Positions 1 through 64,000 of a stretch of 64,000 nt of DNA are shown here, piece after piece. The notes below the pieces were generated by a model. It was not told the DNA's origin. It ran no database searches and worked only from the letters and a program-made list of their open reading frames with translations. Each line of letters begins with the position of its first letter. Position 1 is the first letter of the stretch. The position numbers and the translations under genes were made by a program. This DNA is from Chitinophagales bacterium (GTDB lineage: Bacteria > Bacteroidota > Bacteroidia > Chitinophagales > JADIYW01): contig JAMLHH010000004.1 in NCBI GenBank assembly GCA_023957215.1, forward strand, positions 62,001 through 126,000. The letters are read 5' to 3'.

Positions 1-2
1 AA

Positions 3-872
3 GAATTGAGAGATTCATTAGAAAAATTACAACTCAACGACGCCTCCTTGGTTTGGGAGCCTGAAACTTCCTTGGCATTGGGTTTTGGTTTTAGATGTGG
101 CTTCTTAGGTCTTTTGCACTTAGAGATTGTACAAGAAAGATTAGATAGGGAATTTGACTTAGCAGTCATTACTACTGTGCCTAACGTCACCTACTATGCT
201 TATCTGAAAGACGGCACAAAACTGACTCTCAACAATCCTTCCGATATGCCCGACCCTACCTCACTCGACCGTATAGAAGAACCTTATATCAAAGCTCAAA
301 TCATCACCAAGCCGGACTATATCGGCGCTTTAATGAAGCTTTGCATGGACAAACGCGGCGTCCTTTCCAATCAGGTGTATCTGACAGAAACAAGAGTGGA
401 ATTACAGTTTGAAATGCCACTGGCTGAAATTGTCTTTGATTTTTACGACCAACTCAAATCCATATCACGAGGTTACGCCAGCTTTGATTATTACATGACA
501 GATTTCAGACCGAGTGATTTGGTCAAATTGGACATCAAGCTCAATAGCGAACCTGTAGATGCACTTTCAGCATTGATACACAAAGACAAAGCTTATGATT
601 TTGGTCGTAGATTGTGTGAAAAACTGAAAGAACTCATCCCCCGGCAACAATTTCAGATAGCCATACAAGCGGCTATCGGAGCGAAAGTCATAGCCAGAGA
701 AAATATTTCCGCTTTACGTAAAGATGTGACTGCTAAATGCTATGGTGGCGATATTTCGAGAAAAAGAAAGCTTTTGGAGAAACAGAAAAAGGGTAAAAAA
801 CGAATGAAACAAGTCGGTAACGTGGAAGTTCCCCAAAAAGCATTTATGGCTGTTTTGAAACTCAATGAGTAA
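3..872 (+). CDS. lepA: Elongation factor 4 (LepA), C-terminal part, cut by window start
   Basis: This is the C-terminal half of LepA/EF-4, the ribosome-bound translational GTPase that back-translocates stalled ribosomes. About 289 codons are visible; the GTPase domain lies before the window. The visible part begins in the domain III region ([20 protein letters not shown]), runs through the EF-G domain V-like fold ([16 protein letters not shown]) and ends in the LepA-specific C-terminal domain ([20 protein letters not shown]). That domain is typical of EF-4 and separates it from EF-G. The frame is open to the window edge, so no start can be given. It converges with the PLP-enzyme gene, 10 bases away. 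Confidence 0.97.
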
Positions 873-882
873 TCAGGTCATT

Positions 883-2187
883 TTAGTTACCACCCTCAAA
901 GGTTTTCCATTGTCCTACGATTTGATGGGACTGATAGAGCAAGATTTTACTAAAATAAAGTAAGGCATCTCCTTCCCAAGGATTGGTAAAAACATAGTCG
1001 CCCACCTGCAAATCACTTTTTTCCGAACTGCTGAGGATGCTCTGATTGGGCAAAATATTTTTGACAGATTTTGACTCTCCATCCCAAAAGGAATTGCGGT
1101 GTAATCCTGTCGGAGAAACAGTTTCACCAGCCCAGCCTCCTCCTAACATAAAGTAAGAAACACCCAGATTGGGATTCCACCAATTGACAAGTTTGGACAA
1201 ATTTTCTACATGCGGCAGTTTCGCATTTCTTATCATTTTCAGAATAGGAGTCACTAAAAACAAGGCTGTCTCATGTCCCTCATCATACAATTCTGAAAAG
1301 TCATAAGGTGCTACAAATCCTGATCCCGTTGCAATATCGTTGACCCACATTTTATCGGGATAATCACGGTAACGAAAATATGTTTTTGAACCGCCACTGT
1401 TTAAAGTCATTTGAGAAACTTCATCTTCGGTATATGTTGTAAGTAAAACATTTACAAATTCGTTATATCTGTCTTGTGTCCGTTTAAAAGCTTTTGCAAC
1501 AGATTTTTCTTTATTGATATAGAAAGGTACGTAAGGCACATGACCATCATACCCCATCAATCCGGTCAACTTTAAAAAATCGGAATTTGAATGTATTATT
1601 TTGACAATCTCACCCAACTTTTCAGGTGTATCAAAGCCACCACGTTGAAGACCTACATTGATTTCGATAGATATTTTTATACGTTGGTTTTGTTCTTTCG
1701 CTAAGGTCAAATACGCTTGCAATCTTTCTTCCGTATCTATCAACCATTGGACATTTTCCCATTTTGACACTTTTGTCAAACGTCTTACTGCATCAATCGG
1801 AAGTGGCTTCCCCAACAACATATCCAAATTGTCAGTACTATCTTTTTCCAATAATTCCTTTATAAAAGGCTCTGAAAAAACCATTAATTTATTGGTGTGC
1901 GCCTGTTGCATGATATAGCCTATCAAATCGAGCGAGGGCAATGATTTTGTGACTATACGCAATTGGAATTTTTTGCCGATATTTTTTTGAATATTATCAA
2001 TATTATGATTCAATCTGTCCAAATCCAAAATGGCATGTGCAGCTCCTCCATATCCGTTTTTAATCACTGTATTGAGTTCTTGAAAGTAAGGTTCGTACTC
2101 ACAAACTGTTTCTTTGGGTTTTTTATAAAATGCAAAAAGTAGTAAAAATACAAGAGTTATGATGAGATAGAGTTTTAGTTTTTTCAT
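883..2187 (-). CDS. Membrane-anchored PLP-dependent amino acid deaminase/aldolase-like protein (alanine racemase fold)
   Basis: A 434-residue protein of the fold-type III PLP family that includes D-threonine aldolase, D-serine dehydratase and amino acid deaminase/aldolase. The likely PLP lysine is in LRIVTKSLPS (near residue 81), and SIEINVGLQRGGF and LTGLMGYDGHVPY are typical barrel strands. Residues 5-22 form one hydrophobic helix followed by charged residues, so the enzyme is probably anchored facing the periplasm, which is unusual for this family. The C-terminal His/Cys zinc pair of D-threonine aldolases is not apparent; the matching place reads NPWEGDALLYF. The substrate cannot be predicted. 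It stands alone between the convergent lepA and the two-component genes. Confidence 0.75.
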   Translation of the reverse strand: MKKLKLYLIITLVFLLLFAFYKKPKETVCEYEPYFQELNTVIKNGYGGAAHAILDLDRLNHNIDNIQKNIGKKFQLRIVTKSLPSLDLIGYIMQQAHTNKLMVFSEPFIKELLEKDSTDNLDMLLGKPLPIDAVRRLTKVSKWENVQWLIDTEERLQAYLTLAKEQNQRIKISIEINVGLQRGGFDTPEKLGEIVKIIHSNSDFLKLTGLMGYDGHVPYVPFYINKEKSVAKAFKRTQDRYNEFVNVLLTTYTEDEVSQMTLNSGGSKTYFRYRDYPDKMWVNDIATGSGFVAPYDFSELYDEGHETALFLVTPILKMIRNAKLPHVENLSKLVNWWNPNLGVSYFMLGGGWAGETVSPTGLHRNSFWDGESKSVKNILPNQSILSSSEKSDLQVGDYVFTNPWEGDALLYFSKILLYQSHQIVGQWKTFEGGN

Positions 2188-2332
2188 AATGTTTTCAACT
2201 TTTTAATAATGAAAATAATAAAAAAATTTATTTTTAAAGTCTCATACATACTTGAAAAACAATACTTAAAGCTCAAAGAGCAAGTAGCTACTCTGATACT
2301 TCTATGCGTGCCGAAATCTCTATATGCAAGAG

Positions 2333-3382
2333 CTATATCAGAAGAGATTGCAGACCTTTGGGATCATCGATACAAATCACCCCGTCTTTAATCTCTATCA
2401 GACCTGATTTATTGAGATCACTCATAATACGAATAAAGGACTCACGGGCAGTGCCTATATATTTGGAAATTTCTTCTCTTGTCAACTTGATACTGGCCTC
2501 AGGAAATTGGTCGTCTTTGTATTTTTCATACAAATCCAATAAAGTGCGAATCACTCTCTGTTTGAGATTATCATACGCCATGTGGAGCAATTGCTGTTCT
2601 TTATCATCCACATCATTAGATAGGATACGGATAAACTTTTTAGCAATATTTATATTGTTATATGTAATATGTAAAAAGCCTTTCTTTGGTATCATAATGA
2701 TTTCGGAATCTTCAAGACAGACTGCATAATCTTGATAAGGTGCATCTTTTAGAAGAGCATAATAACCAAAATAGCTTCCTTTTTTATAGATTTCCGTTAT
2801 CAGTTCTTTTCCATCGTCATGTAATCTGAAAGTTTTGACCGCACCACTTTTTAAGAAGAACAAATACGAAGCCCAATTGCCTTCATGGAAAACAAACTCT
2901 TTTTTCTTAAATTCTTTCAGCTCTCTATTGCCAAGATCCAAGAGTTCACTCAGAGAAACCTGTTTGGCAGATTGTTCGGCAGACTCTTCATTTTCAAAAG
3001 CTTTTTTAAAGCTATCCAATCTTTTCAACCTGATTTCAATCGTGTGTATCAATTCACTTTCGCTAAAAGGCTTGGTGATATAATCATCAGCACCCAATCT
3101 TAAACCTTTTCTAAAATCCTTTACTTCGGCTTTAGCAGTCAAAAATACCAACGGAATCCCGGCCGTTTCTTCATCTTGTCTAAGTACTTCAAGCACTTCG
3201 TAGCCATCTATACCCGGCATCATAATATCACAAATAATGATATCCGGAATTTCACGTTTTGCAATTTGGATTCCTACTTCTCCATTTTCGGCTTCAAAAG
3301 TTTCATAATCGTAAAGTTCCAGAGTCTCACATATATTTTCTCTGATATCTAAATTGTCTTCTATTACTAATATCTTTTTCAT
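2333..3382 (-). CDS. Response regulator with CRP/FNR-type output (REC-cNMP-HTH)
   Basis: A 349-residue hybrid regulator. Residues 1-120 are a receiver domain: acidic pair EDN near the start, phospho-acceptor Asp in IIICDIMMPGIDGYE, and the conserved Lys in DDYITKPFSE. Residues about 150-270 are a cyclic-nucleotide-binding-like beta roll (FVFHEGNWASYLFFLKSGAV). The C-terminus is a CRP-type winged helix (LTREEISKYIGTARESFIRI). It probably turns kinase phosphorylation into DNA binding. Its ATG overlaps the stop of the histidine kinase gene (ATGA), so the two are co-transcribed and probably cognate. The roll need not bind cAMP, as in most Bacteroidota CRP-like proteins. Confidence 0.92.
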   Translation of the reverse strand: MKKILVIEDNLDIRENICETLELYDYETFEAENGEVGIQIAKREIPDIIICDIMMPGIDGYEVLEVLRQDEETAGIPLVFLTAKAEVKDFRKGLRLGADDYITKPFSESELIHTIEIRLKRLDSFKKAFENEESAEQSAKQVSLSELLDLGNRELKEFKKKEFVFHEGNWASYLFFLKSGAVKTFRLHDDGKELITEIYKKGSYFGYYALLKDAPYQDYAVCLEDSEIIMIPKKGFLHITYNNINIAKKFIRILSNDVDDKEQQLLHMAYDNLKQRVIRTLLDLYEKYKDDQFPEASIKLTREEISKYIGTARESFIRIMSDLNKSGLIEIKDGVICIDDPKGLQSLLI

Positions 3383-4608
3383 AATGGTAATTCTATGCTA
3401 ATGGATGTACCTTCATTAGCGACTGATTGAATATTAATTTGCCCTCCTATTAAGTTCATATATCTTTTTACTATATAAAGCCCCAAACCGGTTCCTTGGA
3501 TATTCTGTACGTTGCTTGCCCTAAAAAATCTGATAAAAAGTCTTTTTTGTTCTGCTTCCGGTATGCCCACTCCGTTATCTTTAACTGTGAGAATGACAGA
3601 TTTTTGTTTTTTCTCTGTGGTGACTACTATCAACCCATCGACAGGGCTAAATTTTATTGCATTGGATAAAAGGTTAGAGAAGGCAATTTTTAAAAGATGC
3701 TTATCAGTGATAATGGTAGCAGAACCTTTATTAATCAGTTCTATTTTTTGATGTGATTTTGATAGTTCACGCATCTCCACCACAATATTTTCCACCTCTG
3801 TGTAAACATCAAATTCTTCAAAATTGAGTTTGATAAGTCCTTCTTCTATTCGCCCGATAGATAAAAAGTCATCTAATACGGAATTGAGGTGTTCGACGGA
3901 GGATTTTATTCTATTAATATGTTTATCGCATTTGTCGATTTGACCACTTTCTAAATATCTATGGATGAGGCTGGCAGAAGAAAGGATGGTACTCAAAGGT
4001 GTTCTAAACTCGTGAGAGGCCATACTGACAAATCTTGACTTCAATTCACCCAGTTCTTTCTCTTTTGTCAGTGCATCTTTAATTTCATTTCTGGAAGCCC
4101 GTAGTTCTTGCAAAGTAGCTTTGAGGGTAAAAGTTCTCGCCTCTACTTTTTCTTCAAGTTCTTGATTGAGAAGTTGGAGTTCTTGTTTGACAAGTTCGAG
4201 TTTTTGATTTTGTTTTTTTAGTTCTTCTTCCCATTTCTTCCTCAGCGTAATATCCACAATAAAAGAAGTTGTATATCTTTCACCATCTTTTTCAAAAGGG
4301 TTGAGGCTGATTTCGAGTGGGAAAATACTTTTGTCCTTTTTCATACCATAGATATCCAGCCCCATTCCCATCACCCGCGCTTTGGGATGCGCATTATAAG
4401 CCGAGTGGTGGGCAGCGTGTTTATTTTTACTGTTTTCGGGCAATAAGTCTTTTATATAAAGCTCTAAAAACTCTTCCAAGTCATAGCCAAACAAGTCGGC
4501 AGAATAAGGATTTGCATCTATTATCCTACCATTTACATCTGAAATCACTATCCCGACAGATGTATTTTCAAATAAAGTTTTATAGTCGTATTTTACTCTT
4601 GACGGCAT
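3379..4608 (-). CDS. PAS-domain sensor histidine kinase
   Basis: A soluble histidine kinase of about 409 residues, with no membrane helices. Order: PAS domain (LFENTSVGIVISDVNGRIID, with DLFGYDLEEFLEL), a long coiled coil (QKLELVKQELQLLNQELEEK), HisKA H-box MASHEFRTPLSTI, then HATPase_c boxes (N-box LLSNAIKFSP, G1 DNGVGIPEAEQ, G2 GTGLGLYIVKRY). The ATG at 4608 (MPSRVKYDY) starts right at the PAS domain; a further in-frame ATG at 4653 would add 15 unconserved-looking residues that reach toward mdh. It overlaps the REC-CRP gene by 4 bases. The PAS ligand is not identifiable; a cytosolic signal is likely. Confidence 0.92.
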   Translation of the reverse strand: MPSRVKYDYKTLFENTSVGIVISDVNGRIIDANPYSADLFGYDLEEFLELYIKDLLPENSKNKHAAHHSAYNAHPKARVMGMGLDIYGMKKDKSIFPLEISLNPFEKDGERYTTSFIVDITLRKKWEEELKKQNQKLELVKQELQLLNQELEEKVEARTFTLKATLQELRASRNEIKDALTKEKELGELKSRFVSMASHEFRTPLSTILSSASLIHRYLESGQIDKCDKHINRIKSSVEHLNSVLDDFLSIGRIEEGLIKLNFEEFDVYTEVENIVVEMRELSKSHQKIELINKGSATIITDKHLLKIAFSNLLSNAIKFSPVDGLIVVTTEKKQKSVILTVKDNGVGIPEAEQKRLFIRFFRASNVQNIQGTGLGLYIVKRYMNLIGGQINIQSVANEGTSISIELPL

Positions 4609-4772
4609 TTTTCTATTCTGATATGGTTTTGTATGGGTATAAAGATAAAACAATACCTTCTTTTATTACAAACAGTGGTAAAAAACTAAAATATATCTAC
4701 TTTTTTAAAGCTTATTCATTTAATAGTCTTAAATTCGCAAAACAATTTATTAACAATAAAATATTATACATA

Positions 4773-5708
4773 ATGAAAGTAACCGTAGTTGGAGTGGGTG
4801 ATGTAGGCGGAACATGCGCAAACGTATTGGCTCACAAAGATTTCTTAAAAGAGGTGGTCATGTTAGACATCAAGGAAGGCTTTTCAGAAGGGAAGGCTTT
4901 GGATATATGGCAGACAGCTCCTATCAATCAATATTCCACCAAATTAACCGGTGTGACTAACGATTATAGTGCGACTGCCGATTCTGATGTTGTCATCATT
5001 ACATCCGGTCTGCCAAGAAAACCAGGGATGAGTCGTGATGATTTGATTTCTACCAATGCAAAAATCGTAAAATCTGTGACAGAGCAAGTAGTAAAATATT
5101 CGCCTAACACTATTATCATTGTCGTTTCCAACCCTTTGGATGTGATGACTTATTGTGCTCATCTGGCTTCGGGGTTTGACTCTAAAAGAATAATGGGAAT
5201 GGCCGGCATTTTGGATACGGCTCGATATCGCGCATTCCTTGCATCTGAAATAGGTGTTTCTCCCAAAGATATTCAGGCTCTATTATTAGGAGGTCACGGT
5301 GATACGATGGTTCCTCTTCCAAGATTTACGACTGTAAGTGGTATTCCGATTACTGATTTTGTAGGGAAAGAGAGGTTGGATGAAATTATTTTGAGAACTC
5401 AAAAAGGTGGGGGAGAAATCGTTAATCTTTTGGGAACTTCCGCATGGTATGCACCTGGTGCGGCGGCGGCACAAATGACAGAGTCTATCCTTAAAGACGA
5501 AAAAAGAATCTTCCCTGTCTGCGTTCACTTAAATGGCGAATACGGAATGAAAGATTTGTACTTAGGAGTACCTGTCGTATTGGGTAGAAACGGAATTGAA
5601 AAAGTTATCGAACTCAATCTAACCAAAGACGAAAAAGCCCTGTTAGAAGCTTCTGCCGATCACGTAAGAAGTGTAAAAGAAGTATTTGACGGTATGAATT
5701 TATTCTAA
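4773..5708 (+). CDS. mdh: Malate dehydrogenase (NAD-dependent)
   Basis: 311 residues, the normal length of LDH-like bacterial malate dehydrogenases. It oxidises malate to oxaloacetate in the TCA cycle. Visible: the Rossmann motif VGVGDVGGTCANVLA, the NAD-selective Asp in VVMLDIKEGF, the mobile loop with substrate arginines (SGLPRKPGMSRDDLI), and the catalytic His in LLLGGHGDTMVPL. The start is the ATG of MKVTVVGVGD; the frame stays open far upstream, but that stretch is antisense to the kinase gene and begins before the conserved fold. A strong hairpin follows the stop. Citrate synthase lies elsewhere in the window. Confidence 0.97.
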   Translation: MKVTVVGVGDVGGTCANVLAHKDFLKEVVMLDIKEGFSEGKALDIWQTAPINQYSTKLTGVTNDYSATADSDVVIITSGLPRKPGMSRDDLISTNAKIVKSVTEQVVKYSPNTIIIVVSNPLDVMTYCAHLASGFDSKRIMGMAGILDTARYRAFLASEIGVSPKDIQALLLGGHGDTMVPLPRFTTVSGIPITDFVGKERLDEIILRTQKGGGEIVNLLGTSAWYAPGAAAAQMTESILKDEKRIFPVCVHLNGEYGMKDLYLGVPVVLGRNGIEKVIELNLTKDEKALLEASADHVRSVKEVFDGMNLF

Positions 5709-5730
5709 AAAATTATATCTTTAACAAGTT

Positions 5731-5759
5731 AAAGACTGTCCATTGTGGCAGTCTTTTTT
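5731..5759 (+). terminator. Intrinsic terminator after mdh
   Basis: AAAGACTG (5731-5738) pairs perfectly with CAGTCTTT (5749-5756) over a 10-base loop and runs into T residues, 23 bases after the mdh stop. It separates mdh from the VanZ-like gene. Confidence 0.8.
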
Positions 5760-5779
5760 GTTTGGTATATTTATCCAAT

Positions 5780-6202
5780 ATGAAAACTATCAGATCTTTA
5801 GAAAATATCCTCAAGTATAGGGCAATCAGATATGTCTTACTCATATCGTATTTGTCTTTAATCTTCTATTTGTGTTTAATACCCGGCTCTAATTTCCCTA
5901 AGAATGAAATTTTAGATGAAATACATTTTGACAAGTGGGTACACATCATGTTTTTCTTTGGGTTGTGGTCATTATCAGTTTGGGCGTATAAACAAGAAGG
6001 TGTTTTAGCAAACAGTCGAAACAAGGTTTTTATAGGAACTTTTCTTTGGGCGCTTTTTGTCGGTATTTTGATAGAAATACTACAAGAGTTGACCGGTAGA
6101 TCTATGGATATTTTTGATGTAGTGGCGGATATGGCAGGAGCTTTTTTAGCTTATTGGTTTTGGATAAAGTTTGAACACAAGTGGTGGATTTATCGTACTT
6201 AG
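5780..6202 (+). CDS. VanZ-like family membrane protein
   Basis: A 140-residue integral membrane protein with about four hydrophobic segments. The VanZ-family hallmarks are present: an early CLIPGSNFP, then FDKWVHIMFFFGLW, then ILIEILQELTGRSMDIFDV followed by ADMAGAFLAYW. VanZ in enterococci gives low-level teicoplanin resistance; most family members, such as this one, have no known role beyond a probable envelope function. The ATG at 5780 (MKTIRSLE) is preferred to one at 5762, which lies almost on the mdh terminator. Its stop directly abuts the end of the convergent glycosyltransferase gene. Confidence 0.8.
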   Translation: MKTIRSLENILKYRAIRYVLLISYLSLIFYLCLIPGSNFPKNEILDEIHFDKWVHIMFFFGLWSLSVWAYKQEGVLANSRNKVFIGTFLWALFVGILIEILQELTGRSMDIFDVVADMAGAFLAYWFWIKFEHKWWIYRT

Positions 6203-7300
6203 CTATAATCTTTTACCCAAAGAATCTAATTGCTCATCCAACAACTGTGTCGTGAGATGTATTTTCGGTAAAGCTTGAATCTGTTCTATTTGACGAAAAG
6301 CAGATTGTAAATTAAGTTGAGATTGTTTTTGTACAACAGCCAAATTTTTCAAGGCTAAATTTTCTGCAAGATATTGCTGTTCGGTTTGTCCGGGAGTAGG
6401 AATCAGAATCACTTTTTTGTTGAGCTGTGACAAATCCATCAAAGTACTGTAACCGGGGCGACTGATGACCACTGCCGCCTCATTCAGCAGATGGAATAAA
6501 TCTCTACCGTGCAAATAATGTATGACTGAAATATTTTCATCCGTATAGTCATCATCTTTACAAATCACACCTCTGACCAAAGTACAATTCAACTTTAATT
6601 CTTTGAGCTGTGCCTTTAACTTATCTTCCAATAAAGTCCTTTGTGGCTCGGGTCCTGAAAGCACTACAACTATCTTTTTTGCATCAATTGTATTATTATT
6701 TTTCTCGTAAAGTGAAAATCTACTTTGCGGGCCGATAAATTTTACCGGAATACCTACATCTACTCGGTGTGACAATTCACCTGAAAGATTTTCTCCGTCA
6801 GGAAAATCAGGAATCCATACTTCGGTAAAATGTTTCAGATATGTTTTATGCCAACGTAAAATAGCTCCGGCTCCCCATCTCAAACCTTTGGGGGGCAATA
6901 CCTTTAACTGATGACCCATAAAAATTGAAGGAATTTTTGCAGAATACACTCCGTAGCGGTTATCGGAAATAATAGCTTGTAGATGCAGTTTTTTCACCAA
7001 ATCTTCTACAAATTTTTGTTCATTTTTGATCGTTTCTATAATTTTGGGAGCTTTAAAAACTGTTTTCCATGCACCACCCATTCCGGTAGGATACTCGATA
7101 TGATAAGAAGGCAATTCTATTGTTTCCAATTGTGGAAAATATTCTTGTAAGAATTGTAGGGAAGCACCGTCACCGGCAAGGAATACATGCGCTCCTTTAT
7201 CTAACAATCTTTGTATGATAGGCGTACTTCTCGTAGCATGCCCCAAGCCCCAATCCAAAGGCGAAACAAGGATATTTGCATTGTTAAAAAATGAATCCAC
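6203..7300 (-). CDS. MurG-like (GT28 fold) glycosyltransferase
   Basis: A 365-residue GT-B glycosyltransferase resembling MurG/MGDG-synthase relatives. The N-terminal domain has the glycine motif VSPLDWGLGHATRSTPII and a nucleotide-fold region (LQAIISDNRYGVYS). The C-terminal domain has VVVLSGPEPQRT, HYLHGRDLFHLLNEAAVVIS and RPGYSTLMDLSQLNKKVILI, then PTPGQTEQQYLA, the usual donor-binding end of this fold. No signal peptide or membrane segment is seen, so a cytosolic or peripheral membrane enzyme is likely. It stands outside any cell-wall gene cluster and is probably not the essential MurG; a glycolipid or polysaccharide acceptor is an inference. It is divergent from the small lipoprotein gene. 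Confidence 0.8.
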   Translation of the reverse strand: MDSFFNNANILVSPLDWGLGHATRSTPIIQRLLDKGAHVFLAGDGASLQFLQEYFPQLETIELPSYHIEYPTGMGGAWKTVFKAPKIIETIKNEQKFVEDLVKKLHLQAIISDNRYGVYSAKIPSIFMGHQLKVLPPKGLRWGAGAILRWHKTYLKHFTEVWIPDFPDGENLSGELSHRVDVGIPVKFIGPQSRFSLYEKNNNTIDAKKIVVVLSGPEPQRTLLEDKLKAQLKELKLNCTLVRGVICKDDDYTDENISVIHYLHGRDLFHLLNEAAVVISRPGYSTLMDLSQLNKKVILIPTPGQTEQQYLAENLALKNLAVVQKQSQLNLQSAFRQIEQIQALPKIHLTTQLLDEQLDSLGKRL

Positions 7301-7360
7301 TTGTTAAAAATAATGTTCTGTTTTCAAATATTGCTATATTTAGTATTTAAATAGATTGAA

Positions 7361-7522
7361 ATGAAGGGTTTTGTTAAGATTCTAAGCGTTTTGCTAATCG
7401 TTATTTTTATGACTTCCTGCAAATCTTCCAAGAAATGTGGTTGTCCTACTTTCGGCTCGATAGACCAGACACATCCACAGGAACTTTGTCACACCGGTAT
7501 TCAAAAAGTGGATATATTATAG
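7361..7522 (+). CDS. Small predicted lipoprotein with a CGCP motif (53 aa)
   Basis: A short ORF in the gap before ruvA. It starts MKGFVKILSVLLIVIFMTSC, a classic lipoprotein signal with lipobox Cys at residue 20, and continues KSSKKCGCPTFG. The mature peptide is only about 33 residues, with three more Cys including a CxC pair. The signal peptide argues that it is a real gene although it is shorter than usual cut-offs. The function is unknown. It is followed 80 bases later by ruvA, and the two may share a transcript. Confidence 0.65.
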   Translation: MKGFVKILSVLLIVIFMTSCKSSKKCGCPTFGSIDQTHPQELCHTGIQKVDIL

Positions 7523-7602
7523 AATTTGTGGATAAAGGCTTCCATAAGCAGACAAATGTTATACTTTTGCTCTAAAGTATTATTTAATCATCACATATCT
7601 TT

Positions 7603-8199
7603 ATGATTGCATATCTCAAAGGAACAATAACTTATAAATCACCTACAAAAATATATGTCGAATGTGGAGGTGTCGCCTATGATGTAAACATTTCCCTACT
7701 CACCTACGAAAAGATAGAACGTCTTCAAGAAGCGACCATTTATACCTATCTGCATATCACCGAATTAGCACATACCATGTACGGTTTTGCGGATGAATTG
7801 GAGAAAGAAATATTTTTGATGCTGATTTCAGTCAACGGTATCGGACCCAGTACTGCCAGATTAATTTTATCTTCAATGAGTGCCGAAGAGCTTCAAAAGG
7901 CAATAATGTATCAAGAAGTGAGTTTATTAAAGAGGATAAAAGGTATAGGACCCAAAACTGCACAAAGAATGATATTGGAATTGAAAGATAAAGTTGGCAA
8001 AGTACAAATCGGTGATAGCGTAGCAAGCGATGTCGCTCCTGGAATCAATATGACAATGACCGAGGAAGCCATATCGGCGCTGACTATGCTCGGATTTGCG
8101 AAAAATATTTCTGAAAAAACTATCTTTAAAGTATTAAAAGATAATCCTTCAGTCGCTAATACGGAAGAGCTTATAAAATTGTGTTTAAAAAATTTATAA
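7603..8199 (+). CDS. ruvA: Holliday junction branch migration protein RuvA
   Basis: 198 residues, the normal RuvA length. RuvA tetramers hold the Holliday junction and load the RuvB helicase. Visible: the OB-fold start MIAYLKGTITYKSPTKIYVE, two helix-hairpin-helix motifs (LMLISVNGIGPSTARLIL and LLKRIKGIGPKTAQRMILEL), the acidic-linker region and the C-terminal RuvB-binding three-helix domain (EEAISALTMLGFAKN). sprA follows after only 18 bases. A possible -7 element TACTTTTG sits at 7562-7569. Confidence 0.97.
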   Translation: MIAYLKGTITYKSPTKIYVECGGVAYDVNISLLTYEKIERLQEATIYTYLHITELAHTMYGFADELEKEIFLMLISVNGIGPSTARLILSSMSAEELQKAIMYQEVSLLKRIKGIGPKTAQRMILELKDKVGKVQIGDSVASDVAPGINMTMTEEAISALTMLGFAKNISEKTIFKVLKDNPSVANTEELIKLCLKNL

Positions 8200-8217
8200 T
8201 TTGGCACTTTATAATTT

Positions 8218-11200
8218 GTGGCTAAGTATATAAATAAAATATCATGGTCTTTTTTTAAGGTCGTGCTGAATAAGACATCTATTCAGTCATTACTTTTTTT
8301 CCTTTTTCTAAGTTCCATTTTATATGTACAAGCTCAAACAGATACTTCTTCCATTCATCTCAAATTTCCCATTCAGGACAGCAGAAGTAATTTCTATACC
8401 AAACAACTCGAAAGTGGCGGTATAGATTTTAAGAATTTGAAAAATATTGATAGAAAAATCGAATACGATCCCGAAACCAAACAATATATAATTTATGAAA
8501 AAATAGGTGATCAATACTACCGAAATCCGCAAACCATCAGTTTTGACGATTTTTTGAAATTACAAGGCAAACAACAAGAAGAGGGTTATTTTGAAATGCG
8601 ATCCAAAGCCAGAGATTTGGCTGAAAGAAGATCTGCCACTCCCAAATTGTATGACGGACCGGAATTGTACAACAAAGGATTTGGTCAAAAACCCAAAATA
8701 GAAATCAAACCACAAGGAAATGTGGAAGTGACTTTGGGAGCAGTTTCGCAAAAAATTAATAATCCCGTACTGCCATTACCACAAAGAAAACAGACAGACT
8801 TTGATTTTGACATGAATATCAATATGAATTTGAGCGGTCAAATCGGAGATTATACCAAACTCAACACCAATTTTAATTCAAAAGCCACTTTCAATTTTGA
8901 AAACCAAATCAAGTTAGGCTACAAAGGAAAAGAGGACGATATCATACAAGAAATCAGTGCCGGTAATGTTTCACTACCTTTGAGAGGAAGTTTGATTAGA
9001 GGCAATCAAAGCTTATTTGGATTAAAATCCCAATTAAAATTTGGTCGTTTATTGATTACAAATGTGTTTTCACAGCAGAAATCAAAAGCTGAAAACATCC
9101 GTATTGAAGGAGGTTCGCAAACCAAAGATTTTGAGATAAAAGCAGATGAATACGAAGAAAACAAACACTTTTTCTTCGCACATTCATTCCGTGACACTTA
9201 CGAAAGTTCTTTGTCCAAGCTGCCGGTGGTCACTTCACAAGCACATATCACAAGGATAGAAGTATGGGTGACAAATACCAACAGACAGACGACAGATATC
9301 AGAGAAGTAATTGCGTTTGCAGATTTGGGAGAAAAATCTCATCTGAAACGAACAGAGTATTACAATCCTTCCGGTTCAGATTTGGCTTCTAACAGCTCTA
9401 ATAACCTTTATTCTGTTTTGACAGCTCCGGGCAATAATGTCCGTATTCGTAATCCCAATACAATTACTACCTTTTTGGAAAATGAACTTCATCTGAAGTC
9501 TGTTGAAGATTATGAGAGGACAAGTGCCAGAAAATTAGCTGAATCAGAATACACCGTCAACACCGAACTCGGCTATATCTCCTTGAATCAAACTTTAAAA
9601 CCGGATCAGGTTCTTGGGGTAGCAATAGAATATACTGTCAATGGGAAGCTTTACCAATTGGGAGAATTTTCACAAGGTGTCACACCCAATACAGACACCA
9701 ACGATGTAAGAGACAAGGTCTTAGTGTTGAAAATGCTCAAATCTACTTCCGTCAGAACCAATCTGCCGATTTGGGATTTGATGATGAAAAATGTCTATTC
9801 TTTGGATGCTTACCAAGTAAGTGCCGAAAACTTTATGATGGATGTTTACTACAAAGATCCGGGTGGAGGAATGAAAAGATACTTGCCGAATGGTGGAGAC
9901 ATCACGGGTAAAAGGCTTTTGACCGTTTTAAGATTAGACAATACCAATAGTCAGTTGGATCCACAACCGGATGGAAGATTTGACTTTATAGAAGGCGTGA
10001 CCATCAATTCCCAAAACGGAAAAATTATTTTCCCCGTACTCGAACCTTTTGGCAGTTACCTGAAAAAGGAAATCAACGATGATAAGATTGCGGACAAATT
10101 AGTGTATCAGATACTTTATGATTCCACCAAATTCAATGCACAACAGTTTCCCGAATTTAATAGGTTTGTACTCAAAGGGTCTTATCGTTCGAGTACCTCC
10201 AACGAGATAAAATTAGGAGGTTTTAACTTACCACAAGGGTCTGTGGTAGTCACGGCAGGCGGACAAATCTTGCAGGAAAATATCGACTACGAAATCAATT
10301 ACGGATTGGGGACACTCCGTATCATCAACGATGGCGTGGTCAATTCGGGAGTGCCGATAGATGTCAAATTTGAAAACAATATTTTATTCGGTGTAGTCAA
10401 TAAGACTTTGGTGGGAACAAGATTAGACTATGAAGTCAATAAAAATTTCACCTTGGGAGCTACCCACATGATGCTTTCCGAAAAACCTTTTACACAAAAG
10501 GTCAATATGGGTGAAGATCCTATCCGAAACAATATCATAGGATTTGATTTCAACTATTTTACAGAATCCAAAGGTATCACCCGGTTTATGAATAAGATTA
10601 CCGCACAGGATATGGATGCACCCTCACGAATATCGTTGAGCGGTGAAATTGCCAAGTTTATCCCAGGGAGCGCAAAAGGTATTAACATAGGAAAAGAACC
10701 TACTGTATATGTGGATGATTTTGAGGGAACAAGTGTCAATTATGATATGAAATTCCCTTTTAGCATGTGGCAGTTGGCGAGTACACCGCGCGGTATGAAA
10801 AATGCTTACGGACAAGAACTTTTCTCCGAAGCTGCATTGAGCAATGATTTAAGATACGGATACAATAGAGCCAAACTCTCTTGGTATCAGATAGACAATG
10901 TTTTTTACAGAACCCGAAACAATCCTTTGGCAGGAAATAAAAGAGAACAGGAAGATATCTATTCCCGCTTGTATTATGAAAAAGAAATTTTCCCAAACAG
11001 GCAAAATGAAAATCTTCAAAATGCGCCACTTTATACCTTTGATTTGTCTTTTGACCCGACCGAAAGAGGTCCTTATAATTATGAGACAAAAGGTGTACCC
11101 GGAATTTCTGCCGGCTTGGAATTTTCAGGTCGTCTGAGAGATCCGCGTTCAAGATGGGGCGGTATCATGCGTACCATAGAATCTACCAATGACTTTGAAG

Positions 11201-14200
11201 CTGCTAATATAGAATTTATACAATTTTGGTTCTTAGATCCTTTTCAAAAAGACCCGAATGCACAATCGGGAAGTTTGTATATCCAATTGGGTACAGTCTC
11301 AGAAGACATCTTAAAAGATTCACGTAAACAGTATGAAAACGGACTGCCGAGACCGGGAGTTGAAACCCGGTTAGACACAACGGTTTGGGGTGTCACACCA
11401 AGAATCTCTAATGCCATTACCAACGCCTTTGATTCAGATCCCAATGTGGTGAAAAATCAGGATGTGGGTTTGGACGGTCTAAATGACGAAGCGGAGAAAA
11501 CTTTTTACAGTAACTATCTCAACGAACTAAAAGGAGTGGTTTCACCTGAAGCATATCAAGAATTTGAACAAGACCCTTCTAATGACAACTATCAATATCC
11601 GCTCAGCAGCAGTTTTGGAAACAACGATGGTATTATCCACCGGTATAGAAACTTTAACGGTACACAAGGCAACTCTTCCAACAATGCCGATGGGGTCAAC
11701 AATACCACGGGTAATTCAAAAAACACACCTGATGATGAAGATTTAAATAGGGATAACACCCTCAATGAAACAGAGGAATACTACCAATATAGATTGGATT
11801 TAGATCCCGTTTCTTTGGTCAATTCCGAATTTATCACGGATAAAGTCGTCGTACCAGTTTCGGTCAATGGAGTACCGGATAGCGCAGTTTGGTATCAGGC
11901 ACAAATTCCTATCACCGCTTATCAAAACAAAGTAGGCACTATATCTGATTTTAGATCTATTCGGTATATGCGTCTGATAATGACTGATTTTGAGAAACCG
12001 GTCACTTTGAGATTTGCAGAGTTCTCTTTGGTCAGAAACCAGTGGAGAAGATATTCTCAAAACTTAGGCGATCCGGGGGAGACTTTGGCTACCGATGAGG
12101 TGAATAACACCAATTTTAATGTGACTTCTATCAGCTATGAAGAAAACTCTAACAGATATCCGATACCTTATGCCATTCCACCGGGAATCAAACGCGAACA
12201 GACCATCAATGGGTATTACAATGCTTTACAGAATGAGCAGTCTTTAAAGCTACAAGTTTGTGAATTGGAGGACGGAGATGCAAGGGCAGTCTATAAAATT
12301 TCAGATATAGATTTAAGGCTATTCAAACGCTTAAAAATGTTTGCCCATGCGGAAAAACTTTATACAGATAGAGGGCAGCTTTTACCTTTGGAAGATGGTG
12401 ATTTGACGGCTTTTATTAGAATAGGTTCTGACTTTACTGAGAACTTTTACGAATATGAAATTCCATTAAAACTCACTCCGGAGGGTTCTTACAATCCCAA
12501 TATTGATGCGGATAGAGAAGCGATATGGCCCAAAGAGAATGAATTTGATGTCCGAATAGACTCTTTGACCAAAGTCAAGCAGCTAAGGAACAACCAAAAA
12601 TTTCCACTGACCCAACTCTTTTCTGTCGCGGACGAACAAAGACGTCGTATATCGGTGAAAGGTAGTCCGGATTTAGGTCAGGCGGCAGTCATTATGTTGG
12701 GTATTCGCAATCCGAAAAAAATCATTGGAGTCAATGACAGTTATGATGATGGTTTTGGCAAGTGTGGTGAAATTTGGTTAGATGAACTGCGATTGGGTGG
12801 CTTAGATGAAGAAGGTGGTATGGCAGCTCTCGCCAGAGTGGATATGCAGTTGGGGAATCTCGGAAACGTTACAGTTTCAGGAACCATGCACACAGTGGGT
12901 TTTGGCGATATAGAACAAAAACTCCAAGAGCGGAGCAGGGATAATTACAAACAGATTGACATAGCCGCCAATATGAACTTGGGTAAATTATTACCTCAAA
13001 AAGTGGGCTTGGAAATCCCTGTACAAGCTAATTTCACAAATTCCAAAAGCACTCCACAGTATGACCCGTATGAGCAAGATTTGAAGGTAAAAGACGAAAT
13101 GAGAGCAATAGATGCCGATCCAAGTTTGACTTCATCAGAAAAAAGAATCCGTAAGGAAGAAATCAAAGAGAGATCTCAAGACATTGACCGACTCAAAAGT
13201 ATCAATGTCAGCAATATGCGTAAAATTCGTACAAATACAGAAAGACCTGCCAGAATATATGATATCGAAAATTTTGATGTCACCTATGCTTACACCGAAG
13301 TGACAAGAGCCAATCCAATAGTGGATGAAGAGTTGGTAAAAACACACAAATTTGCTTTGGGCTATAATTATTCACCCAAAACCGTTTTTTGGCAACCTTT
13401 CAAGAATATCAAAAACAATCACAAAGCACTCAAACCTATCAAAGAAATCGCTTTAAATTATCACCCTAACAGTATTTCTTTCAGATCAGATATCAATAGA
13501 CAATTGGGCACGACCGTATTAAGAGATATCGGTGATGACGGACTCAAAATGGATCCCTCTTTTGATAAATATTTCACTTGGGACAGATATTACAACTATA
13601 AACACAATATTACCAAAAATCTCAGTTTAGAGATTGTTGCCGTCAATAGAGCCAGAATAGACGAACCTTTCGGATACATTGATACAAAGGCAAAAAAAGA
13701 TTCACTCAGAAGCAATTTTTGGAGTTTTGGAAGAGCGACCACTTATAACCACAACATCAATATCAACTACAACTTACCTACTCAAAATATCTATTACTTG
13801 GATTGGATCAATATGAAAGCGGCCTATAATGCTACTCTGGGTTTCACGGCTTCGTCTTTGGCCATTCCCGAATGGGGAAATATTTTGGATAACAGTCAAA
13901 GCAAACAACTCAATGGAGATGTAAATTTCAAACAACTATATCAAAAGTTTCCAAAGCTCAAACCTTATACTACTAACACTCCGGCAAAAACCAAAGAAGA
14001 ATTTGACAAACTCAACAGCACTTTCCATGATAGATACAATCGTGAAACACAAAGGCTTAATGAGCAAATCCTTAAATTGGAAAAGAAGAAAGAAGAAATA
14101 GAAAAGGCTAAATCTGACACTTCCAAAACCGCAGACGATATCAAACTTTTGAAATCCGAGAAAAAAGAGATGCGTAATCAAATTAGGAATATTAAAGATA

Positions 14201-15651
14201 TACGCTCTAAAATACTCCGTCCGCAAAATCCGATTTTGGATATCGCTGTCAGACCTTTGCTGTTATTGCAAAGAGCATCGCTTTCTTATGAGGAAAAAAA
14301 TAGCACCGTTTTGCCCGGATATATGCCTACGACTAAAATTTTTGGACAAGATTTAAACTACAATGCACCCGGTTTTGGATTTTTAATCGGCAAGCAAAAA
14401 GACACCTCTTGGTTGGGTGATATAGCTAAAAAAGGTTGGATAACGGATGATACCATTTTCAATTATCAGTTTCAACAACAAAGAAGTAAAAACATCAACT
14501 TTCGTGTGGTGATGGAACCCTTTAGAGATTTTAGGATAGATGTCAATCTCACCAAGCAATCCAATGAAGTTTACACAGAATTTTTCAAAAGAACAGATGT
14601 TTTGTCACCTCACCAACATTTATCAGCACAAACAGGTGGTAGTTACACGATTTCATTCGTCATGCTCAAAACAATTTTTGACAAAATAGATAAAAATAAT
14701 TTCAGCACCACATTTAGGGCATTTGAAGATATCAGATCGGAATTTTCAGATATTTTGGGCAATAGCAATCCCAACTCTACCGGTAATTTTATCAACTCTG
14801 ACAGTGTTTACCTAAAGAATTATCGTGGAGGTTACGGGCCTTATTCACCGGATGTATTGATTCCTGCTTTAATTTCTGCCTATACGGGTAAAAGTAAAGA
14901 CAAAGTAAGACTCAATCCTTTGCATACCATTCCACTTCCAAATTGGAGAATCAGTTACAATGGTCTTTCAAAAACAAAATGGGGGAAAAAGATTTTCAAC
15001 AGCTTTAACATCAATCACGCTTACAGCTCCACTTTTACGGTTAGTGATTATTCAACGGATTTGAATTTCTTGGGTACACCTCATTATGACGGTAGTTCGC
15101 AGTATTTCGTTCCAAGTGCATTAGATACACTTTCAGGTAATTTTTACTCTTTGTATTATATCCCTCAGATACAGATTTCAGAACAGTTAGCACCACTGAT
15201 TGGTATTGACATTACTTGGAAAAACAGTTTGCAGACCAGCTTTGAATACAAAAAATCCCGTACCGTAGGATTGAGCTTATTGGATTTTCAATTGACAGAA
15301 ACCCGTTCTACAGAATTTACTGCCGGTTTGGGCTATGCCATTGCAAAATTCAAACTCCCTTTTAAAATCAAAGGGGAAAGAAAGATACTTGAAAACGATA
15401 TCAATCTTAGATTTGATATCTCGATTAGAGATGATAAAACTGTCAATTACCGACTCAATCAAAACATCGCTGAACCCACTCAAGGTGCGAGAACAGTGGC
15501 GTTTTCACCTACAATAGATTATGTCGTCAATAAAAGGCTGAATCTGCGCTTCTTTTTTGATTACAGAAAAACAATACCTGCAACTCTCGCTTCTTATCCT
15601 ATCAGAAATTCAAGAGGTGGCGTGACATTGAGATTTTCATTAGCTCCATAA
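8218..15651 (+). CDS. sprA: SprA, type IX secretion outer-membrane translocon / gliding motility protein
   Basis: 2477 residues, the expected giant size for SprA (Sov in Porphyromonas), the very large beta-barrel that forms the type IX secretion conduit in the outer membrane. It starts at GTG, 18 bases after ruvA; a hydrophobic signal (SLLFFLFLSSILYVQAQ) follows an unusually long, basic N-terminus. Family features include ITRIEVWVTNTNRQTTDIRE, VDDFEGTSVNYDMKF, FGKCGEIWLDELRLGG and the barrel end RGGVTLRFSLAP. Around residues 1940-1995 there is a charged coiled-coil insert (LNEQILKLEKKKEEIEKAKS). Its cargo in this window probably includes the two sorting-domain proteins at 21.1 and 45.7 kb. 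Confidence 0.96.
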   Translation: MAKYINKISWSFFKVVLNKTSIQSLLFFLFLSSILYVQAQTDTSSIHLKFPIQDSRSNFYTKQLESGGIDFKNLKNIDRKIEYDPETKQYIIYEKIGDQYYRNPQTISFDDFLKLQGKQQEEGYFEMRSKARDLAERRSATPKLYDGPELYNKGFGQKPKIEIKPQGNVEVTLGAVSQKINNPVLPLPQRKQTDFDFDMNINMNLSGQIGDYTKLNTNFNSKATFNFENQIKLGYKGKEDDIIQEISAGNVSLPLRGSLIRGNQSLFGLKSQLKFGRLLITNVFSQQKSKAENIRIEGGSQTKDFEIKADEYEENKHFFFAHSFRDTYESSLSKLPVVTSQAHITRIEVWVTNTNRQTTDIREVIAFADLGEKSHLKRTEYYNPSGSDLASNSSNNLYSVLTAPGNNVRIRNPNTITTFLENELHLKSVEDYERTSARKLAESEYTVNTELGYISLNQTLKPDQVLGVAIEYTVNGKLYQLGEFSQGVTPNTDTNDVRDKVLVLKMLKSTSVRTNLPIWDLMMKNVYSLDAYQVSAENFMMDVYYKDPGGGMKRYLPNGGDITGKRLLTVLRLDNTNSQLDPQPDGRFDFIEGVTINSQNGKIIFPVLEPFGSYLKKEINDDKIADKLVYQILYDSTKFNAQQFPEFNRFVLKGSYRSSTSNEIKLGGFNLPQGSVVVTAGGQILQENIDYEINYGLGTLRIINDGVVNSGVPIDVKFENNILFGVVNKTLVGTRLDYEVNKNFTLGATHMMLSEKPFTQKVNMGEDPIRNNIIGFDFNYFTESKGITRFMNKITAQDMDAPSRISLSGEIAKFIPGSAKGINIGKEPTVYVDDFEGTSVNYDMKFPFSMWQLASTPRGMKNAYGQELFSEAALSNDLRYGYNRAKLSWYQIDNVFYRTRNNPLAGNKREQEDIYSRLYYEKEIFPNRQNENLQNAPLYTFDLSFDPTERGPYNYETKGVPGISAGLEFSGRLRDPRSRWGGIMRTIESTNDFEAANIEFIQFWFLDPFQKDPNAQSGSLYIQLGTVSEDILKDSRKQYENGLPRPGVETRLDTTVWGVTPRISNAITNAFDSDPNVVKNQDVGLDGLNDEAEKTFYSNYLNELKGVVSPEAYQEFEQDPSNDNYQYPLSSSFGNNDGIIHRYRNFNGTQGNSSNNADGVNNTTGNSKNTPDDEDLNRDNTLNETEEYYQYRLDLDPVSLVNSEFITDKVVVPVSVNGVPDSAVWYQAQIPITAYQNKVGTISDFRSIRYMRLIMTDFEKPVTLRFAEFSLVRNQWRRYSQNLGDPGETLATDEVNNTNFNVTSISYEENSNRYPIPYAIPPGIKREQTINGYYNALQNEQSLKLQVCELEDGDARAVYKISDIDLRLFKRLKMFAHAEKLYTDRGQLLPLEDGDLTAFIRIGSDFTENFYEYEIPLKLTPEGSYNPNIDADREAIWPKENEFDVRIDSLTKVKQLRNNQKFPLTQLFSVADEQRRRISVKGSPDLGQAAVIMLGIRNPKKIIGVNDSYDDGFGKCGEIWLDELRLGGLDEEGGMAALARVDMQLGNLGNVTVSGTMHTVGFGDIEQKLQERSRDNYKQIDIAANMNLGKLLPQKVGLEIPVQANFTNSKSTPQYDPYEQDLKVKDEMRAIDADPSLTSSEKRIRKEEIKERSQDIDRLKSINVSNMRKIRTNTERPARIYDIENFDVTYAYTEVTRANPIVDEELVKTHKFALGYNYSPKTVFWQPFKNIKNNHKALKPIKEIALNYHPNSISFRSDINRQLGTTVLRDIGDDGLKMDPSFDKYFTWDRYYNYKHNITKNLSLEIVAVNRARIDEPFGYIDTKAKKDSLRSNFWSFGRATTYNHNININYNLPTQNIYYLDWINMKAAYNATLGFTASSLAIPEWGNILDNSQSKQLNGDVNFKQLYQKFPKLKPYTTNTPAKTKEEFDKLNSTFHDRYNRETQRLNEQILKLEKKKEEIEKAKSDTSKTADDIKLLKSEKKEMRNQIRNIKDIRSKILRPQNPILDIAVRPLLLLQRASLSYEEKNSTVLPGYMPTTKIFGQDLNYNAPGFGFLIGKQKDTSWLGDIAKKGWITDDTIFNYQFQQQRSKNINFRVVMEPFRDFRIDVNLTKQSNEVYTEFFKRTDVLSPHQHLSAQTGGSYTISFVMLKTIFDKIDKNNFSTTFRAFEDIRSEFSDILGNSNPNSTGNFINSDSVYLKNYRGGYGPYSPDVLIPALISAYTGKSKDKVRLNPLHTIPLPNWRISYNGLSKTKWGKKIFNSFNINHAYSSTFTVSDYSTDLNFLGTPHYDGSSQYFVPSALDTLSGNFYSLYYIPQIQISEQLAPLIGIDITWKNSLQTSFEYKKSRTVGLSLLDFQLTETRSTEFTAGLGYAIAKFKLPFKIKGERKILENDINLRFDISIRDDKTVNYRLNQNIAEPTQGARTVAFSPTIDYVVNKRLNLRFFFDYRKTIPATLASYPIRNSRGGVTLRFSLAP

Positions 15652-15655
15652 TATC

Positions 15656-16045
15656 CTAAAAATAACCTCCTGACGGATAAATTAATTTTTTACCAAACGG
15701 ATGAAGTGCCAAACCTGAAAGTTTAAAATGTTGTTTCGCAAATGGCCATCCTATTATCGTAATCGCCAAAAGTACACCTATCAGTATGTGTGTCAAAAAG
15801 ATAGGTATTCCGGCAAGGAAAAACCAGAGGATATTCAGTATCGTATAAAGACAACCCGAACCTTTCTCCGCATCTTCTATCTTCACTCCAAAAGGCCACA
15901 ATTGTAACAATCCCAACTTGACAGCCTGTATTCCGAAAGGAATCCCGATGATGGAGGCAAAAAGTGGAATACTCGCCAAGAAATATTCTGTCGCAGTAAC
16001 CAAACCACCAAATATCAACCAAATTAAATTGCCTAAAATTCTCAT
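15656..16045 (-). CDS. YccF domain protein
   Basis: 129 residues with two repeats of the YccF pattern: GNLIWLIFGGLVTATEYFLA then IIGIPFGIQAVKLGLLQLWPFG, and LNILWFFLAGIPIFLTHILI then IIGWPFAKQHFKLSGLALHPFG. About four membrane segments. YccF proteins are inner-membrane proteins of unknown biochemical function. The start matches the usual MRxLGNLIWL beginning. It converges with sprA, 4 bases from its stop. Confidence 0.9.
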   Translation of the reverse strand: MRILGNLIWLIFGGLVTATEYFLASIPLFASIIGIPFGIQAVKLGLLQLWPFGVKIEDAEKGSGCLYTILNILWFFLAGIPIFLTHILIGVLLAITIIGWPFAKQHFKLSGLALHPFGKKLIYPSGGYF

Positions 16046-16082
16046 ACAGTGATCAAATCAAAAATCAAGCCATGAGTTTTAA

Positions 16083-16114
16083 TGTACCAATGTAACGATG
16101 TACCACTGTAACGA
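16083..16114. repeat. Two tandem 16-bp units
   Basis: TGTACCAATGTAACGA (16083-16098) is followed directly by TGTACCACTGTAACGA (16099-16114), with one mismatch. It lies in the gap between the YccF gene and the end of proS. It belongs with the other degenerate intergenic arrays of this window. Confidence 0.75.
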
Positions 16115-16178
16115 TGGTCGATTGAGAAGTTAATATAATATTCTCACTTTCACCAATAGGCTAATTGGCAAATGAACC

Positions 16179-17657
16179 TTAGTACGCTCTTGCAAAAAGT
16201 ACTCTTTGCTTTGATGGTTGACCCGTCAAAATACATTTGCCTTCTTCCAACTTATTATTGAGTGGAATACAACGTATCGTCGCTTTTGAAAGCTCTTTGA
16301 TTTTATCTTCCGTAGCAGGTGTCCCATCCCAATGTGCAGACACAAAACCGGTCTTATTTTCTAAAACATCCATAAACTCATCCCAAGTATCAACTTGTGT
16401 GATATGCTCTTCCCTAAAGGAAAGTGCTTTTTGATAAAGGTTTTTTTGAATGTCTTCGAGTAATTGATCTATGGTTTGGTCGATATTCTCCAAGCTGACA
16501 GATTGTTTTTCTCCGGTATCTCTTCTCGCTACTTCTGCCACTCCATTGGTCAAATCTCTCGGGCCTATCACCACTCTGACAGGATATCCTTTGAGTTCAT
16601 ATTCCGCAAATTTAAAACCCGGACGTTTGGTTTCATCATCATCAATTTGAGTTCTGATACCTTTCGCTTTTAATAAAGATTTTATCTCGTTAGCTTTTTC
16701 TCTCAAAGCTTGGGTTTCATCAGGGTTCTTGGATATAAAAGGTATTATCACGACATGAAAAGGAGCTAATTTGGGTGGAAGTACCAAACCTTTATCATCA
16801 GAATGAGCCATGATCAATGCACCAATCAATCTGGTGGAGACACCCCATGAGGTCGCCCATACGAGTTCTTCTTTGCCTTCTTTGCTGAGATATTTTACAT
16901 CAAAAGCTTTGGCAAAATTTTGTCCTAAAAAGTGAGAGGTGCCTGCTTGCAAAGCTTTACCATCCTGCATTAAGGCTTCGATACAATAAGTTTCTACGGC
17001 TCCTGCAAATCTTTCATTGGCAGACTTGACACCTCTTACAACAGGCAAAGCCATATACTCTTCTGCAAAATTGGCATATACTTCAAGCATTTTTTCTGCT
17101 TCTGCAACAGCTTCTTCTGAAGTAGCATGCGCAGTGTGTCCTTCTTGCCAAAGAAACTCTGCGGTTCTCAAAAACAATCGGGTTCTCATTTCCCAACGGA
17201 CGACATTTGCCCATTGATTGACCAAAATCGGGAGGTCTCTCCAAGATTGTATCCAAGTTTTATAAGTATTCCAAATAATCGTTTCAGATGTAGGTCTGAC
17301 GATGAGCTCTTCTTCTAACTTAGCTTCCGGATCGACAACCACACCTTTCCCGTCAGGATCATTTTTTAACCGATAATGCGTAACAACGGCACATTCTTTG
17401 GCAAAACCTTCCACATGGTCGGCTTCCTTGCTCAAAAAGCTTTTGGGTATAAAAAGTGGAAAATAGGCATTGACATGTCCTGTTTCTTTAAACATTCCGT
17501 CTAAAACATCTCTGATATTTTCCCATAAGGTATAGCCATAAGGTTTGATGACCATACATCCTCTAACTGCCGAATAATCAGCCAATCCGCCTTTTAGTAC
17601 TAAATCATTATACCATTGTGAATAATCCTTATCTTTATTTGTTATTTCCTTACTCAT
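16179..17657 (-). CDS. proS: Prolyl-tRNA synthetase (archaeal/eukaryotic-type, ProS type 3)
   Basis: 492 residues. It attaches proline to tRNA-Pro. This is the short form lacking the bacterial editing insertion: class II motif 2 [20 protein letters not shown], motif 3 region [16 protein letters not shown], an anticodon-binding domain (FHVVIIPFI through [12 protein letters not shown]), and a C-terminal extension ending in ARAY, where a terminal Tyr is typical of the type. Many Bacteroidota carry this type. It is transcribed divergently from the lipoprotein gene at 17754; a -7-like TATCTTTG (complement of 17708-17715) lies upstream. Confidence 0.97.
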
Positions 17658-17662
17658 TGTTA

Positions 17663-17691
17663 ATTGGTATGTTTTTTGAAACTTATATTTG
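17663..17691 (+). promoter_or_regulatory. Possible promoter of the Tyr-rich lipoprotein gene
   Basis: TATATTTG at 17684-17691 matches the Bacteroidota -7 box TAnnTTTG. ATTG at 17663-17666 could serve as the -33 element, with 17 bases between, slightly shorter than usual. It lies about 60 bases before the ATG at 17754. Confidence 0.4.
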
Positions 17692-17753
17692 TAAATTTAT
17701 AGGAGAGCAAAGATAATACTTTAATGTCCATCCACTTTAATAAATATGAGATT

Positions 17754-19058
17754 ATGAAAAATAGAATATTCATTTTCGGTTTAGGTTTACTCATGGTGAG
17801 TTGTTCTGCTTCCAGAACAGGTTATACCTATTATGATGACGTATATAACAATCGTCCTTCCTATTCAGAAGAAAGAAGAAGTTCTACTTCTTATTTAGGA
17901 AATAGTCCATCCTCTAACTACAATACCTCCAATTATCAAGATGCCCGGGAATACCAAGATTCTCAGTACAACAACAATGCGTATGATAATTCCGGAGTTT
18001 ACGCTGATGATGAAACTCAAAACAGTAGATTATATGAAAATTATACTGAAAGATTGAGAAGATTTGGTGGTACGGCCTCTGGTTTTGATTATTATAGTCC
18101 ATACTATACCGGCTTTTATGATGGAGTCAATTATGGCTCAGGTATAAGTCTAAATATAGGACTCAATAGCTTTGGTAGGTATGGTACATCCTTTTTGAAT
18201 CCCTATGTCAGTTCTTCGTTTTCATTAGGATGGGGGATTCCTTATTATGGATTAAATTCTTTATACGATCCTTTTTATTATCCATCTTATTCCTTGTTTG
18301 GATACAGGGGTTTATATGATCCGTTTTATAGCTCTTTTTATAGTCCGTATTATTATGGATTTGGCTATCCTTACTACTCTTACGGTTTCGGGAGAAATAA
18401 TTATAACTACTACAAAGGTGATGCTGTCGGTGGTAGTAGCAACCGTTATTATGGTCCGAGAGGCGGCAATTATGGCAATCAATATTATGATGGAAAACAA
18501 AACATCGGTAGCAAAACAATTCGTGGCAATGAAACAAACACTGTCCCTGATTCACGTTATAAAGGAGGCAATATGCAATACACACCTAAAAACAATACCA
18601 ATAGCAACTACACTCCTTCCGTGAGTCCATCCTTACCGGATAACAGGCAACCTTCTACTCCATCCAGACCTAATAATATGCCCAATAGATACGGTACACC
18701 TAATAATATCAACACACCTACTCCAAGTGAAAGACAAGTCTCACCAAGTGTACCTCAAAACAATATGCCTAAAAGGTACAATAACACTACTCCAAAGAGT
18801 GCTGCTCCTGCAACTACTCCCATAAAGACCAACAAAAGATCACAAGCCGAAAGACGTAGCGATACTCCAAGTAGGTACAGTAATAGTTCTTATAACCAAG
18901 GGAATTACCGCTCAAGTGAAAGTTCGGGATATTTTAACAACAATTCCGGCTCACAAAGAAGTTATGGTGGCGGTAGTTATAATTCCGGTGGTAGTTATGG
19001 TGGTAGCCATTCCTATGGAGGTGGTAGTGGCGGCTCGATGAGGAGGACTAACAAATAA
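17754..19058 (+). CDS. Tyr/Ser/Asn/Gly-rich predicted lipoprotein
   Basis: 434 residues of strongly biased composition. The lipoprotein signal is FIFGLGLLMVSC with Cys near residue 17. Residues about 90-220 are rich in Tyr, Phe, Gly and Ser (YYSPYYTGFYDG, PFYSSFYSPYYYGFGYPYY). Residues 270-380 are rich in Pro, Asn and Thr, and the tail is Gly/Ser repeats (GGGSYNSGGSYGGSHSYGGG) ending RRTNK. No enzymatic domain is visible; it looks disordered or fibre-like and lipid-anchored at the cell surface or periplasm. The ATG at 17754 is chosen over 17724 because it gives a compact signal peptide. The FadL-like gene follows 33 bases later, so co-transcription is likely. Confidence 0.75.
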   Translation: MKNRIFIFGLGLLMVSCSASRTGYTYYDDVYNNRPSYSEERRSSTSYLGNSPSSNYNTSNYQDAREYQDSQYNNNAYDNSGVYADDETQNSRLYENYTERLRRFGGTASGFDYYSPYYTGFYDGVNYGSGISLNIGLNSFGRYGTSFLNPYVSSSFSLGWGIPYYGLNSLYDPFYYPSYSLFGYRGLYDPFYSSFYSPYYYGFGYPYYSYGFGRNNYNYYKGDAVGGSSNRYYGPRGGNYGNQYYDGKQNIGSKTIRGNETNTVPDSRYKGGNMQYTPKNNTNSNYTPSVSPSLPDNRQPSTPSRPNNMPNRYGTPNNINTPTPSERQVSPSVPQNNMPKRYNNTTPKSAAPATTPIKTNKRSQAERRSDTPSRYSNSSYNQGNYRSSESSGYFNNNSGSQRSYGGGSYNSGGSYGGSHSYGGGSGGSMRRTNK

Positions 19059-19091
19059 CCGGATACTTTTGATAAATTAGAAGATTTAGAC

Positions 19092-20576
19092 ATGAAAAAT
19101 ATAATTGCAACCTTGATTTTAGTTGCAAATACATTTGTCGTATTTGCACAAACTGATGTTGATTTATTACGATATAGCTCTCCCTTTAACTTGGGTTCGG
19201 CACGTTCCGCAGCTGTGGGCAGTGCCACAGCCGGATTGGGTGGTGACATCTCTAATCTCAATACGAATCCTGCCGGATTAGGTCAATTTGGGATATCAGA
19301 GGTGAGTATCAGTGCCGGATGGAATACAACGAAGAGTATCGGTTCTTACATAGATTCTAAGACAGCTAAAAACAAAACGGCTTTTCAGTTGAATAACTTT
19401 GGACTCGCTTTTGTCCCCAAAAAACAATTTAGTGCCATCAAAAACTTGAGTTTTAGCGCATCTTATAATCGCGACGCCAGTTTTAACTATCATATACAGG
19501 CAAGAGGTGTGAATCATAGAAGTTCTTATAGTGATATTTTTGCGGAGACTCTTAACAATGCAGGCGTTGACAGTGCAGGTGCGATGACCAATTATCCTTT
19601 TGATGCCAGTCTCGGATTTGAATCCGGGGTGATAGACAGAACTTCTGATAACTTTTTTTATTCAATCATGGAGTTACCAATCACCCAACGATATGATATC
19701 AACCGAAGTGGAAACTTAAACACTTATGCATTTGGTGCCGGAATTGCGCTCAATGACAAAATCATGTTGGGAATGAATATTAGTATTCCTACAATCAAAT
19801 TTGAAGAAGACTTTTATGTTAGAGAAGATGATGATGAAAATGTCACCCAAGATTTAAACTATTGGGATAAGAGAGATATCGTCAGAACGGAGGGGAATGG
19901 TGTGAGGGCTACTTTTGGAGCATTGTATTTACCTACTCCTGAGTTGAGAATAGGACTTTCTGTAACAACTCCTACCAGATATTCCATGAAGGATGTCTAT
20001 CGAACTTATTTTAGGGCTGATTATGAAGATTTCACAATAGATAATTACAACGATCCGGCTGACGGTTATTTTGATTACAAAATTAAAACTCCGATGCGTT
20101 TGAATGCGGGCGCATCTTATGTAAGAAAAGGTCTTGGCTTTGCCAGTGTAGAATATGAATTTAGTAATCCAAGTAAAGCAAAATATATTTTTGAAGATAA
20201 TTATCAATTTGATATGTCTGATTATCAAAATCAGATGAATAGTAATATGAGCAATAAATACAAAGCCACTCATACGGTAAAAGTGGGATTAGAAGGAGTT
20301 ATTTCCGAACACTTTAGAGTGCGAGCCGGCTTTCAATACAGAACTTCACCTTTTGCGGAACAGTCTTCTTTAGACAGATTTGCAAAAAATACAAATATGG
20401 CGATTTCCGGCGGTTTGGGTTATGTAGGCAAAAGCTTTTTTGCTGATGCAACCTATGTCCACTTAAAATCTGATGAAATGATGATTCCTTACACGAATAG
20501 TTTTGCTTCTGCCGATGTATTATCATCAAAATATTCAAGAAGCAATATCTTATTTACAATTGGGTTTAAGTTTTAA
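19092..20576 (+). CDS. FadL/OmpP1-type outer membrane transport protein
   Basis: 494 residues with a signal peptide ending near VFAQTDVD. The N-terminal plug-like segment (GSARSAAVGSATAGLGGDIS, then NLNTNPAGLGQF) is characteristic of FadL/TodX-like porins, which pass hydrophobic molecules across the outer membrane. The rest alternates polar and hydrophobic residues as expected for a barrel and ends in ILFTIGFKF, with the terminal Phe usual for outer-membrane barrels. The substrate is unknown. It follows the Tyr-rich lipoprotein gene closely, and a degenerate repeat array begins directly after its stop. Confidence 0.85.
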   Translation: MKNIIATLILVANTFVVFAQTDVDLLRYSSPFNLGSARSAAVGSATAGLGGDISNLNTNPAGLGQFGISEVSISAGWNTTKSIGSYIDSKTAKNKTAFQLNNFGLAFVPKKQFSAIKNLSFSASYNRDASFNYHIQARGVNHRSSYSDIFAETLNNAGVDSAGAMTNYPFDASLGFESGVIDRTSDNFFYSIMELPITQRYDINRSGNLNTYAFGAGIALNDKIMLGMNISIPTIKFEEDFYVREDDDENVTQDLNYWDKRDIVRTEGNGVRATFGALYLPTPELRIGLSVTTPTRYSMKDVYRTYFRADYEDFTIDNYNDPADGYFDYKIKTPMRLNAGASYVRKGLGFASVEYEFSNPSKAKYIFEDNYQFDMSDYQNQMNSNMSNKYKATHTVKVGLEGVISEHFRVRAGFQYRTSPFAEQSSLDRFAKNTNMAISGGLGYVGKSFFADATYVHLKSDEMMIPYTNSFASADVLSSKYSRSNILFTIGFKF

Positions 20577-20641
20577 GAGAGCCAAGAGCCAAGAACCAAG
20601 AATCAAGAACCAAGATACAAGATTCGAGAGTCAAGACATAG
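20577..20641 (-). repeat. Degenerate heptamer array (CCAAGAA-type)
   Basis: Starting immediately after the FadL-like stop codon, about nine degenerate units of the type AGCCAAG / AACCAAG / AATCAAG follow in a row. The reverse complement (TTCTTGG, CTCTTGG, TTCTTGA) is the same unit as the arrays at 53592-53640 and 54404-54486, so this is an inverted member of one family. Confidence 0.8.
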
Positions 20642-20725
20642 GAGTGCGGGTCAAGGGACAGATCTCTTTACTTGACACTCTCCTACTACTGGCGTTGAAA
20701 ATCAGTAGTTAATCAAATTATTGAT

Positions 20726-20917
20726 TTAAAGAAGTTTACTGTTAGTTACGTAGCTGAAAATTGTAGCTAGAAAGAGGTATAAAACAATACCGGGTCCACC
20801 TAGTAATATCAACAATAGTCCGAAAACCGTGTGATCGGGCTTAATCGTAAAACCGATAGACGGCACAATTATCAATAATGCTAATAATAGCCAAGTTGAT
20901 TTTTTTAAGTTTAACAT
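20726..20917 (-). CDS. Small two-helix membrane protein (63 aa), unknown
   Basis: The product starts MLNLKKSTWLLLALLIIVPS and contains two hydrophobic segments separated by a short polar loop (FTIKPDHTV), ending FSYVTNSKLL. It fills part of an otherwise empty gap and has the composition of a real membrane protein, with an ATG and a positive-inside N-terminus. No family is recognised. A chance ORF cannot be excluded. Confidence 0.5.
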   Translation of the reverse strand: MLNLKKSTWLLLALLIIVPSIGFTIKPDHTVFGLLLILLGGPGIVLYLFLATIFSYVTNSKLL

Positions 20918-21132
20918 TTCAGTAAGTTTTAAATAAGTAAAATTTCCTAAATTAAAGACAAAACTAACAAATTTAGTATGATAAAAAACAAAAAGTTTTT
21001 CTTTAAATACTTTTTGACAATACTTCTATCTCAGTTTGAGAGATTAAATAAGAGTTTAAAGCTAAAAAAAGATAAATATTATTTCCTTTTTTCGTATTAA
21101 TTTATTAACTTTCATTAATAAAATCACAAAAC

Positions 21133-22260
21133 ATGAAAAGAATTTTACTCTTTCTCTTTACTACAACCTTTATATTTGTGAGTAAAGCTCAAATTCCTAA
21201 TCCCAACTTTGAAAATTGGAAAGGAAATGATCCTCAGGGATGGTGGACGGTCAATCAACTTTCACAAGGTCAACTTATTGGCGTGAGTCCAACACAAGAT
21301 GTCCATTCCGGTATATGGGCGGCAAATCTAAAGCCAATTCAAGCGACTGCTAATGTTTTGGTTGCTTCTGCAATGTCATTATCGCCATTAGAAACCAATG
21401 GTATTTCTTTTCATGAGAGACCGAGTAATTTCTCTGTTTGGGTAAAGTATGATGCTCTTGGAAAGGATTCTGTTACTATCGTGGCTTCGCTTACCGATGT
21501 AAAAGGAAACTCTATTGGTGTGGCTGCCGCTACTCTTGGAGGTAAGCAAAATGAATATATCAAATTAGATTTACCTTTCTCTTACTTGAGTGAAAGTACG
21601 CCTGACTCATTACAAATTATCTTTTTTGTTGGTATTCTCGATGAGCTTAGAGCTACTAGTATCAATTCATACTTGTTAGTAGATGATGTATCTTTAGAAA
21701 TACCCACTGCTCAAGACCCTCCCATTGCACCTTCAAATTTGATTGCCAGTCTAATAGGTGATGACAACCAAATAGGTTTGGGATGGTTAGATAATTCTAA
21801 TGATGAGACTGGTTTTGTAATTGAGCGGTCTGAGGCAGAAGATGGTTTATATATAGAAGTTGGCACTACAAATGCAAACATCAATTATTTCGTTGATGAG
21901 TCTGCAGTCATAGGTGTTACCTACTACTATAGAGTACGTGCTGTGAATGATAATGGCAGTTCAAACCCTTCTAACTTTGTAGAAATCACAAGACCTGTTC
22001 CTACAAAAGTATTTAATCAACTATCTGAAAATACTATTATTTATCCAAACCCAGCAATAGATAATATCCATGTTACTTTCCCTATCGAATTAAAAAATGC
22101 ACGAATGCAAGTATTTAATTCAGTGGGTGCAGTAGTAATAGATCAATCAGTGAGTGGCAAGCAGATTCAAGTACCTTTTCATCTTGCAGTCGGCACTTAC
22201 TTTTTACATATCAATACTACAGATGCACAACAATTCTCAAAAGGATTTATTGTGAAATAA
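21133..22260 (+). CDS. Type IX-secreted protein with fibronectin III domain and type A sorting domain
   Basis: 375 residues. Signal peptide to about residue 19 (VSKAQIPNPNFENW). Residues 20-195 look like the carbohydrate-binding-like jelly-roll domain that often begins NPNFENW in Bacteroidota secreted proteins. Residues about 200-285 are a fibronectin type III domain (APSNLIASL, GLGWLDNSNDETGFVIERS, VTYYYRVRAVNDNGSS). The C-terminus is a type A sorting domain: IIYPNPAIDNIHVTFPIE, then AVGTYFLHINT and a basic end (GFIVK). It is presumably exported through SprA and anchored on the surface or released. No catalytic motif is visible, so a binding or adhesive role is likely. Confidence 0.88.
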   Translation: MKRILLFLFTTTFIFVSKAQIPNPNFENWKGNDPQGWWTVNQLSQGQLIGVSPTQDVHSGIWAANLKPIQATANVLVASAMSLSPLETNGISFHERPSNFSVWVKYDALGKDSVTIVASLTDVKGNSIGVAAATLGGKQNEYIKLDLPFSYLSESTPDSLQIIFFVGILDELRATSINSYLLVDDVSLEIPTAQDPPIAPSNLIASLIGDDNQIGLGWLDNSNDETGFVIERSEAEDGLYIEVGTTNANINYFVDESAVIGVTYYYRVRAVNDNGSSNPSNFVEITRPVPTKVFNQLSENTIIYPNPAIDNIHVTFPIELKNARMQVFNSVGAVVIDQSVSGKQIQVPFHLAVGTYFLHINTTDAQQFSKGFIVK

Positions 22261-22289
22261 ATTTTTAAGAAAGATTTTAAATTAAAGGC

Positions 22290-23999
22290 TCAAAGCTGTG
22301 CGGATGCAATTTCAAAATCCTTATCAGTTTTGAGCTTTTCTTGCGCCCACTTAGATAGTTTAGGTCGTTCTATCTTAGAGTTATGGCGAGGATCGACCGG
22401 TAATCTACGCGTAAATAATACATGATGTATCAGTTTGGTAGATGAATTTTCTGCCGCCATCTTTAAAAGTTCTTTTCTGATTTCTTCCTCAGAAGCAAGA
22501 TGGTTTTCATTCAATTGTACACAAATCACAGGTATTTTTTCGCCGTCAAATTCTACACTTGCCAAACCGCTCCTGAAGACGTCGGGATGTGTATTAAAGA
22601 TAAACTCTGCCAATAAAGTAAAGACATCTCCTTTTTTAGTGACGACTCTTTGACTGACACGTCCACACACCCACAACCTACCTTTCTCATCAATATATCC
22701 GGTATCGCCCAATCTGTGCCACTGACCGGACGGATCGGGAACTTTATTCTTTCTGGTACTTTCCAAGTCCATGTAATATCTCGGGCTGATATGCTCACTC
22801 CTGACTAAGATTTCACCTAATTCGCCATGCGGTAAAGTTTCTGTCTCATCAATAGAAGTAATCGCTCCATCTATTATTTTGATGATACGTATTTCCACAC
22901 CATCAAAAGATCGTCCTACACAGATACCTTTACCTTTTTTAGTCAAAGGAAAAGTTTCTGCAAGTGCTTCCTGTGCGCTCATCTCGGTAGCAGGTAATGC
23001 TTCTGTAGCTCCATAGTTTGAAAATACGCTTGCATCCGGTCCCATCATCTCCAACAAGTCTCTTTTCACTCCTTCTGTAATCGGTGCGCCTCCACCTATC
23101 ACTCTTTTGAAATGGGGTGTTTTAATATTGTGTTTGACGGCATAGCGCGCCATTTTTTGTAGAATGACCGGTGAAGCAAAACAAGATTCTACCTGACAGT
23201 CATTGATAACTTCCAATAAAGCTTTGGAGTTGGTTTTTTCAGGTGTATCCTGTGGAAATCTAATTGGAGGGACGACCATCGTACCGCCGGCACTCAATGC
23301 TATAAAGAAGAAAGCCGGGAAAACAGGCATATCCACGTGTATTTTGTGTTCAGGGTCAAAACGCCAACTTTGATGTACGACTTCAAAAAGTTTTGAATAG
23401 TTTTTGTGTAAGTATAAAGTAGGCTTGGCCGGACCGGTACTCCCCGTAGTATATAAAACTGTAGCCGGATCATCAGGTGTAACATTGGGTGGTATGGGGT
23501 GAGCCGGAGCTTTTCTACGCAAGGACGCCAATGTATGTGCACCGGGGAAATATCCATTGATGACAACAGATTTGTATGTATATCTCGGTCCCCAACCAAA
23601 AGTTGTACGCCCTAAAAAGGCAAGTGGAACTCCTACAAAAGCTTCAGGTGTTAATCTATTAAGTCGTTCGCTCACATTGAAATAACCGACTGCCGGATCT
23701 ATCAATATGGTAAATGCGCCGACACGTTGCAATGCCAAACCCACAACACAAGCTTCATAACTCGGTGGTATCATACAGATGGTCTTTGTTCCTTCCTGAA
23801 TACCTATCTCTCTCAAACCGGGTGCGACAGATTCCACATCAGCCGAAAGTTGGCCATAAGTAAATTTTTTGTATTTTCTTTTTCCAAAAAAATCATGACC
23901 GTTGGGTTCTATTACTGCAATTCGGTTAGGATATTTGATGGCTGTCTGTCTGACTGTTTCTGCGAGATTAAAAATTCCATTGAGTTGTAGAGTTGTCAT
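22290..23999 (-). CDS. OleC-like AMP-dependent synthetase (acyl-CoA ligase superfamily)
   Basis: 569 residues of the ANL adenylating superfamily. The phosphate-binding loop is TVLYTTGSTGPAKPTLY, the ATP/adenine region SNYGATEALP, and the hinge region RLGDTGYIDEKGRLWVCGR. The catalytic C-terminal Lys is probably in RHNSKIERPKL. The N-terminus IAVIEPNGHDFFGKRKYKKF and the overall layout resemble OleC, the beta-lactone synthetase of long-chain olefin biosynthesis, more than ordinary fatty acyl-CoA ligases. The upstream gene is an alpha/beta hydrolase ending one base before this ATG, which recalls the OleB-OleC pairing. No OleA thiolase or OleD reductase is present, so the pathway assignment is an inference. 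Confidence 0.75.
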   Translation of the reverse strand: MTTLQLNGIFNLAETVRQTAIKYPNRIAVIEPNGHDFFGKRKYKKFTYGQLSADVESVAPGLREIGIQEGTKTICMIPPSYEACVVGLALQRVGAFTILIDPAVGYFNVSERLNRLTPEAFVGVPLAFLGRTTFGWGPRYTYKSVVINGYFPGAHTLASLRRKAPAHPIPPNVTPDDPATVLYTTGSTGPAKPTLYLHKNYSKLFEVVHQSWRFDPEHKIHVDMPVFPAFFFIALSAGGTMVVPPIRFPQDTPEKTNSKALLEVINDCQVESCFASPVILQKMARYAVKHNIKTPHFKRVIGGGAPITEGVKRDLLEMMGPDASVFSNYGATEALPATEMSAQEALAETFPLTKKGKGICVGRSFDGVEIRIIKIIDGAITSIDETETLPHGELGEILVRSEHISPRYYMDLESTRKNKVPDPSGQWHRLGDTGYIDEKGRLWVCGRVSQRVVTKKGDVFTLLAEFIFNTHPDVFRSGLASVEFDGEKIPVICVQLNENHLASEEEIRKELLKMAAENSSTKLIHHVLFTRRLPVDPRHNSKIERPKLSKWAQEKLKTDKDFEIASAQL

Positions 24000-24000
24000 A

Positions 24001-24840
24001 TTATGAGTTTTGTTCGATAAAGTCTTGAATAATATTTGCTGATGCAGCAGGTAATTCCATCATGACCAAGTGTCCACCCCCTTTGAGCCACTCTTCTCGT
24101 TGTGGTTGTAGTGTTTTGTTCAGCTTTCTTCCCGCTTTAGAAGAAAGTATCAAGTTATCATCTCCCCAAATCGTACAGATAGGTGGAAAGTTTCCGGCAG
24201 TGTTTATTTTATCAAACTGGTCATAATTGACCAAATCATCTAAGGTGAGAAGTAGAGAATTCATCTGACCTTCTCCTGTAAAGCAAGCGCACAAATCTTC
24301 TGTTTTTTCCAGATGCTGAGCCCGGCCTATCGGTCCAAACTGCATTCTAAGAGACTGTTCGCTTATCAAGTTATTGAGTTTCATTTTCCCCAATCCTTTG
24401 TAAATAGTCTTTGATAATCCGGGAGCAACTTTTCTCATTTTTAAGAATGAGCCTAAGTTTCCTTTTTCAAAGGTATGATAAGTCAAAGGATTGAATAAAA
24501 TTAATGTATGTACATTCTTCGGATTTTGTTGTGTATATGCCAAAGACAATGCACTCCCCATGCAATTTCCGACCAAAGTGACATCTTTTAGTTGATGCTC
24601 TTCGATAAAAGCAGATAAAATATCAAGATGAAGTTCTATCGGCATTTCAGACTTCGGTTTGTAGGACGAACCATATCCCAATAAGTCTAAAGAATAGCAA
24701 GTGTATTTATCTGAAAGTTCATCAATAACGCTATCCCAAATCACATGAGAAGTTCCACCGTTATGTATAAAGACGGCAGGTTTACCTTTCCCTGTCTTAA
24801 TATACTTGATGTCATAGTTTTGATAATTGAATGTTTGCAT
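24001..24840 (-). CDS. Alpha/beta hydrolase with a cysteine at the nucleophile position
   Basis: 279 residues from the ATG at 24840 (MQTFNYQNYD); a TTG two codons earlier is less likely. The alpha/beta hydrolase fold is clear: oxyanion region AVFIHNGGTSHVIWD, nucleophile elbow LVGNCMGSALSLAY, core strand PPICTIWGDDNLIL and late His in GGGHLVMMELP. The elbow G-N-C-M-G puts Cys where esterases have Ser and OleB/haloalkane dehalogenases have Asp. It is the first gene of a two-gene operon with the OleC-like ligase, separated by one base, so it probably acts on the ligase product or substrate. Confidence 0.8.
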   Translation of the reverse strand: MQTFNYQNYDIKYIKTGKGKPAVFIHNGGTSHVIWDSVIDELSDKYTCYSLDLLGYGSSYKPKSEMPIELHLDILSAFIEEHQLKDVTLVGNCMGSALSLAYTQQNPKNVHTLILFNPLTYHTFEKGNLGSFLKMRKVAPGLSKTIYKGLGKMKLNNLISEQSLRMQFGPIGRAQHLEKTEDLCACFTGEGQMNSLLLTLDDLVNYDQFDKINTAGNFPPICTIWGDDNLILSSKAGRKLNKTLQPQREEWLKGGGHLVMMELPAASANIIQDFIEQNS

Positions 24841-24909
24841 ACACAAATCTATAAAATAAATGTTAGAACTTGATTATTAATAGGAAAAAATGTATTTCGA
24901 TGCAAAATA

Positions 24910-25027
24910 TCGCAGCCCGGATAGCAGTGGTATCCTTTATTAGAGTCAAGTGTTTAGAATCAAGATGCAGTTCACTTGTTTGGCTCTAATAAAGATACAA
25001 ACGGATAGCCGGAAATGCTGCCCAAAT
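24910..25027 (+). ncRNA. Structured GGATAG element, copy 1 (possibly Flavo-1-like RNA)
   Basis: This holds GGATAGCAGTGG at 24919-24930, ACGGATAGCC near 25000-25010 and GCCCAAAT at 25020-25027. GCAGC (24912-24916) pairs with GCTGC (25017-25021), with CCGG/CCGG just inside. An inner stem pairs TTTATTAGAG (24936-24945) with CTCTAATAAA (24984-24993), and CAAGTG with CACTTG beyond it. The same conserved blocks recur at 28567-28650. From memory such elements recur in Bacteroidota genomes and resemble the published Flavo-1 RNA motif; the name is tentative. Both neighbouring genes are on the other strand. Confidence 0.6.
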
Positions 25028-25065
25028 CATGAAAGAAGAGAAAAAATAGAGATTTAACTCGTTTT

Positions 25066-26904
25066 CTATTGGTAGCCTTTTGCTTGTAGTTCAAAGAGAT
25101 TTGCATAAAGTTTTTTGTCACTCATTAACTCTTCGTGTGTACCGAGTTCTAATACTTTTCCGTCTTTGAGAACGAGGATTCTGTCTGCCATTCTCACTGT
25201 ACTAAATCTGTGACTGATGATGATACTGGTTTTCCCTTTGGTCAATCCGATAAATCTTTCAAAGACATCATATTCAGCTTGGGCATCCAATGCGCTGGTA
25301 GGCTCATCCAAAATCATGACATCTGCATCTTTCATATATGCACGCGCTAGAGCTACTTTTTGCCATTGACCACCACTCAGTTCTTGCCCGTTGTAAAAAC
25401 GTTTACCGAGTTGTTGCTCTATACCATCTGCCATTTCACTTACGACTTGATGCGCCAAACTTTTTGCAGCAGCATCTTCAATTAAAGCATCGTTTTGTAC
25501 TTCTTCGATTTTACCTACAGCGATATTTTCTCTTAAAGTAAACTCATATTTAAAGAAGTCTTGGAAAATCACACCAAAACGATCGCGATACTCATCTACA
25601 TCAAAGCGGTTGATATTGATTCCATCTAGTAAAATCTCACCTTTTGTAGGTTCGTAAAATCTTAGAAACAACTTGATTAAAGTAGTTTTACCTGCACCGT
25701 TTTGACCTACGAAAGCCATTTTTTCTCCGGCTTTTAAATCAAAAGCGACACCTTTTAAAACTTCTTCTTCCATACCGGGATATGAAAAGTGTAAATCCCT
25801 CACCTCAAAACCTTTAGTGATTTTTTCAGGTATCGTCATCTTTTGGACATTCAATTCTGCTACTTCCAAATCTATAAAGTCAAAGTAATCTTTGAGATAC
25901 AATGCACTTTCGGAGGTTTTGGTAAATCTTGTAAAAAGTTGTTGCAGATTATTTCTCAGTCTGTTAAATGAACCTGAAAGAAAAGTCAATTCACCTATTG
26001 TGATAATACTTGCCAATACTTGAGTGATGATAAATACATAAGCGGCATAGTAAGCCATTACGCCCAAAATATTGAAGATAGCTCCAAAAGCGTTTTGCCG
26101 GATAGACAGACTTTTAGTCAGCTGGTAATATTTATCGGATAAATCTTTAAAACGATTAGCAATAAATGCCGTCAGCCCAAAAAGCTTCACTTCTTTAGCT
26201 GTATCACTATTAGCACCTATAAATCTTAGATAGTCTAACTCACGTCTTTCGGTCGTCCAACTTCTAGCCAAAGTATATCTTGACGAACTAAATCTCGTCT
26301 CATTGATAAATGAAGGAATAATACTAATCACAAGGATGATAATTAATATCGGAGCAAAATATATCAAACCTGCAATCAAGGTAGTAATCGTAATCAAGCC
26401 TTCTATTTGGCTTAGAATATTACTCATCAAATCCACTCTTCTATTGGTCTGGGTACGAGCACGTTCGAGTTTATCGTAGAAATCCGGATCTTCGAGTTGT
26501 GCGATACTGAGCTCACTCGTTTTCCTAATAATTTTTTCTGAAGAGATATTGCTATACATATCTCCCATCAGGCCATCTGTCAGATTGATCACTCTGCCGA
26601 GAATATCGGACAAAATAACGATTACAAATTCTACTGCTACATATAACCAAAGTTGGTGGAGATTTCTTTCGCTCAAACTCAATTGGTGTATGACTTCATC
26701 AATAATGAGCTTGCCCGTCCATAAAATCAATACTGTTGAAAATGCATTGATGAGACGTGCTATGATATTTGTAATAAATAAAACCGGACTGATCTGATAA
26801 ATTTCAGAAAAAAATCCAGGTATCGACTTCATCGCTTTGAAAGTGTCTTTAAAGGAAGTCGTGTTGTTCTGCTCTGTGATAGATTTAAATACTCTTTTTG
26901 CCAA
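25066..26904 (-). CDS. ABC exporter, fused permease and ATPase
   Basis: 612 residues. The N-terminal type I exporter membrane domain spans about residues 35-335 with around six helices (VLFITNIIARLINAFSTVLI; LITITTLIAGLIYFAPILII). The ATPase domain has Walker A GQNGAGKTTL, signature LSGGQWQKVALARAYM, Walker B DADVMILDEPTSALD and the switch His in IIISHRFSTV. It would act as a homodimer exporting a lipid, peptide or drug; the substrate is not predictable. It is a single-gene unit between the structured element and the DUF4143 ATPase gene. Confidence 0.93.
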   Translation of the reverse strand: MAKRVFKSITEQNNTTSFKDTFKAMKSIPGFFSEIYQISPVLFITNIIARLINAFSTVLILWTGKLIIDEVIHQLSLSERNLHQLWLYVAVEFVIVILSDILGRVINLTDGLMGDMYSNISSEKIIRKTSELSIAQLEDPDFYDKLERARTQTNRRVDLMSNILSQIEGLITITTLIAGLIYFAPILIIILVISIIPSFINETRFSSSRYTLARSWTTERRELDYLRFIGANSDTAKEVKLFGLTAFIANRFKDLSDKYYQLTKSLSIRQNAFGAIFNILGVMAYYAAYVFIITQVLASIITIGELTFLSGSFNRLRNNLQQLFTRFTKTSESALYLKDYFDFIDLEVAELNVQKMTIPEKITKGFEVRDLHFSYPGMEEEVLKGVAFDLKAGEKMAFVGQNGAGKTTLIKLFLRFYEPTKGEILLDGININRFDVDEYRDRFGVIFQDFFKYEFTLRENIAVGKIEEVQNDALIEDAAAKSLAHQVVSEMADGIEQQLGKRFYNGQELSGGQWQKVALARAYMKDADVMILDEPTSALDAQAEYDVFERFIGLTKGKTSIIISHRFSTVRMADRILVLKDGKVLELGTHEELMSDKKLYANLFELQAKGYQ

Positions 26905-27088
26905 TAGTTTATCTTTTTGAAATCACTTTTAACATATATCATGCCGTAAATAGATGAATGAATATTGTCTCTATACTAAGATCTCCTCTTTAAGGTCAAA
27001 AATCTTTTTTCAAAAGATTCATAAGAAGCATAAGAAATGAAAAAAGTTAAAAGCACACTATCATTATGTTAAACTTGTAGGCAAAAGG

Positions 27089-28357
27089 TTAATCTTTTAG
27101 GCAACCAATGGGTACAACTAACACGCCATCCTTTCGTCTATATGCATATTCTCCTCCTGTTACTACCATTAAAAACGAAGGCGAAGACATTGTCTTTTTG
27201 TTTACTTTATCTTTTAATGTCAATAGATTTTGTGCGGCTTCTTCGATTTGCTTTTGTCCTAATTTCACTTCAACAGCTCCCCATCTACCATCATTTAGAC
27301 GAATGATTAAGTCCGCTTCTAGCTCATTTTTATCTCGATAGTGTAAAACGCTACCGTCATTTGTTTGGGCATAAACACGCATATCTCTTGCGCATAAAGA
27401 TTCGAATAAAAGTCCGAAATATTGAAAGTCTTTTAATAGTCCATCTGGATTTGTACGCATCACTGCTACAGCCAAAGATGGATCAACAAAATGGCGTTTT
27501 GGAGAAGTTCTAATAGCAGTTTTTGATCTTAAAGAAGGACTCCAAGCTTGCAAATCTTCTACTACAAAAATTCTTTGTAATGCATCTATGTACTGAGCAA
27601 TAGTTTTATCAGAAAGGGTGCTGCCTTGTGCTTCAATATCATCTTTTATAGTTTGGAAGTTTGCCATAGTCGTAATATTCCTTGCAAATGAGCGCATAAG
27701 CAAACGAACTCTTTCCGGACCTTTTTGTACTTGGTCCACTTCAGAAATATCATAATTGATAACTGCTTCCACGTAGTCTATTGCAACTTTTAGTGCTTGT
27801 TTTTCATTGAGGCCGATACTTGCAGGCCATCCGCCTCTACATATTGCAAATGCAATATCTTTAATCGTTAAATTTGATTTCTCTGCAATGTCATGTTCTT
27901 CGTTGAATAATTGCATTAAAGATACTTTTCCGTTGGATTCTTTTGACTCAAACAGACTCATGGGGCGCATCCGTATTCTCGAAATTCTACCTGTACCTGT
28001 ATGTGCAGTGACGTTGTCAGAAGGTACTGCGGAACCAGTCAAAATAAACAGACCTTTTTCAGCTCGTCTATCTACTTCGAATCTTACCGCATCCCAAAGA
28101 ACAGGCGCCATTTGCCATTCATCGATTAGGCGTGGATTATCTCCTTTTAATAATAGCGATGGTTGTGTTTCTGCAAGAAGTAAATTTCCTGGTCCTGTGT
28201 CTGGGTCTTGCATATAAAGCGCACTATTAGCTGCATTTTGAGCTGTAGATGTCTTTCCACACCATTTTGCTCCTTCAATTAAGACAGCACCTGATGCTTC
28301 CAAGGAGAATTTTAACTCCTTATCGCATACTCTATTTAAATAACCTGCTTTCCCCAT
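27089..28357 (-). CDS. AAA_14/DUF4143 ATP-binding protein
   Basis: 422 residues. The N-terminal AAA-type ATPase has Walker A EGAKWCGKTSTAQNAANSA, Walker B-like LIDEWQMAPVLWDAVR and sensor KGLFILTGSAVPS. The C-terminal DUF4143 domain contains the restriction-endonuclease-like core DKNELEADLIIRLNDGRWGA followed by VEVKLGQKQ. This family is very common, often horizontally spread, and has no established function. A canonical promoter lies just upstream. It is flanked by a tandem repeat and a structured element on the 5' side. Confidence 0.92.
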   Translation of the reverse strand: MGKAGYLNRVCDKELKFSLEASGAVLIEGAKWCGKTSTAQNAANSALYMQDPDTGPGNLLLAETQPSLLLKGDNPRLIDEWQMAPVLWDAVRFEVDRRAEKGLFILTGSAVPSDNVTAHTGTGRISRIRMRPMSLFESKESNGKVSLMQLFNEEHDIAEKSNLTIKDIAFAICRGGWPASIGLNEKQALKVAIDYVEAVINYDISEVDQVQKGPERVRLLMRSFARNITTMANFQTIKDDIEAQGSTLSDKTIAQYIDALQRIFVVEDLQAWSPSLRSKTAIRTSPKRHFVDPSLAVAVMRTNPDGLLKDFQYFGLLFESLCARDMRVYAQTNDGSVLHYRDKNELEADLIIRLNDGRWGAVEVKLGQKQIEEAAQNLLTLKDKVNKKTMSSPSFLMVVTGGEYAYRRKDGVLVVPIGCLKD

Positions 28358-28377
28358 ATTTATGACTGATTAACAAG

Positions 28378-28408
28378 CAAATATAGAGCATTTTATTTAT
28401 ATTACAAA
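28378..28408 (-). promoter_or_regulatory. Consensus Bacteroidota promoter for the DUF4143 ATPase gene
   Basis: On the minus strand TTTG (complement of 28405-28408) is followed by exactly 19 bases and then TATATTTG (complement of 28378-28385), a perfect TTTG-N19-TAnnTTTG promoter. Transcription would begin about 15 bases before the ATG at 28357. It is the best promoter match seen in the window. Confidence 0.7.
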
Positions 28409-28413
28409 TATAG

Positions 28414-28475
28414 ACTTCCGAGTTTGGCTGTGTTTTACTTCCGAGTTTGGCTGTGTTTTACTTCCGAGTTTGGCC
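28414..28475. repeat. 2.7 tandem copies of a 23-bp unit
   Basis: Two exact 23-bp units start at 28414 and 28437, followed by a partial third at 28460-28475. Each unit starts ACTTCCGAGTTTGGC and continues TGTGTTTT. It lies directly upstream of the -33 box of the DUF4143 ATPase promoter, so it may affect that promoter. Confidence 0.9.
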
Positions 28476-28566
28476 TTGGTTTTGTCTATAGCATTTGTAA
28501 TAAAAATATCTCTTTGATAAAAACTTCAACATATTGACTTATGACTAATCAACTTACAACTTTTAC

Positions 28567-28650
28567 CTGCGTGAGGGATAGTAGTGGATAGCCCACAGCG
28601 AGGTACGAGCGAGGACTATGAACGGATAGCCCGCTCGCACGCCCAAATAA
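28567..28650 (+). ncRNA. Structured GGATAG element, copy 2 (possibly Flavo-1-like RNA)
   Basis: This shares with copy 1 the blocks GGATAGTAGTGG (28575-28586), ACGGATAGCC (28622-28631) and GCCCAAAT (28641-28648) in the same order. GCGTG (28569-28573) pairs with CACGC (28638-28642), closing the element. The middle is unrelated to that of copy 1 and carries AGCGAGGTACGAGCGAGG. It lies on the same strand as argB, ending about 50 bases before its ATG, so it could be in the argB leader or be a stand-alone RNA. Confidence 0.6.
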
Positions 28651-28702
28651 TGTTTATCTGTAAAATTTCTAAGTTTCATAGAATCCGCTTACTTTTACAG
28701 AT

Positions 28703-29497
28703 ATGAACAAGCCGAAGTTGACACTGATTAAAATAGGTGGAAATATTGTAGATGACGATAAGGCACTTCAACGGTTCTTGTCTGACTTCAATGAGATTTC
28801 TACTGCTAAAGTTTTGGTGCATGGTGGAGGGAAAATAGCTACAGAATTGTCTAAAGAGATGGGAATCACACCCCAAATGATAGATGGAAGGCGAATCACA
28901 GATGCGAAGACTTTGCGAGTGGTAACGATGGTGTATGCGGGGCTGATTAACAAAAATATCGTCGCAAATCTGCAAGCTTTGGGAACAAATGCTATCGGAT
29001 TGAGTGGTGCTGATGGAAATATCATCAAATCGCACAAGAGAAATCATCCGACGATAGATTTTGGGTTTGTGGGAGATATTGATGTAGTAGATGGCGGTAA
29101 AATAAAATCGCTTTTACAAGCAGGTTTTACACCGGTATTTTGCGCTTTGACACATGACAATCAGGGAAGCCTGCTCAATACCAATGCAGATACCATCGCT
29201 TCGGAACTCGCTATTGTGCTGAGTGAATATTATCAAGTGGAATTTGTTTATTGTTTTGAGAAAAAAGGTCTGTTGACAGACATAAATGACGACAATTCAT
29301 TTATTCCAAAGATAAAAATCGGAGAAATACAGACACTAAAAGATGATGGGACTATCTCAGCAGGCATGTTGCCTAAGGTGGATAATATTTCAAATGCCAT
29401 ACAGCGTGGCGTATATCAAGTGAGATTGTGTCATGCCGAAGATATTAGAGCAATTTTGACAGAAAACGTATCTTTGGGTACATTATTTACAGCGTGA
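28703..29497 (+). CDS. argB: Acetylglutamate kinase family (ArgB)
   Basis: 264 residues of the amino acid kinase family: LIKIGGNIVDDD at the N-terminus, VLVHGGGKIATELSKEMGI as the glycine-rich nucleotide loop, AIGLSGADGNIIKS, and the ATP-binding ISAGMLPKVDNISNAIQRGV. It phosphorylates N-acyl-glutamate in arginine biosynthesis. In several Bacteroidota this pathway uses N-succinyl rather than N-acetyl intermediates, so the natural acyl group is uncertain. It overlaps the ArgE-type gene (TGATG), and the TlpA gene follows, forming one operon. Confidence 0.94.
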   Translation: MNKPKLTLIKIGGNIVDDDKALQRFLSDFNEISTAKVLVHGGGKIATELSKEMGITPQMIDGRRITDAKTLRVVTMVYAGLINKNIVANLQALGTNAIGLSGADGNIIKSHKRNHPTIDFGFVGDIDVVDGGKIKSLLQAGFTPVFCALTHDNQGSLLNTNADTIASELAIVLSEYYQVEFVYCFEKKGLLTDINDDNSFIPKIKIGEIQTLKDDGTISAGMLPKVDNISNAIQRGVYQVRLCHAEDIRAILTENVSLGTLFTA

Positions 29498-30564
29498 TGG
29501 GAAATCCAAGTTTATTCGACAAGGTTTTTGAACTATTAAAAACACTCATCGCTACACAGTCTTTCAGTAGGGAGGAGGAAAATGTAGCAAAAGTGATTAG
29601 AGCGTTTTTAGAGCAAGAAAGTGTCAAATTTCACCATAGAAAAAACAATACTTGGGCGTATAATAAATTTTATGATGAGAGCAAACCGACTTTACTGCTC
29701 AACTCACATATCGACACAGTCAAACCTTCTGCTTTATATACCAATGACCCTTTTCAAGCTATCCAGAAAGATGGAAAATTATACGGATTGGGAAGCAATG
29801 ATGCCGGTGGTGCTTTGGTATCACTGATAGGCACATTCTTACATTTTTACGAGTGTGAAGATTTAAACTTTAATCTTTGTATTGCAGCAACCGCAGAGGA
29901 AGAAATATCAGGGCAAAACGGAATCGCACTTATTACAGACATTACCGACAATTGTGATGCAGCCATCGTAGGTGAGCCGACAGAAATGGCTATGGCCATA
30001 GCCGAGCGTGGACTCATGGTCGTGGATGCCACTGTTTACGGTGTGACAGGTCATGCCGCAAGAGATACCGGAGACAATGCGATATACAAAGCAATAGAGG
30101 ACATACAATGGTTTAAGACACATGCACTTGTCAAGCAGTGTCCGGTACTGGGCCCTACCAAAATGACGGTAACGGTTATAGAAGCCGGCAAGCAACACAA
30201 TGTCATTCCGGATGTGTGTAAATACGTAGTAGATATCCGCACGACTACAGCTTATGATTATGACGAGTTATTGGATTTCATACGCGGACATGTACATGCT
30301 GACATTCAAGCCCGCTCTACACGATTGAAGCCGAGTATCATACCTGAATCTCATCCTTTGGTACAAACTGCCAAGCAACTAAAAATAAAAACTTTTGGTT
30401 CGGCGACGCTTTCGGATCAGGCTCTACTGAAAATTCCCTCTGTGAAAATGGGGCCGGGAAAATCCGAACGTTCGCATACTGCTGATGAATTTATATTTAT
30501 AGATGAACTGCGTCAAGGTCTTCAAACTTATATTGAATTAATACAAAATATGGATGAATTATGA
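29497..30564 (+). CDS. M20 family deacetylase, ArgE-type
   Basis: 355 residues of the M20 zinc peptidase/deacylase family. Metal and catalytic motifs: LLNSHIDTVKPS, YGLGSNDAGGALVSL, AATAEEEISGQNGI, and VGEPTEMAMAIAERGL leading into the dimerisation domain, with HTADEF near the C-terminus. Next to argB it most probably removes the acyl group from N-acyl-ornithine or N-acyl-citrulline in arginine synthesis. The ATG at 29497 shares its A with the argB stop; a GTG one codon earlier is an alternative. The TlpA gene overlaps its stop. Confidence 0.88.
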   Translation: MGNPSLFDKVFELLKTLIATQSFSREEENVAKVIRAFLEQESVKFHHRKNNTWAYNKFYDESKPTLLLNSHIDTVKPSALYTNDPFQAIQKDGKLYGLGSNDAGGALVSLIGTFLHFYECEDLNFNLCIAATAEEEISGQNGIALITDITDNCDAAIVGEPTEMAMAIAERGLMVVDATVYGVTGHAARDTGDNAIYKAIEDIQWFKTHALVKQCPVLGPTKMTVTVIEAGKQHNVIPDVCKYVVDIRTTTAYDYDELLDFIRGHVHADIQARSTRLKPSIIPESHPLVQTAKQLKIKTFGSATLSDQALLKIPSVKMGPGKSERSHTADEFIFIDELRQGLQTYIELIQNMDEL

Positions 30565-31049
30565 GTAGAAATGTTAGAATCATATTGCTAATCCTCATTG
30601 TCTTTTTGGCGTCTTTTTTATTTGTCAAAAAGTACTTTTCCACTCCGCAATTCAGTATCAAAGATTTACAGGTACAAACTCTTTCAGGTGAGGATGTGGA
30701 TGTAAAAACGCTGAAAGGTAAAGTGGTAGTTCTCAATTTTTGGGCGACTTGGTGTATGCCGTGTATTCAAGAGATGCCGATGTTTGCTAATATGGCTAAA
30801 ATTTATAAAGATAAGGATGTGATATTTATTTTGGCCTCTGATGAAGAATTGGACAAAATAGGTGGTTTTTTGGAAAAAGAAGAGTTGGGCTTGCCCGTTT
30901 ACCAACTTAAAAACAGGATGAAAGATTATGATGTTTTTACCATTCCTGCCACTTTTATCTTTGACAAAAAAGGTCATTTAGTCAATACCAAAAGAGGTGC
31001 ATTTGAAACAGCGGAAGAATTGAGACAAATTGTCAATTCGTATTTGTAA
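30561..31049 (+). CDS. TlpA/ResA-like membrane-anchored thioredoxin
   Basis: 162 residues. One N-terminal membrane anchor (IILLILIVFLASFLF), then a thioredoxin fold with VLNFWATWCMPCIQEMPMF (CMPC active site), cis-Pro region YDVFTIPATFIFDKKG, and a C-terminal helix. Such proteins reduce or exchange disulfides in the periplasm, for example in cytochrome c maturation. Its ATG overlaps the ArgE-type stop by 4 bases, although no functional link with arginine synthesis is obvious. A c-type cytochrome gene is present at 54.5 kb. Confidence 0.9.
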   Translation: MSRNVRIILLILIVFLASFLFVKKYFSTPQFSIKDLQVQTLSGEDVDVKTLKGKVVVLNFWATWCMPCIQEMPMFANMAKIYKDKDVIFILASDEELDKIGGFLEKEELGLPVYQLKNRMKDYDVFTIPATFIFDKKGHLVNTKRGAFETAEELRQIVNSYL

Positions 31050-31140
31050 GATTTTTCATTTGCATCATTTTTTTATTTTATCGAAACAACGAGAAGGTAA
31101 ATGACTAAAAAGAGATTGAGAATGTAGTATTTAAGTAACA

Positions 31141-32187
31141 ATGGTAAACCCCTTCTCATATATTCGTACTACTCATTGGTGGGCATATAAGGCTACGCCT
31201 GTATTGGGATTTATCTATTTCTACTGTAATTATGCATATATCCCTAATACCCAGCTCTTTTCAGTCATTTTCTCATTTCTCATCAGCTTTGTCGGTTTTG
31301 CAGGATTAGGTTATGTCATCAACGACATTTACGATATTCGCACGGATAGAAAAGCAAAAAAGTCAAACTCATTAGACGGAACAAGTTTTGGTTTTAAGGT
31401 CGGCTTACAGCTCTTTCTATCAATATTAGCATGGTCACCGTGGATATATCTGAGAATGCCTTGGTATATCATTTTGTGTCTATTAGGTTTATTGGGTTTT
31501 CTTCTACTATATTCTCATCCTTATACCAGATTCAAAGAACATCCGTTGTTGGGGCCGATGTGTGACGCTTTATACGGACATGTCATTCCGATACTTATTA
31601 CTTGTTTCACTTTTCAGCAGTATATAGAAGTTGTCCCTTATAATGAATGGGCATTTTATATCAGTCTGATTATTTGGCAATTCTTAAAAGGTCTGCGCAA
31701 TATTTTCATTCATCAAATAGACGATTTTGAAAACGACAATGTTTCAAACACCCGTACTTTAGTCACCTTAAAAGGGAAAGAGGTCATTTATCGTTTTGCG
31801 ATGAGACGGATTTTGCCTTTAGAAATCGTTTTTCTTTTTATCTTTCTCATTAGTGTAGGTCCAAAATTTAAAGGTGCATGGTTATTCTTCTGCTTATTTA
31901 TTCTTATTTATCGAATCGGACATGGTAAATTTAAAAAGCTTTTTGATCATCAGGACAATTATTATCTCTTCTTTCTCAATGACTTCTATGAGATGTATCT
32001 TCCCTACTATTTTCTTTTGTCTTTTTGTTTTAGACAACCGGTGTTTATTCTCTTTTTGTTAGTTCATATTTTAATGTTTCCCAATATCTCTAAAAGAGTA
32101 AAGACAGATGTCCTCACGGCTATTTTTGAGTTGAAAAACTTCGTGAAAGATTTTCTCTATACAAAACTAAGGCAAACCAAAAGATAA
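31141..32187 (+). CDS. UbiA-family prenyltransferase
   Basis: 348 residues with about eight or nine membrane segments. The two Asp-rich motifs of the UbiA superfamily are present: NDIYDIRTDRKAKKSNSLDG (near residue 61) and IHQIDDFENDNVSNTRTLV (near residue 195). These bind Mg-prenyl diphosphate. It therefore transfers a polyprenyl group to an aromatic, quinone-precursor or sugar-phosphate acceptor in the inner membrane. Standing beside a polysaccharide island it might make a lipid carrier, but this is an inference. It ends 2 bases from the convergent methyltransferase gene. Confidence 0.88.
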   Translation: MVNPFSYIRTTHWWAYKATPVLGFIYFYCNYAYIPNTQLFSVIFSFLISFVGFAGLGYVINDIYDIRTDRKAKKSNSLDGTSFGFKVGLQLFLSILAWSPWIYLRMPWYIILCLLGLLGFLLLYSHPYTRFKEHPLLGPMCDALYGHVIPILITCFTFQQYIEVVPYNEWAFYISLIIWQFLKGLRNIFIHQIDDFENDNVSNTRTLVTLKGKEVIYRFAMRRILPLEIVFLFIFLISVGPKFKGAWLFFCLFILIYRIGHGKFKKLFDHQDNYYLFFLNDFYEMYLPYYFLLSFCFRQPVFILFLLVHILMFPNISKRVKTDVLTAIFELKNFVKDFLYTKLRQTKR

Positions 32188-32189
32188 GA

Positions 32190-33005
32190 TTAAGCTTTTT
32201 CAATCAAAGTTTCATAATAAGCTAAGTAGGTCACTCCTTTTCCATCGTATAAACCTTTTTGACTTTTATAAATGGTGATATTGTTATTGGCTACAAATCG
32301 GTTGCCGATTTCAGGATAAAGTGGAATTTGAAGTGGTCTGCACATTATTATTTTAAAACCTGCATCACTTACCATCTTCTTTAAAACATCTATCTTTTCG
32401 ACTCTAAGTGAAAATCCTTTATTCAGATTTCGTATCGTTTCTTCTATCTCCTTTTGTAGCTTTTTATCTTCTACCTTATTGTAATATAAGTCTTTAATAT
32501 ATACTCTTCCGCCTTTCCTCAAAACTCTTTTACAGCTATTCAAGGCTTGGGGGATATCAGAGGAATGAACGAGTGATTCAAGAAAATAGATAAGATCCAC
32601 GGATGTTTCAGGATAATATTTTTCCATCTGATGAAAATCGCCATGCCGGACTTCCACCTGACCTTTTAGAAGAGAGTTTCCCCTGATTTTTTTTTCAGCT
32701 ATTGTACATTGATAATCCGAAATAGTCAAAGCTTTGATTTTAACATTCAACTTTGTAGCAAAATAGATAGCCGGTCCACATACACCACAACCTGCATCTA
32801 TAATAGTTTGGTCATCTCTCATTCCAGAACTTTGAATGATATAATCTAATAAGGCTGGCAAACTTTCTGTCCTATAAGATTGAAAAGTGTCACCAAAACC
32901 GTCCATATATCTATCCGTCCATTCGTCGTAATATTTTTCGACATCTTTTGGTGTCAAAAGTGCCGAGTCTTCTTTTTTTCTAAATAATTTCTTTAAAAAA
33001 TTCAT
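32190..33005 (-). CDS. SAM-dependent methyltransferase (class I)
   Basis: 271 residues. Class I Rossmann methyltransferase with SAM motif I TIIDAGCGVCGPAIYFATKL, the acidic post-I region LTISDYQ, motif HGDFHQMEKYYPETSVDLIY and post-motif VLRKGGRVYIKDLYY. The substrate is not identifiable. It is the promoter-distal member of a minus-strand run with the Wzt-like and Wzm-like genes (35-base gap), so methylation of an exported polysaccharide or its lipid carrier is a reasonable inference. Confidence 0.85.
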   Translation of the reverse strand: MNFLKKLFRKKEDSALLTPKDVEKYYDEWTDRYMDGFGDTFQSYRTESLPALLDYIIQSSGMRDDQTIIDAGCGVCGPAIYFATKLNVKIKALTISDYQCTIAEKKIRGNSLLKGQVEVRHGDFHQMEKYYPETSVDLIYFLESLVHSSDIPQALNSCKRVLRKGGRVYIKDLYYNKVEDKKLQKEIEETIRNLNKGFSLRVEKIDVLKKMVSDAGFKIIMCRPLQIPLYPEIGNRFVANNNITIYKSQKGLYDGKGVTYLAYYETLIEKA

Positions 33006-33040
33006 CTCTTGATAGGATTAAAAACAGATAAGTGATTTAT

Positions 33041-34141
33041 TTAGAGCATTTTCCACTTTGCAAAAACTCTTAAAGGATTGGGAAAGAATTGCAAAAAGGG
33101 TATCTCACTTTCGTTAAATTGTAAATTCAACTTATAGCAATTTTGAAAAAGCTTTGTCACCAACTTTCTATCTTTTACAATTGCTAATGAGAGCATATAA
33201 ACATCCGACTTAATACTTTTTGCAGAAATACTCATTTGGAATATTACGGTGTTATCGTGCAATTTAAACTCTTGATTGTCTTCATTGTGTATAGAGGTCA
33301 ATCCAAATCTGCTATGTACAGAGCTTGAACCTTCAAAAATCAGACCTACGTCTAATAAGTCATAATTTTCAATTCCTAACAATTCGATATTCAATGTAAG
33401 AATCTGATTGTCAATTTGATGGGAAATACTTTTCAATTGGATAGTATTATCTTGTTCAAATCTTGGAAAAAGTTCTGTGAAAGTTTCTTTCTCAACGATA
33501 TTCCCATTTTCAATCGTAATAATTTTACTACAAATTGCAATCAAAAGCTCAATATCGTGACTGACTATCAAAATAGTCAAACCTTCTTCTTTCTTCTGGC
33601 GTAGGACATTCAAACATTTTTTCATAAAATATTGATCACCCACTGCCAAAACTTCATCCAACAATAAGATATCACATTTCAGATGTATAATGACACTAAA
33701 TGCAAGACGTAAATACATCCCGTTAGAATAGGTTTTTACCGGCTGGTCAATAAATTTACCAATTTCGCTAAACTCAACAATTTCATCAAAAGATGCATTT
33801 ATTTCTTTTTTTGTAAAACCTAAAATTTGTCCATGCAGATATACATTTTCACGACCGGTCAATTCGGGATGAAATCCTGCTCCAATATCTAAAATGGATG
33901 CCACTTTCCCACTGATAAAAATATCACCTTTTGTAGGTTTGCTTACTCCTGAAAGAATTTTCAACAACGTACTTTTACCACAGCCATTGGAGCCTACAAT
34001 TCCAATAATTTCACCTGATTTAATTGTTAAAGAAATATCTTTCAGCACTTCTAAAGTTTCACTTTTATCATCTTCAAAAGCTGTTCTCAAAGTGTAATCT
34101 TTAGAAAGGTTTTTAATTTCTATCAATATATTGTCTATCAT
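33041..34141 (-). CDS. Wzt-like polysaccharide ABC transporter ATPase
   Basis: 366 residues. ATPase domain at residues 1-240 with Walker A GIVGSNGCGKSTLLKIL, signature VKTYSNGMYLRLAFS, and Walker B DILLLDEVLAVGD; the GxHPELTGRENVYLHG stretch is typical of polysaccharide/teichoic-acid exporters. Residues about 240-366 form a beta-rich Wzt_C-like domain (DNTVIFQMSISAKSI), which in homologues recognises the glycan end. It overlaps the permease gene by 4 bases; together they make the exporter that flips a lipid-linked polysaccharide. Confidence 0.93.
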   Translation of the reverse strand: MIDNILIEIKNLSKDYTLRTAFEDDKSETLEVLKDISLTIKSGEIIGIVGSNGCGKSTLLKILSGVSKPTKGDIFISGKVASILDIGAGFHPELTGRENVYLHGQILGFTKKEINASFDEIVEFSEIGKFIDQPVKTYSNGMYLRLAFSVIIHLKCDILLLDEVLAVGDQYFMKKCLNVLRQKKEEGLTILIVSHDIELLIAICSKIITIENGNIVEKETFTELFPRFEQDNTIQLKSISHQIDNQILTLNIELLGIENYDLLDVGLIFEGSSSVHSRFGLTSIHNEDNQEFKLHDNTVIFQMSISAKSIKSDVYMLSLAIVKDRKLVTKLFQNCYKLNLQFNESEIPFLQFFPNPLRVFAKWKML

Positions 34142-34953
34142 ATCAGGTCAATATATTTCGTCTCGTTTTTAATAAATATCCACAAACCAGCGATAAAAAT
34201 AGGTATCAAACTGAAGATAGAGTAAAGATAATGCGGGTCGAAAATATAATCGGCAAACAGACAAGCTCTCCACGCATCTATCAGACCGGCTATCGGATTA
34301 AAGTACAGCATTGGTCTCAGAAATCCTGGATATGTTTCTAATGGTATAAATACAGGTGTAAACCAAATCAATATATTGATAAAATAGGGTAAAGCCTGTA
34401 AGACATCTCTATTTTTGAATGAAAGTGCACCTATCCATATTGTCACAGAGATAGATAGACTTATCAAGGCAAAAATAATAAACGGCAATAGTAAAATCTT
34501 TAATGGCACAGGTTCTTTATAAAGCAACATCAGTCCAAGTAGCAATAGAAAACTCAAAAAGACTTCCATCATCACGACAACCGATTTAGAGATAGGAATT
34601 ATCAAACGGGGAAAATAAATCTTTTTGACCAAAGTAGCGGATTCAACTAATCCGTTGAGTCCCTGACTCATCACATTAGCAAAAAGACTCCAAGCTATCA
34701 ATCCACTCAAAACATAGATGGGATATTTGACCTGTGAAGTCTCTACATTAAAAACATATTGGAAGAAAAAGATGTATAGTGCTGCTTGTATAATAGGATG
34801 AAATACAAACCACAATGAACGAAACTTAGTCTGCGAATATTTGATTTTTATATCCCTGATGACAAATACACGTATCATCGCTCTAAATCCAATTACCTTT
34901 TTAAGATATTGACAGATAGTATCTTGTTTAGAATCAATGTGTTTGACTCTCAT
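34138..34953 (-). CDS. Wzm-like polysaccharide ABC transporter permease (ABC-2)
   Basis: 271 residues with about six membrane helices. The N-terminal cytosolic stretch FVIRDIKIKYSQTKFRSLWF followed by HPIIQAALYIFFFQYVFNV is the signature of ABC-2 polysaccharide exporters; YFNPIAGLIDAWRACLF is the conserved C-terminal part. It works with the overlapping ATPase to move a surface polysaccharide to the periplasm. It is transcribed away from the AsnB gene. Confidence 0.93.
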   Translation of the reverse strand: MRVKHIDSKQDTICQYLKKVIGFRAMIRVFVIRDIKIKYSQTKFRSLWFVFHPIIQAALYIFFFQYVFNVETSQVKYPIYVLSGLIAWSLFANVMSQGLNGLVESATLVKKIYFPRLIIPISKSVVVMMEVFLSFLLLLGLMLLYKEPVPLKILLLPFIIFALISLSISVTIWIGALSFKNRDVLQALPYFINILIWFTPVFIPLETYPGFLRPMLYFNPIAGLIDAWRACLFADYIFDPHYLYSIFSLIPIFIAGLWIFIKNETKYIDLI

Positions 34954-35143
34954 TGAAATGAAATATATACCAAGTCAAGATAATAAAGAAAATCCAAATT
35001 AATTTACATTCTCCTCTAAAAAAGACTTGATGTTTTCTATTATAAAAGATATACAAAACACCAAAAATAAAGTTTGGATACAATTTAATAACTTTATGTC
35101 ATTCATTTATGAAAAGATTAAAGATAAAGTTTTCAAATCAATC

Positions 35144-36919
35144 ATGTGCGGCATCAGTGGTCATATAGCAACAAACCAAATAGTAGATTATAATGAACTG
35201 ATAAAATCTATTTCCACACTTGCCCATAGAGGACCAGATAACCAAGGCATCTATATCACATCTAATCAAAGAGTAGGTTTAGCACATAGAAGACTTTCAT
35301 TTTTAGATTTAAGTGATACAGGTCGTCAACCTATGACAGTTCAGCATCTGACTATCACTTTCAATGGTGAAATCTACAACTATCGTGAACTTCAAAAAGA
35401 GTTAGAAAATCAAGGAGCTCAATTCAGTAGCTGTTCTGATACAGAGGTAATTTTATGGGCATATTTATTTTGGGGAGCAACTTGTCTGTCCAAATTCAAA
35501 GGGATGTTTGCATTTGCTATTTTGGATGAAAAGAATAACGAACTCTTTCTTGCAAGAGATAGATTTGGAATCAAACCGCTCTTCTATAGTTTTCAAAATA
35601 ATAACTTTTATTTCGGTAGTGAAGTAAAAGCTATACTTGCATTTGAAAGTTTCAAACGAAAAGTCCAATCATCATCTGTCGCACTATTTTTAGCGAATAG
35701 ATTTGTTTCAGATAACCAAACCATGTGGAAGGATATCTATAAACTGCCGGCAGCTCACTATATGAAAATCAACACTCAAGATTTAAGTTATCAAGTAAAA
35801 GAATATTGGTCAGTCTTAGATTCAAAAACAGATTCTTATGCTAAAGAAGTACAAGAACAGTTTGAATTTTTATTGATTGATTCTTTAAAACAACATTTAA
35901 GAAGTGACGTACCGATAGGAGCTTTTTTGAGTGGTGGATTAGATTCATCTACGACTGTCCTATTGATGCAAAAAGAGTTGCAATACGACACAAAAGCTTT
36001 TTCGATAGGTTTTAATGGGTGGAATGAAAGTGAACATCAATATGCTCGGATGGTTGCAAATGAAACGGGAGCTGAACTAAAAACTTTGCTTTTAGAAAAA
36101 ATCGACTTTGAGGTCATGCCTAAATTGATGGTTCATTATGATGATCCCATCGCCGATATTTCTATTTTGCCCACTTATTTCGTCAGTCAACTTGCTAGTC
36201 AAGATGTAAAAGCTGTCATTTCCGGTGAGGGAGCGGATGAGTTTTTGGGTGGCTATTCATGGCAAAAGCCGGAAAACTTTTATACGGGAAATCACTTTTT
36301 TTCAAAATGGACTTCTAAGCTTTTTCCCAACTCTCAAAAAGAGATGAAGAAGCATTATATCCAAGCTATGAGTATGGGTCTTTTTGACAACAAAGAACTC
36401 AAAAAATGCCTGCAAAATGAATTTTTAGTAGAAATACCTAAAGATGTTTTCGGGCATTTAGACAAACTGATGCGACCCGAGCTTTCCCGATTAAAGCAGA
36501 TTCAATTATTGGATATGCACCGCTTTATGGAGGAACTAGTTTTAGTTAAAATAGATAGAGCCTCTATGGCCAACAGTTTAGAAGTCAGAGTGCCTTTTTT
36601 AGACCATGAATTGGTGGAATTTCTCTTTCATCTGCCGGAAGAAGCTTATATGAAAGAGGGCATTCAAAAACCACTTTTACAAAATCTTTTACGCAATAGA
36701 TTACCCAAAAGAATTTTACAAAGACCCAAGCAAGGTTTTGTAGGGCCTGACAGATTTTATAAAGATTTCAGTTTATATAAAGAAACACTAACGCATGGAC
36801 GATTGATTCAAGATGAAGTCATATCTTCCTCCTATCTACAAAAACTTTTCTTCCTAAAAGATCATTGGAGATTGTGGAAGTTATTTGTTTTAGAACATTG
36901 GTGGAGAGCGTGGATGTAA
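35144..36919 (+). CDS. Glutamine-hydrolysing asparagine synthase (AsnB family)
   Basis: 591 residues. The start must be the ATG at 35144 so that Cys2 (MCGISG) becomes the N-terminal glutaminase nucleophile after Met removal; the longer frame to 35027 would block this. N-terminal class II amidotransferase: LAHRGPDNQG and LTITFNGEIYNYREL. C-terminal synthetase: PP-loop GAFLSGGLDSSTTVLL and SGEGADEFLGGY. In polysaccharide islands such proteins often amidate sugar acids rather than make free asparagine, which fits its position between the Wzm/Wzt genes and a GT32 transferase. Confidence 0.93.
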   Translation: MCGISGHIATNQIVDYNELIKSISTLAHRGPDNQGIYITSNQRVGLAHRRLSFLDLSDTGRQPMTVQHLTITFNGEIYNYRELQKELENQGAQFSSCSDTEVILWAYLFWGATCLSKFKGMFAFAILDEKNNELFLARDRFGIKPLFYSFQNNNFYFGSEVKAILAFESFKRKVQSSSVALFLANRFVSDNQTMWKDIYKLPAAHYMKINTQDLSYQVKEYWSVLDSKTDSYAKEVQEQFEFLLIDSLKQHLRSDVPIGAFLSGGLDSSTTVLLMQKELQYDTKAFSIGFNGWNESEHQYARMVANETGAELKTLLLEKIDFEVMPKLMVHYDDPIADISILPTYFVSQLASQDVKAVISGEGADEFLGGYSWQKPENFYTGNHFFSKWTSKLFPNSQKEMKKHYIQAMSMGLFDNKELKKCLQNEFLVEIPKDVFGHLDKLMRPELSRLKQIQLLDMHRFMEELVLVKIDRASMANSLEVRVPFLDHELVEFLFHLPEEAYMKEGIQKPLLQNLLRNRLPKRILQRPKQGFVGPDRFYKDFSLYKETLTHGRLIQDEVISSSYLQKLFFLKDHWRLWKLFVLEHWWRAWM

Positions 36920-36935
36920 AAAGTAGATTTGACAA

Positions 36936-37769
36936 ATGGATACACGCAACACAGTACATGGACTTTGGATAAAAGGCGAACTTTCCTCCATGGAAAAGTT
37001 GACAATTCTTTCGTTTTTAAAACATGGCTATCATTTTATTTTATGGACTTATGATGACTTTACGCATTATTCATATATTGCTGGATTAGAAGTTAAAGAT
37101 GCACGTGAAATCATTCCCGAAAATCAAGTTTTCAAATATAAATACCCTAATCAGTTTGGTCATGGTCAAGGCAGCTACGCCGGCTTTTCCGATATCTTTA
37201 GATATCGTCTACTTTACCTATACGGAGGATGGTGGGTGGATATGGATGTTACCTGTTTAAAGCAATTTAAGTTGGATACACCTTATGTTTTTAGGAAAAG
37301 CAAGGAAGATGAGAATTATATAGTTGGTAATATTATGCACGTTCCACAAGGTTCTTCATTAATGAAAAAGTGTTATGAAGAAGCAAAAGATTCGGTCAAT
37401 GCTGACAATAGTGATTGGATGCTCCCTATCAATATTCTGAATAAGCATATTCATGAAGAAAACCTCACCCAGTATGTTTATACATTTTCAAACGAAGACA
37501 GATGGACTACAGTCTGCCCCTTACTTTTGCATTCAGTATATCCTGAAACATGGTCAGCAATACATTGGATGAACGAAGAGTTTAGGACACTCAATATATC
37601 CAAGGAACATTTTATTTCGGATAGTGTATTAGGGCAACTGTATCAAGAGGCAGAATTGGGCTTTGCAATTTCTGATTTTAAATCGAAAATAAAATACCGA
37701 ATAAAAGCCAGCTCCATTTTTTATATGTTGAAGTATGTAGGTCGAGTGATTAGGAGTAGGACTAAGTGA
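36936..37769 (+). CDS. GT32-type glycosyltransferase (DxD sugar-binding)
   Basis: 277 residues. The core FSDIFRYRLLYLYGGWWVDM followed by DVTCL contains the DxD motif (DMD) of the Gly_transf_sug/OCH1-like GT32 family, and FGHGQGSYAGFSD precedes it. The N-terminal IHGLWIKGELSS-like opening and VVNIM-type strands fit a GT-A fold. It follows asnB by 16 bases and so is in its operon. The last 30 codons have a decayed homologous copy at 38357-38431, evidence of past duplication of this gene end. Confidence 0.87.
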   Translation: MDTRNTVHGLWIKGELSSMEKLTILSFLKHGYHFILWTYDDFTHYSYIAGLEVKDAREIIPENQVFKYKYPNQFGHGQGSYAGFSDIFRYRLLYLYGGWWVDMDVTCLKQFKLDTPYVFRKSKEDENYIVGNIMHVPQGSSLMKKCYEEAKDSVNADNSDWMLPINILNKHIHEENLTQYVYTFSNEDRWTTVCPLLLHSVYPETWSAIHWMNEEFRTLNISKEHFISDSVLGQLYQEAELGFAISDFKSKIKYRIKASSIFYMLKYVGRVIRSRTK

Positions 37770-37778
37770 TGTTGAAAG

Positions 37779-38150
37779 TTATTTTTTATACAGAATTAAA
37801 TCCAATTCTCTAAGCTTTTCAAACTCTTTGTCCGATGTCATGACTGGCAAGTCTAGATAGACACCAGAGGCAGCAACAATACAATCAGGTAGTTTAAGAG
37901 AATAGTTTTTTCGATATTCAATCGCTTGTTCTTTAACAAAATCATTAAGAGGAATTACAAAGCATTTATTTATAAACTGTCTAATTTTTGTTTCTTCCTC
38001 GAAATCTAAATTTTTAAACCCTAATAATTCTATTTCAGTAATAATAGATATGTATATTTCCTTATTGTCTAAAAACTCTGCTATTGTTAGATCTCCACCA
38101 AATAGATAAAGAACTATATTTGTGTCAATAAAGATTTTATTGCCATTCAT
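37779..38150 (-). CDS. PIN-domain toxin (VapC-like)
   Basis: 123 residues, the usual VapC length. Catalytic acidic residues: FIDTNIVLYLFGGD at the N-terminus, the middle Glu in ISIITEIELLGF, and LPDCIVAASGVYLDLPVMTS near the C-terminus. VapC toxins cleave tRNA or rRNA. The ATG lies inside the end of the antitoxin gene (14-base overlap), the normal translational coupling of such pairs. The module faces against the GT32 gene and sits between the gene and its fossil tail copy. Confidence 0.92.
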   Translation of the reverse strand: MNGNKIFIDTNIVLYLFGGDLTIAEFLDNKEIYISIITEIELLGFKNLDFEEETKIRQFINKCFVIPLNDFVKEQAIEYRKNYSLKLPDCIVAASGVYLDLPVMTSDKEFEKLRELDLILYKK

Positions 38151-38310
38151 CTCTTAGTCTCTTTTGAATATCAAGGGCATCGGCTTCAAGATTAAGAATA
38201 CCAACAAATTCCTTTGTATTCATTCGTTTACCTTTTTTTCTTTCGCGTATCTTTTCCCCTAATTTACGGATGGATTCGGAGTCAGCTCCTTTTTTAAGTA
38301 CCATTACCAT
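38137..38310 (-). CDS. Small antitoxin partner of the PIN toxin (57 aa)
   Basis: Read on the minus strand from the ATG at 38310: MVMVLKKGADSESIRKLGEK, then a basic stretch (IRERKKGKRMNTKEFVGIL) and an acidic/charged tail ending KRLRDEWQ. Its stop overlaps the toxin start by 14 bases. Size, charge and gene order fit a VapB-like antitoxin that neutralises the toxin and represses the operon. No well-known DNA-binding family was recognised by eye. Confidence 0.78.
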   Translation of the reverse strand: MVMVLKKGADSESIRKLGEKIRERKKGKRMNTKEFVGILNLEADALDIQKRLRDEWQ

Positions 38311-38356
38311 AGCTTATTCATTTATTTAAATGAAGATAAAAAATCTGTTGATTAAT

Positions 38357-38431
38357 TCAAAAGTAAAATATCGAATAAAAGCAAGCTCTGTTTTTTATGG
38401 AAGTATATGGATCGAGTGATAAAAAGTTAGA
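38357..38431 (+). pseudogene. Fossil 3' end of a GT32 glycosyltransferase gene
   Basis: The reading SKVKYRIKASSVFY at 38357-38398 is nearly identical to SKIKYRIKASSIFY at the end of the intact GT32 product (DNA near 37681-37722). The similarity continues as DNA (AAGTATATGGATCGAGTGAT against AAGTATGTAGGTCGAGTGAT) after a small deletion that shifts the frame. No other part of the gene is present. The intact and fossil copies are now separated by the toxin-antitoxin module. Confidence 0.8.
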
Positions 38432-38708
38432 TGGCTCGCTTACTTAACCATAATTCCGAATTTATTGGAACAAGGGGTGCAAAGAAAACTTTTATTTTGT
38501 GTTCCTAACTTTGTACTTTAAAACTAATCCTCACGAATGTCATGCGTAAATTGAGCTTGTCATGCTGTAAGCATCTATATAGAATACAGATTAACAATGA
38601 GACCCTTACGCTTCGATGGTATGAGTAATACGATAATAATCATACGAATGGTCCCGAAAACTTTTATCACATTCATTCACCCCATGACTTCGTTTATACC
38701 AAAACTTC

Positions 38709-39581
38709 GGAGTTCGTTTTTGAAAAGAAAACAAAACAGTCTCGGTTTGTCTGATAAAGAATGGATAAAAGAAAAACCAACCGGAACTTACAGAATTATC
38801 TGTTTGGGAGATTCGTTTACAGAAGGTGACGGCGTAGATTACGAACATTCTTATGTACAGGCACTCCAAAGGAAATCTCAATAAAAAGTATAAAAATATT
38901 GAGGTACTCAATGCAGGTAAGCGAGGTTCAGATCCATTTTTCAATTTCAAACTTTTAGAAGATAAACTGATAGAATACCAGCCCGATATGGTGATACAAA
39001 GTTTCACTGCTAATGATTATTATTACGATTTTTTGTAGAAAGAGGCGGCATGGAACGTTTTGGTGAAAACGGGATTTTAAATACCAGAAAAGATTTTTGG
39101 TGGGAGCCGGTTTATGCGAAAAGCGAGTTATACAGCCAGAATACTCATACAAACATTGGGAGGTTACGATAAATATTTAATCAAAAAAAGTAAATATGAG
39201 CAATCTATTGAAGAAATGAAACCCAAAACGATAGCTTTATATAAGGAATATCAACAATTTTCAAAAGAGCATCAATTTGACTTGGTTGTTTTTACACTCC
39301 CTTTTAAAAACGATTATCAAGGCAATAAAGAGAATGAAAAGTTTTATCAGGAGTTTCATCAGGAATTTTTAAATTTTAATCTTCACTTTTATAATTTACA
39401 GTCTTGTTATAATAGCTATATTGAAAATCATCAAGCATCTTACAAAGATTATTATTGGAAAAAAGATGGTCATCACAATGCAAAAGGTTATGAAATGATG
39501 GCGGAATGTGTGGAAGAATTATTAATCCCAATTTTAAAAAAGCAGAAAAATGATAGTTTGATCTATCATAAAGTCAATTAA
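38709..39581 (+). pseudogene. Broken duplicate of the SGNH-hydrolase gene
   Basis: From 38709 the DNA is a close copy of the intact gene downstream (from about 40043). It covers the GDS block (CLGDSFTEGDGVDYEHSY), NAGKRGSDPFFNFKLLEDKL and the His block DGHHNAKGYEMMAE. It is disrupted three times relative to the intact copy: +1 near 38870, +2 near 39030 and +4 near 39115. The last two restore the frame between them. The first ~137 codons, including the membrane helices, are missing; the sequence before 38709 is unrelated. It is almost certainly not functional as a whole. Confidence 0.9.
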
Positions 39582-39627
39582 AACTTACATATTTTCTTAT
39601 ATTTCAGTCATACTTTTTTAGACTTAT

Positions 39628-40878
39628 ATGCTTATCCGTCTTTTTAATACCATTTACCAATTTATACTCAACAACAAGGTGCTAAAAATACTTTTTTATC
39701 TAAGTCTCATTATTTATCCATTCATATTTTATGAACTATACAAAAAATATAAACTTTTTGCAATAGGTGTACATACAAATCTCATGATTCCTCTCTACTT
39801 TATCGTCATTCTTGATTTTATACAAAAGAAAATCAAAACACTGTCAGCGCTATCGTCAAGGCTCAAATACTTTTGTACAATTTATCTCATCATTGAATTT
39901 TTTCTAATCATTCTTCGACCTTCTTATATTTTTATTTATGAAAGACATGGCCAGTATGTCAATAACTATATCAATAGTGAGAAAATTGAAGATTACTACC
40001 ATATCAACCGGCCTGAAGACTTTTTGGAAAATATAAATCAAGAATTTGTTTTCAAAAGGAAACAAAACAGTCTCGGTTTGTCTGATAAAGAATGGGTAAA
40101 AGAAAAACCGGAAGGAACATACAGAATTATCTGTTTAGGAGATTCATTTACGGAAGGTGACGGCGTAGATTATGAATATTCTTATGTACAGGCACTCCAA
40201 AAGAATCTCAATAAAAAGTATAAAAATATTGAGGTACTCAATGCCGGAAAACGAGGCTCTGATCCATTTTTCAACTTTAAACTTTTAGAAGACAAACTGA
40301 TAGAATACCAGCCCGACATGGTGATACAGAGTTTCACTGCTAATGATTATTACTTCGATTTTGTGTTGAGAGGAGGCATGGAACGTTTTGGAGAAGACAG
40401 CACTTTGATAGCTAAGCGCAGTTATTGGTGGGAACCCATTTATGCATCAAGTTACATCGCCAGAATATTGATACAGACCTTGGGAGGTTATGACAAGTAT
40501 CTGATTAAGACAAAAGAATATGATAAGATTGTGGAAGACATGAAACCTAAAACAGCCGCACTCTTTCGACAATACAAGCAGTTTTCCGAAAAAAATCATT
40601 TTGACCTCATTGTTTTCACAATACCTTTTAATTCGGTTTTTGGAGGTGATGATGAGAATGAAAAATTTCATCAGGAGTTATCTAAAGAATTTTCAAAGTT
40701 TGATTTAACTTTTTACAATCTCGAACCATGTTATGATGATTATGTCAAAAATCATCACGCAATCTACCAAGATTATTATTGGAAGAAAGACGGTCACCAC
40801 AATGCAAAAGGTTATGAGATGATGGCGGAATGCATAGATAATGTCATTGAGCCTTTTTTGATAAATCGACATCAATAA
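39628..40878 (+). CDS. Membrane-anchored SGNH/GDSL-like hydrolase
   Basis: 416 residues. The N-terminal ~100 residues contain about three hydrophobic helices (ILFYLSLIIYPFIFYELY; LMIPLYFIVILDFI; IYLIIEFFLIIL). The remainder is an SGNH domain: block I IICLGDSFTEGDGVDYEYSY with the nucleophile Ser, the block II/III region NAGKRGSDPFF and SFTANDYYFDF, and catalytic Asp/His in KKDGHHNAKGYEMM. Such proteins add or remove acyl groups on glycans. Close to the Wzm/Wzt, AsnB and GT32 genes, it may act on the exported polysaccharide. A decayed tandem copy lies directly upstream. Confidence 0.88.
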   Translation: MLIRLFNTIYQFILNNKVLKILFYLSLIIYPFIFYELYKKYKLFAIGVHTNLMIPLYFIVILDFIQKKIKTLSALSSRLKYFCTIYLIIEFFLIILRPSYIFIYERHGQYVNNYINSEKIEDYYHINRPEDFLENINQEFVFKRKQNSLGLSDKEWVKEKPEGTYRIICLGDSFTEGDGVDYEYSYVQALQKNLNKKYKNIEVLNAGKRGSDPFFNFKLLEDKLIEYQPDMVIQSFTANDYYFDFVLRGGMERFGEDSTLIAKRSYWWEPIYASSYIARILIQTLGGYDKYLIKTKEYDKIVEDMKPKTAALFRQYKQFSEKNHFDLIVFTIPFNSVFGGDDENEKFHQELSKEFSKFDLTFYNLEPCYDDYVKNHHAIYQDYYWKKDGHHNAKGYEMMAECIDNVIEPFLINRHQ

Positions 40879-40958
40879 GTTATTATCCCAAAAAGCTCAA
40901 TTATATATTTTGAAATATACGTATAATTTATCTGTATTTGTACGTACGGTGAATGATT

Positions 40959-41213
40959 ATGGATTCTAAGCTTACATTAAAATTGAATGGAAGAGTTATT
41001 GAACGAGCTAAAAAATATGCTTCCTACAAGAAAATCAGTTTGTCAAGATTGATTGAAAACTACCTTGATTCGTTAACACACCAACAAAATGAAGATTTTG
41101 AAATCTCTCCTTTTGTAAAAAGTATTGCCACTGGGAACAGCATTCCTCTGGATATTGATGATAAGACTTTACAAGAAGATTATATCGACCATTTAGATAA
41201 AAAATATCAATAA
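40959..41213 (+). CDS. DUF6364-like antitoxin
   Basis: 84 residues from the ATG at 40959 (MDSKLTLKLNGRVIERAKKY); an ATG two codons earlier is possible. The pattern of a short beta strand followed by two helices (ASYKKISLSRLIENYLDSLT) is a ribbon-helix-helix-like DNA-binding fold seen in DUF6364 antitoxins. The acidic C-terminus probably wraps the toxin. Its stop overlaps the PIN toxin start by one base. Confidence 0.85.
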   Translation: MDSKLTLKLNGRVIERAKKYASYKKISLSRLIENYLDSLTHQQNEDFEISPFVKSIATGNSIPLDIDDKTLQEDYIDHLDKKYQ

Positions 41214-41629
41214 TGGATAAGATTTTTTTAGATACAAATATCGTTGTTGACTTCTTGGGAGAGAGAGAAGGATTTTATCGTTCAGCAGCTCAAGTTTTAA
41301 CTTTAGCCGATAAGAAAAGGATTAAAGTCTTCACCTCTCCTACTACTATATCAACCACATTCTATCTACTCTCAAAATATGAAAACACCAAAATAGCCTT
41401 AGAAAAAATCAGAAAGCTTAAAGTTCTATGCTCAATATCAATGATGGATGATGAAGTCATCGAAAAAGCAATCAATTCTGACTTCAAAGATTTTGAAAAT
41501 GCCTTGCAATACTTTAGTGCAGTTGCATCAAATTGTGATATCATTCTAACAAGGAATGAAAGAGATTTTAAAAATGCTTTAATACCGGTTATAAATCCGA
41601 AAAGCTATTTGCAAACATTGAAGTTGTAA
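41213..41629 (+). CDS. PIN-domain toxin (VapC-like), second module
   Basis: 138 residues. Acidic active-site residues appear in KIFLDTNIVVDFLGER, in the central helix and in FSAVASNCDIILTRNERDFK, the typical PIN C-terminal block. It pairs with the DUF6364-like antitoxin (one-base overlap). It belongs to a different PIN subtype from the one at 37.8 kb, so the two modules are independent acquisitions rather than duplicates. Confidence 0.92.
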   Translation: MDKIFLDTNIVVDFLGEREGFYRSAAQVLTLADKKRIKVFTSPTTISTTFYLLSKYENTKIALEKIRKLKVLCSISMMDDEVIEKAINSDFKDFENALQYFSAVASNCDIILTRNERDFKNALIPVINPKSYLQTLKL

Positions 41630-41636
41630 TTTAAAA

Positions 41637-41846
41637 AACTCGTACTTCGTATTTCTAACTTTCTACTTCAAAACTACTCTTTAACCACAGAAAACGCACC
41701 GGACATTGAGCTCAGTCGAAATGTCAAGGTGCAAATGTATCCACTATTTTTAACCACAGAGTACGCAGAGGTTTTCACAGAGAACACTGAGTTTTGTAAT
41801 CTTTGTGCTCTTTGTGCATTCTTAGTGGATCTTTGTGGTAAAAATA
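41637..41846. repeat. Intergenic stretch of mixed degenerate repeats
   Basis: The gap after the second toxin is nearly all low-complexity phrases: CGTACTTCGTATTTCTAACT (from 41641), a 30-bp element at 41681-41710 (starts TTAACCACAGAAAACGC) that recurs at 42908-42937, the self-complementary GACATTGAGCTCAGTCGAAA (41702-41721), and ACCACAGAGTACGCAGAGG with related ACAGAGAACACTGAG units (41754-41795). No gene is supported here. Confidence 0.75.
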
Positions 41847-41847
41847 T

Positions 41848-42819
41848 CTATACAATACCAGTTAAATACCACGCCTTCACCACCCTTTCCTCCTCCATCG
41901 CTTTCACCACCACCAAAAACTCCGAGTCGGTTTTAACAGGAATAGAAAAGATACATTTAAAGGGACTTGAATTAGATAGATTCGTAGTCGTACTTTGAAT
42001 ATTTTTTACCGTGTAATTTAAAAAGTGCTTTTGGATAAAAATATCAGCTTGTTTCAATATTTCGCTTAAAGTATCTTCTTTCACGTCAGCAATCCATTCA
42101 TCCACCTGATTGATAGACAACATCGGTAAGACATGAAATACATTTTCTGTACCAATAGGTTGAAAACCTACATATTGAAAAATCCTTTGGACTTCTGCAT
42201 TCTCATTTCTCGCACCAAAAGCAAAATGCGCCAAATGATTATCTACACAAAAGTTTTTGATATATCTGAGCATATCCAAAAAATAACCACCATTTCGATA
42301 AGGTTCGATAATACCTCCGATGTGCGATTCAAGTCCACCACCTATTTTGTTCAGTGCAAAAAATCCCACATAGTTCCCATTGTGATTCATAAACATAATT
42401 GAGTTTTCAGGATGTAATCTATTGATATTGTTTTCTTTATAAAATTTAAAAATAGCTTTTATCTCTTTTTCTTTATCCACCAATTCTTTTAAAAAAGGTG
42501 TGCGATAATAACCCAAAGGATAAATTCCCCAAGTGCCTCTCAGCATCACCATCAACAAACCATCCTGTGTACCATTGTACATTTCATAAGTCATTTCAGG
42601 ATGAATAAAATTTCCCTCCGGCTTTTGTTGGATAGGAGTTTTATATCTTCTGATACTTCCGGAAAAGAAAAAAGGCAGGCCCGTTCGATACAGTTTTAGA
42701 GAGGTCATTTCATCTTCTGATGGATTTTTTACTCTACAAAAATCATATTGTCCGGCCAAAATCTCATTGAGTAGTAAAGTCTCTTCTAACTCATCTTCAT
42801 TGCATCTTCCCACTTTCAA
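41848..42819 (-). CDS. GNAT-like acetyltransferase domain protein, 5' end uncertain
   Basis: 323 residues from a TTG start. The C-terminal half resembles a GNAT fold: FMNHNGNYVGFFALNKIGG, the acetyl-CoA-loop-like HIGGIIEPYRNGGYFLDMLR and ARNENAEVQRIFQYVGFQPI. The N-terminal half (EETLLLNEILAGQYDFCRVK) is unassigned. The frame remains open and protein-like upstream of the TTG (FKSKTVIVQKTVFPSQNEI) up to a stop at the edge of the repeat element at 42908, but without an ATG, GTG or TTG. Either the real start is rare or the 5' end was cut by the repeat. The function is unknown. Confidence 0.65.
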   Translation of the reverse strand: MKVGRCNEDELEETLLLNEILAGQYDFCRVKNPSEDEMTSLKLYRTGLPFFFSGSIRRYKTPIQQKPEGNFIHPEMTYEMYNGTQDGLLMVMLRGTWGIYPLGYYRTPFLKELVDKEKEIKAIFKFYKENNINRLHPENSIMFMNHNGNYVGFFALNKIGGGLESHIGGIIEPYRNGGYFLDMLRYIKNFCVDNHLAHFAFGARNENAEVQRIFQYVGFQPIGTENVFHVLPMLSINQVDEWIADVKEDTLSEILKQADIFIQKHFLNYTVKNIQSTTTNLSNSSPFKCIFSIPVKTDSEFLVVVKAMEEERVVKAWYLTGIV

Positions 42820-42907
42820 TTTTAAAACATCTATTTCATTTTGAGATGGAAAAACTGTTTTTTGGACTATGACTGTTTTTGATTTAAAGATAGTAATGTT
42901 TTATTTT

Positions 42908-42937
42908 TTAACCACAGAAAACGCGCCGGACATTGAG
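42908..42937. repeat. 30-bp interspersed repeat, second copy
   Basis: This matches 41681-41710 with one mismatch in 30 bases (TTAACCACAGAAAACGC, then A/G, CCGGACATTGAG), in the same orientation. The two copies flank the GNAT-like gene as direct repeats. Confidence 0.85.
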
Positions 42938-42979
42938 CATTCTAAGATAAAACCAAATGTTTTTCAATCTTTTACCCCT

Positions 42980-43060
42980 GTGGTCGGTGTTCAGCCACCG
43001 ACCACTTTCAACAGATTATATAGAAGAACTATATATGGTTGGTGGCGGAACACCAACCAT
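42980..43060. repeat. Head-to-head pair of REP-like hairpins
   Basis: GTGGTCGGTG (42980-42989) pairs with CACCGACCAC (42996-43005). ATGGTTGGTG (43035-43044) pairs with CACCAACCAT (43051-43060). The first hairpin read on the minus strand (TGGTCGGTGGCTGAACACC) is the same element as the second (TGGTTGGTGGCGGAACACC); the stem differences are compensated. This is the arrangement of a two-member REP/BIME unit. A phrase with CACGCAGAGCCGCTAAGAAC follows at 43092-43111. Confidence 0.8.
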
Positions 43061-43131
43061 TGGAGAGAGATTTCACAAAGTAAACAATCTCACGCAGAGC
43101 CGCTAAGAACGCAAAAGAAAAATAGCATTCC

Positions 43132-44646
43132 TTACATCACTACATCGCTACATCCCCAAAACTCCCTCATCTTCTTGAAAACATAGTATAAACCCAAGGT
43201 GTCCATTCTACAATAAGCCAAAAGATGATCCAACTCACGACGCACCTTCGACTCATCTTTCTCATACCACAAATCGTGATAAATAAGCATGGCATTCATA
43301 CCATCGTTGATATCTATCTGCCGATAATCCATATCTTCCACCAAAGCCGGTAAAATATTTTTCATGGAATAACCACCTTTCATTTTTGAATGATAAAACC
43401 AGTCATTTGAGAATGGTGTTTCCATGTCCACCATGCGCTTCAATCGTTCTTTGACTTCCTGTTTGTATTTGGGAAAAGTCTCTATGAGGATATTCAACAC
43501 TCGCTTTTCCAACAAAGTATTAAATATCAATATCTTTCCCGGCAATTGTGTCGCTTGTATGAAAGTTGTCAAAAATTCTTCCCTCCCATCCTGACCGGGA
43601 TGTGTGATATATTCCGTCGTTTGTAATCCGGCATCCTCACTTTCAGCATAATGCAACGAGAATTGAAACGGTATCGGTTCAAAAGAAGATGTATGATTAA
43701 ATTTGGGTACTGCCGGTTGAAAAGCTTCAATATCAAAAAAATACAAAGGATAGTCGATGCCTTTCATAAACTTTGTAAAAGATTCCTTCTCGATATAGAC
43801 TCCCCCTTGCATCTCCGCCTTAAACTGCGCATGCACTCTACGAGATGACAAAGCTGACTTGGGAATGTCTTTCAATTCCGTCACACCGGATGTTATCCAT
43901 TCTATCTTTTCTGCTAATGAAGTTCCTGCAAGATGAAGGACAGGGCTTTTCTCTTTCCCCTGCCAGCAATAACTCAAAAAGTCACAGGTATAAGGCTTAA
44001 AACAGTGTTCCCCTATCGCAATATCAGGAATTTTTGTACTGCGTAATGTCGCCCACGCATCTTCAATCGCCTTTTCTATCTGACCTTGTTTCTTGAGAAC
44101 TTTATCTTTGACGGAGACAATTTTAAAAAGTTGGTATAAATCCAAAGTATCGTTTTCCAAGATATAATCTCCATTGAGATGCACAATAAAAACGTCCTCT
44201 ATTTCCAAACCCGTCTGTCTCATTACATAATATTGTATCGAGATATCTTTGATATACGTTTGAGAAATCTTTAATGAACTTTTTACTTCATAGGCATACC
44301 ATTTTCCATCCCTATTGACCAAAATATCCAAAGCGATTAACACACCCTTATCCTTAAACGCCGCTTCATAAATGACCGGATATTGCGCCTGCACCAAGGC
44401 TTTGGTCGCCTGCACCGACTGATCATAAGCCGAAACACTTGGCGGAGTACAGTCTTTCCCTCCCGGAAATAAAGATTGAGCCAAAATCCCGACCCTATGC
44501 CCTCTGTTAAACTTATTTTTTTGAACTTGTGATATAGTATCCCTTAGTTCGTAATGATTTTTGTATAGATACAATGCTTTTTGACATTGCATACTTTTTA
44601 AAAGAGATGTTTTACTGAGGCTTTGTTTTTTAGTTGAAAATGACAT
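43132..44646 (-). CDS. DUF2779 domain protein with a PD-(D/E)XK nuclease-like domain
   Basis: 504 residues. The N-terminal half looks like a Cas4/RecB-type nuclease: ALDILVNRDGKWYAYEVKSS gives the D...ExK core, and Cys in SMQCQKALYL together with YTCDFLSYCW could ligate an iron-sulfur cluster as in Cas4/AddB-like nucleases. The C-terminal DUF2779 domain begins YPLYFFDIEAFQPAVP (an exonuclease-like DxE motif) and ends LLAYCRMDTLGLYYVFK, resembling a DEDD exonuclease. So it may be a two-nuclease protein. It is isolated from other DNA-processing genes. The biological role is not established. Confidence 0.85.
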   Translation of the reverse strand: MSFSTKKQSLSKTSLLKSMQCQKALYLYKNHYELRDTISQVQKNKFNRGHRVGILAQSLFPGGKDCTPPSVSAYDQSVQATKALVQAQYPVIYEAAFKDKGVLIALDILVNRDGKWYAYEVKSSLKISQTYIKDISIQYYVMRQTGLEIEDVFIVHLNGDYILENDTLDLYQLFKIVSVKDKVLKKQGQIEKAIEDAWATLRSTKIPDIAIGEHCFKPYTCDFLSYCWQGKEKSPVLHLAGTSLAEKIEWITSGVTELKDIPKSALSSRRVHAQFKAEMQGGVYIEKESFTKFMKGIDYPLYFFDIEAFQPAVPKFNHTSSFEPIPFQFSLHYAESEDAGLQTTEYITHPGQDGREEFLTTFIQATQLPGKILIFNTLLEKRVLNILIETFPKYKQEVKERLKRMVDMETPFSNDWFYHSKMKGGYSMKNILPALVEDMDYRQIDINDGMNAMLIYHDLWYEKDESKVRRELDHLLAYCRMDTLGLYYVFKKMREFWGCSDVVM

Positions 44647-44656
44647 TCAAAGAAAT

Positions 44657-45529
44657 CTACTTATTTGATTGTCCAAAAAATTCCAAAAGTAAATCCGAAA
44701 CTCTTTTCGGCTGATCCATCTGTATCCAATGACTGCAACGATCCAAAAAGATAACTTCGTGTGAAGCATCGATGACCTCATCCAAATGGTCATTGAGTTC
44801 TACTCCCAAGGCTTTATCGTTTTTACCCCAAATCACTCTGGTAGGTACCTGTACTTTTTTATTTTTCAAATCTTGATCAATTCCATATCTCAGACCTGCT
44901 CTGTAATAGCTGATAGAAGTCGTCAGGGCATCTTTTTCACGATAGGCTCTCACGTAGATTTGAATATCTTCATCCGTCATATTCTGTGAATTAAACAACC
45001 ATCCACGCATATTGGCTTTGAAAAACTGCTCCAAAATCTGACCAAGTATCAGTTCCGGAAGAAAAGGTATCTGAAAACTTATCATATACCAGCTACGTTT
45101 CAGTTGCTTCAGATTGGTAAGCAAACTCCTTATCATCAGCTTGGGATGTGGGCAGTTGAGGATGGCTAATCGGGTCGTCATCTCAGGAAAGGCAGTAGCA
45201 AAATGCCATGCAACAGCTCCTCCCCAATCATGCCCTACGATATATGCCTGTTTAAATCCAAGTTGTTCTATCAGTTCACGAATATCTCTAATGACGTATT
45301 GGGTCTGATAGTTTTCTACTCCAAGGGGCTTATCCGAAAGATTAAAACCTCTCAAATCAGGTGCCACGACCGTATATTTCTCAGCCAAAGCAGGTATTTG
45401 AAATCGCCAGCTATACCAAAATTCCGGCCAGCCGTGTAGCAAAACGACTAATTCCTTCCCCTCCCCCTGACGGACAAAGTGCAGATTCACTCCATTTACA
45501 TTGGCAAAATGATGTGTGAGTTCCTTCAT
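44657..45529 (-). CDS. Epoxide hydrolase-like alpha/beta hydrolase
   Basis: 290 residues. Oxyanion motif LLHGWPEFWYSWRFQIPAL, Asp nucleophile in VGHDWGGAVAWHFA, a cap domain (residues about 135-215), acid residue in RVIWGKNDKALG and catalytic His in DRCSHWIQMDQP. HGWPE with GHDWGG is the pattern of soluble epoxide hydrolases and related dehalogenases, acting in the cytosol on epoxides or haloacids. The substrate is unknown. Ten bases separate it from the DUF2779 gene downstream. Confidence 0.88.
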   Translation of the reverse strand: MKELTHHFANVNGVNLHFVRQGEGKELVVLLHGWPEFWYSWRFQIPALAEKYTVVAPDLRGFNLSDKPLGVENYQTQYVIRDIRELIEQLGFKQAYIVGHDWGGAVAWHFATAFPEMTTRLAILNCPHPKLMIRSLLTNLKQLKRSWYMISFQIPFLPELILGQILEQFFKANMRGWLFNSQNMTDEDIQIYVRAYREKDALTTSISYYRAGLRYGIDQDLKNKKVQVPTRVIWGKNDKALGVELNDHLDEVIDASHEVIFLDRCSHWIQMDQPKRVSDLLLEFFGQSNK

Positions 45530-45668
45530 ATTTCAATAGATTGATATTAGAAGTTTAAAATAAGTAATAAATATGGGAAAATTATCTATTCATCCAAAGA
45601 ATTTTTGAATAAGAAGAGTGGAGTAAATCCAAATAGTATGAATACATAATCACCTTTCCCATATAACA

Positions 45669-45702
45669 AAAGAGGCTGTCCTTATTGAGACAGCCTCTTT
45701 CT
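45669..45702 (-). terminator. Intrinsic terminator of the giant surface-protein gene
   Basis: AGAGGCTGTC (45671-45680) pairs perfectly with GACAGCCTCT (45689-45698). On the minus strand the hairpin lies about 12 bases after the stop at 45710 and is followed by TTTTGTT. Confidence 0.85.
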
Positions 45703-45709
45703 AAAAATT

Positions 45710-48700
45710 TTATTGCTTGACGACCTTGGCGATATGCTCTTTACCGGCGTTATTCGTCTTATCCTTGTACGATAAGATATAAGTACCGGCCGGATACTGC
45801 CCAAGATTCATCTTGATATTGTTAATACCCTGACCCAAGTCCACCTCTTGATTGCCCATGATTCTTCCGGAGATATCCAATATCAGGATATTTACGTGCT
45901 GATCAATAGGAGATCCGATGGTGGCTAATATTGGTCCGGCTGTCGGATTAGGTTGTACACTGATAAATCCATCCGTATAAGAACCCGTTTTAGTCAATTC
46001 TACCTGAATGATTCTAGAATAGTTTATGCTTGCATCGTAATCCACTTGTCTCAATCTGTAATAGTTGACACCTTGATAGGGTACACTGTCTATCAGATTG
46101 TAGAAATGTGGCAAGTCAGTAGAGCCGTTTCCTTTCACACGACCGATATCTTCCCAGTTTTTGGCATCTCTACTTCTTTCTACCACAAAGTAATCATTGT
46201 TATGCTCAGAGGCAGTCTCCCAATCCAAAAGTACATGATCACCTACAAGTGTACCCGTAAATTTCACCAATGTGACAGGTAAGACTGCCGTATCAGCGCT
46301 GACTCTGATAGAAATACCTCCACCTGAAAAACCGTCCCAAGCTACCTCAACAAAGTTTTTGTTTTGGAGAGACAAGCTACCATAAGGATAAGGTGACGGA
46401 CTCAAACTTGACAACAAGTAGGCAATGTATATGCCATCGTTGATATTTCTCGGGTTCACATCAGAGCCCAAACCTACTTTTCCACCATTACTCTTCGGAT
46501 CAAAATCTGTATTATCTGTCGTTTTAAAGACTTCACCCGGCCCCCTATGTAAATTAGGACAAGCACCTATATAAGCTGTCACCCATGCGTCGGCAGCTTG
46601 TTGAGTTGCATTATATTCTTCTGGTCGGTAGAAAAATCTGATTTTTACATAACCATTGAGACTACCTGTTAAGACATGCACATTCCAGTATCTCGGCATC
46701 ACAAAGTTAGCTTCGCAAGGTGGGTCTTCAGCATAGAAAACTTGTGCTGGCAAAGTAGGATTTGCAGTGACAGTAAGTACAACCTCTGCCGTAAAATTAG
46801 CACTATTTGCATTTCCGGGAATACCCTGACTATTGCTGGCCGGTTTTTTCTGAATAGCAAACAAGTATTTATTCGGCTCAGCAGTTGTAGCATACCATGT
46901 CCATCCTTGTGCATCAGTACATTGCTCTACGGCAACTGTCGTAGCATTGTCAGGTGCATATTCTATAGCTCCGTAGAAATTATCCATAGATATCGGAACA
47001 GCAATTGTAGTATCACAATCATACTTAGACTCGCCTCTTACATAGAAAGTAGTAGCTCCCGTAATACTGCGAGTGAAAGTATTGGTTTTTGTAGTTGCTA
47101 ATTTACTTCCACCATTAAGAGGATCATCATCATACAAAACCCAAGAGGCATCATTTCTCAACGTACCATTCACGGTAATTGTCACAGTGGCATTTCCATC
47201 TACTTGACATGCTAATGAGTTAGTACTCAAATCAGGTACATCACTTGGGGTGACAAATTCGATTCTCACTGTATCATACATGGAAGCAGTACATCTATTC
47301 TCTATTCGGGCATAATAGGTAGTAGATACCGTAGGTGCCGGAATGGTGACTTGTCTGGAGTTAAGAGTTGTATCTCTCTTGATGCCTTTATGGACAAGAG
47401 TAGCGCTTGTACTTAAAGTAAAACCCGGATTTTCGCTATAGATGGCAAAATAACCGTCATTCCCCAGATTAGATCCCGGCGCTATCGTCAATGTGATAGA
47501 ATCCGGCTCCTGCCCTGTACATATAAATTGATCTGATATATCAAAACCTTTGATTTCATCAAAAGGCGTGACCGTTATGACAGTCCTTCTCTGCCAATTT
47601 TGCTTACTTGACAAAGTACCGACACTGTTGTATTGTTCCGGATTTGCAGCCGCTCTAAAGGCAGCATCGTCAAAGCACCTGCCTATCGCATTGACATAAT
47701 AGGTGGTAGTGGTGTCTATCTGTACTTGGATACGTGAGGAAGTATGACCAATAATCGTATCTCTGACCGCCCCTATCGTGTCTATATGTTCTACGTAATA
47801 GATACCATCAGGATCATAAGGCGTAGTGGTAATCAGAGTAGTCATATTTTTACCGGGCTTACCATTGCTACAATCAGCATTCGACATTGGGTTGGTACAG
47901 TTATCAGAAGTACACGGGCTTTGAGGCCCCGTTCCCTTCGTCGCATTAAACGGACCTCCCTCCACACTGTACCATACAAAACTATCTGCAAATTTTACTG
48001 CGTCAGTTCCTATACTTGATGTCGGTAAATTAAGATATATCGATGATCCGGGACAGACTGTATCCGGCGCCATGATTGCGCAAGTCCCTCTAAATGTACC
48101 CCAAATTGCCGTATCCTGAACAATTGCTGATTTACATTGATTAGTTGTCAATCCTGTATTTCCATTACAGAAGCCCCATCCGGTTACATTAGGTAAAATT
48201 TCAGAATAGACGGTATTACTGGTATCCATACATATTGCATCGCTCGGACTTCTGGAAACCACTCTTTTGAAGAATACCTTACCCGGATTAGCAGTAGATA
48301 GATTAGCAGGTAAATCAAAAATCTGTTTAGTAGTTCCAAAGTGAGCCTCATTTGGAAATTTAATACCCGGATTCCAATCTTGCGCTGACTCGCCGTACCC
48401 TACCGGCTGGGTAGGGCTGTCCGAAGGGAAACTTTCGTCAACTTGTACCCATGCTCCTCCCTCTCCGGGACGCATATACCATTGATAATAATAATCATTA
48501 GGATCGTCACCCAAGCCATCAGCAGGAGACCCTTCTATCAATCCGATATTTGCATTTCCCGTATGTACGAACGAAGCCGCGCTATTAGCAAAAGGCGGTA
48601 ATCCGTCAGGACCACATTCGGCTTGAAGCGGACTCGGAAACTGGATGACATTATTGGTAATCTTTGATATCTCTACAATAAGAATATTTGAAGCGAGTTC

Positions 48701-51700
48701 GCCACAGGCTTTTTCGGCAGTCTGCGGAATCAACAATCTTCTAAATTCCAATACGATCGTACTGTCTATCGCAGGTGGTGTATAGTTTTCAGAAGTTGCT
48801 CCCGGAATATCATGGAAAGCGGTTTCTCCCTGTACTCTATATTGCCATTGGAAATTCCACGCTCCGAAATTAGTTCCACTCAATAGCTCCGTACTCATCT
48901 CTTGAATATCGTCACCTTTACATGTGGTAAATTTATATTTAAACACCGGCCCTGTCGGTCCTGCCGTATTAAATACCACTTTGTTTTTCACCTCAGGTAA
49001 GACACTGATGATATGATATATAGGCACTGACCATCCACAGCAATTGTCTTTCACTCTATATCTGACTTGGTATTTGATAATTGTACCTCCTGTATTTGCA
49101 GGTAATGTCACACCTGTCACCGTCTGTTGTCCTCTATATAATTGACTTGGGACAGGATCATCATAGATGCCGTTTACGTTTGTCCTTTGTATGACCCATT
49201 CATGGTCAATCGGATCGGCCATCCCCGGTGTACCATCAAGCGTAAAAGCTGTTCCCGAACAGATGGTATCAACAATAGAGACGGTCGGTAGAGGTCTGTC
49301 ATATCGAATATACATCTGGTTTTTGTATGCAGTTCCATTACCGGCAATATTTATAGCATAGACACCCGTGTTTTTAGCATAAATAAATTTGGGAGAATCG
49401 CCGGGACCTGTAGATGGTTTGCTTGCGGTTATATCAGGATATGTTGTTAAGAAAGTACTCCAATCCCCAAATTCTTTTCTCACGATAATTTTTGAATTGG
49501 TACATCCTGATCCATAGTCTGCATATACTATAGGATTGTTAGTGGATGACGCTGAGCTAGCTGGCGGATTAGGAAAGGTAGAGCCTGCCTGTACATATTC
49601 ATTTTGGTTTGAATTATTGACACCACCAACGGCCCCTGCACCGCCCACACCGCCGGTTCCGCCGTTTCCGCCATTTCCACCGCCATTTGTAACAATTTCA
49701 CCATTGTAGCCGTTCCTACCTAATCCACCGGGTGCGCCGGTAATACCGTTAGGAACAAGAACTGAAATATTAGTATTCTGATTGCGTTTTCCATTGGAGT
49801 TGCCACTCACCCAGATTCCGAATGCGCCACCGCTACCGTAGCCGCCCTTGCCTCCGACACCACCGACAGCACCTCTACCGCCGTTCGCTCCTGTATTGCT
49901 AGCAGCACCACTACCGCCGCCGCCGCCATCTTGACCATCACCACTTCTCCCTTTTGGTATAAAATAGTGCATATTGACCAATTCGGGAATTGTACGAGAT
50001 TGGGAGGCGATACCACTCGCTCCGTTCACACCCTCAATACCGTTTTTACCCGGAGCACCCGTAAATCTACCGCCACATCCGGATGCAGTAGGATTTAAGC
50101 TGCAATCTACCCCATTCGTATAGTTGTCCACTCCGTTAGCATTAGGAACAGTCGTGCTAAATCCACCTTCTCTACCATTTCTATTCAGCCCTATACAAGG
50201 AGGGACAGGCTCCGATCTATTTCCATATTCAGCGCCTAAAGGCAAGACGGCAGTAGGGCATCGTTCTACCGTAGTCCGACCTGAAGATCCCCTTCCTGCC
50301 TGACCGGCCTCTGCTTTTACATTAAATAGTTCCCATCCCGTCGAATTATCAACATGAATGGCATAATTACTGACACCTCTTTCGGCAGGTGCAGCCCCCA
50401 TAAAATCATCCCTATCCGGGGCATTATTTGTCTTGATCTCAATATCTTGTAATATCCAATTATTACCTTGGGATCTAAATCCTATTCTGTGAACGATAGA
50501 GTCATTAATGATTTCTATAATGTCAGAGGTAATTTTACTTTTCGCATCAGATTTCTTAGTCCAAACCAAATCTCCGTCAACATTGGTTTCTTCTACATAA
50601 CCTCCTTCAAAAACCAGATCATCAGTCAAAGGAATGGCCACAGAACCATCCACAGTATAATCTCCTGCCAATAATTTTACATGAGTAATGCCCGGACCGA
50701 TAGCACCTATGGCATCTTTTAAAGTAAACGGATTGGTAATAGAACCTACTCCGCCGGAACCGGCTGTATTAGAAACATAAATCACTCCTGTCGTGCCTGA
50801 GCAACCCGGGTCTTCGGTTATAAAGTAACAAACATCTGTCTGGTTTGTCAAGCTGGGACAAACATCTGTAACAATGGTCGTCATAGAGACGGATACGACT
50901 TCTCCAACTCCGGTAGGCATACTGACAGTGGTCTCCCAAGGGCTTGACACCGGTATTTTAGGAGAGATTGTCGCATTGGTGGCATCCCATTCATATCTGA
51001 CCCCGCTGATAGAAGTAGAACCCGGTTTAGGAGGTAAAGTCGGTCTGAATCTCATATTGGCACCCGCTCTGACAGGGGTCGGATTTGCTGCCGTACCACA
51101 TTGTGCAGGCGGATCCATCGGTACTTCCAAGTCTTCTAAGACCGAAACTTTGACACAGCTACTGTAAGCCACTGCAAACTTATCCCCGTTTGGTGTTTTA
51201 CTACCGATACCATTTCTATTAAAAACCTTTAATCTATAATATCTTGAACCCGTGAAATTCGCTTGTGCGGTATAAGAATCACACACTTCATTAGGAATAT
51301 CCTTCCAGCCCGGGTCATTGACAGCAGGACAAGCACTAACAGCGCCATCCACGTCTATATATTGCCATTGTTTAAAAGTAGCATTGGCAAAACTTGATGG
51401 GAGTACTTCCATAAAATGCGACTCTCCCGGACACAATATCACATCATCATCTCCCTCTATATTACCTACTATAGGATTAGGGATTGTCCACTTGTATTTT
51501 AGTCTGACAATATGATCCTGATACTTACCACCAAAGGCCGGAACATATACAAAATTATCGGTATTGGGCGGACTGTTTCTCCAATTGACAGTACCGGTTA
51601 TTTCACCGGAGTTATTACCATTATCGTTTGCAGATGTTAATATCCAATGATCTGAAGCCGGAGGCCATAGACATTCATGTATTAAAGGAATCCACACATC

Positions 51701-53365
51701 ACAGCAATCATCATTCGGATTTAATCCGGTTATATAACATTGTTTACAAGTTGATAAAGGCGCATTTGCTCCACCACTATTATAACAGTCGCTTTCCCAT
51801 GATTGAAACTTATACTGGAAAGTGTTTGGATTGACAGCGATATCAGTAGCTTCTAATGGATTAGCCCCCGGACGATTTAAAAGGGTTTGATTCGTTTTAA
51901 ACCAAACCGGATACTCTGTGCTATTCTTAATTGTAGCTCCGTAAGCAGGTTCTCCTGTAAGTCCGGGAATCCATGCCTTGGCTCTAATATACCGTTCACT
52001 TGAGCCAAACATGGATTCAGGAACAGTTCCTAATAACTCTATTGTACCACATGGGTCTAATGAGATGACCTGTCCGATTGATTTTAAAGCATCTAAAAGA
52101 AAGCCCCCTTTATCTTTCCCGTCATGGGCTGCTGATGTAAAATAACCATCTAAAGTAACATTTAAAGTAATTTTCCCACCATCATCATAAGTATCTGCAC
52201 AAAGCTTCGCCTGATTTTTTACCGTAGCAGAACCCGGCTCAGGATATCCGGCATCTTTGCCTATCCAATTCCATTGATGAGCAAAAACCAACATATAACC
52301 TTCATTTGCTTTATCAGGTTTTTTTGCATAGTATTTGTCGGTCACAAAATATCCTACCTCTCCCGGAGGAGTACTCCTAAATAGTGCGGGATCTAAATCC
52401 CAGTTGGTTTTACTTGAAAAAGCATCATCCATGTCATTGATAACTGCACCGGCTAACACAAGTAAATAATCCACCCAGTCTCCTTGACTTATCAAATTCA
52501 TAGGATTGATATCTACCTTCGTAAAACCTATGTCCAAGGTCATACAGTTACCGAGTACCAAACCCCACGTTGCAGCATCAATTTTGATGGAATCAAGTAT
52601 GAGTGCATACATTAAGAAATCATAGGGTGCTAATATTCCTTTATCACCTTCATAGTATTGCGGCAGACCGAAAGTCTTGGTACAGCCTATATTGAACAAT
52701 GCCAAACCGCCGGCTTCAGGACTATACATATCGGCATCTGATTCAAACATTTCGTCCACCTTCCACTGATATCTATCTGGAGCCTGATCGGCATTAAAGT
52801 TTTTATCCAAAAGCAAGTAGCCGTTATTGCTACCGTCTATCCCTACTTTATTGAAATAACTTGTGGAAGAATTAAAATTCCCTTCAGATTCTGTTATAAA
52901 ATTAATAGGAAGATGTAACCCTCCTATGTTTTGGAAAGCAGATGCTCTAAACGGATAAAAGGGATTGAGCATTTTCATCTCACTGATATTCGAGATTTTA
53001 TAAAATCGAAATAAGTTCTTGGTTTTCAACCTAAATCTCATATCCTGTGGAAACAGATTAATAAGATTCTGTGCCGGAAAATCCGGCTTAAACCATCCCG
53101 TCCCATTAGATGCCCTCACATCTATTTTGTTATAAACAAATTTAGTAGGGCCGTTGACAAAATTTTCCTCACAATTTGCATCTGTATATACTGAATGCAA
53201 CCATACCTTTAAATGAATACTCCCATCGTTATAGGTTACATTTTGCGCCGAAGCAATTTTATTCGAGAAAACAAATAGTAAAGCAAGTGAAAAGCTCAAA
53301 AATCCGAGTCTCTTTGCTTTCAATTGATTGGATATTTGTTTTGCTATATGTAGAAATGTGTTCAT
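45710..53365 (-). CDS. Giant type IX-secreted surface protein (2551 aa)
   Basis: The ATG at 53365 (MNTFLHIAKQ) precedes a long signal peptide (LGFLSFSLALLFVFSNKIAS, cleaved near ASAQNV). The first ~600 residues are unassigned and Cys-containing. Near residue 895, IYVSNTAGSGGVGSITNPFT starts a beta-helix-like domain; residues about 1110-1270 are a Gly/Asn-rich stretch (DGQDGGGGGSGAASNTGANG). Then come many Ig/PKD-like segments with paired Cys (TICSGTAFTLDG, VCPGSSIYLNLP, FICTGQEPDSITL). A domain like those seen before sorting signals (LDWETASEHNNDYFVVERS) leads to the type A sorting domain (ISVQPNPTAGPILATIG, YPAGTYILSYKD, ending KVVKQ). It is probably a surface adhesin. The translation starts well after 53440. 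Confidence 0.9.
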   Translation of the reverse strand: MNTFLHIAKQISNQLKAKRLGFLSFSLALLFVFSNKIASAQNVTYNDGSIHLKVWLHSVYTDANCEENFVNGPTKFVYNKIDVRASNGTGWFKPDFPAQNLINLFPQDMRFRLKTKNLFRFYKISNISEMKMLNPFYPFRASAFQNIGGLHLPINFITESEGNFNSSTSYFNKVGIDGSNNGYLLLDKNFNADQAPDRYQWKVDEMFESDADMYSPEAGGLALFNIGCTKTFGLPQYYEGDKGILAPYDFLMYALILDSIKIDAATWGLVLGNCMTLDIGFTKVDINPMNLISQGDWVDYLLVLAGAVINDMDDAFSSKTNWDLDPALFRSTPPGEVGYFVTDKYYAKKPDKANEGYMLVFAHQWNWIGKDAGYPEPGSATVKNQAKLCADTYDDGGKITLNVTLDGYFTSAAHDGKDKGGFLLDALKSIGQVISLDPCGTIELLGTVPESMFGSSERYIRAKAWIPGLTGEPAYGATIKNSTEYPVWFKTNQTLLNRPGANPLEATDIAVNPNTFQYKFQSWESDCYNSGGANAPLSTCKQCYITGLNPNDDCCDVWIPLIHECLWPPASDHWILTSANDNGNNSGEITGTVNWRNSPPNTDNFVYVPAFGGKYQDHIVRLKYKWTIPNPIVGNIEGDDDVILCPGESHFMEVLPSSFANATFKQWQYIDVDGAVSACPAVNDPGWKDIPNEVCDSYTAQANFTGSRYYRLKVFNRNGIGSKTPNGDKFAVAYSSCVKVSVLEDLEVPMDPPAQCGTAANPTPVRAGANMRFRPTLPPKPGSTSISGVRYEWDATNATISPKIPVSSPWETTVSMPTGVGEVVSVSMTTIVTDVCPSLTNQTDVCYFITEDPGCSGTTGVIYVSNTAGSGGVGSITNPFTLKDAIGAIGPGITHVKLLAGDYTVDGSVAIPLTDDLVFEGGYVEETNVDGDLVWTKKSDAKSKITSDIIEIINDSIVHRIGFRSQGNNWILQDIEIKTNNAPDRDDFMGAAPAERGVSNYAIHVDNSTGWELFNVKAEAGQAGRGSSGRTTVERCPTAVLPLGAEYGNRSEPVPPCIGLNRNGREGGFSTTVPNANGVDNYTNGVDCSLNPTASGCGGRFTGAPGKNGIEGVNGASGIASQSRTIPELVNMHYFIPKGRSGDGQDGGGGGSGAASNTGANGGRGAVGGVGGKGGYGSGGAFGIWVSGNSNGKRNQNTNISVLVPNGITGAPGGLGRNGYNGEIVTNGGGNGGNGGTGGVGGAGAVGGVNNSNQNEYVQAGSTFPNPPASSASSTNNPIVYADYGSGCTNSKIIVRKEFGDWSTFLTTYPDITASKPSTGPGDSPKFIYAKNTGVYAINIAGNGTAYKNQMYIRYDRPLPTVSIVDTICSGTAFTLDGTPGMADPIDHEWVIQRTNVNGIYDDPVPSQLYRGQQTVTGVTLPANTGGTIIKYQVRYRVKDNCCGWSVPIYHIISVLPEVKNKVVFNTAGPTGPVFKYKFTTCKGDDIQEMSTELLSGTNFGAWNFQWQYRVQGETAFHDIPGATSENYTPPAIDSTIVLEFRRLLIPQTAEKACGELASNILIVEISKITNNVIQFPSPLQAECGPDGLPPFANSAASFVHTGNANIGLIEGSPADGLGDDPNDYYYQWYMRPGEGGAWVQVDESFPSDSPTQPVGYGESAQDWNPGIKFPNEAHFGTTKQIFDLPANLSTANPGKVFFKRVVSRSPSDAICMDTSNTVYSEILPNVTGWGFCNGNTGLTTNQCKSAIVQDTAIWGTFRGTCAIMAPDTVCPGSSIYLNLPTSSIGTDAVKFADSFVWYSVEGGPFNATKGTGPQSPCTSDNCTNPMSNADCSNGKPGKNMTTLITTTPYDPDGIYYVEHIDTIGAVRDTIIGHTSSRIQVQIDTTTTYYVNAIGRCFDDAAFRAAANPEQYNSVGTLSSKQNWQRRTVITVTPFDEIKGFDISDQFICTGQEPDSITLTIAPGSNLGNDGYFAIYSENPGFTLSTSATLVHKGIKRDTTLNSRQVTIPAPTVSTTYYARIENRCTASMYDTVRIEFVTPSDVPDLSTNSLACQVDGNATVTITVNGTLRNDASWVLYDDDPLNGGSKLATTKTNTFTRSITGATTFYVRGESKYDCDTTIAVPISMDNFYGAIEYAPDNATTVAVEQCTDAQGWTWYATTAEPNKYLFAIQKKPASNSQGIPGNANSANFTAEVVLTVTANPTLPAQVFYAEDPPCEANFVMPRYWNVHVLTGSLNGYVKIRFFYRPEEYNATQQAADAWVTAYIGACPNLHRGPGEVFKTTDNTDFDPKSNGGKVGLGSDVNPRNINDGIYIAYLLSSLSPSPYPYGSLSLQNKNFVEVAWDGFSGGGISIRVSADTAVLPVTLVKFTGTLVGDHVLLDWETASEHNNDYFVVERSRDAKNWEDIGRVKGNGSTDLPHFYNLIDSVPYQGVNYYRLRQVDYDASINYSRIIQVELTKTGSYTDGFISVQPNPTAGPILATIGSPIDQHVNILILDISGRIMGNQEVDLGQGINNIKMNLGQYPAGTYILSYKDKTNNAGKEHIAKVVKQ

Positions 53366-53544
53366 ACTCAGCTCTTTTTTGTTATTAATTTCGTTCACAA
53401 TTAGGTTATGTAAAGATATACTTAACACTAAGTTAATCAATTAAGCAAATATAAACAAGTTATTATAAATGTGTGCGTAATATTTTGTTAATTTTGTTTT
53501 GACGATAGACGATGGTTCGACAAGCTCACCAACCTAAGACGATG

Positions 53545-53640
53545 GACGATAGACCGCAGACCACAAAGAAAACCTGTGCTTTAAAATGTCTTGGTTCTTG
53601 GTTCTTGGTTCTTGGCTCTTGGTTCTTGGCTCTTGGCTCT
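53545..53640 (+). repeat. Interspersed repeat copy A: 56-bp core plus TTCTTGG heptamers
   Basis: The core 53545-53600 (starts GACGATAGACCGCAGACCAC, includes TTTAAAATGTCTTGG) matches 54362-54417 with three mismatches in 56. It runs into about seven degenerate heptamers TTCTTGG/CTCTTGG to 53640. Just upstream, GGTTCGACAAGCTCACCAAC (53514-53533) is another phrase-type repeat. Downstream, 53672-53716 is a degenerate AATTTGCT/AATTTACT array leading into the next gene. No gene is seen from 53366 to 53718. Confidence 0.9.
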
Positions 53641-53718
53641 ATGAATAGACGACTGCATACTTAACTATCAAACAATTTGCTAATTTGCTAATTAACCAAT
53701 TTACTAATTAACTAAACA

Positions 53719-54054
53719 GTGCTGGAAGAATTAAAAAAGATGTTATCGACTACTGTTCATACAGAACAGGATGCCTTACTTGTTATCAATACAGAAGAAG
53801 AGCTATTACAGTGGTTGACAACACAAGTGGAAGAGATGGTGTCACACGATTTTGATGGATTGATACAACTTTTATATCGGATAGATGTTGATGAAAGAAA
53901 GTTAAAAGCCTTAATAGCCGAAAACAATGCTTTTGAGTCCAACCGTGTTATCGCTAAAATGATATTGGAGAGACAAAAACAAAAAGTCTTTTGGCGCAAC
54001 AAATTTAAAAGCAACCAAAATGAAGACGATGACGAAGGTGCAGCAATATGGTAA
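53719..54054 (+). CDS. Hypothetical acidic helical protein (111 aa)
   Basis: It starts at GTG 53719 (LEELKKMLSTT) or the in-frame ATG at 53740. The sequence is mostly amphipathic helix with a high content of Glu and Leu (LLVINTEEELLQWLTTQVEE; DERKLKALIAENNAFESNRV), a basic patch (MILERQKQKVFWRNKFKSNQ) and an acidic tail (NEDDDEGAAIW). No known family is recognised. The following small gene overlaps its last 35 bases, so the two form a coupled pair. The pair is bracketed by two copies of the 56-bp repeat. Confidence 0.6.
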   Translation: MLEELKKMLSTTVHTEQDALLVINTEEELLQWLTTQVEEMVSHDFDGLIQLLYRIDVDERKLKALIAENNAFESNRVIAKMILERQKQKVFWRNKFKSNQNEDDDEGAAIW

Positions 54055-54238
54055 TCTAAAGTTTTCGAAAAAAGAGAAAGCTTTGAAAAAGTCAGTCGAT
54101 ACACTTTCGACTACCCAAGAGAATAAAGATATAAGTGATGAAAATCTTGAATTGGCTTTTCAGTCTTCCTTGAATTTGGAATTAGAAGAATTACTTGAAA
54201 AAAATACCAAGAGATTTTTCGGTGGATGTGGAGGGTGA
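54020..54238 (+). CDS. Small protein ending in GGCGG, possible peptide precursor (72 aa)
   Basis: MKTMTKVQQYGNLKFSKKEK begins a basic N-terminus; the middle is acidic and helical (ISDENLELAFQSSLNLELEE); the end is LLEKNTKRFFGGCGG with a single Cys flanked by glycines. A leader-like acidic helix, then a dibasic KR and a short Gly/Cys tail recall ribosomal peptide precursors, but no modifying enzyme or transporter gene is adjacent. It overlaps the 111-aa gene by 35 bases. It could instead be a conserved small cytosolic protein. The function is unknown. Confidence 0.5.
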   Translation: MKTMTKVQQYGNLKFSKKEKALKKSVDTLSTTQENKDISDENLELAFQSSLNLELEELLEKNTKRFFGGCGG

Positions 54239-54248
54239 ATTGTTTTAA

Positions 54249-54486
54249 TGTGAGAATGTGAGAATGTGAGAATGAGTAAATGAGTAAATGAGTAAATGGA
54301 CGATAGACAATAGACCATAGACCATAGACAATAGACAATAGACGATAGACGATAGACGATAGACGATAGACCGCAGACCACAAAGAAAACTTGTACTTTA
54401 AAATGTCTTGGCTCTTGATTCTTGGCTCTTGATTCTTGATTCTTGATTCTTGATTCTTGATTCTTGATTCTTGGCTCTTGGCTCTC
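54249..54486 (+). repeat. Composite tandem arrays and interspersed repeat copy B
   Basis: Four blocks run in series. 54249-54298: 8-mers of the type TGAGAATG changing to GAGTAAAT. 54299-54376: heptamers ATAGACA/ATAGACC/ATAGACG. 54362-54417: the 56-bp core shared with copy A. 54404-54486: about eleven heptamers TTGATTC/TTGGCTC. The whole gap between the GGCGG-tailed gene and the cytochrome gene is made of these; no gene is supported. Confidence 0.9.
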
Positions 54487-54552
54487 AATAAATCTCGTCA
54501 CAAAATTGTAAGCTTTGTTGTTTATTTTTATATTAGCAAAAAATATTTTATT

Positions 54553-54969
54553 ATGAATAAGATTATCATTTTTATAGGAATTGTTGCATTAGTAGCATCG
54601 TGTGCCGCTTTATCAAGCGCCCAAAAACAAGATAGTGAAGACACTTTTCACGCTCAAAACTTAAAAGTTTTACCTGCCGATATCAGTAAAGATGAGTTAG
54701 ACGTCCTGATGAAATCTTTCAGCAAATCCTTGGGTGTAAAATGCAGTCATTGTCACGCCCCGAAAGAAAGTGGAGAAGGTTTGGATTTTGCAAGTGACAG
54801 CAAAGTAGAAAAGTTGATAGCAAGAGGAATGATAAAAATGACAAAAGATATCAACGAAAATTATTTTAGCAAGTATCCTAAGGACGGTATGATTACCCAA
54901 ATCAATTGTATGACTTGCCACAATGGTCAGGTACAACCCGTAGCAACTCAAGTCAAGTCTGAGGATTGA
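54553..54969 (+). CDS. Diheme c-type cytochrome lipoprotein
   Basis: 138 residues from the ATG at 54553. Signal IIIFIGIVALVASCAALSS has a lipobox Cys, so the mature protein is probably lipid-anchored in the periplasm. Two heme motifs: CSHCH (in VKCSHCHAPKESGEG) and CMTCH (in INCMTCHNGQVQPV). It resembles small Bacteroidota c-type cytochromes annotated as photosynthetic reaction-centre cytochrome subunit-like, used here in respiratory electron transfer. An earlier in-frame ATG at 54457 lies within the repeat array and is rejected. Confidence 0.88.
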   Translation: MNKIIIFIGIVALVASCAALSSAQKQDSEDTFHAQNLKVLPADISKDELDVLMKSFSKSLGVKCSHCHAPKESGEGLDFASDSKVEKLIARGMIKMTKDINENYFSKYPKDGMITQINCMTCHNGQVQPVATQVKSED

Positions 54970-55089
54970 GGGTTGAGGGTAAAGACACTCCGGATATTGG
55001 CAGTGGATTTCCTGATTCCAAAATAAGTGTTATACCGGGATTTTCATTTGTGAATTTCACATGTTATCCCTACGCTTTATGGTCAAACT

Positions 55090-56427
55090 CTAATTATCCC
55101 CCAAAGCTTTATCGATATCGGTTTTGGCAATTAATATTTTATACATGGCAGAAATCAGATTAGCTTGTGAAGTATAGAGTTCTCGCTCGGCATTGGTCAT
55201 TTCTATACTGGTACCGACACCCGCCATATAGTTTTTCTGGGATACCTGATATATCTTTTCGGCCAGATCCATATTGCGTTTGGTATTGTTGTATTCGTTG
55301 ATGGCATTGGAATAATCTATCCTTGCTTTACCATAAACCATATCAAAACTTTCCTCTAATTTATCGCGACCTATACGAATACGCTGCAAATCTTCTTTGG
55401 CTGTATTGATTCTTGACTTTCTACCAAAACTATCCCAAATCGGCACATTGAGTTGTATGCCGGCATATCTGACATTGTACCAAGGATACTTATCACCAAA
55501 TTGAAAAAAAGAAAAGTTTTGTCTTTGGGCAGAGGAGGCCAAAGAACCAAAAGCTGTCATATAAGGATAGTATTCAGATTTGTACACCTTGATATTTGCC
55601 AATGCACCTTGCTCCCGCAAATCAAATAAATGTAGCTCTTTGCGCTGTGAAAAGTCCCCTTTTTGGGGTATGACTTTGACTTCTTCATCCACAAAGTCGG
55701 ATAAAGTTTGACTCAAAAGTATCTCTTGATCCAAAGGATATGCCATCAGGAATTTAAGGGCTAACTCGGTCAGTTCGACATTGTTTTCAAGTGAATTGAC
55801 CTGTGTTTCAAGATTGGCCAAAGAGAGTCTCAGTCTGTCCACATCAATCTCTCTTGCCAGCCCATTGTCGTACAAATTTTGAGTACGTTTTAAAAGTGTC
55901 TCCAAATTTTCAATATTTTTGGATACTATCTCTTTACTTTCTTTGGCAAGTAAGACATTGTAATACGAACGGGAAACTCCGTCTTTCAAGTCTTCTTCCT
56001 GAATGACTTTTTCCTGTTCGGCCATTTCTATAATAATTTTAGAAGCTTTCAATCCTACGAGAAAAACACCGTTAAATAAGGTTTGTGTCGCATTGACACC
56101 TACATTGATATTTTCGGGCATCCCAAATTGTATGGCTTGCTCAGGCAGACCGGGAAAAAGTCCTTCGGGGATAATCGTGGACATCAATTTTCCATAATGC
56201 GTATAGGATAGCTCGGCATTGACCTGTGGCAAAAGTCGTGAAAGTGCCTCTTGGACTTTCATTTTGGATTTATTGACTTCGACCTGCTGGAGTGCCAAAT
56301 CCTTGGAGTTTTTGATGGCATAGGCTTTTGCTTCTTCCAAAGAAAAACTTTGTGCTTCTTGAGACAGAACGTTTTGCACGGAAAATATCCCTATTAAAAT
56401 AGTCACTAAAAAATAGTTTCTCATCAT
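55090..56427 (-). CDS. TolC-family outer membrane efflux protein
   Basis: 445 residues. Signal peptide FLVTILIGIFSVQNVLSQ, then two repeats of the outer membrane efflux fold, each with long helices (FSLEEAKAYAIKNSKDLALQ; NLETLLKRTQNLYDNGLARE; RDKLEESFDMVYGKARIDYS) and short barrel strands (PIWDSFGRKSRI). NLYDNGLAREIDV and KNYMAGVGTSIEM are the matching conserved turns of the two halves. It normally partners a membrane-fusion protein and an inner-membrane pump, neither of which is adjacent. The TetR gene directly upstream (one-base gap) probably controls it. Confidence 0.93.
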   Translation of the reverse strand: MMRNYFLVTILIGIFSVQNVLSQEAQSFSLEEAKAYAIKNSKDLALQQVEVNKSKMKVQEALSRLLPQVNAELSYTHYGKLMSTIIPEGLFPGLPEQAIQFGMPENINVGVNATQTLFNGVFLVGLKASKIIIEMAEQEKVIQEEDLKDGVSRSYYNVLLAKESKEIVSKNIENLETLLKRTQNLYDNGLAREIDVDRLRLSLANLETQVNSLENNVELTELALKFLMAYPLDQEILLSQTLSDFVDEEVKVIPQKGDFSQRKELHLFDLREQGALANIKVYKSEYYPYMTAFGSLASSAQRQNFSFFQFGDKYPWYNVRYAGIQLNVPIWDSFGRKSRINTAKEDLQRIRIGRDKLEESFDMVYGKARIDYSNAINEYNNTKRNMDLAEKIYQVSQKNYMAGVGTSIEMTNAERELYTSQANLISAMYKILIAKTDIDKALGDN

Positions 56428-56428
56428 C

Positions 56429-57055
56429 CTAAAAATAGTCTTTGTTTTTTAAAAGTTGTTCTAATTTTACCCTTCCCGTATCGGAACATATCGAATAAAT
56501 ATGCATCAATAAATGTTCTCTATATACTTCATCCAATGACACATCCGTATTGAGATAGCTATGTTGCATCATTGCGCTTTCAAGCAGACTCATATAAATA
56601 TGCGTAACAATACCGACTTGCAAATTACTTCTATAATCTTCACTTTGTATGCCTTTTTCGAGATTAAGGAATAGTTGTTTGAAAATGAAATCGGACTTAA
56701 ATTTTTCGTAAATCTCCCATGCCTGCGGATAATATTTCTTCAATTCGCTCAAAGTGTTTTTTGAAAAAAACTTAATCGTGTTTTTATTTAGACGTCCCAG
56801 CTCAAGCATCTCTTGCACGGGTGGATAATGATTACCTTTCACTCCTTCCATGTCTTTCTGCATTTTCGCAAGAGTAGCACTTACACATGCATCGATCAGT
56901 ACGGATTTTGTTTCAAAAAAATGATAAATGGTCTTTTTGGAAATACTGAGTTCTTTGGCAATTTCATCCACGGTGACTTGCTTCACTCCTTTTTTTATAA
57001 AAAGTTGTGAGGCAACATCTATCATTTTCTGTTTTTTGGACGAAAAACTCTGCAT
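56429..57055 (-). CDS. TetR-family transcriptional regulator
   Basis: 208 residues. The N-terminal helix-turn-helix is clear: MIDVASQLFIKKGVKQVTVD followed by EIAKELSISKKTIYHFFETK. The C-terminal ligand-binding domain is helical and divergent. It lies first in a two-gene operon with the TolC gene, so it probably represses or tunes efflux in response to an unknown small molecule and may autoregulate. The ~290 bases upstream (57056-57342) to gltA are AT-rich and hold no gene. Confidence 0.92.
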   Translation of the reverse strand: MQSFSSKKQKMIDVASQLFIKKGVKQVTVDEIAKELSISKKTIYHFFETKSVLIDACVSATLAKMQKDMEGVKGNHYPPVQEMLELGRLNKNTIKFFSKNTLSELKKYYPQAWEIYEKFKSDFIFKQLFLNLEKGIQSEDYRSNLQVGIVTHIYMSLLESAMMQHSYLNTDVSLDEVYREHLLMHIYSICSDTGRVKLEQLLKNKDYF

Positions 57056-57297
57056 GTATAATCAAAAGATACCGGCAAAAGTAAGCATAAACTTTTTAGG
57101 AAACTTTAAGAAGTGAGAAAGTTTACAAACTATGTGGATAAAGTTTTAAGATATTAAATATTATTTACGTGCATATATTATTTAATTATATAAAACATAC
57201 CTTTTTAATCTTTCCTAAATGAAGTATCCCAATTTTCAACCTTTTTTAATTTTCATTGTTTCACATACAGTAGAGCAATCGTTAAAAAATTTTTGAT

Positions 57298-57305
57298 TAT
57301 CTTTG
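57298..57305 (+). promoter_or_regulatory. Possible -7 box of gltA
   Basis: TATCTTTG matches TAnnTTTG, 38 bases before the gltA ATG. No TTTG is found at the expected 19-21 bases upstream, so the call is weak. Confidence 0.35.
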
Positions 57306-57342
57306 CACTGAATTTTAAAAAACTCTATAAAAGAAAATAATA

Positions 57343-58599
57343 ATGTCACAGGAATCTTTGTCGTTTCAACTTGATGGTAAAAATATTAAACTACCTATTG
57401 TTGTTGGTACCGAAAATGAAAAAGCACTCGATATCACTCAACTCAGAAGTGATTCAGGTTATATTACTTTAGATAGTGGTTATAAAAACACAGGTGCCAC
57501 AAGTAGTGCCATTACTTTTTTAAATGGAGAGCAAGGCATCCTACATTATAGAGGCTATGACATAGCTGATTTGGCAAACAATGCTACATTTACTGAAGTT
57601 TCATATTTGATTATCCACGGTGAATTACCAAGTGCCGAACAATTGAAAGCTTATGAAGCTAATTTATTACAGTACACCCAATTACCTGCGGGTTTTGAAA
57701 ATGTACAAAAAGCAATACAACCATCCACACATCCGATGGCACAACTTGCATCTGCTTTGTGTGCTTTATCAGGTTATTATGATGGAGATTTGGCAGCTGT
57801 GACTGATGATAATATTGCAAAAGTCATCGGTAGCTTACAAGTATTGGTAGCCAATATCCAAAGACATATCAATCATCAAGAGTTTTTACCTTCTACCGGT
57901 AAAGGTTTTGTCAAAGATTTCTTGACAAGAGCTTTCGGAGAAGAACCTAATGACATCATAGTAGATGCATTGGATAAACTTTTAATCTTACACGTCGATC
58001 ACGAACAAAACTGCTCTACTTCTACCGTGAGAATTGTCGGCTCTTCTAAAGCTAATATTTTCGCATCTGTGACAGGTGGTATTGTCGCACTTTGGGGTCC
58101 GCTCCACGGTGGGGCTAACCAGCAAGTTTTGGAAATGCTGGAAGCTATCAAAGCAGATGGAGGTAATACTGATAAATTTATCGAGAAAGCAAAAGATAAA
58201 GATGATCCTTTCAGATTGATGGGCTTTGGTCACAGAGTATATAAAAACTTTGACCCACGAGCTAAAATCATCAAGAGAGCTTCTGATAATGTATTGAATC
58301 ATTTAGGTATCAACGATAAAACTTTGGAGATAGCCAAAAGATTAGAAGAAGTAGCATTGACAGATGAATATTTCATCTCTAGAAACTTATATCCTAACGT
58401 AGATTTCTATTCAGGTATTATCTACAAAGCATTAGGCTTCCCGTCATCCATGTTTACAACCTTATTTGCTTTGGGTCGTGTCAGCGGATGGTTGGCTAAC
58501 TGGAAAGAAATGAGAGATCGAAAAGAACCTATCGGTCGTCCGCGTCAGGTATATACCGGCGAAAAACTTAGAAAATACGTTCCCATCAACGAACGTTAA
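57343..58599 (+). CDS. gltA: Citrate synthase (type II)
   Basis: 418 residues, the usual length of type II citrate synthases, which condense acetyl-CoA and oxaloacetate at the entry of the TCA cycle. N-terminal domain FQLDGKNIKLPIVVGTENEK; GILHYRGYDIADLA; catalytic His in LWGPLHGGANQQVLEML and in LMGFGHRVYKNFDPRA; the late Asp region NVDFYSGIIYKALGF; Arg residues in RPRQVYTGEKLRKY near the end. It is a single-gene unit with a hairpin after it. Confidence 0.98.
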   Translation: MSQESLSFQLDGKNIKLPIVVGTENEKALDITQLRSDSGYITLDSGYKNTGATSSAITFLNGEQGILHYRGYDIADLANNATFTEVSYLIIHGELPSAEQLKAYEANLLQYTQLPAGFENVQKAIQPSTHPMAQLASALCALSGYYDGDLAAVTDDNIAKVIGSLQVLVANIQRHINHQEFLPSTGKGFVKDFLTRAFGEEPNDIIVDALDKLLILHVDHEQNCSTSTVRIVGSSKANIFASVTGGIVALWGPLHGGANQQVLEMLEAIKADGGNTDKFIEKAKDKDDPFRLMGFGHRVYKNFDPRAKIIKRASDNVLNHLGINDKTLEIAKRLEEVALTDEYFISRNLYPNVDFYSGIIYKALGFPSSMFTTLFALGRVSGWLANWKEMRDRKEPIGRPRQVYTGEKLRKYVPINER

Positions 58600-58625
58600 T
58601 TTCTTCAGAAATAAATATATTTAGT

Positions 58626-58655
58626 GAAGGCTGTTCTATATGGACAGCTTCTTTT
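58626..58655 (+). terminator. Probable terminator after gltA
   Basis: GAAGGCTGT (58626-58634) pairs with ACAGCTTC (58644-58651) with one bulged G, followed by TTTTG. It lies 27 bases after the gltA stop. Confidence 0.65.
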
Positions 58656-58760
58656 GTTATACTATAATTAAATACATCCTAAAATACTCATTTTGTATGG
58701 AGGTGTGAATGATACTTTTTAGTTTTGTACCATTATTTCAGCATCACAATAAATATCCTT

Positions 58761-59387
58761 ATGAGAAAATTAAGCAAAGGACATGAAATTGCCAATACAC
58801 TGACACATCTGTTTGGAATTGTATTTTTTCTCAGTTTTTTACCTTTCATATTTGTCAAAATGTTTAACGAAGACAATATGACCTATCTATGGACTGTGGT
58901 AGTTTTTTCATTCGGTTTGATGATGACTTACGGTAGTTCCACCTTATACCATTACGCCAAAAGCGAATCCACAAAAAAAGTATTGCGAATATGGGATCAT
59001 GCTTCCATTTATTTTCTAATCGGTGGTACTTATACCCCTTTAATAGCCAGATTTTTATCCTTTCACCAAGCCTTTTGGTTCTTGACGATTATGTGGTCAA
59101 TTATTTTAATGGGTGTCATTTTAAAACTATTTTTCACCGGTCGCTTTGAGTTTTTGTCGCTATTTAGTTATCTGTTTTTGGGATGGATGGCATTGTTTGT
59201 CATAAAAGACTTTATACAGGTTGCACCCGAATTAATACAACTCTTAATTGTAGGAGGCGGATTGTCTTATACCATAGGAGTTCTATTTTATGCGTGGCAC
59301 AAGATACCGTACAACCACGCCATCTGGCATGTATTTGTATTGGCAGGCAGTATCTTTCATTTTTTTGCAATATATAATAGTTTCTAA
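58761..59387 (+). CDS. Hemolysin III / TrhA family membrane protein
   Basis: 208 residues from the ATG at 58761 (MRKLSKGHEIANTLTHLFGI), which matches the family's usual beginning; an earlier ATG at 58725 adds an unlikely tail. Seven hydrophobic segments. Family residues: GHEIANTLTH, GSSTLYHYAKSES, WDHASIYFLIGGTYTPLI, and the closing NHAIWHVFVLAGSIFHFFAI. These are progestin/adipoQ receptor relatives with a metal-binding His/Ser/Asp site; some are linked to membrane fluidity homeostasis. True hemolytic activity should not be assumed. Confidence 0.93.
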   Translation: MRKLSKGHEIANTLTHLFGIVFFLSFLPFIFVKMFNEDNMTYLWTVVVFSFGLMMTYGSSTLYHYAKSESTKKVLRIWDHASIYFLIGGTYTPLIARFLSFHQAFWFLTIMWSIILMGVILKLFFTGRFEFLSLFSYLFLGWMALFVIKDFIQVAPELIQLLIVGGGLSYTIGVLFYAWHKIPYNHAIWHVFVLAGSIFHFFAIYNSF

Positions 59388-59526
59388 TTTGAGCATTTCG
59401 AAAGACTTCCTGCCTCCAATGTAAAGTTTCATTAACTTTCACCCCTCTAAATATAATGCTTTATTAACAGCTGTCTTGTACGATGATGAACACTTGTCTA
59501 TAACTTTGTAGCTTGGAATTCTCAGG

Positions 59527-60825
59527 ATGTTAGATGTAGTTATAGTTGGCGCCGGTCTTTCAGGACTCACTGCTTGTCATCACTTACAATCTAAGGGTTA
59601 TAAAGTAAAAATTTATGAATCCAAAGGTAAAGTAGGCGGACGTTGCAGGTCGGATTATATCAATGGATTTATCTTAGACAGGGGATTGCACGTCTTTTGT
59701 AAAGAAAGCAAATATGTCAAATCTTCCATTCAAACCGAATCCCTGTATCTGAGCGAATCCATCTATCCGGGAGCACTTGTTTACAAAAACCGTGACTTCA
59801 ATTTGGTTCCCAATCCCTTGAGACGTATCAAAGATTCTTTGTCCCTTTTCTTTAATTCTTTTATGACTTATAGGGACAAATGGAAGATGGCTAATTACTT
59901 ATCTTTCTTAATCTCCAATAATGAAGACCGTCTAAAAAAATACAGTCAACAAACAATCGAGGAGTTTTTGAGAAAAAGAGGATTTGACGACTACTTGTTA
60001 AATTCATTTTTCCGTTCTATACATGCAGCTATTTTCTTTGACGATTCATTACAGACTCCATCCAATATTTTTAATCTGACAGTCAGGCAAATCATTTTAG
60101 AGAGAGCTTCTTTGCCAGCTTACGGGATAGGAAGTATTCCCGAGCAAATCAATGAGAAATTAGAAAAAGGAAGTATCGTATTACATTCTAAGGTCAAACA
60201 AGTATTCAGCGATGGTGTGGAATTGCAATCAGGTGAATTTGTACAGGCAAAAACTGTCTTAGTGACCGTTCCCGAACCGGATATACAACACATCCTTTCC
60301 GGTCATAAAAGCGAAATAAAATATAACCGGTCTGCCTGTATGTATTTTGCAACCAAAAATCCACCGGTCAACTCACCTATTTTTGTTCTAAACGGCACAA
60401 GCAATGGTCTTGTCAATTATGTATTTGTGCCAAGTACTGTACAACCGTCTTATGCACCAAGTGGCTCTCATTTAGTCTGTGTCAGTCTCAATGCTCATAT
60501 CAATTTTGAAAATGAAAGCCTGATAGAGGACGTTCTAAAAGAATTGATAGATTGGTTTGGTTTAAAAGTAAACGATTGGACACATCTCAAAACCTATCAA
60601 ATAGAAAAAGCTTTACCCAAAATAGAAGACTACAACCAAGCAGAACTTTATCGAATGAAGGAGGGAATCTTTTTCTGTGGAGATTATTTCAGGTACGGCA
60701 ATATTGTCAACGCCATAAAAAGTGGAGCGGTAGCGAGCAAGGCCATTGACACTTATCTTCATTCAGGCGAACATTTGTTAGGAAGAAGTAACTCTTACTC
60801 TTCAAGAGCTTCCGAAATCAATTGA
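59527..60825 (+). CDS. FAD-dependent amine oxidase / phytoene desaturase-like oxidoreductase
   Basis: 432 residues. N-terminal FAD dinucleotide fold VVIVGAGLSGLTACHHLQSK with the ribose-binding Glu in YESKGKVGGRCRSDY; substrate domain in the middle; C-terminal FAD motif GIFFCGDYFRYGNIVNAIKS followed by GAVASKAI. This layout is shared by phytoene desaturases, protoporphyrinogen oxidases and plant-like amine oxidases. No carotenoid or heme neighbours help to choose between them. Its 3' end overlaps the convergent esterase gene by 31 bases. Confidence 0.88.
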   Translation: MLDVVIVGAGLSGLTACHHLQSKGYKVKIYESKGKVGGRCRSDYINGFILDRGLHVFCKESKYVKSSIQTESLYLSESIYPGALVYKNRDFNLVPNPLRRIKDSLSLFFNSFMTYRDKWKMANYLSFLISNNEDRLKKYSQQTIEEFLRKRGFDDYLLNSFFRSIHAAIFFDDSLQTPSNIFNLTVRQIILERASLPAYGIGSIPEQINEKLEKGSIVLHSKVKQVFSDGVELQSGEFVQAKTVLVTVPEPDIQHILSGHKSEIKYNRSACMYFATKNPPVNSPIFVLNGTSNGLVNYVFVPSTVQPSYAPSGSHLVCVSLNAHINFENESLIEDVLKELIDWFGLKVNDWTHLKTYQIEKALPKIEDYNQAELYRMKEGIFFCGDYFRYGNIVNAIKSGAVASKAIDTYLHSGEHLLGRSNSYSSRASEIN

Positions 60826-61559
60826 AGAAAGACTTCGGGATAATCCGCATGCACCCAATGACTTGCATGTGGCACAATCAGTAGCTTAGCATGTGGAAAA
60901 AACTTTAAATAATCCTTCCATTCATCAACCTGAATATAGTCACTATCACCCCCTTTGATAAAGTAAGTAACTCCTTCAAAAGTTTTATCGGGTAACGTAA
61001 AATCCATCAAAGCACGATAAGCATAATACAACACTTCCACATTGGGTTTCCAATAAAACTCTTTGGCTGTCCTGCCCAAATTTTTTAAAATAAACTGCAC
61101 TAATTTGTCAGAATGAATAAGGGTCGAAACCAAATCTTGTATGTCTGTACGTTTATCATATTCATTGGGATGAATATTCAGCATCGCCTCCAAAATCGGA
61201 AGATGATCTCCGATATAAGGCTTAGGTCCTATATCCACGACCATGAGTTTTAAAATTTTTTCAGGATAAAGCATAGAAAAGTTCATTGCAACTTTCCCTC
61301 CCATAGAATGACCGATAATATGAGTTTTGACTATTTGATGTTGCGACATAAAATCTTTTATATCTTCTGCCATCACCTGATAGTTCATTTCTTCACTATG
61401 AGGAGAATATCCGTGATTTCTTTGATCGACCAACCAAACTTTGTATTTTTCGGATAAAACTCTTGCAATACTGTGCCAATTGTCAAGTGTTCCCAACAAG
61501 CCATGCAAAATGATAATATCCTCACCATCTTCTCCGAGTAGCTTATAGTTTAAAACCAT
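60795..61559 (-). CDS. YbfF-like alpha/beta hydrolase (esterase)
   Basis: 254 residues. IILHGLLGTLDNWHSIARVL and VWLVDQRNHGYSPHS are the YbfF/ABHD11-type N-terminal motifs; the Ser nucleophile is in IIGHSMGGKVAMNF; VDIGPKPY follows; catalytic His in VPHASHWVHADYP. YbfF-type esterases cleave short-chain and acyl-CoA/thioester-like substrates; the physiological role is unclear. It follows the ABC ATPase gene by 3 bases, so it is part of a minus-strand run with it and lpxA. Confidence 0.92.
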   Translation of the reverse strand: MVLNYKLLGEDGEDIIILHGLLGTLDNWHSIARVLSEKYKVWLVDQRNHGYSPHSEEMNYQVMAEDIKDFMSQHQIVKTHIIGHSMGGKVAMNFSMLYPEKILKLMVVDIGPKPYIGDHLPILEAMLNIHPNEYDKRTDIQDLVSTLIHSDKLVQFILKNLGRTAKEFYWKPNVEVLYYAYRALMDFTLPDKTFEGVTYFIKGGDSDYIQVDEWKDYLKFFPHAKLLIVPHASHWVHADYPEVFLQLISEALEE

Positions 61560-61562
61560 GTC

Positions 61563-62183
61563 TTACTTTTTAAAATCGGGTATGTGTACTTCTTCGGCAT
61601 TTAGAAAATCGAAGTCTTCTTTTTGGTTCGTCGCTATAATCAACAGTTTATTTTCAAAGTTGTTGCACAAGGTTTCCTTATACCACTGAATATTCTTTTC
61701 ATCCAAATAGGAAGTCGGCTCATCTAAAAGTATGACTTGCACTCGACTGTATAATGCCAAACCTAATTTTAACCGCTGCATCATTCCAGAAGAAAATTTT
61801 GAAATCAGCTTATTTTCATGCCCGATAAAATTGAGTTTTTCGATAAAAAGACTTTCGGATTTCAAATTCATTTTTTGAAATTTAAAATGAAACCCAACCA
61901 TTTCTTTGAGCGTAAAATCTTCAACCAAATGAACGTGTGGAGCTACAAAAGCAATCTCACGATTGACTTTTTCTATGGGTATTTCTTTGGTCTCACGGCT
62001 AAAAGTAATTTGTCCTTCACTGGGAGTATGACCACCTGAAATAATTTTTAAGAGTGAAGATTTCCCTGCGCCATTGTGACCTGTGAGTGCATATACATGA
62101 CTTGAGCGAAAATGATAGCTTACACCTCTAAAAATCCATTGGTTTTCATATCTCTTACCAATATTTGAAAGTTCAATATCCAA
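61563..62183 (-). CDS. ABC transporter ATPase (CcmA-like size), orphan
   Basis: 206 residues. Walker A ALTGHNGAGKSSLLKIISGG, signature KFSSGMMQRLKLGLALYS, Walker B VQVILLDEPTSYLDEKNI; the switch region reads LLIIATNQKED, with Asn where His is usual. The short length and FSSGMMQRL resemble CcmA of the cytochrome c maturation exporter. No permease gene adjoins it, so the partner must lie elsewhere. It lies between lpxA (11-base gap) and the esterase gene, all on the minus strand. Confidence 0.85.
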   Translation of the reverse strand: MDIELSNIGKRYENQWIFRGVSYHFRSSHVYALTGHNGAGKSSLLKIISGGHTPSEGQITFSRETKEIPIEKVNREIAFVAPHVHLVEDFTLKEMVGFHFKFQKMNLKSESLFIEKLNFIGHENKLISKFSSGMMQRLKLGLALYSRVQVILLDEPTSYLDEKNIQWYKETLCNNFENKLLIIATNQKEDFDFLNAEEVHIPDFKK

Positions 62184-62194
62184 ATCTATCCAAT

Positions 62195-62965
62195 TTAATT
62201 GATACCTCTTACAATACCTCGTTCCGAATTTTGTATAAAATTAACAACCTCATCTCGAATTTCCGATGTCTCAAAATCTGTCAAAATTTTTTCTATGGCT
62301 TGAGAGACATTCAAATCACTTAAATAGATATATCTGTACAAATCCTGTATCAGATGGATTTCTGTGTTAGAAAATCCCCGTCTTTTCAGACCTATGGAAT
62401 TGATACCTGTATATGCAGTCGGATCTTTTGCCACTATCACATAAGGTGGCACATCTTTTCTAAGCATACTACCGCCACCGACAAAAGCATGTTTACCGAT
62501 TTTGGTAAATTGATGTACCCCACACATTCCTCCCAAAATAGCATAATCTTCAATCGTGATATGTCCTGCAAGATTGGTAGAATTGGAGAGGACACAATGG
62601 TCGTGGATGACACAATCATGTGCTATATGACAGTATGCCATGATCAAATTGTGATTACCGATTTTTGTGGTACCTGAAGCTTTTGTGCCTCTATTAACAG
62701 TGACACATTCTCTCAAAGTCGTATAGTCACCAATTTCCACAGTCGTATATTCGCCGCCAAACTTTAAATCTTGTGGTTCGGCAGCAATAACAGCTCCGGG
62801 AAATATCCTGCAATTTTTCCCTATTCTTGCTCCTCTATAAATTATAACATTGGGTTCTATTACAGTATCATCACCAATGATGACGTCTTCATCAATAAAG
62901 CAAAACTGCCCAATTTTTACATTTTTGCCTATTTGTGCATTGGGATGTATGTAACGCTCTGTCAA
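62195..62965 (-). CDS. lpxA: Acyl-ACP:UDP-N-acetylglucosamine O-acyltransferase (LpxA)
   Basis: 256 residues. Left-handed beta-helix hexapeptide repeats from IHPNAQIGKNVKIGQFCFID onward; catalytic His in YCHIAHDCVIHDHC; the GGMCGVHQFTKIGKHAFVGG loop; C-terminal helical domain VNFIQNSERGIVRGIN. The start is the ATG overlapping the lpxC-fabZ stop (ATGA). LpxA does the first acylation of lipid A, and its neighbours LpxC (second step) and FabZ (supply of hydroxyacyl chains) complete the usual Bacteroidota order. Confidence 0.97.
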   Translation of the reverse strand: MTERYIHPNAQIGKNVKIGQFCFIDEDVIIGDDTVIEPNVIIYRGARIGKNCRIFPGAVIAAEPQDLKFGGEYTTVEIGDYTTLRECVTVNRGTKASGTTKIGNHNLIMAYCHIAHDCVIHDHCVLSNSTNLAGHITIEDYAILGGMCGVHQFTKIGKHAFVGGGSMLRKDVPPYVIVAKDPTAYTGINSIGLKRRGFSNTEIHLIQDLYRYIYLSDLNVSQAIEKILTDFETSEIRDEVVNFIQNSERGIVRGIN

Positions 62966-64000
62966 GATTCTATAATTTTAGCGGTTAATTTGATTTCTGT
63001 AACAATTTTATCTCCCACAAATATACAACCTTCCATTCTTTGAAAACCTTTCACCATTCTACCAATTAGATTCACTTCGATAAAAAGTGTATCTCCGGGA
63101 TATACCGGTGATTTGAAAGTACTTCTTTCTATCTGTACCAAAAAAGGAAGTTTTTTTTTATTTTTTTGTTTGGATAAAACCAAAACTGCACCCGTTTGAG
63201 CCAAAGCTTCTATCTGAAAAACACCCGGCATGATAGGTTTTTCAGGAAAGTGTCCTTTAAAATAAGATTCGTCTATATGTACATTTTTGATGGCTACAAT
63301 AGAGGTTTCTGTCATCTCCAATACTTTATCTATCATTAACATGGGATATCTATGAGGCAAAATCTCTTTGATATCACTCTGAGTGAATAAGTACTTTTTG
63401 TCCTTATCTTGAAAAGATGGAAGCTGAGAGGCTATACTTTGTTTTAACAGTTTTACAAAAGCAACATGGCTTTTATGCCCTGCTCTTTTAGCAAAAATCT
63501 TACATTTGATTCTTACTCCTAATAGACCTAAATCACCAAGTAAATCTACTGTTTTGTGCTTTGCTATTTCATTATCATATCGGAGAGGTTCGTTGTTGAG
63601 ATAGCCTTGTTCAGGAATATGGCGTATTTCCTGATGAAAAACAGTAGCCAATTGTCTGACATCTTTTAGCCTTAAATGATTTTCTACTACCACAAGAGCA
63701 TTAGACAATTCACCGCCCTTAATCAATCCCTGATGAAAAAGTGTTTCCACTTCGTGTAAAAAGCAGAAAGTACGTGCTTTTGAAAACTTCTCTTCAAAAT
63801 CAGACATCTTTTTCAATTCAGCATATTGACAACCTATTACTTCCGAATGATAATCTACCATGACAGTCAGTTCTAATTCGTCCGATGGAATAGCAATTAT
63901 TTCAATGTCATTTTCTACATCCTGATAGGTGACAACTTCATTGAGATAAACTATTTTTCTAAGAGTATTTTGCCGGACGACACCTGCTTGATAAAGAATT
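62962..64000 (-). CDS. LpxC-FabZ bifunctional enzyme, cut by window end
   Basis: The frame is open to the window edge on the minus strand (visible start ILYQAGVVRQNTLRKIVYLN), so the N-terminal LpxC domain is missing. LpxC part: FLHEVETLFHQGLIKGGELS, zinc-site region LRYDNEIAKHKTVDLLGDLG, catalytic AKRAGHKSHVAFVKL. FabZ part from about 170 residues before the end: ILPHRYPMLMIDKVLEM, YFKGHFPEKPIMPGVFQIEA with the active His, and the Glu of QIEALAQ. The fusion joins lipid A deacetylation with hydroxyacyl-ACP dehydration and is common in Bacteroidota. It overlaps lpxA by 4 bases. Confidence 0.96.
   Translation of the reverse strand, partial: ILYQAGVVRQNTLRKIVYLNEVVTYQDVENDIEIIAIPSDELELTVMVDYHSEVIGCQYAELKKMSDFEEKFSKARTFCFLHEVETLFHQGLIKGGELSNALVVVENHLRLKDVRQLATVFHQEIRHIPEQGYLNNEPLRYDNEIAKHKTVDLLGDLGLLGVRIKCKIFAKRAGHKSHVAFVKLLKQSIASQLPSFQDKDKKYLFTQSDIKEILPHRYPMLMIDKVLEMTETSIVAIKNVHIDESYFKGHFPEKPIMPGVFQIEALAQTGAVLVLSKQKNKKKLPFLVQIERSTFKSPVYPGDTLFIEVNLIGRMVKGFQRMEGCIFVGDKIVTEIKLTAKIIES

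Follow-up and report, generated by a model that had tools for sequence, protein, structure and literature searches.

Two Flavo-1 elements of a Chitinophagales bacterium: a conserved fold that may be a dispersed repeat of mobile origin

Two structured elements lie on the same strand of a 64,000-nucleotide stretch of a Chitinophagales genome (the window, meaning the whole stretch that was analysed, with positions counted from its first letter), and, as one of them directly precedes argB, the question arises whether they regulate particular genes or are copies of a repeat. The motif they recall, Flavo-1, has been listed since 2010 and is filed by Rfam as a small RNA (sRNA); Weinberg 2010 rated it 'y' as an RNA and 'n' as cis-regulatory (PMC2864571), and no function is given for it in the literature searched.

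Two members of the Flavo-1 family in the window

Copy 1 (24912–25027, + strand) is an intermediate form, in which an Rfam-type core is accompanied by a closing stem and a CCCAAAT tail. The 5' arm of the stem (GCAGC, 24912–24916) is aligned by the covariance model (CM) with its partner GCTGC (25017–25021), and between them lie the 5' core GGATAGCAGTGG (24919–24930), which supplies the 5' sides of both 3x3 internal loops in the Rfam alignment, and the 3' core ACGGATAGCC (25001–25010). The 3' arm and the tail CCAAAT together occupy 25017–25027, including the block GCCCAAAT (25020–25027). Copy 2 (28569–28648, + strand) is of the extended type, with the closing stem present (GCGTG, 28569–28573, aligned with CACGC, 28638–28642) and the 3' hairpin shortened or lost; its 5' core is GGATAGTAGTGG (28576–28587), its 3' core again ACGGATAGCC (28622–28631), and its 3' arm and CCAAAT tail (28638–28648) likewise include GCCCAAAT (28641–28648). 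The initial annotation had described blocks in the same order on the + strand of both copies and outer stems that differ yet pair, and both descriptions agree with the sequence. Its account of the neighbourhood was also accurate, as copy 1 is flanked by two minus-strand genes, with no nearby gene on its own strand, and copy 2, placed by that annotation about 50 bases ahead of argB, ends 54 bp before it on the same strand. Copy 2 is flanked on its 5' side by a gene for an AAA_14/DUF4143 ATPase (27089–28357, − strand; Pfam PF13635 and PF13173).

Both copies belong to the Flavo-1 family, which the initial annotation had named, though under Rfam's own rule the assignment holds for copy 1 only. Under the Rfam model (RF01705; curated gathering cut-off, 42 bits) copy 1 reached a score of 55.1 bits (E = 3.3e-9 for the window searched) and copy 2 one of 24.2 bits, below the cut-off. 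With a second covariance model (R2), which represents the longer architecture and was built from relatives with both window copies excluded, the scores were 72.4 bits for copy 2 (E = 6.9e-15) and 32.1 bits for copy 1 (E = 2.1e-5). Copy 2 is termed a divergent relative because of this independent score, its Rfam score being below the cut-off. The genome search also recovered a third copy, degenerate at its 3' end (G000:C16:32485–32566, − strand; 41.2 bits, model R1). With significant covariance hits and this further copy, the result that the initial annotation had named as refuting it did not arise.

Fold and covariation

The folding strand forms a bulged helix whose two 3x3 loops are rich in purines, GNA facing GGA. 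The family shares with the published Flavo-1 (RF01705; PMC2864571) a core of GAU, GNA loop, GY and GGA loop with the matching 3' half, and copy 1 exceeds the gathering score. Copy 2 and many relatives differ from the published form in three additions that the Rfam model lacks (closing stem, 3' hairpin and CGCCCAAAT tail), and their scores can fall short of its cut-off. In most extended-type relatives the helix is closed by a variable outer stem, accompanied by a side hairpin and, at the 3' end, a CGCCCAAAT-like tail. The present analysis supplies this fuller structure, together with a detector for an extended subtype that Rfam partly misses.

Covariation in Flavo-1 is strong. In the alignment of relatives 95.9% of cells are paired and 11 pairs show two-sided change, exceeding every one of 500 shuffles and every slid version, with the structure derived from the same sequences. 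The conserved helix, with its A.G mismatch and the pair of purine-rich 3x3 internal loops, is thus kept by covariation. Copies selected by the CM contained 5 G.U pairs in 476 cells, whereas TPP riboswitches from these genomes had 26 in 510. This scarcity was not taken to establish a DNA fold: false positives overwhelmed a rescan that ignored pairing, and among metH orthologs the deviating pairs were G.T over A.C by 5 to 1.

Distribution in chromosomes, plasmids and phages

Flavo-1 was detected in 28 of 198 Bacteroidota genomes (at a threshold of E = 1e-4) and in none of 14 named control genomes. Across 60 relatives the number of copies ranged from 0 to 64, and one genus alone included genomes with 0, 3 and 6. 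Orientation relative to genes was unbiased in chromosomes (42:40), as was orientation relative to the skew-based replication strand in two closed genomes (16:12 in one and 8:8 in the other; 24:20 in total), which removes a lagging-strand or replication role as a candidate. In two congeneric species Flavo-1 is missing from the orthologous argB and a/b hydrolase sites, and an ortholog comparison did not find the DUF4143 ATPase gene upstream of argB in either. The metH locus of Flavobacterium differs in that a copy is position-conserved in dozens of species; homology among relatives ends at its 5' end, where differing genes, situated between the metH halves, stop 31–250 nt (mostly <150) before the element. 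No clean empty site with a target duplication was found for Flavo-1.

Outside chromosomes, Flavo-1 occurs on several unrelated families of Bacteroides conjugative plasmids, and among phages it is present in two Microviridae-type ssDNA genomes as well as in other contigs; most of these copies are antisense to genes. The phage orientation (16:2) is inflated by related phages and was discarded as a rule, chromosomes having no such bias. Homology between p5482 and its relatives stops at the 5' end of Flavo-1, and at one p5482 site a different structured repeat is present in other plasmids. For pBF9343, all 30 of the plasmid records covering most of the query retain Flavo-1 within the full-length match. 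On pBF9343, p5482 and CP126057 the Flavo-1 strand would fit the transferred strand and leading region if the direction of the relaxase and leading genes, from which oriT and the transferred strand were inferred, is a reliable guide.

A dispersed folded repeat as the preferred reading

We consider it about an even chance (roughly 0.5) that Flavo-1 is a repeat of mobile origin, dispersed and folded on one strand, recognised as a single strand, inserted between genes and then retained. Consistent with this are the variable copy number, the absence from the matching sites of two congeners, the lack of an orientation rule in chromosomes, the published lack of a sense or antisense preference (PMC9723704), the plasmid and phage homes and the breakpoints at the 5' end; against it, the metH copies and those of pBF9343-type plasmids point to stable inheritance rather than restless hopping. 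A host or mobile-element factor, probably a protein, would recognise the folded single strand, and copies would spread as DNA by insertion into intergenic regions, to be retained afterwards in a manner perhaps resembling that of REP/BIME elements. The compensatory change in each copy, a further point against this reading, indicates that the fold was kept long after any such insertion. On the preferred reading the window copies would have no function specific to argB or other neighbouring genes, though a local function is possible where copies are position-conserved, at metH and on pBF9343-type plasmids.

REP/BIME elements of the gamma-Proteobacteria are dispersed intergenic folded repeats with a GTAG foot and a REP-associated tyrosine transposase. 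Flavo-1 is similarly dispersed, intergenic and folded on one strand, with a copy number that varies widely between relatives, but lacks the GTAG foot, has far more internal covariation and was found with no linked REP-associated tyrosine transposase. The lack of a linked transposase also counts against the preferred reading. A Y1/RAYT transposase was rejected as the mobiliser, as the number of Y1 genes (PF01797) does not track that of Flavo-1 and linkage is weak (Flavo-1 nearby at 3 of 30 Y1 loci compared to 1 of 30 TPP loci, no clear enrichment).

Alternative explanations

A rather unlikely alternative, though one with real points in its favour, is that Flavo-1 is transcribed as an sRNA acting in trans, its copies being paralogous sRNA genes. 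The strong strand-specific structure and covariation, the internal loops, purine-rich and conserved as is typical of RNA, and the G.T excess at metH are all as expected of an RNA, and from covariation the initial annotation had concluded that the element is a conserved RNA. The covariation stands, but the RNA remains putative: orientation is random in chromosomes, and in the Flavobacterium psychrophilum transcriptome matches lie antisense to transcripts as often as in sense, while many fall where nothing is transcribed (PMC9723704). Around the window copies, moreover, sigma-70-like sites (13, compared to 14.1 expected by chance) and terminators (1, compared to 2.2) are no more frequent than chance, and no Bacteroidota-type promoter match lies inside or just before either element.

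It is improbable that Flavo-1 is a site serving the single-stranded stage of plasmids and phages, either for priming or as an Frpo-like promoter of the plasmid leading region, for which Frpo offers a precedent (PMC11541004). In pBF9343, p5482 and JAB-type plasmids one copy precedes an anti-restriction gene by 270–720 bp and lies on the strand opposite to it; the CP126057 leading cluster contains ssb and AcrIIA9; all copies on p5482 (2) and CP126057 (3) share one strand; and both the presence on Microviridae-type phages and the different structured repeat that occupies one p5482 site in other plasmids would fit such a site. Plasmid CP103200, however, carries Flavo-1 in the other orientation, chromosomes show no replication-strand bias, and both Microviridae-type genomes have it opposite to their genes, on the non-packaged strand. 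The consensus also lacks the TTTG/TANNTTTG promoter core, and neither this nor a sigma-70 core occurs within the window elements. Given the missing core and the non-packaged strand of the Microviridae-type copies, an Frpo-like promoter, the first reading of the plasmid copies, was ranked lower. Plasmid Flavo-1 shares with Frpo/ssi ssDNA promoters (PMC11541004) a place upstream of anti-defence genes of the leading region, on the strand opposite to these genes, but Flavo-1 is mostly chromosomal and shows no promoter-core similarity.

Somewhat more doubtful is a recombination boundary, loosely attC-like, in which a folded strand-specific DNA site common to Bacteroidota chromosomes, conjugative plasmids and both ssDNA and dsDNA phages would have single genes or plasmid modules exchanged at its 5' border, as a gene-cassette system unrelated to integrons. 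The variable genes ending shortly before Flavo-1 between the metH halves, the loss of homology at the 5' border in p5482-type plasmids and the DUF4143 gene beside copy 2, which the congeners lack at this position, suggest such a border, as does the share of accessory or unnamed neighbours (15 of 30 on the 5' side, 7 of 30 on the 3' side), but this last difference is not significant (p = 0.06). The metH pattern would also be expected if Flavo-1 simply belonged to a conserved region upstream of metH2 beside a variable gap, chromosomes have no linked recombinase, and the reverse test for gene cassettes was negative, with Flavo-1 near 2 of 30 DUF1016 loci (one being circular) compared to 1 of 30 TPP controls.

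The attC sites of integrons are folded and strand-specific, carry RYYYAAC/GTTRRRY boxes and occur with an integrase in regular arrays. Flavo-1 resembles them as a folded strand-specific element adjoining variable genes but has no integrase, no regular arrays and no such boxes in attC polarity; as its box polarity is inverted, a resemblance by motif was rejected.

A cis-acting leader, with copy 2 serving argB, as its position on the same strand had hinted, and copy 1 serving a neighbouring gene, is very improbable, since neither copy is at the matching site in the two congeners, orientation is random family-wide and the genes near copy 1 are all on the other strand.

Random orientation, missing congeneric sites and 5'-end breakpoints together move the question from which gene Flavo-1 regulates to what recognises the fold and how it spreads. 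In this form it is testable in laboratory Flavobacterium and Bacteroides, and the homes of Flavo-1 on conjugative plasmids and small phages, identified by the present analysis, are open to manipulation.

Family membership and fold

Both copies in the window, copy 1 at 24912–25027 (+) and copy 2 at 28569–28648 (+), genuinely belong to Flavo-1 (Rfam RF01705), a known family that is still unexplained. The sequence blocks described in the initial annotation were found in both, and its identification with Flavo-1 was confirmed by Rfam 15 for copy 1 (24910–25019, +; 55.1 bits); copy 2, at 24.2 bits, lies under the 42-bit cut-off. Relatives were gathered by whole-genome searches, and covariance models of an extended form were built from an alignment of thirteen extended copies, copy 2 among them (R1), and with neither window copy included (R2). 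R2, scanned over the window, gave no match besides these two: 72.4 bits for copy 2 (E = 6.9e-15) and 32.1 bits for copy 1 (E = 2.1e-5). Copy 1 is a standard Flavo-1 and copy 2 an extended subtype scoring under the Rfam cut-off; a third, degenerate copy lies elsewhere in the genome (C16, 32485–32566, −).

The extended form has a closing stem (GCGTG/CACGC; variants GCGTT/AACGC, GCGTA/TACGC, and GCGGC/GCCGC), an inner helix (GGG-A-TA / TA-G-CCC) whose variable pairs all switch in step, two 3×3 internal loops with GNA opposite GGA, an apical stem that can exceed 100 nt, a 3′ hairpin of freely variable length (e.g., CCCGATAGGG), most of which is missing from copy 2, and a 3′ tail, CGCCCAAAT. Copy 1 bridges the two forms: its core (AGCC...GGAAA) is of the Rfam type, and its outer stem (GCAGC/GCTGC) and tail are those of the extended form. 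Pairing holds in 95.9% of cells of the extended-copy alignment. The covariation proposed from the two window copies was borne out, with two-sided change in 11 of 21 pairs, a count that none of 500 shuffles and no slid register reached, though the latter control favours the structure because it was drawn from the same sequences. Among orthologs at a metH locus (this gene name and the genus Flavobacterium are presumed from our own reading of translated frames), the apical and 3′ hairpins have had their two arms replaced in concert. The fold of the element strand, be it RNA or DNA, matters. One genome (G033, loci L151–L170) has a subfamily that is ~145 bp long and conserves the apical motif GAAGCGACCRGCGGAAGC; many of its copies lie at contig ends.

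Distribution and orientation in chromosomes

The best-supported account, with a probability of about 0.5, is that Flavo-1 originated as a mobile element and is now a folded repeat, dispersed and strand-specific. It was found in 32 of 60 relatives at E 0.1 or better, with a maximum of 64 copies per genome; across the phylum at E 1e-4, R1 matched 32 and RF01705 28 of 198 genomes, and copy number inside the window's genus was 0, 3, and 6. Where a single coding strand dominates the locus, chromosomal copies were antisense in 42 cases and sense in 40. Placeable elements in two closed genomes of another member group of the class, with leading and lagging strands set by GC-skew switch points, divided 16 leading to 12 lagging in one and 8 to 8 in the other. 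This random chromosomal orientation agrees with the F. psychrophilum transcriptome, where Flavo-1 matches were sense and antisense equally and many lay outside transcribed regions (PMC9723704).

That Flavo-1 encodes an sRNA is a less likely alternative, with which the paired, covarying fold is compatible. Around the window copies, promoter and terminator patterns did not exceed chance. Wobble pairs were rare in the Flavo-1 core (5/476 cells, in copies selected by a model) compared to TPP riboswitches of the same genomes (26/510); a pairing-blind Flavo-1 set was too contaminated for this comparison, and the metH-locus orthologs held five G·T and one A·C among 240 cells.

Plasmids and phages

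A consensus search recovered 61 plasmids with the element (Bacteroides, Phocaeicola, Parabacteroides, and Butyricimonas). It lies on the opposite strand ~350 bp (pBF9343) and ~720 bp (p5482) upstream of an ArdC-like gene and, in JAB-type plasmids, ~270 bp ahead of a RadC-like gene, placings with which the leading region of CP126057 (ssb, a methylase, AcrIIA9) is consistent. A single strand carries all copies in p5482 (two) and CP126057 (three); in one plasmid, CP103200, the element is reversed relative to the others. In all 30 plasmid records covering most of the pBF9343 query the match runs through the element, which was therefore lost in none. Directly 5′ of the element, plasmid families share a TACCTTA(N3-4)GGGTGGGTGGG-like motif (L257 ~790–830; L258 ~31128–31150), possibly an oriT or protein site.

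The same search found one Microviridae genome (66.8 bits with R1); a second, Microviridae-like contig, whose capsid, pilot, and replication proteins we presume from the resemblance of translated frames, has a copy directly after the replication gene. Copies on phage contigs were antisense to genes in 16 of 18 scorable cases (p = 0.001), some of the phages being related. The elements of the two Microviridae-type phages (L241, MG945641, 22–93; L297, ~3598–3660) both oppose the gene strand. These placings could suggest that plasmids and phages use the element as a single-strand site, but this is unlikely.

Homology breaks and neighbouring genes

Slightly less probable still is a cassette boundary. 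At the second p5482 element, homology with one plasmid set stops at the 5′ end, while other plasmids match solely the sequence beyond that end and carry another structured repeat in the element's place. This repeat (GGGCGAAGGGTAAAAAATACC...GGAGAGTGAAACGCCC) occurs in small Bacteroides/Parabacteroides plasmids and pBdorCL06T03-4 (L267, L268, L270, L271). An extended copy between two metH genes keeps its position in dozens of Flavobacterium species; alignments begin within ~10 nt of its 5′ end, and the ~370–1070 bp on its 5′ side differ in gene content by species. These breaks suggest that the 5′ border may be a recombination boundary, but the metH pattern would look the same if a variable gap simply adjoined a conserved region upstream of metH2. 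Accessory or unnamed neighbours were seen in 15/30 cases on the 5′ side compared to 7/30 on the 3′ side (p = 0.06), and DUF1016 genes, twice beside elements, showed no overall enrichment for elements. Cassette exchange is therefore not claimed. The metH1–metH2 gap (L328–L347) is a hypervariable one- or two-gene slot holding small lipoproteins, unknown 86–190 aa proteins, and a DUF1016 nuclease; at L341 (272–430; genome G314) a second Flavo-1 copy lies ~1.1 kb upstream in the same orientation, which places the DUF1016 gene between two direct copies.

An argB leader, as the position of copy 2 ending 54 bases before argB had suggested, is very improbable, the argB orthologs of two congeners having no upstream element. 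Nor was one present upstream of their alpha/beta hydrolase orthologs, and the DUF4143 ATPase gene adjoining copy 2 (27089–28357, −) was not seen at the corresponding place in congeners. Between that gene and copy 2 lie three near-identical tandem units of ~23 bp (28412–28480; ACTTCCGAGTTTGGCTGTGTTTT), and a Bacteroidota-type promoter match (28408–28378, −) points at the DUF4143 gene.
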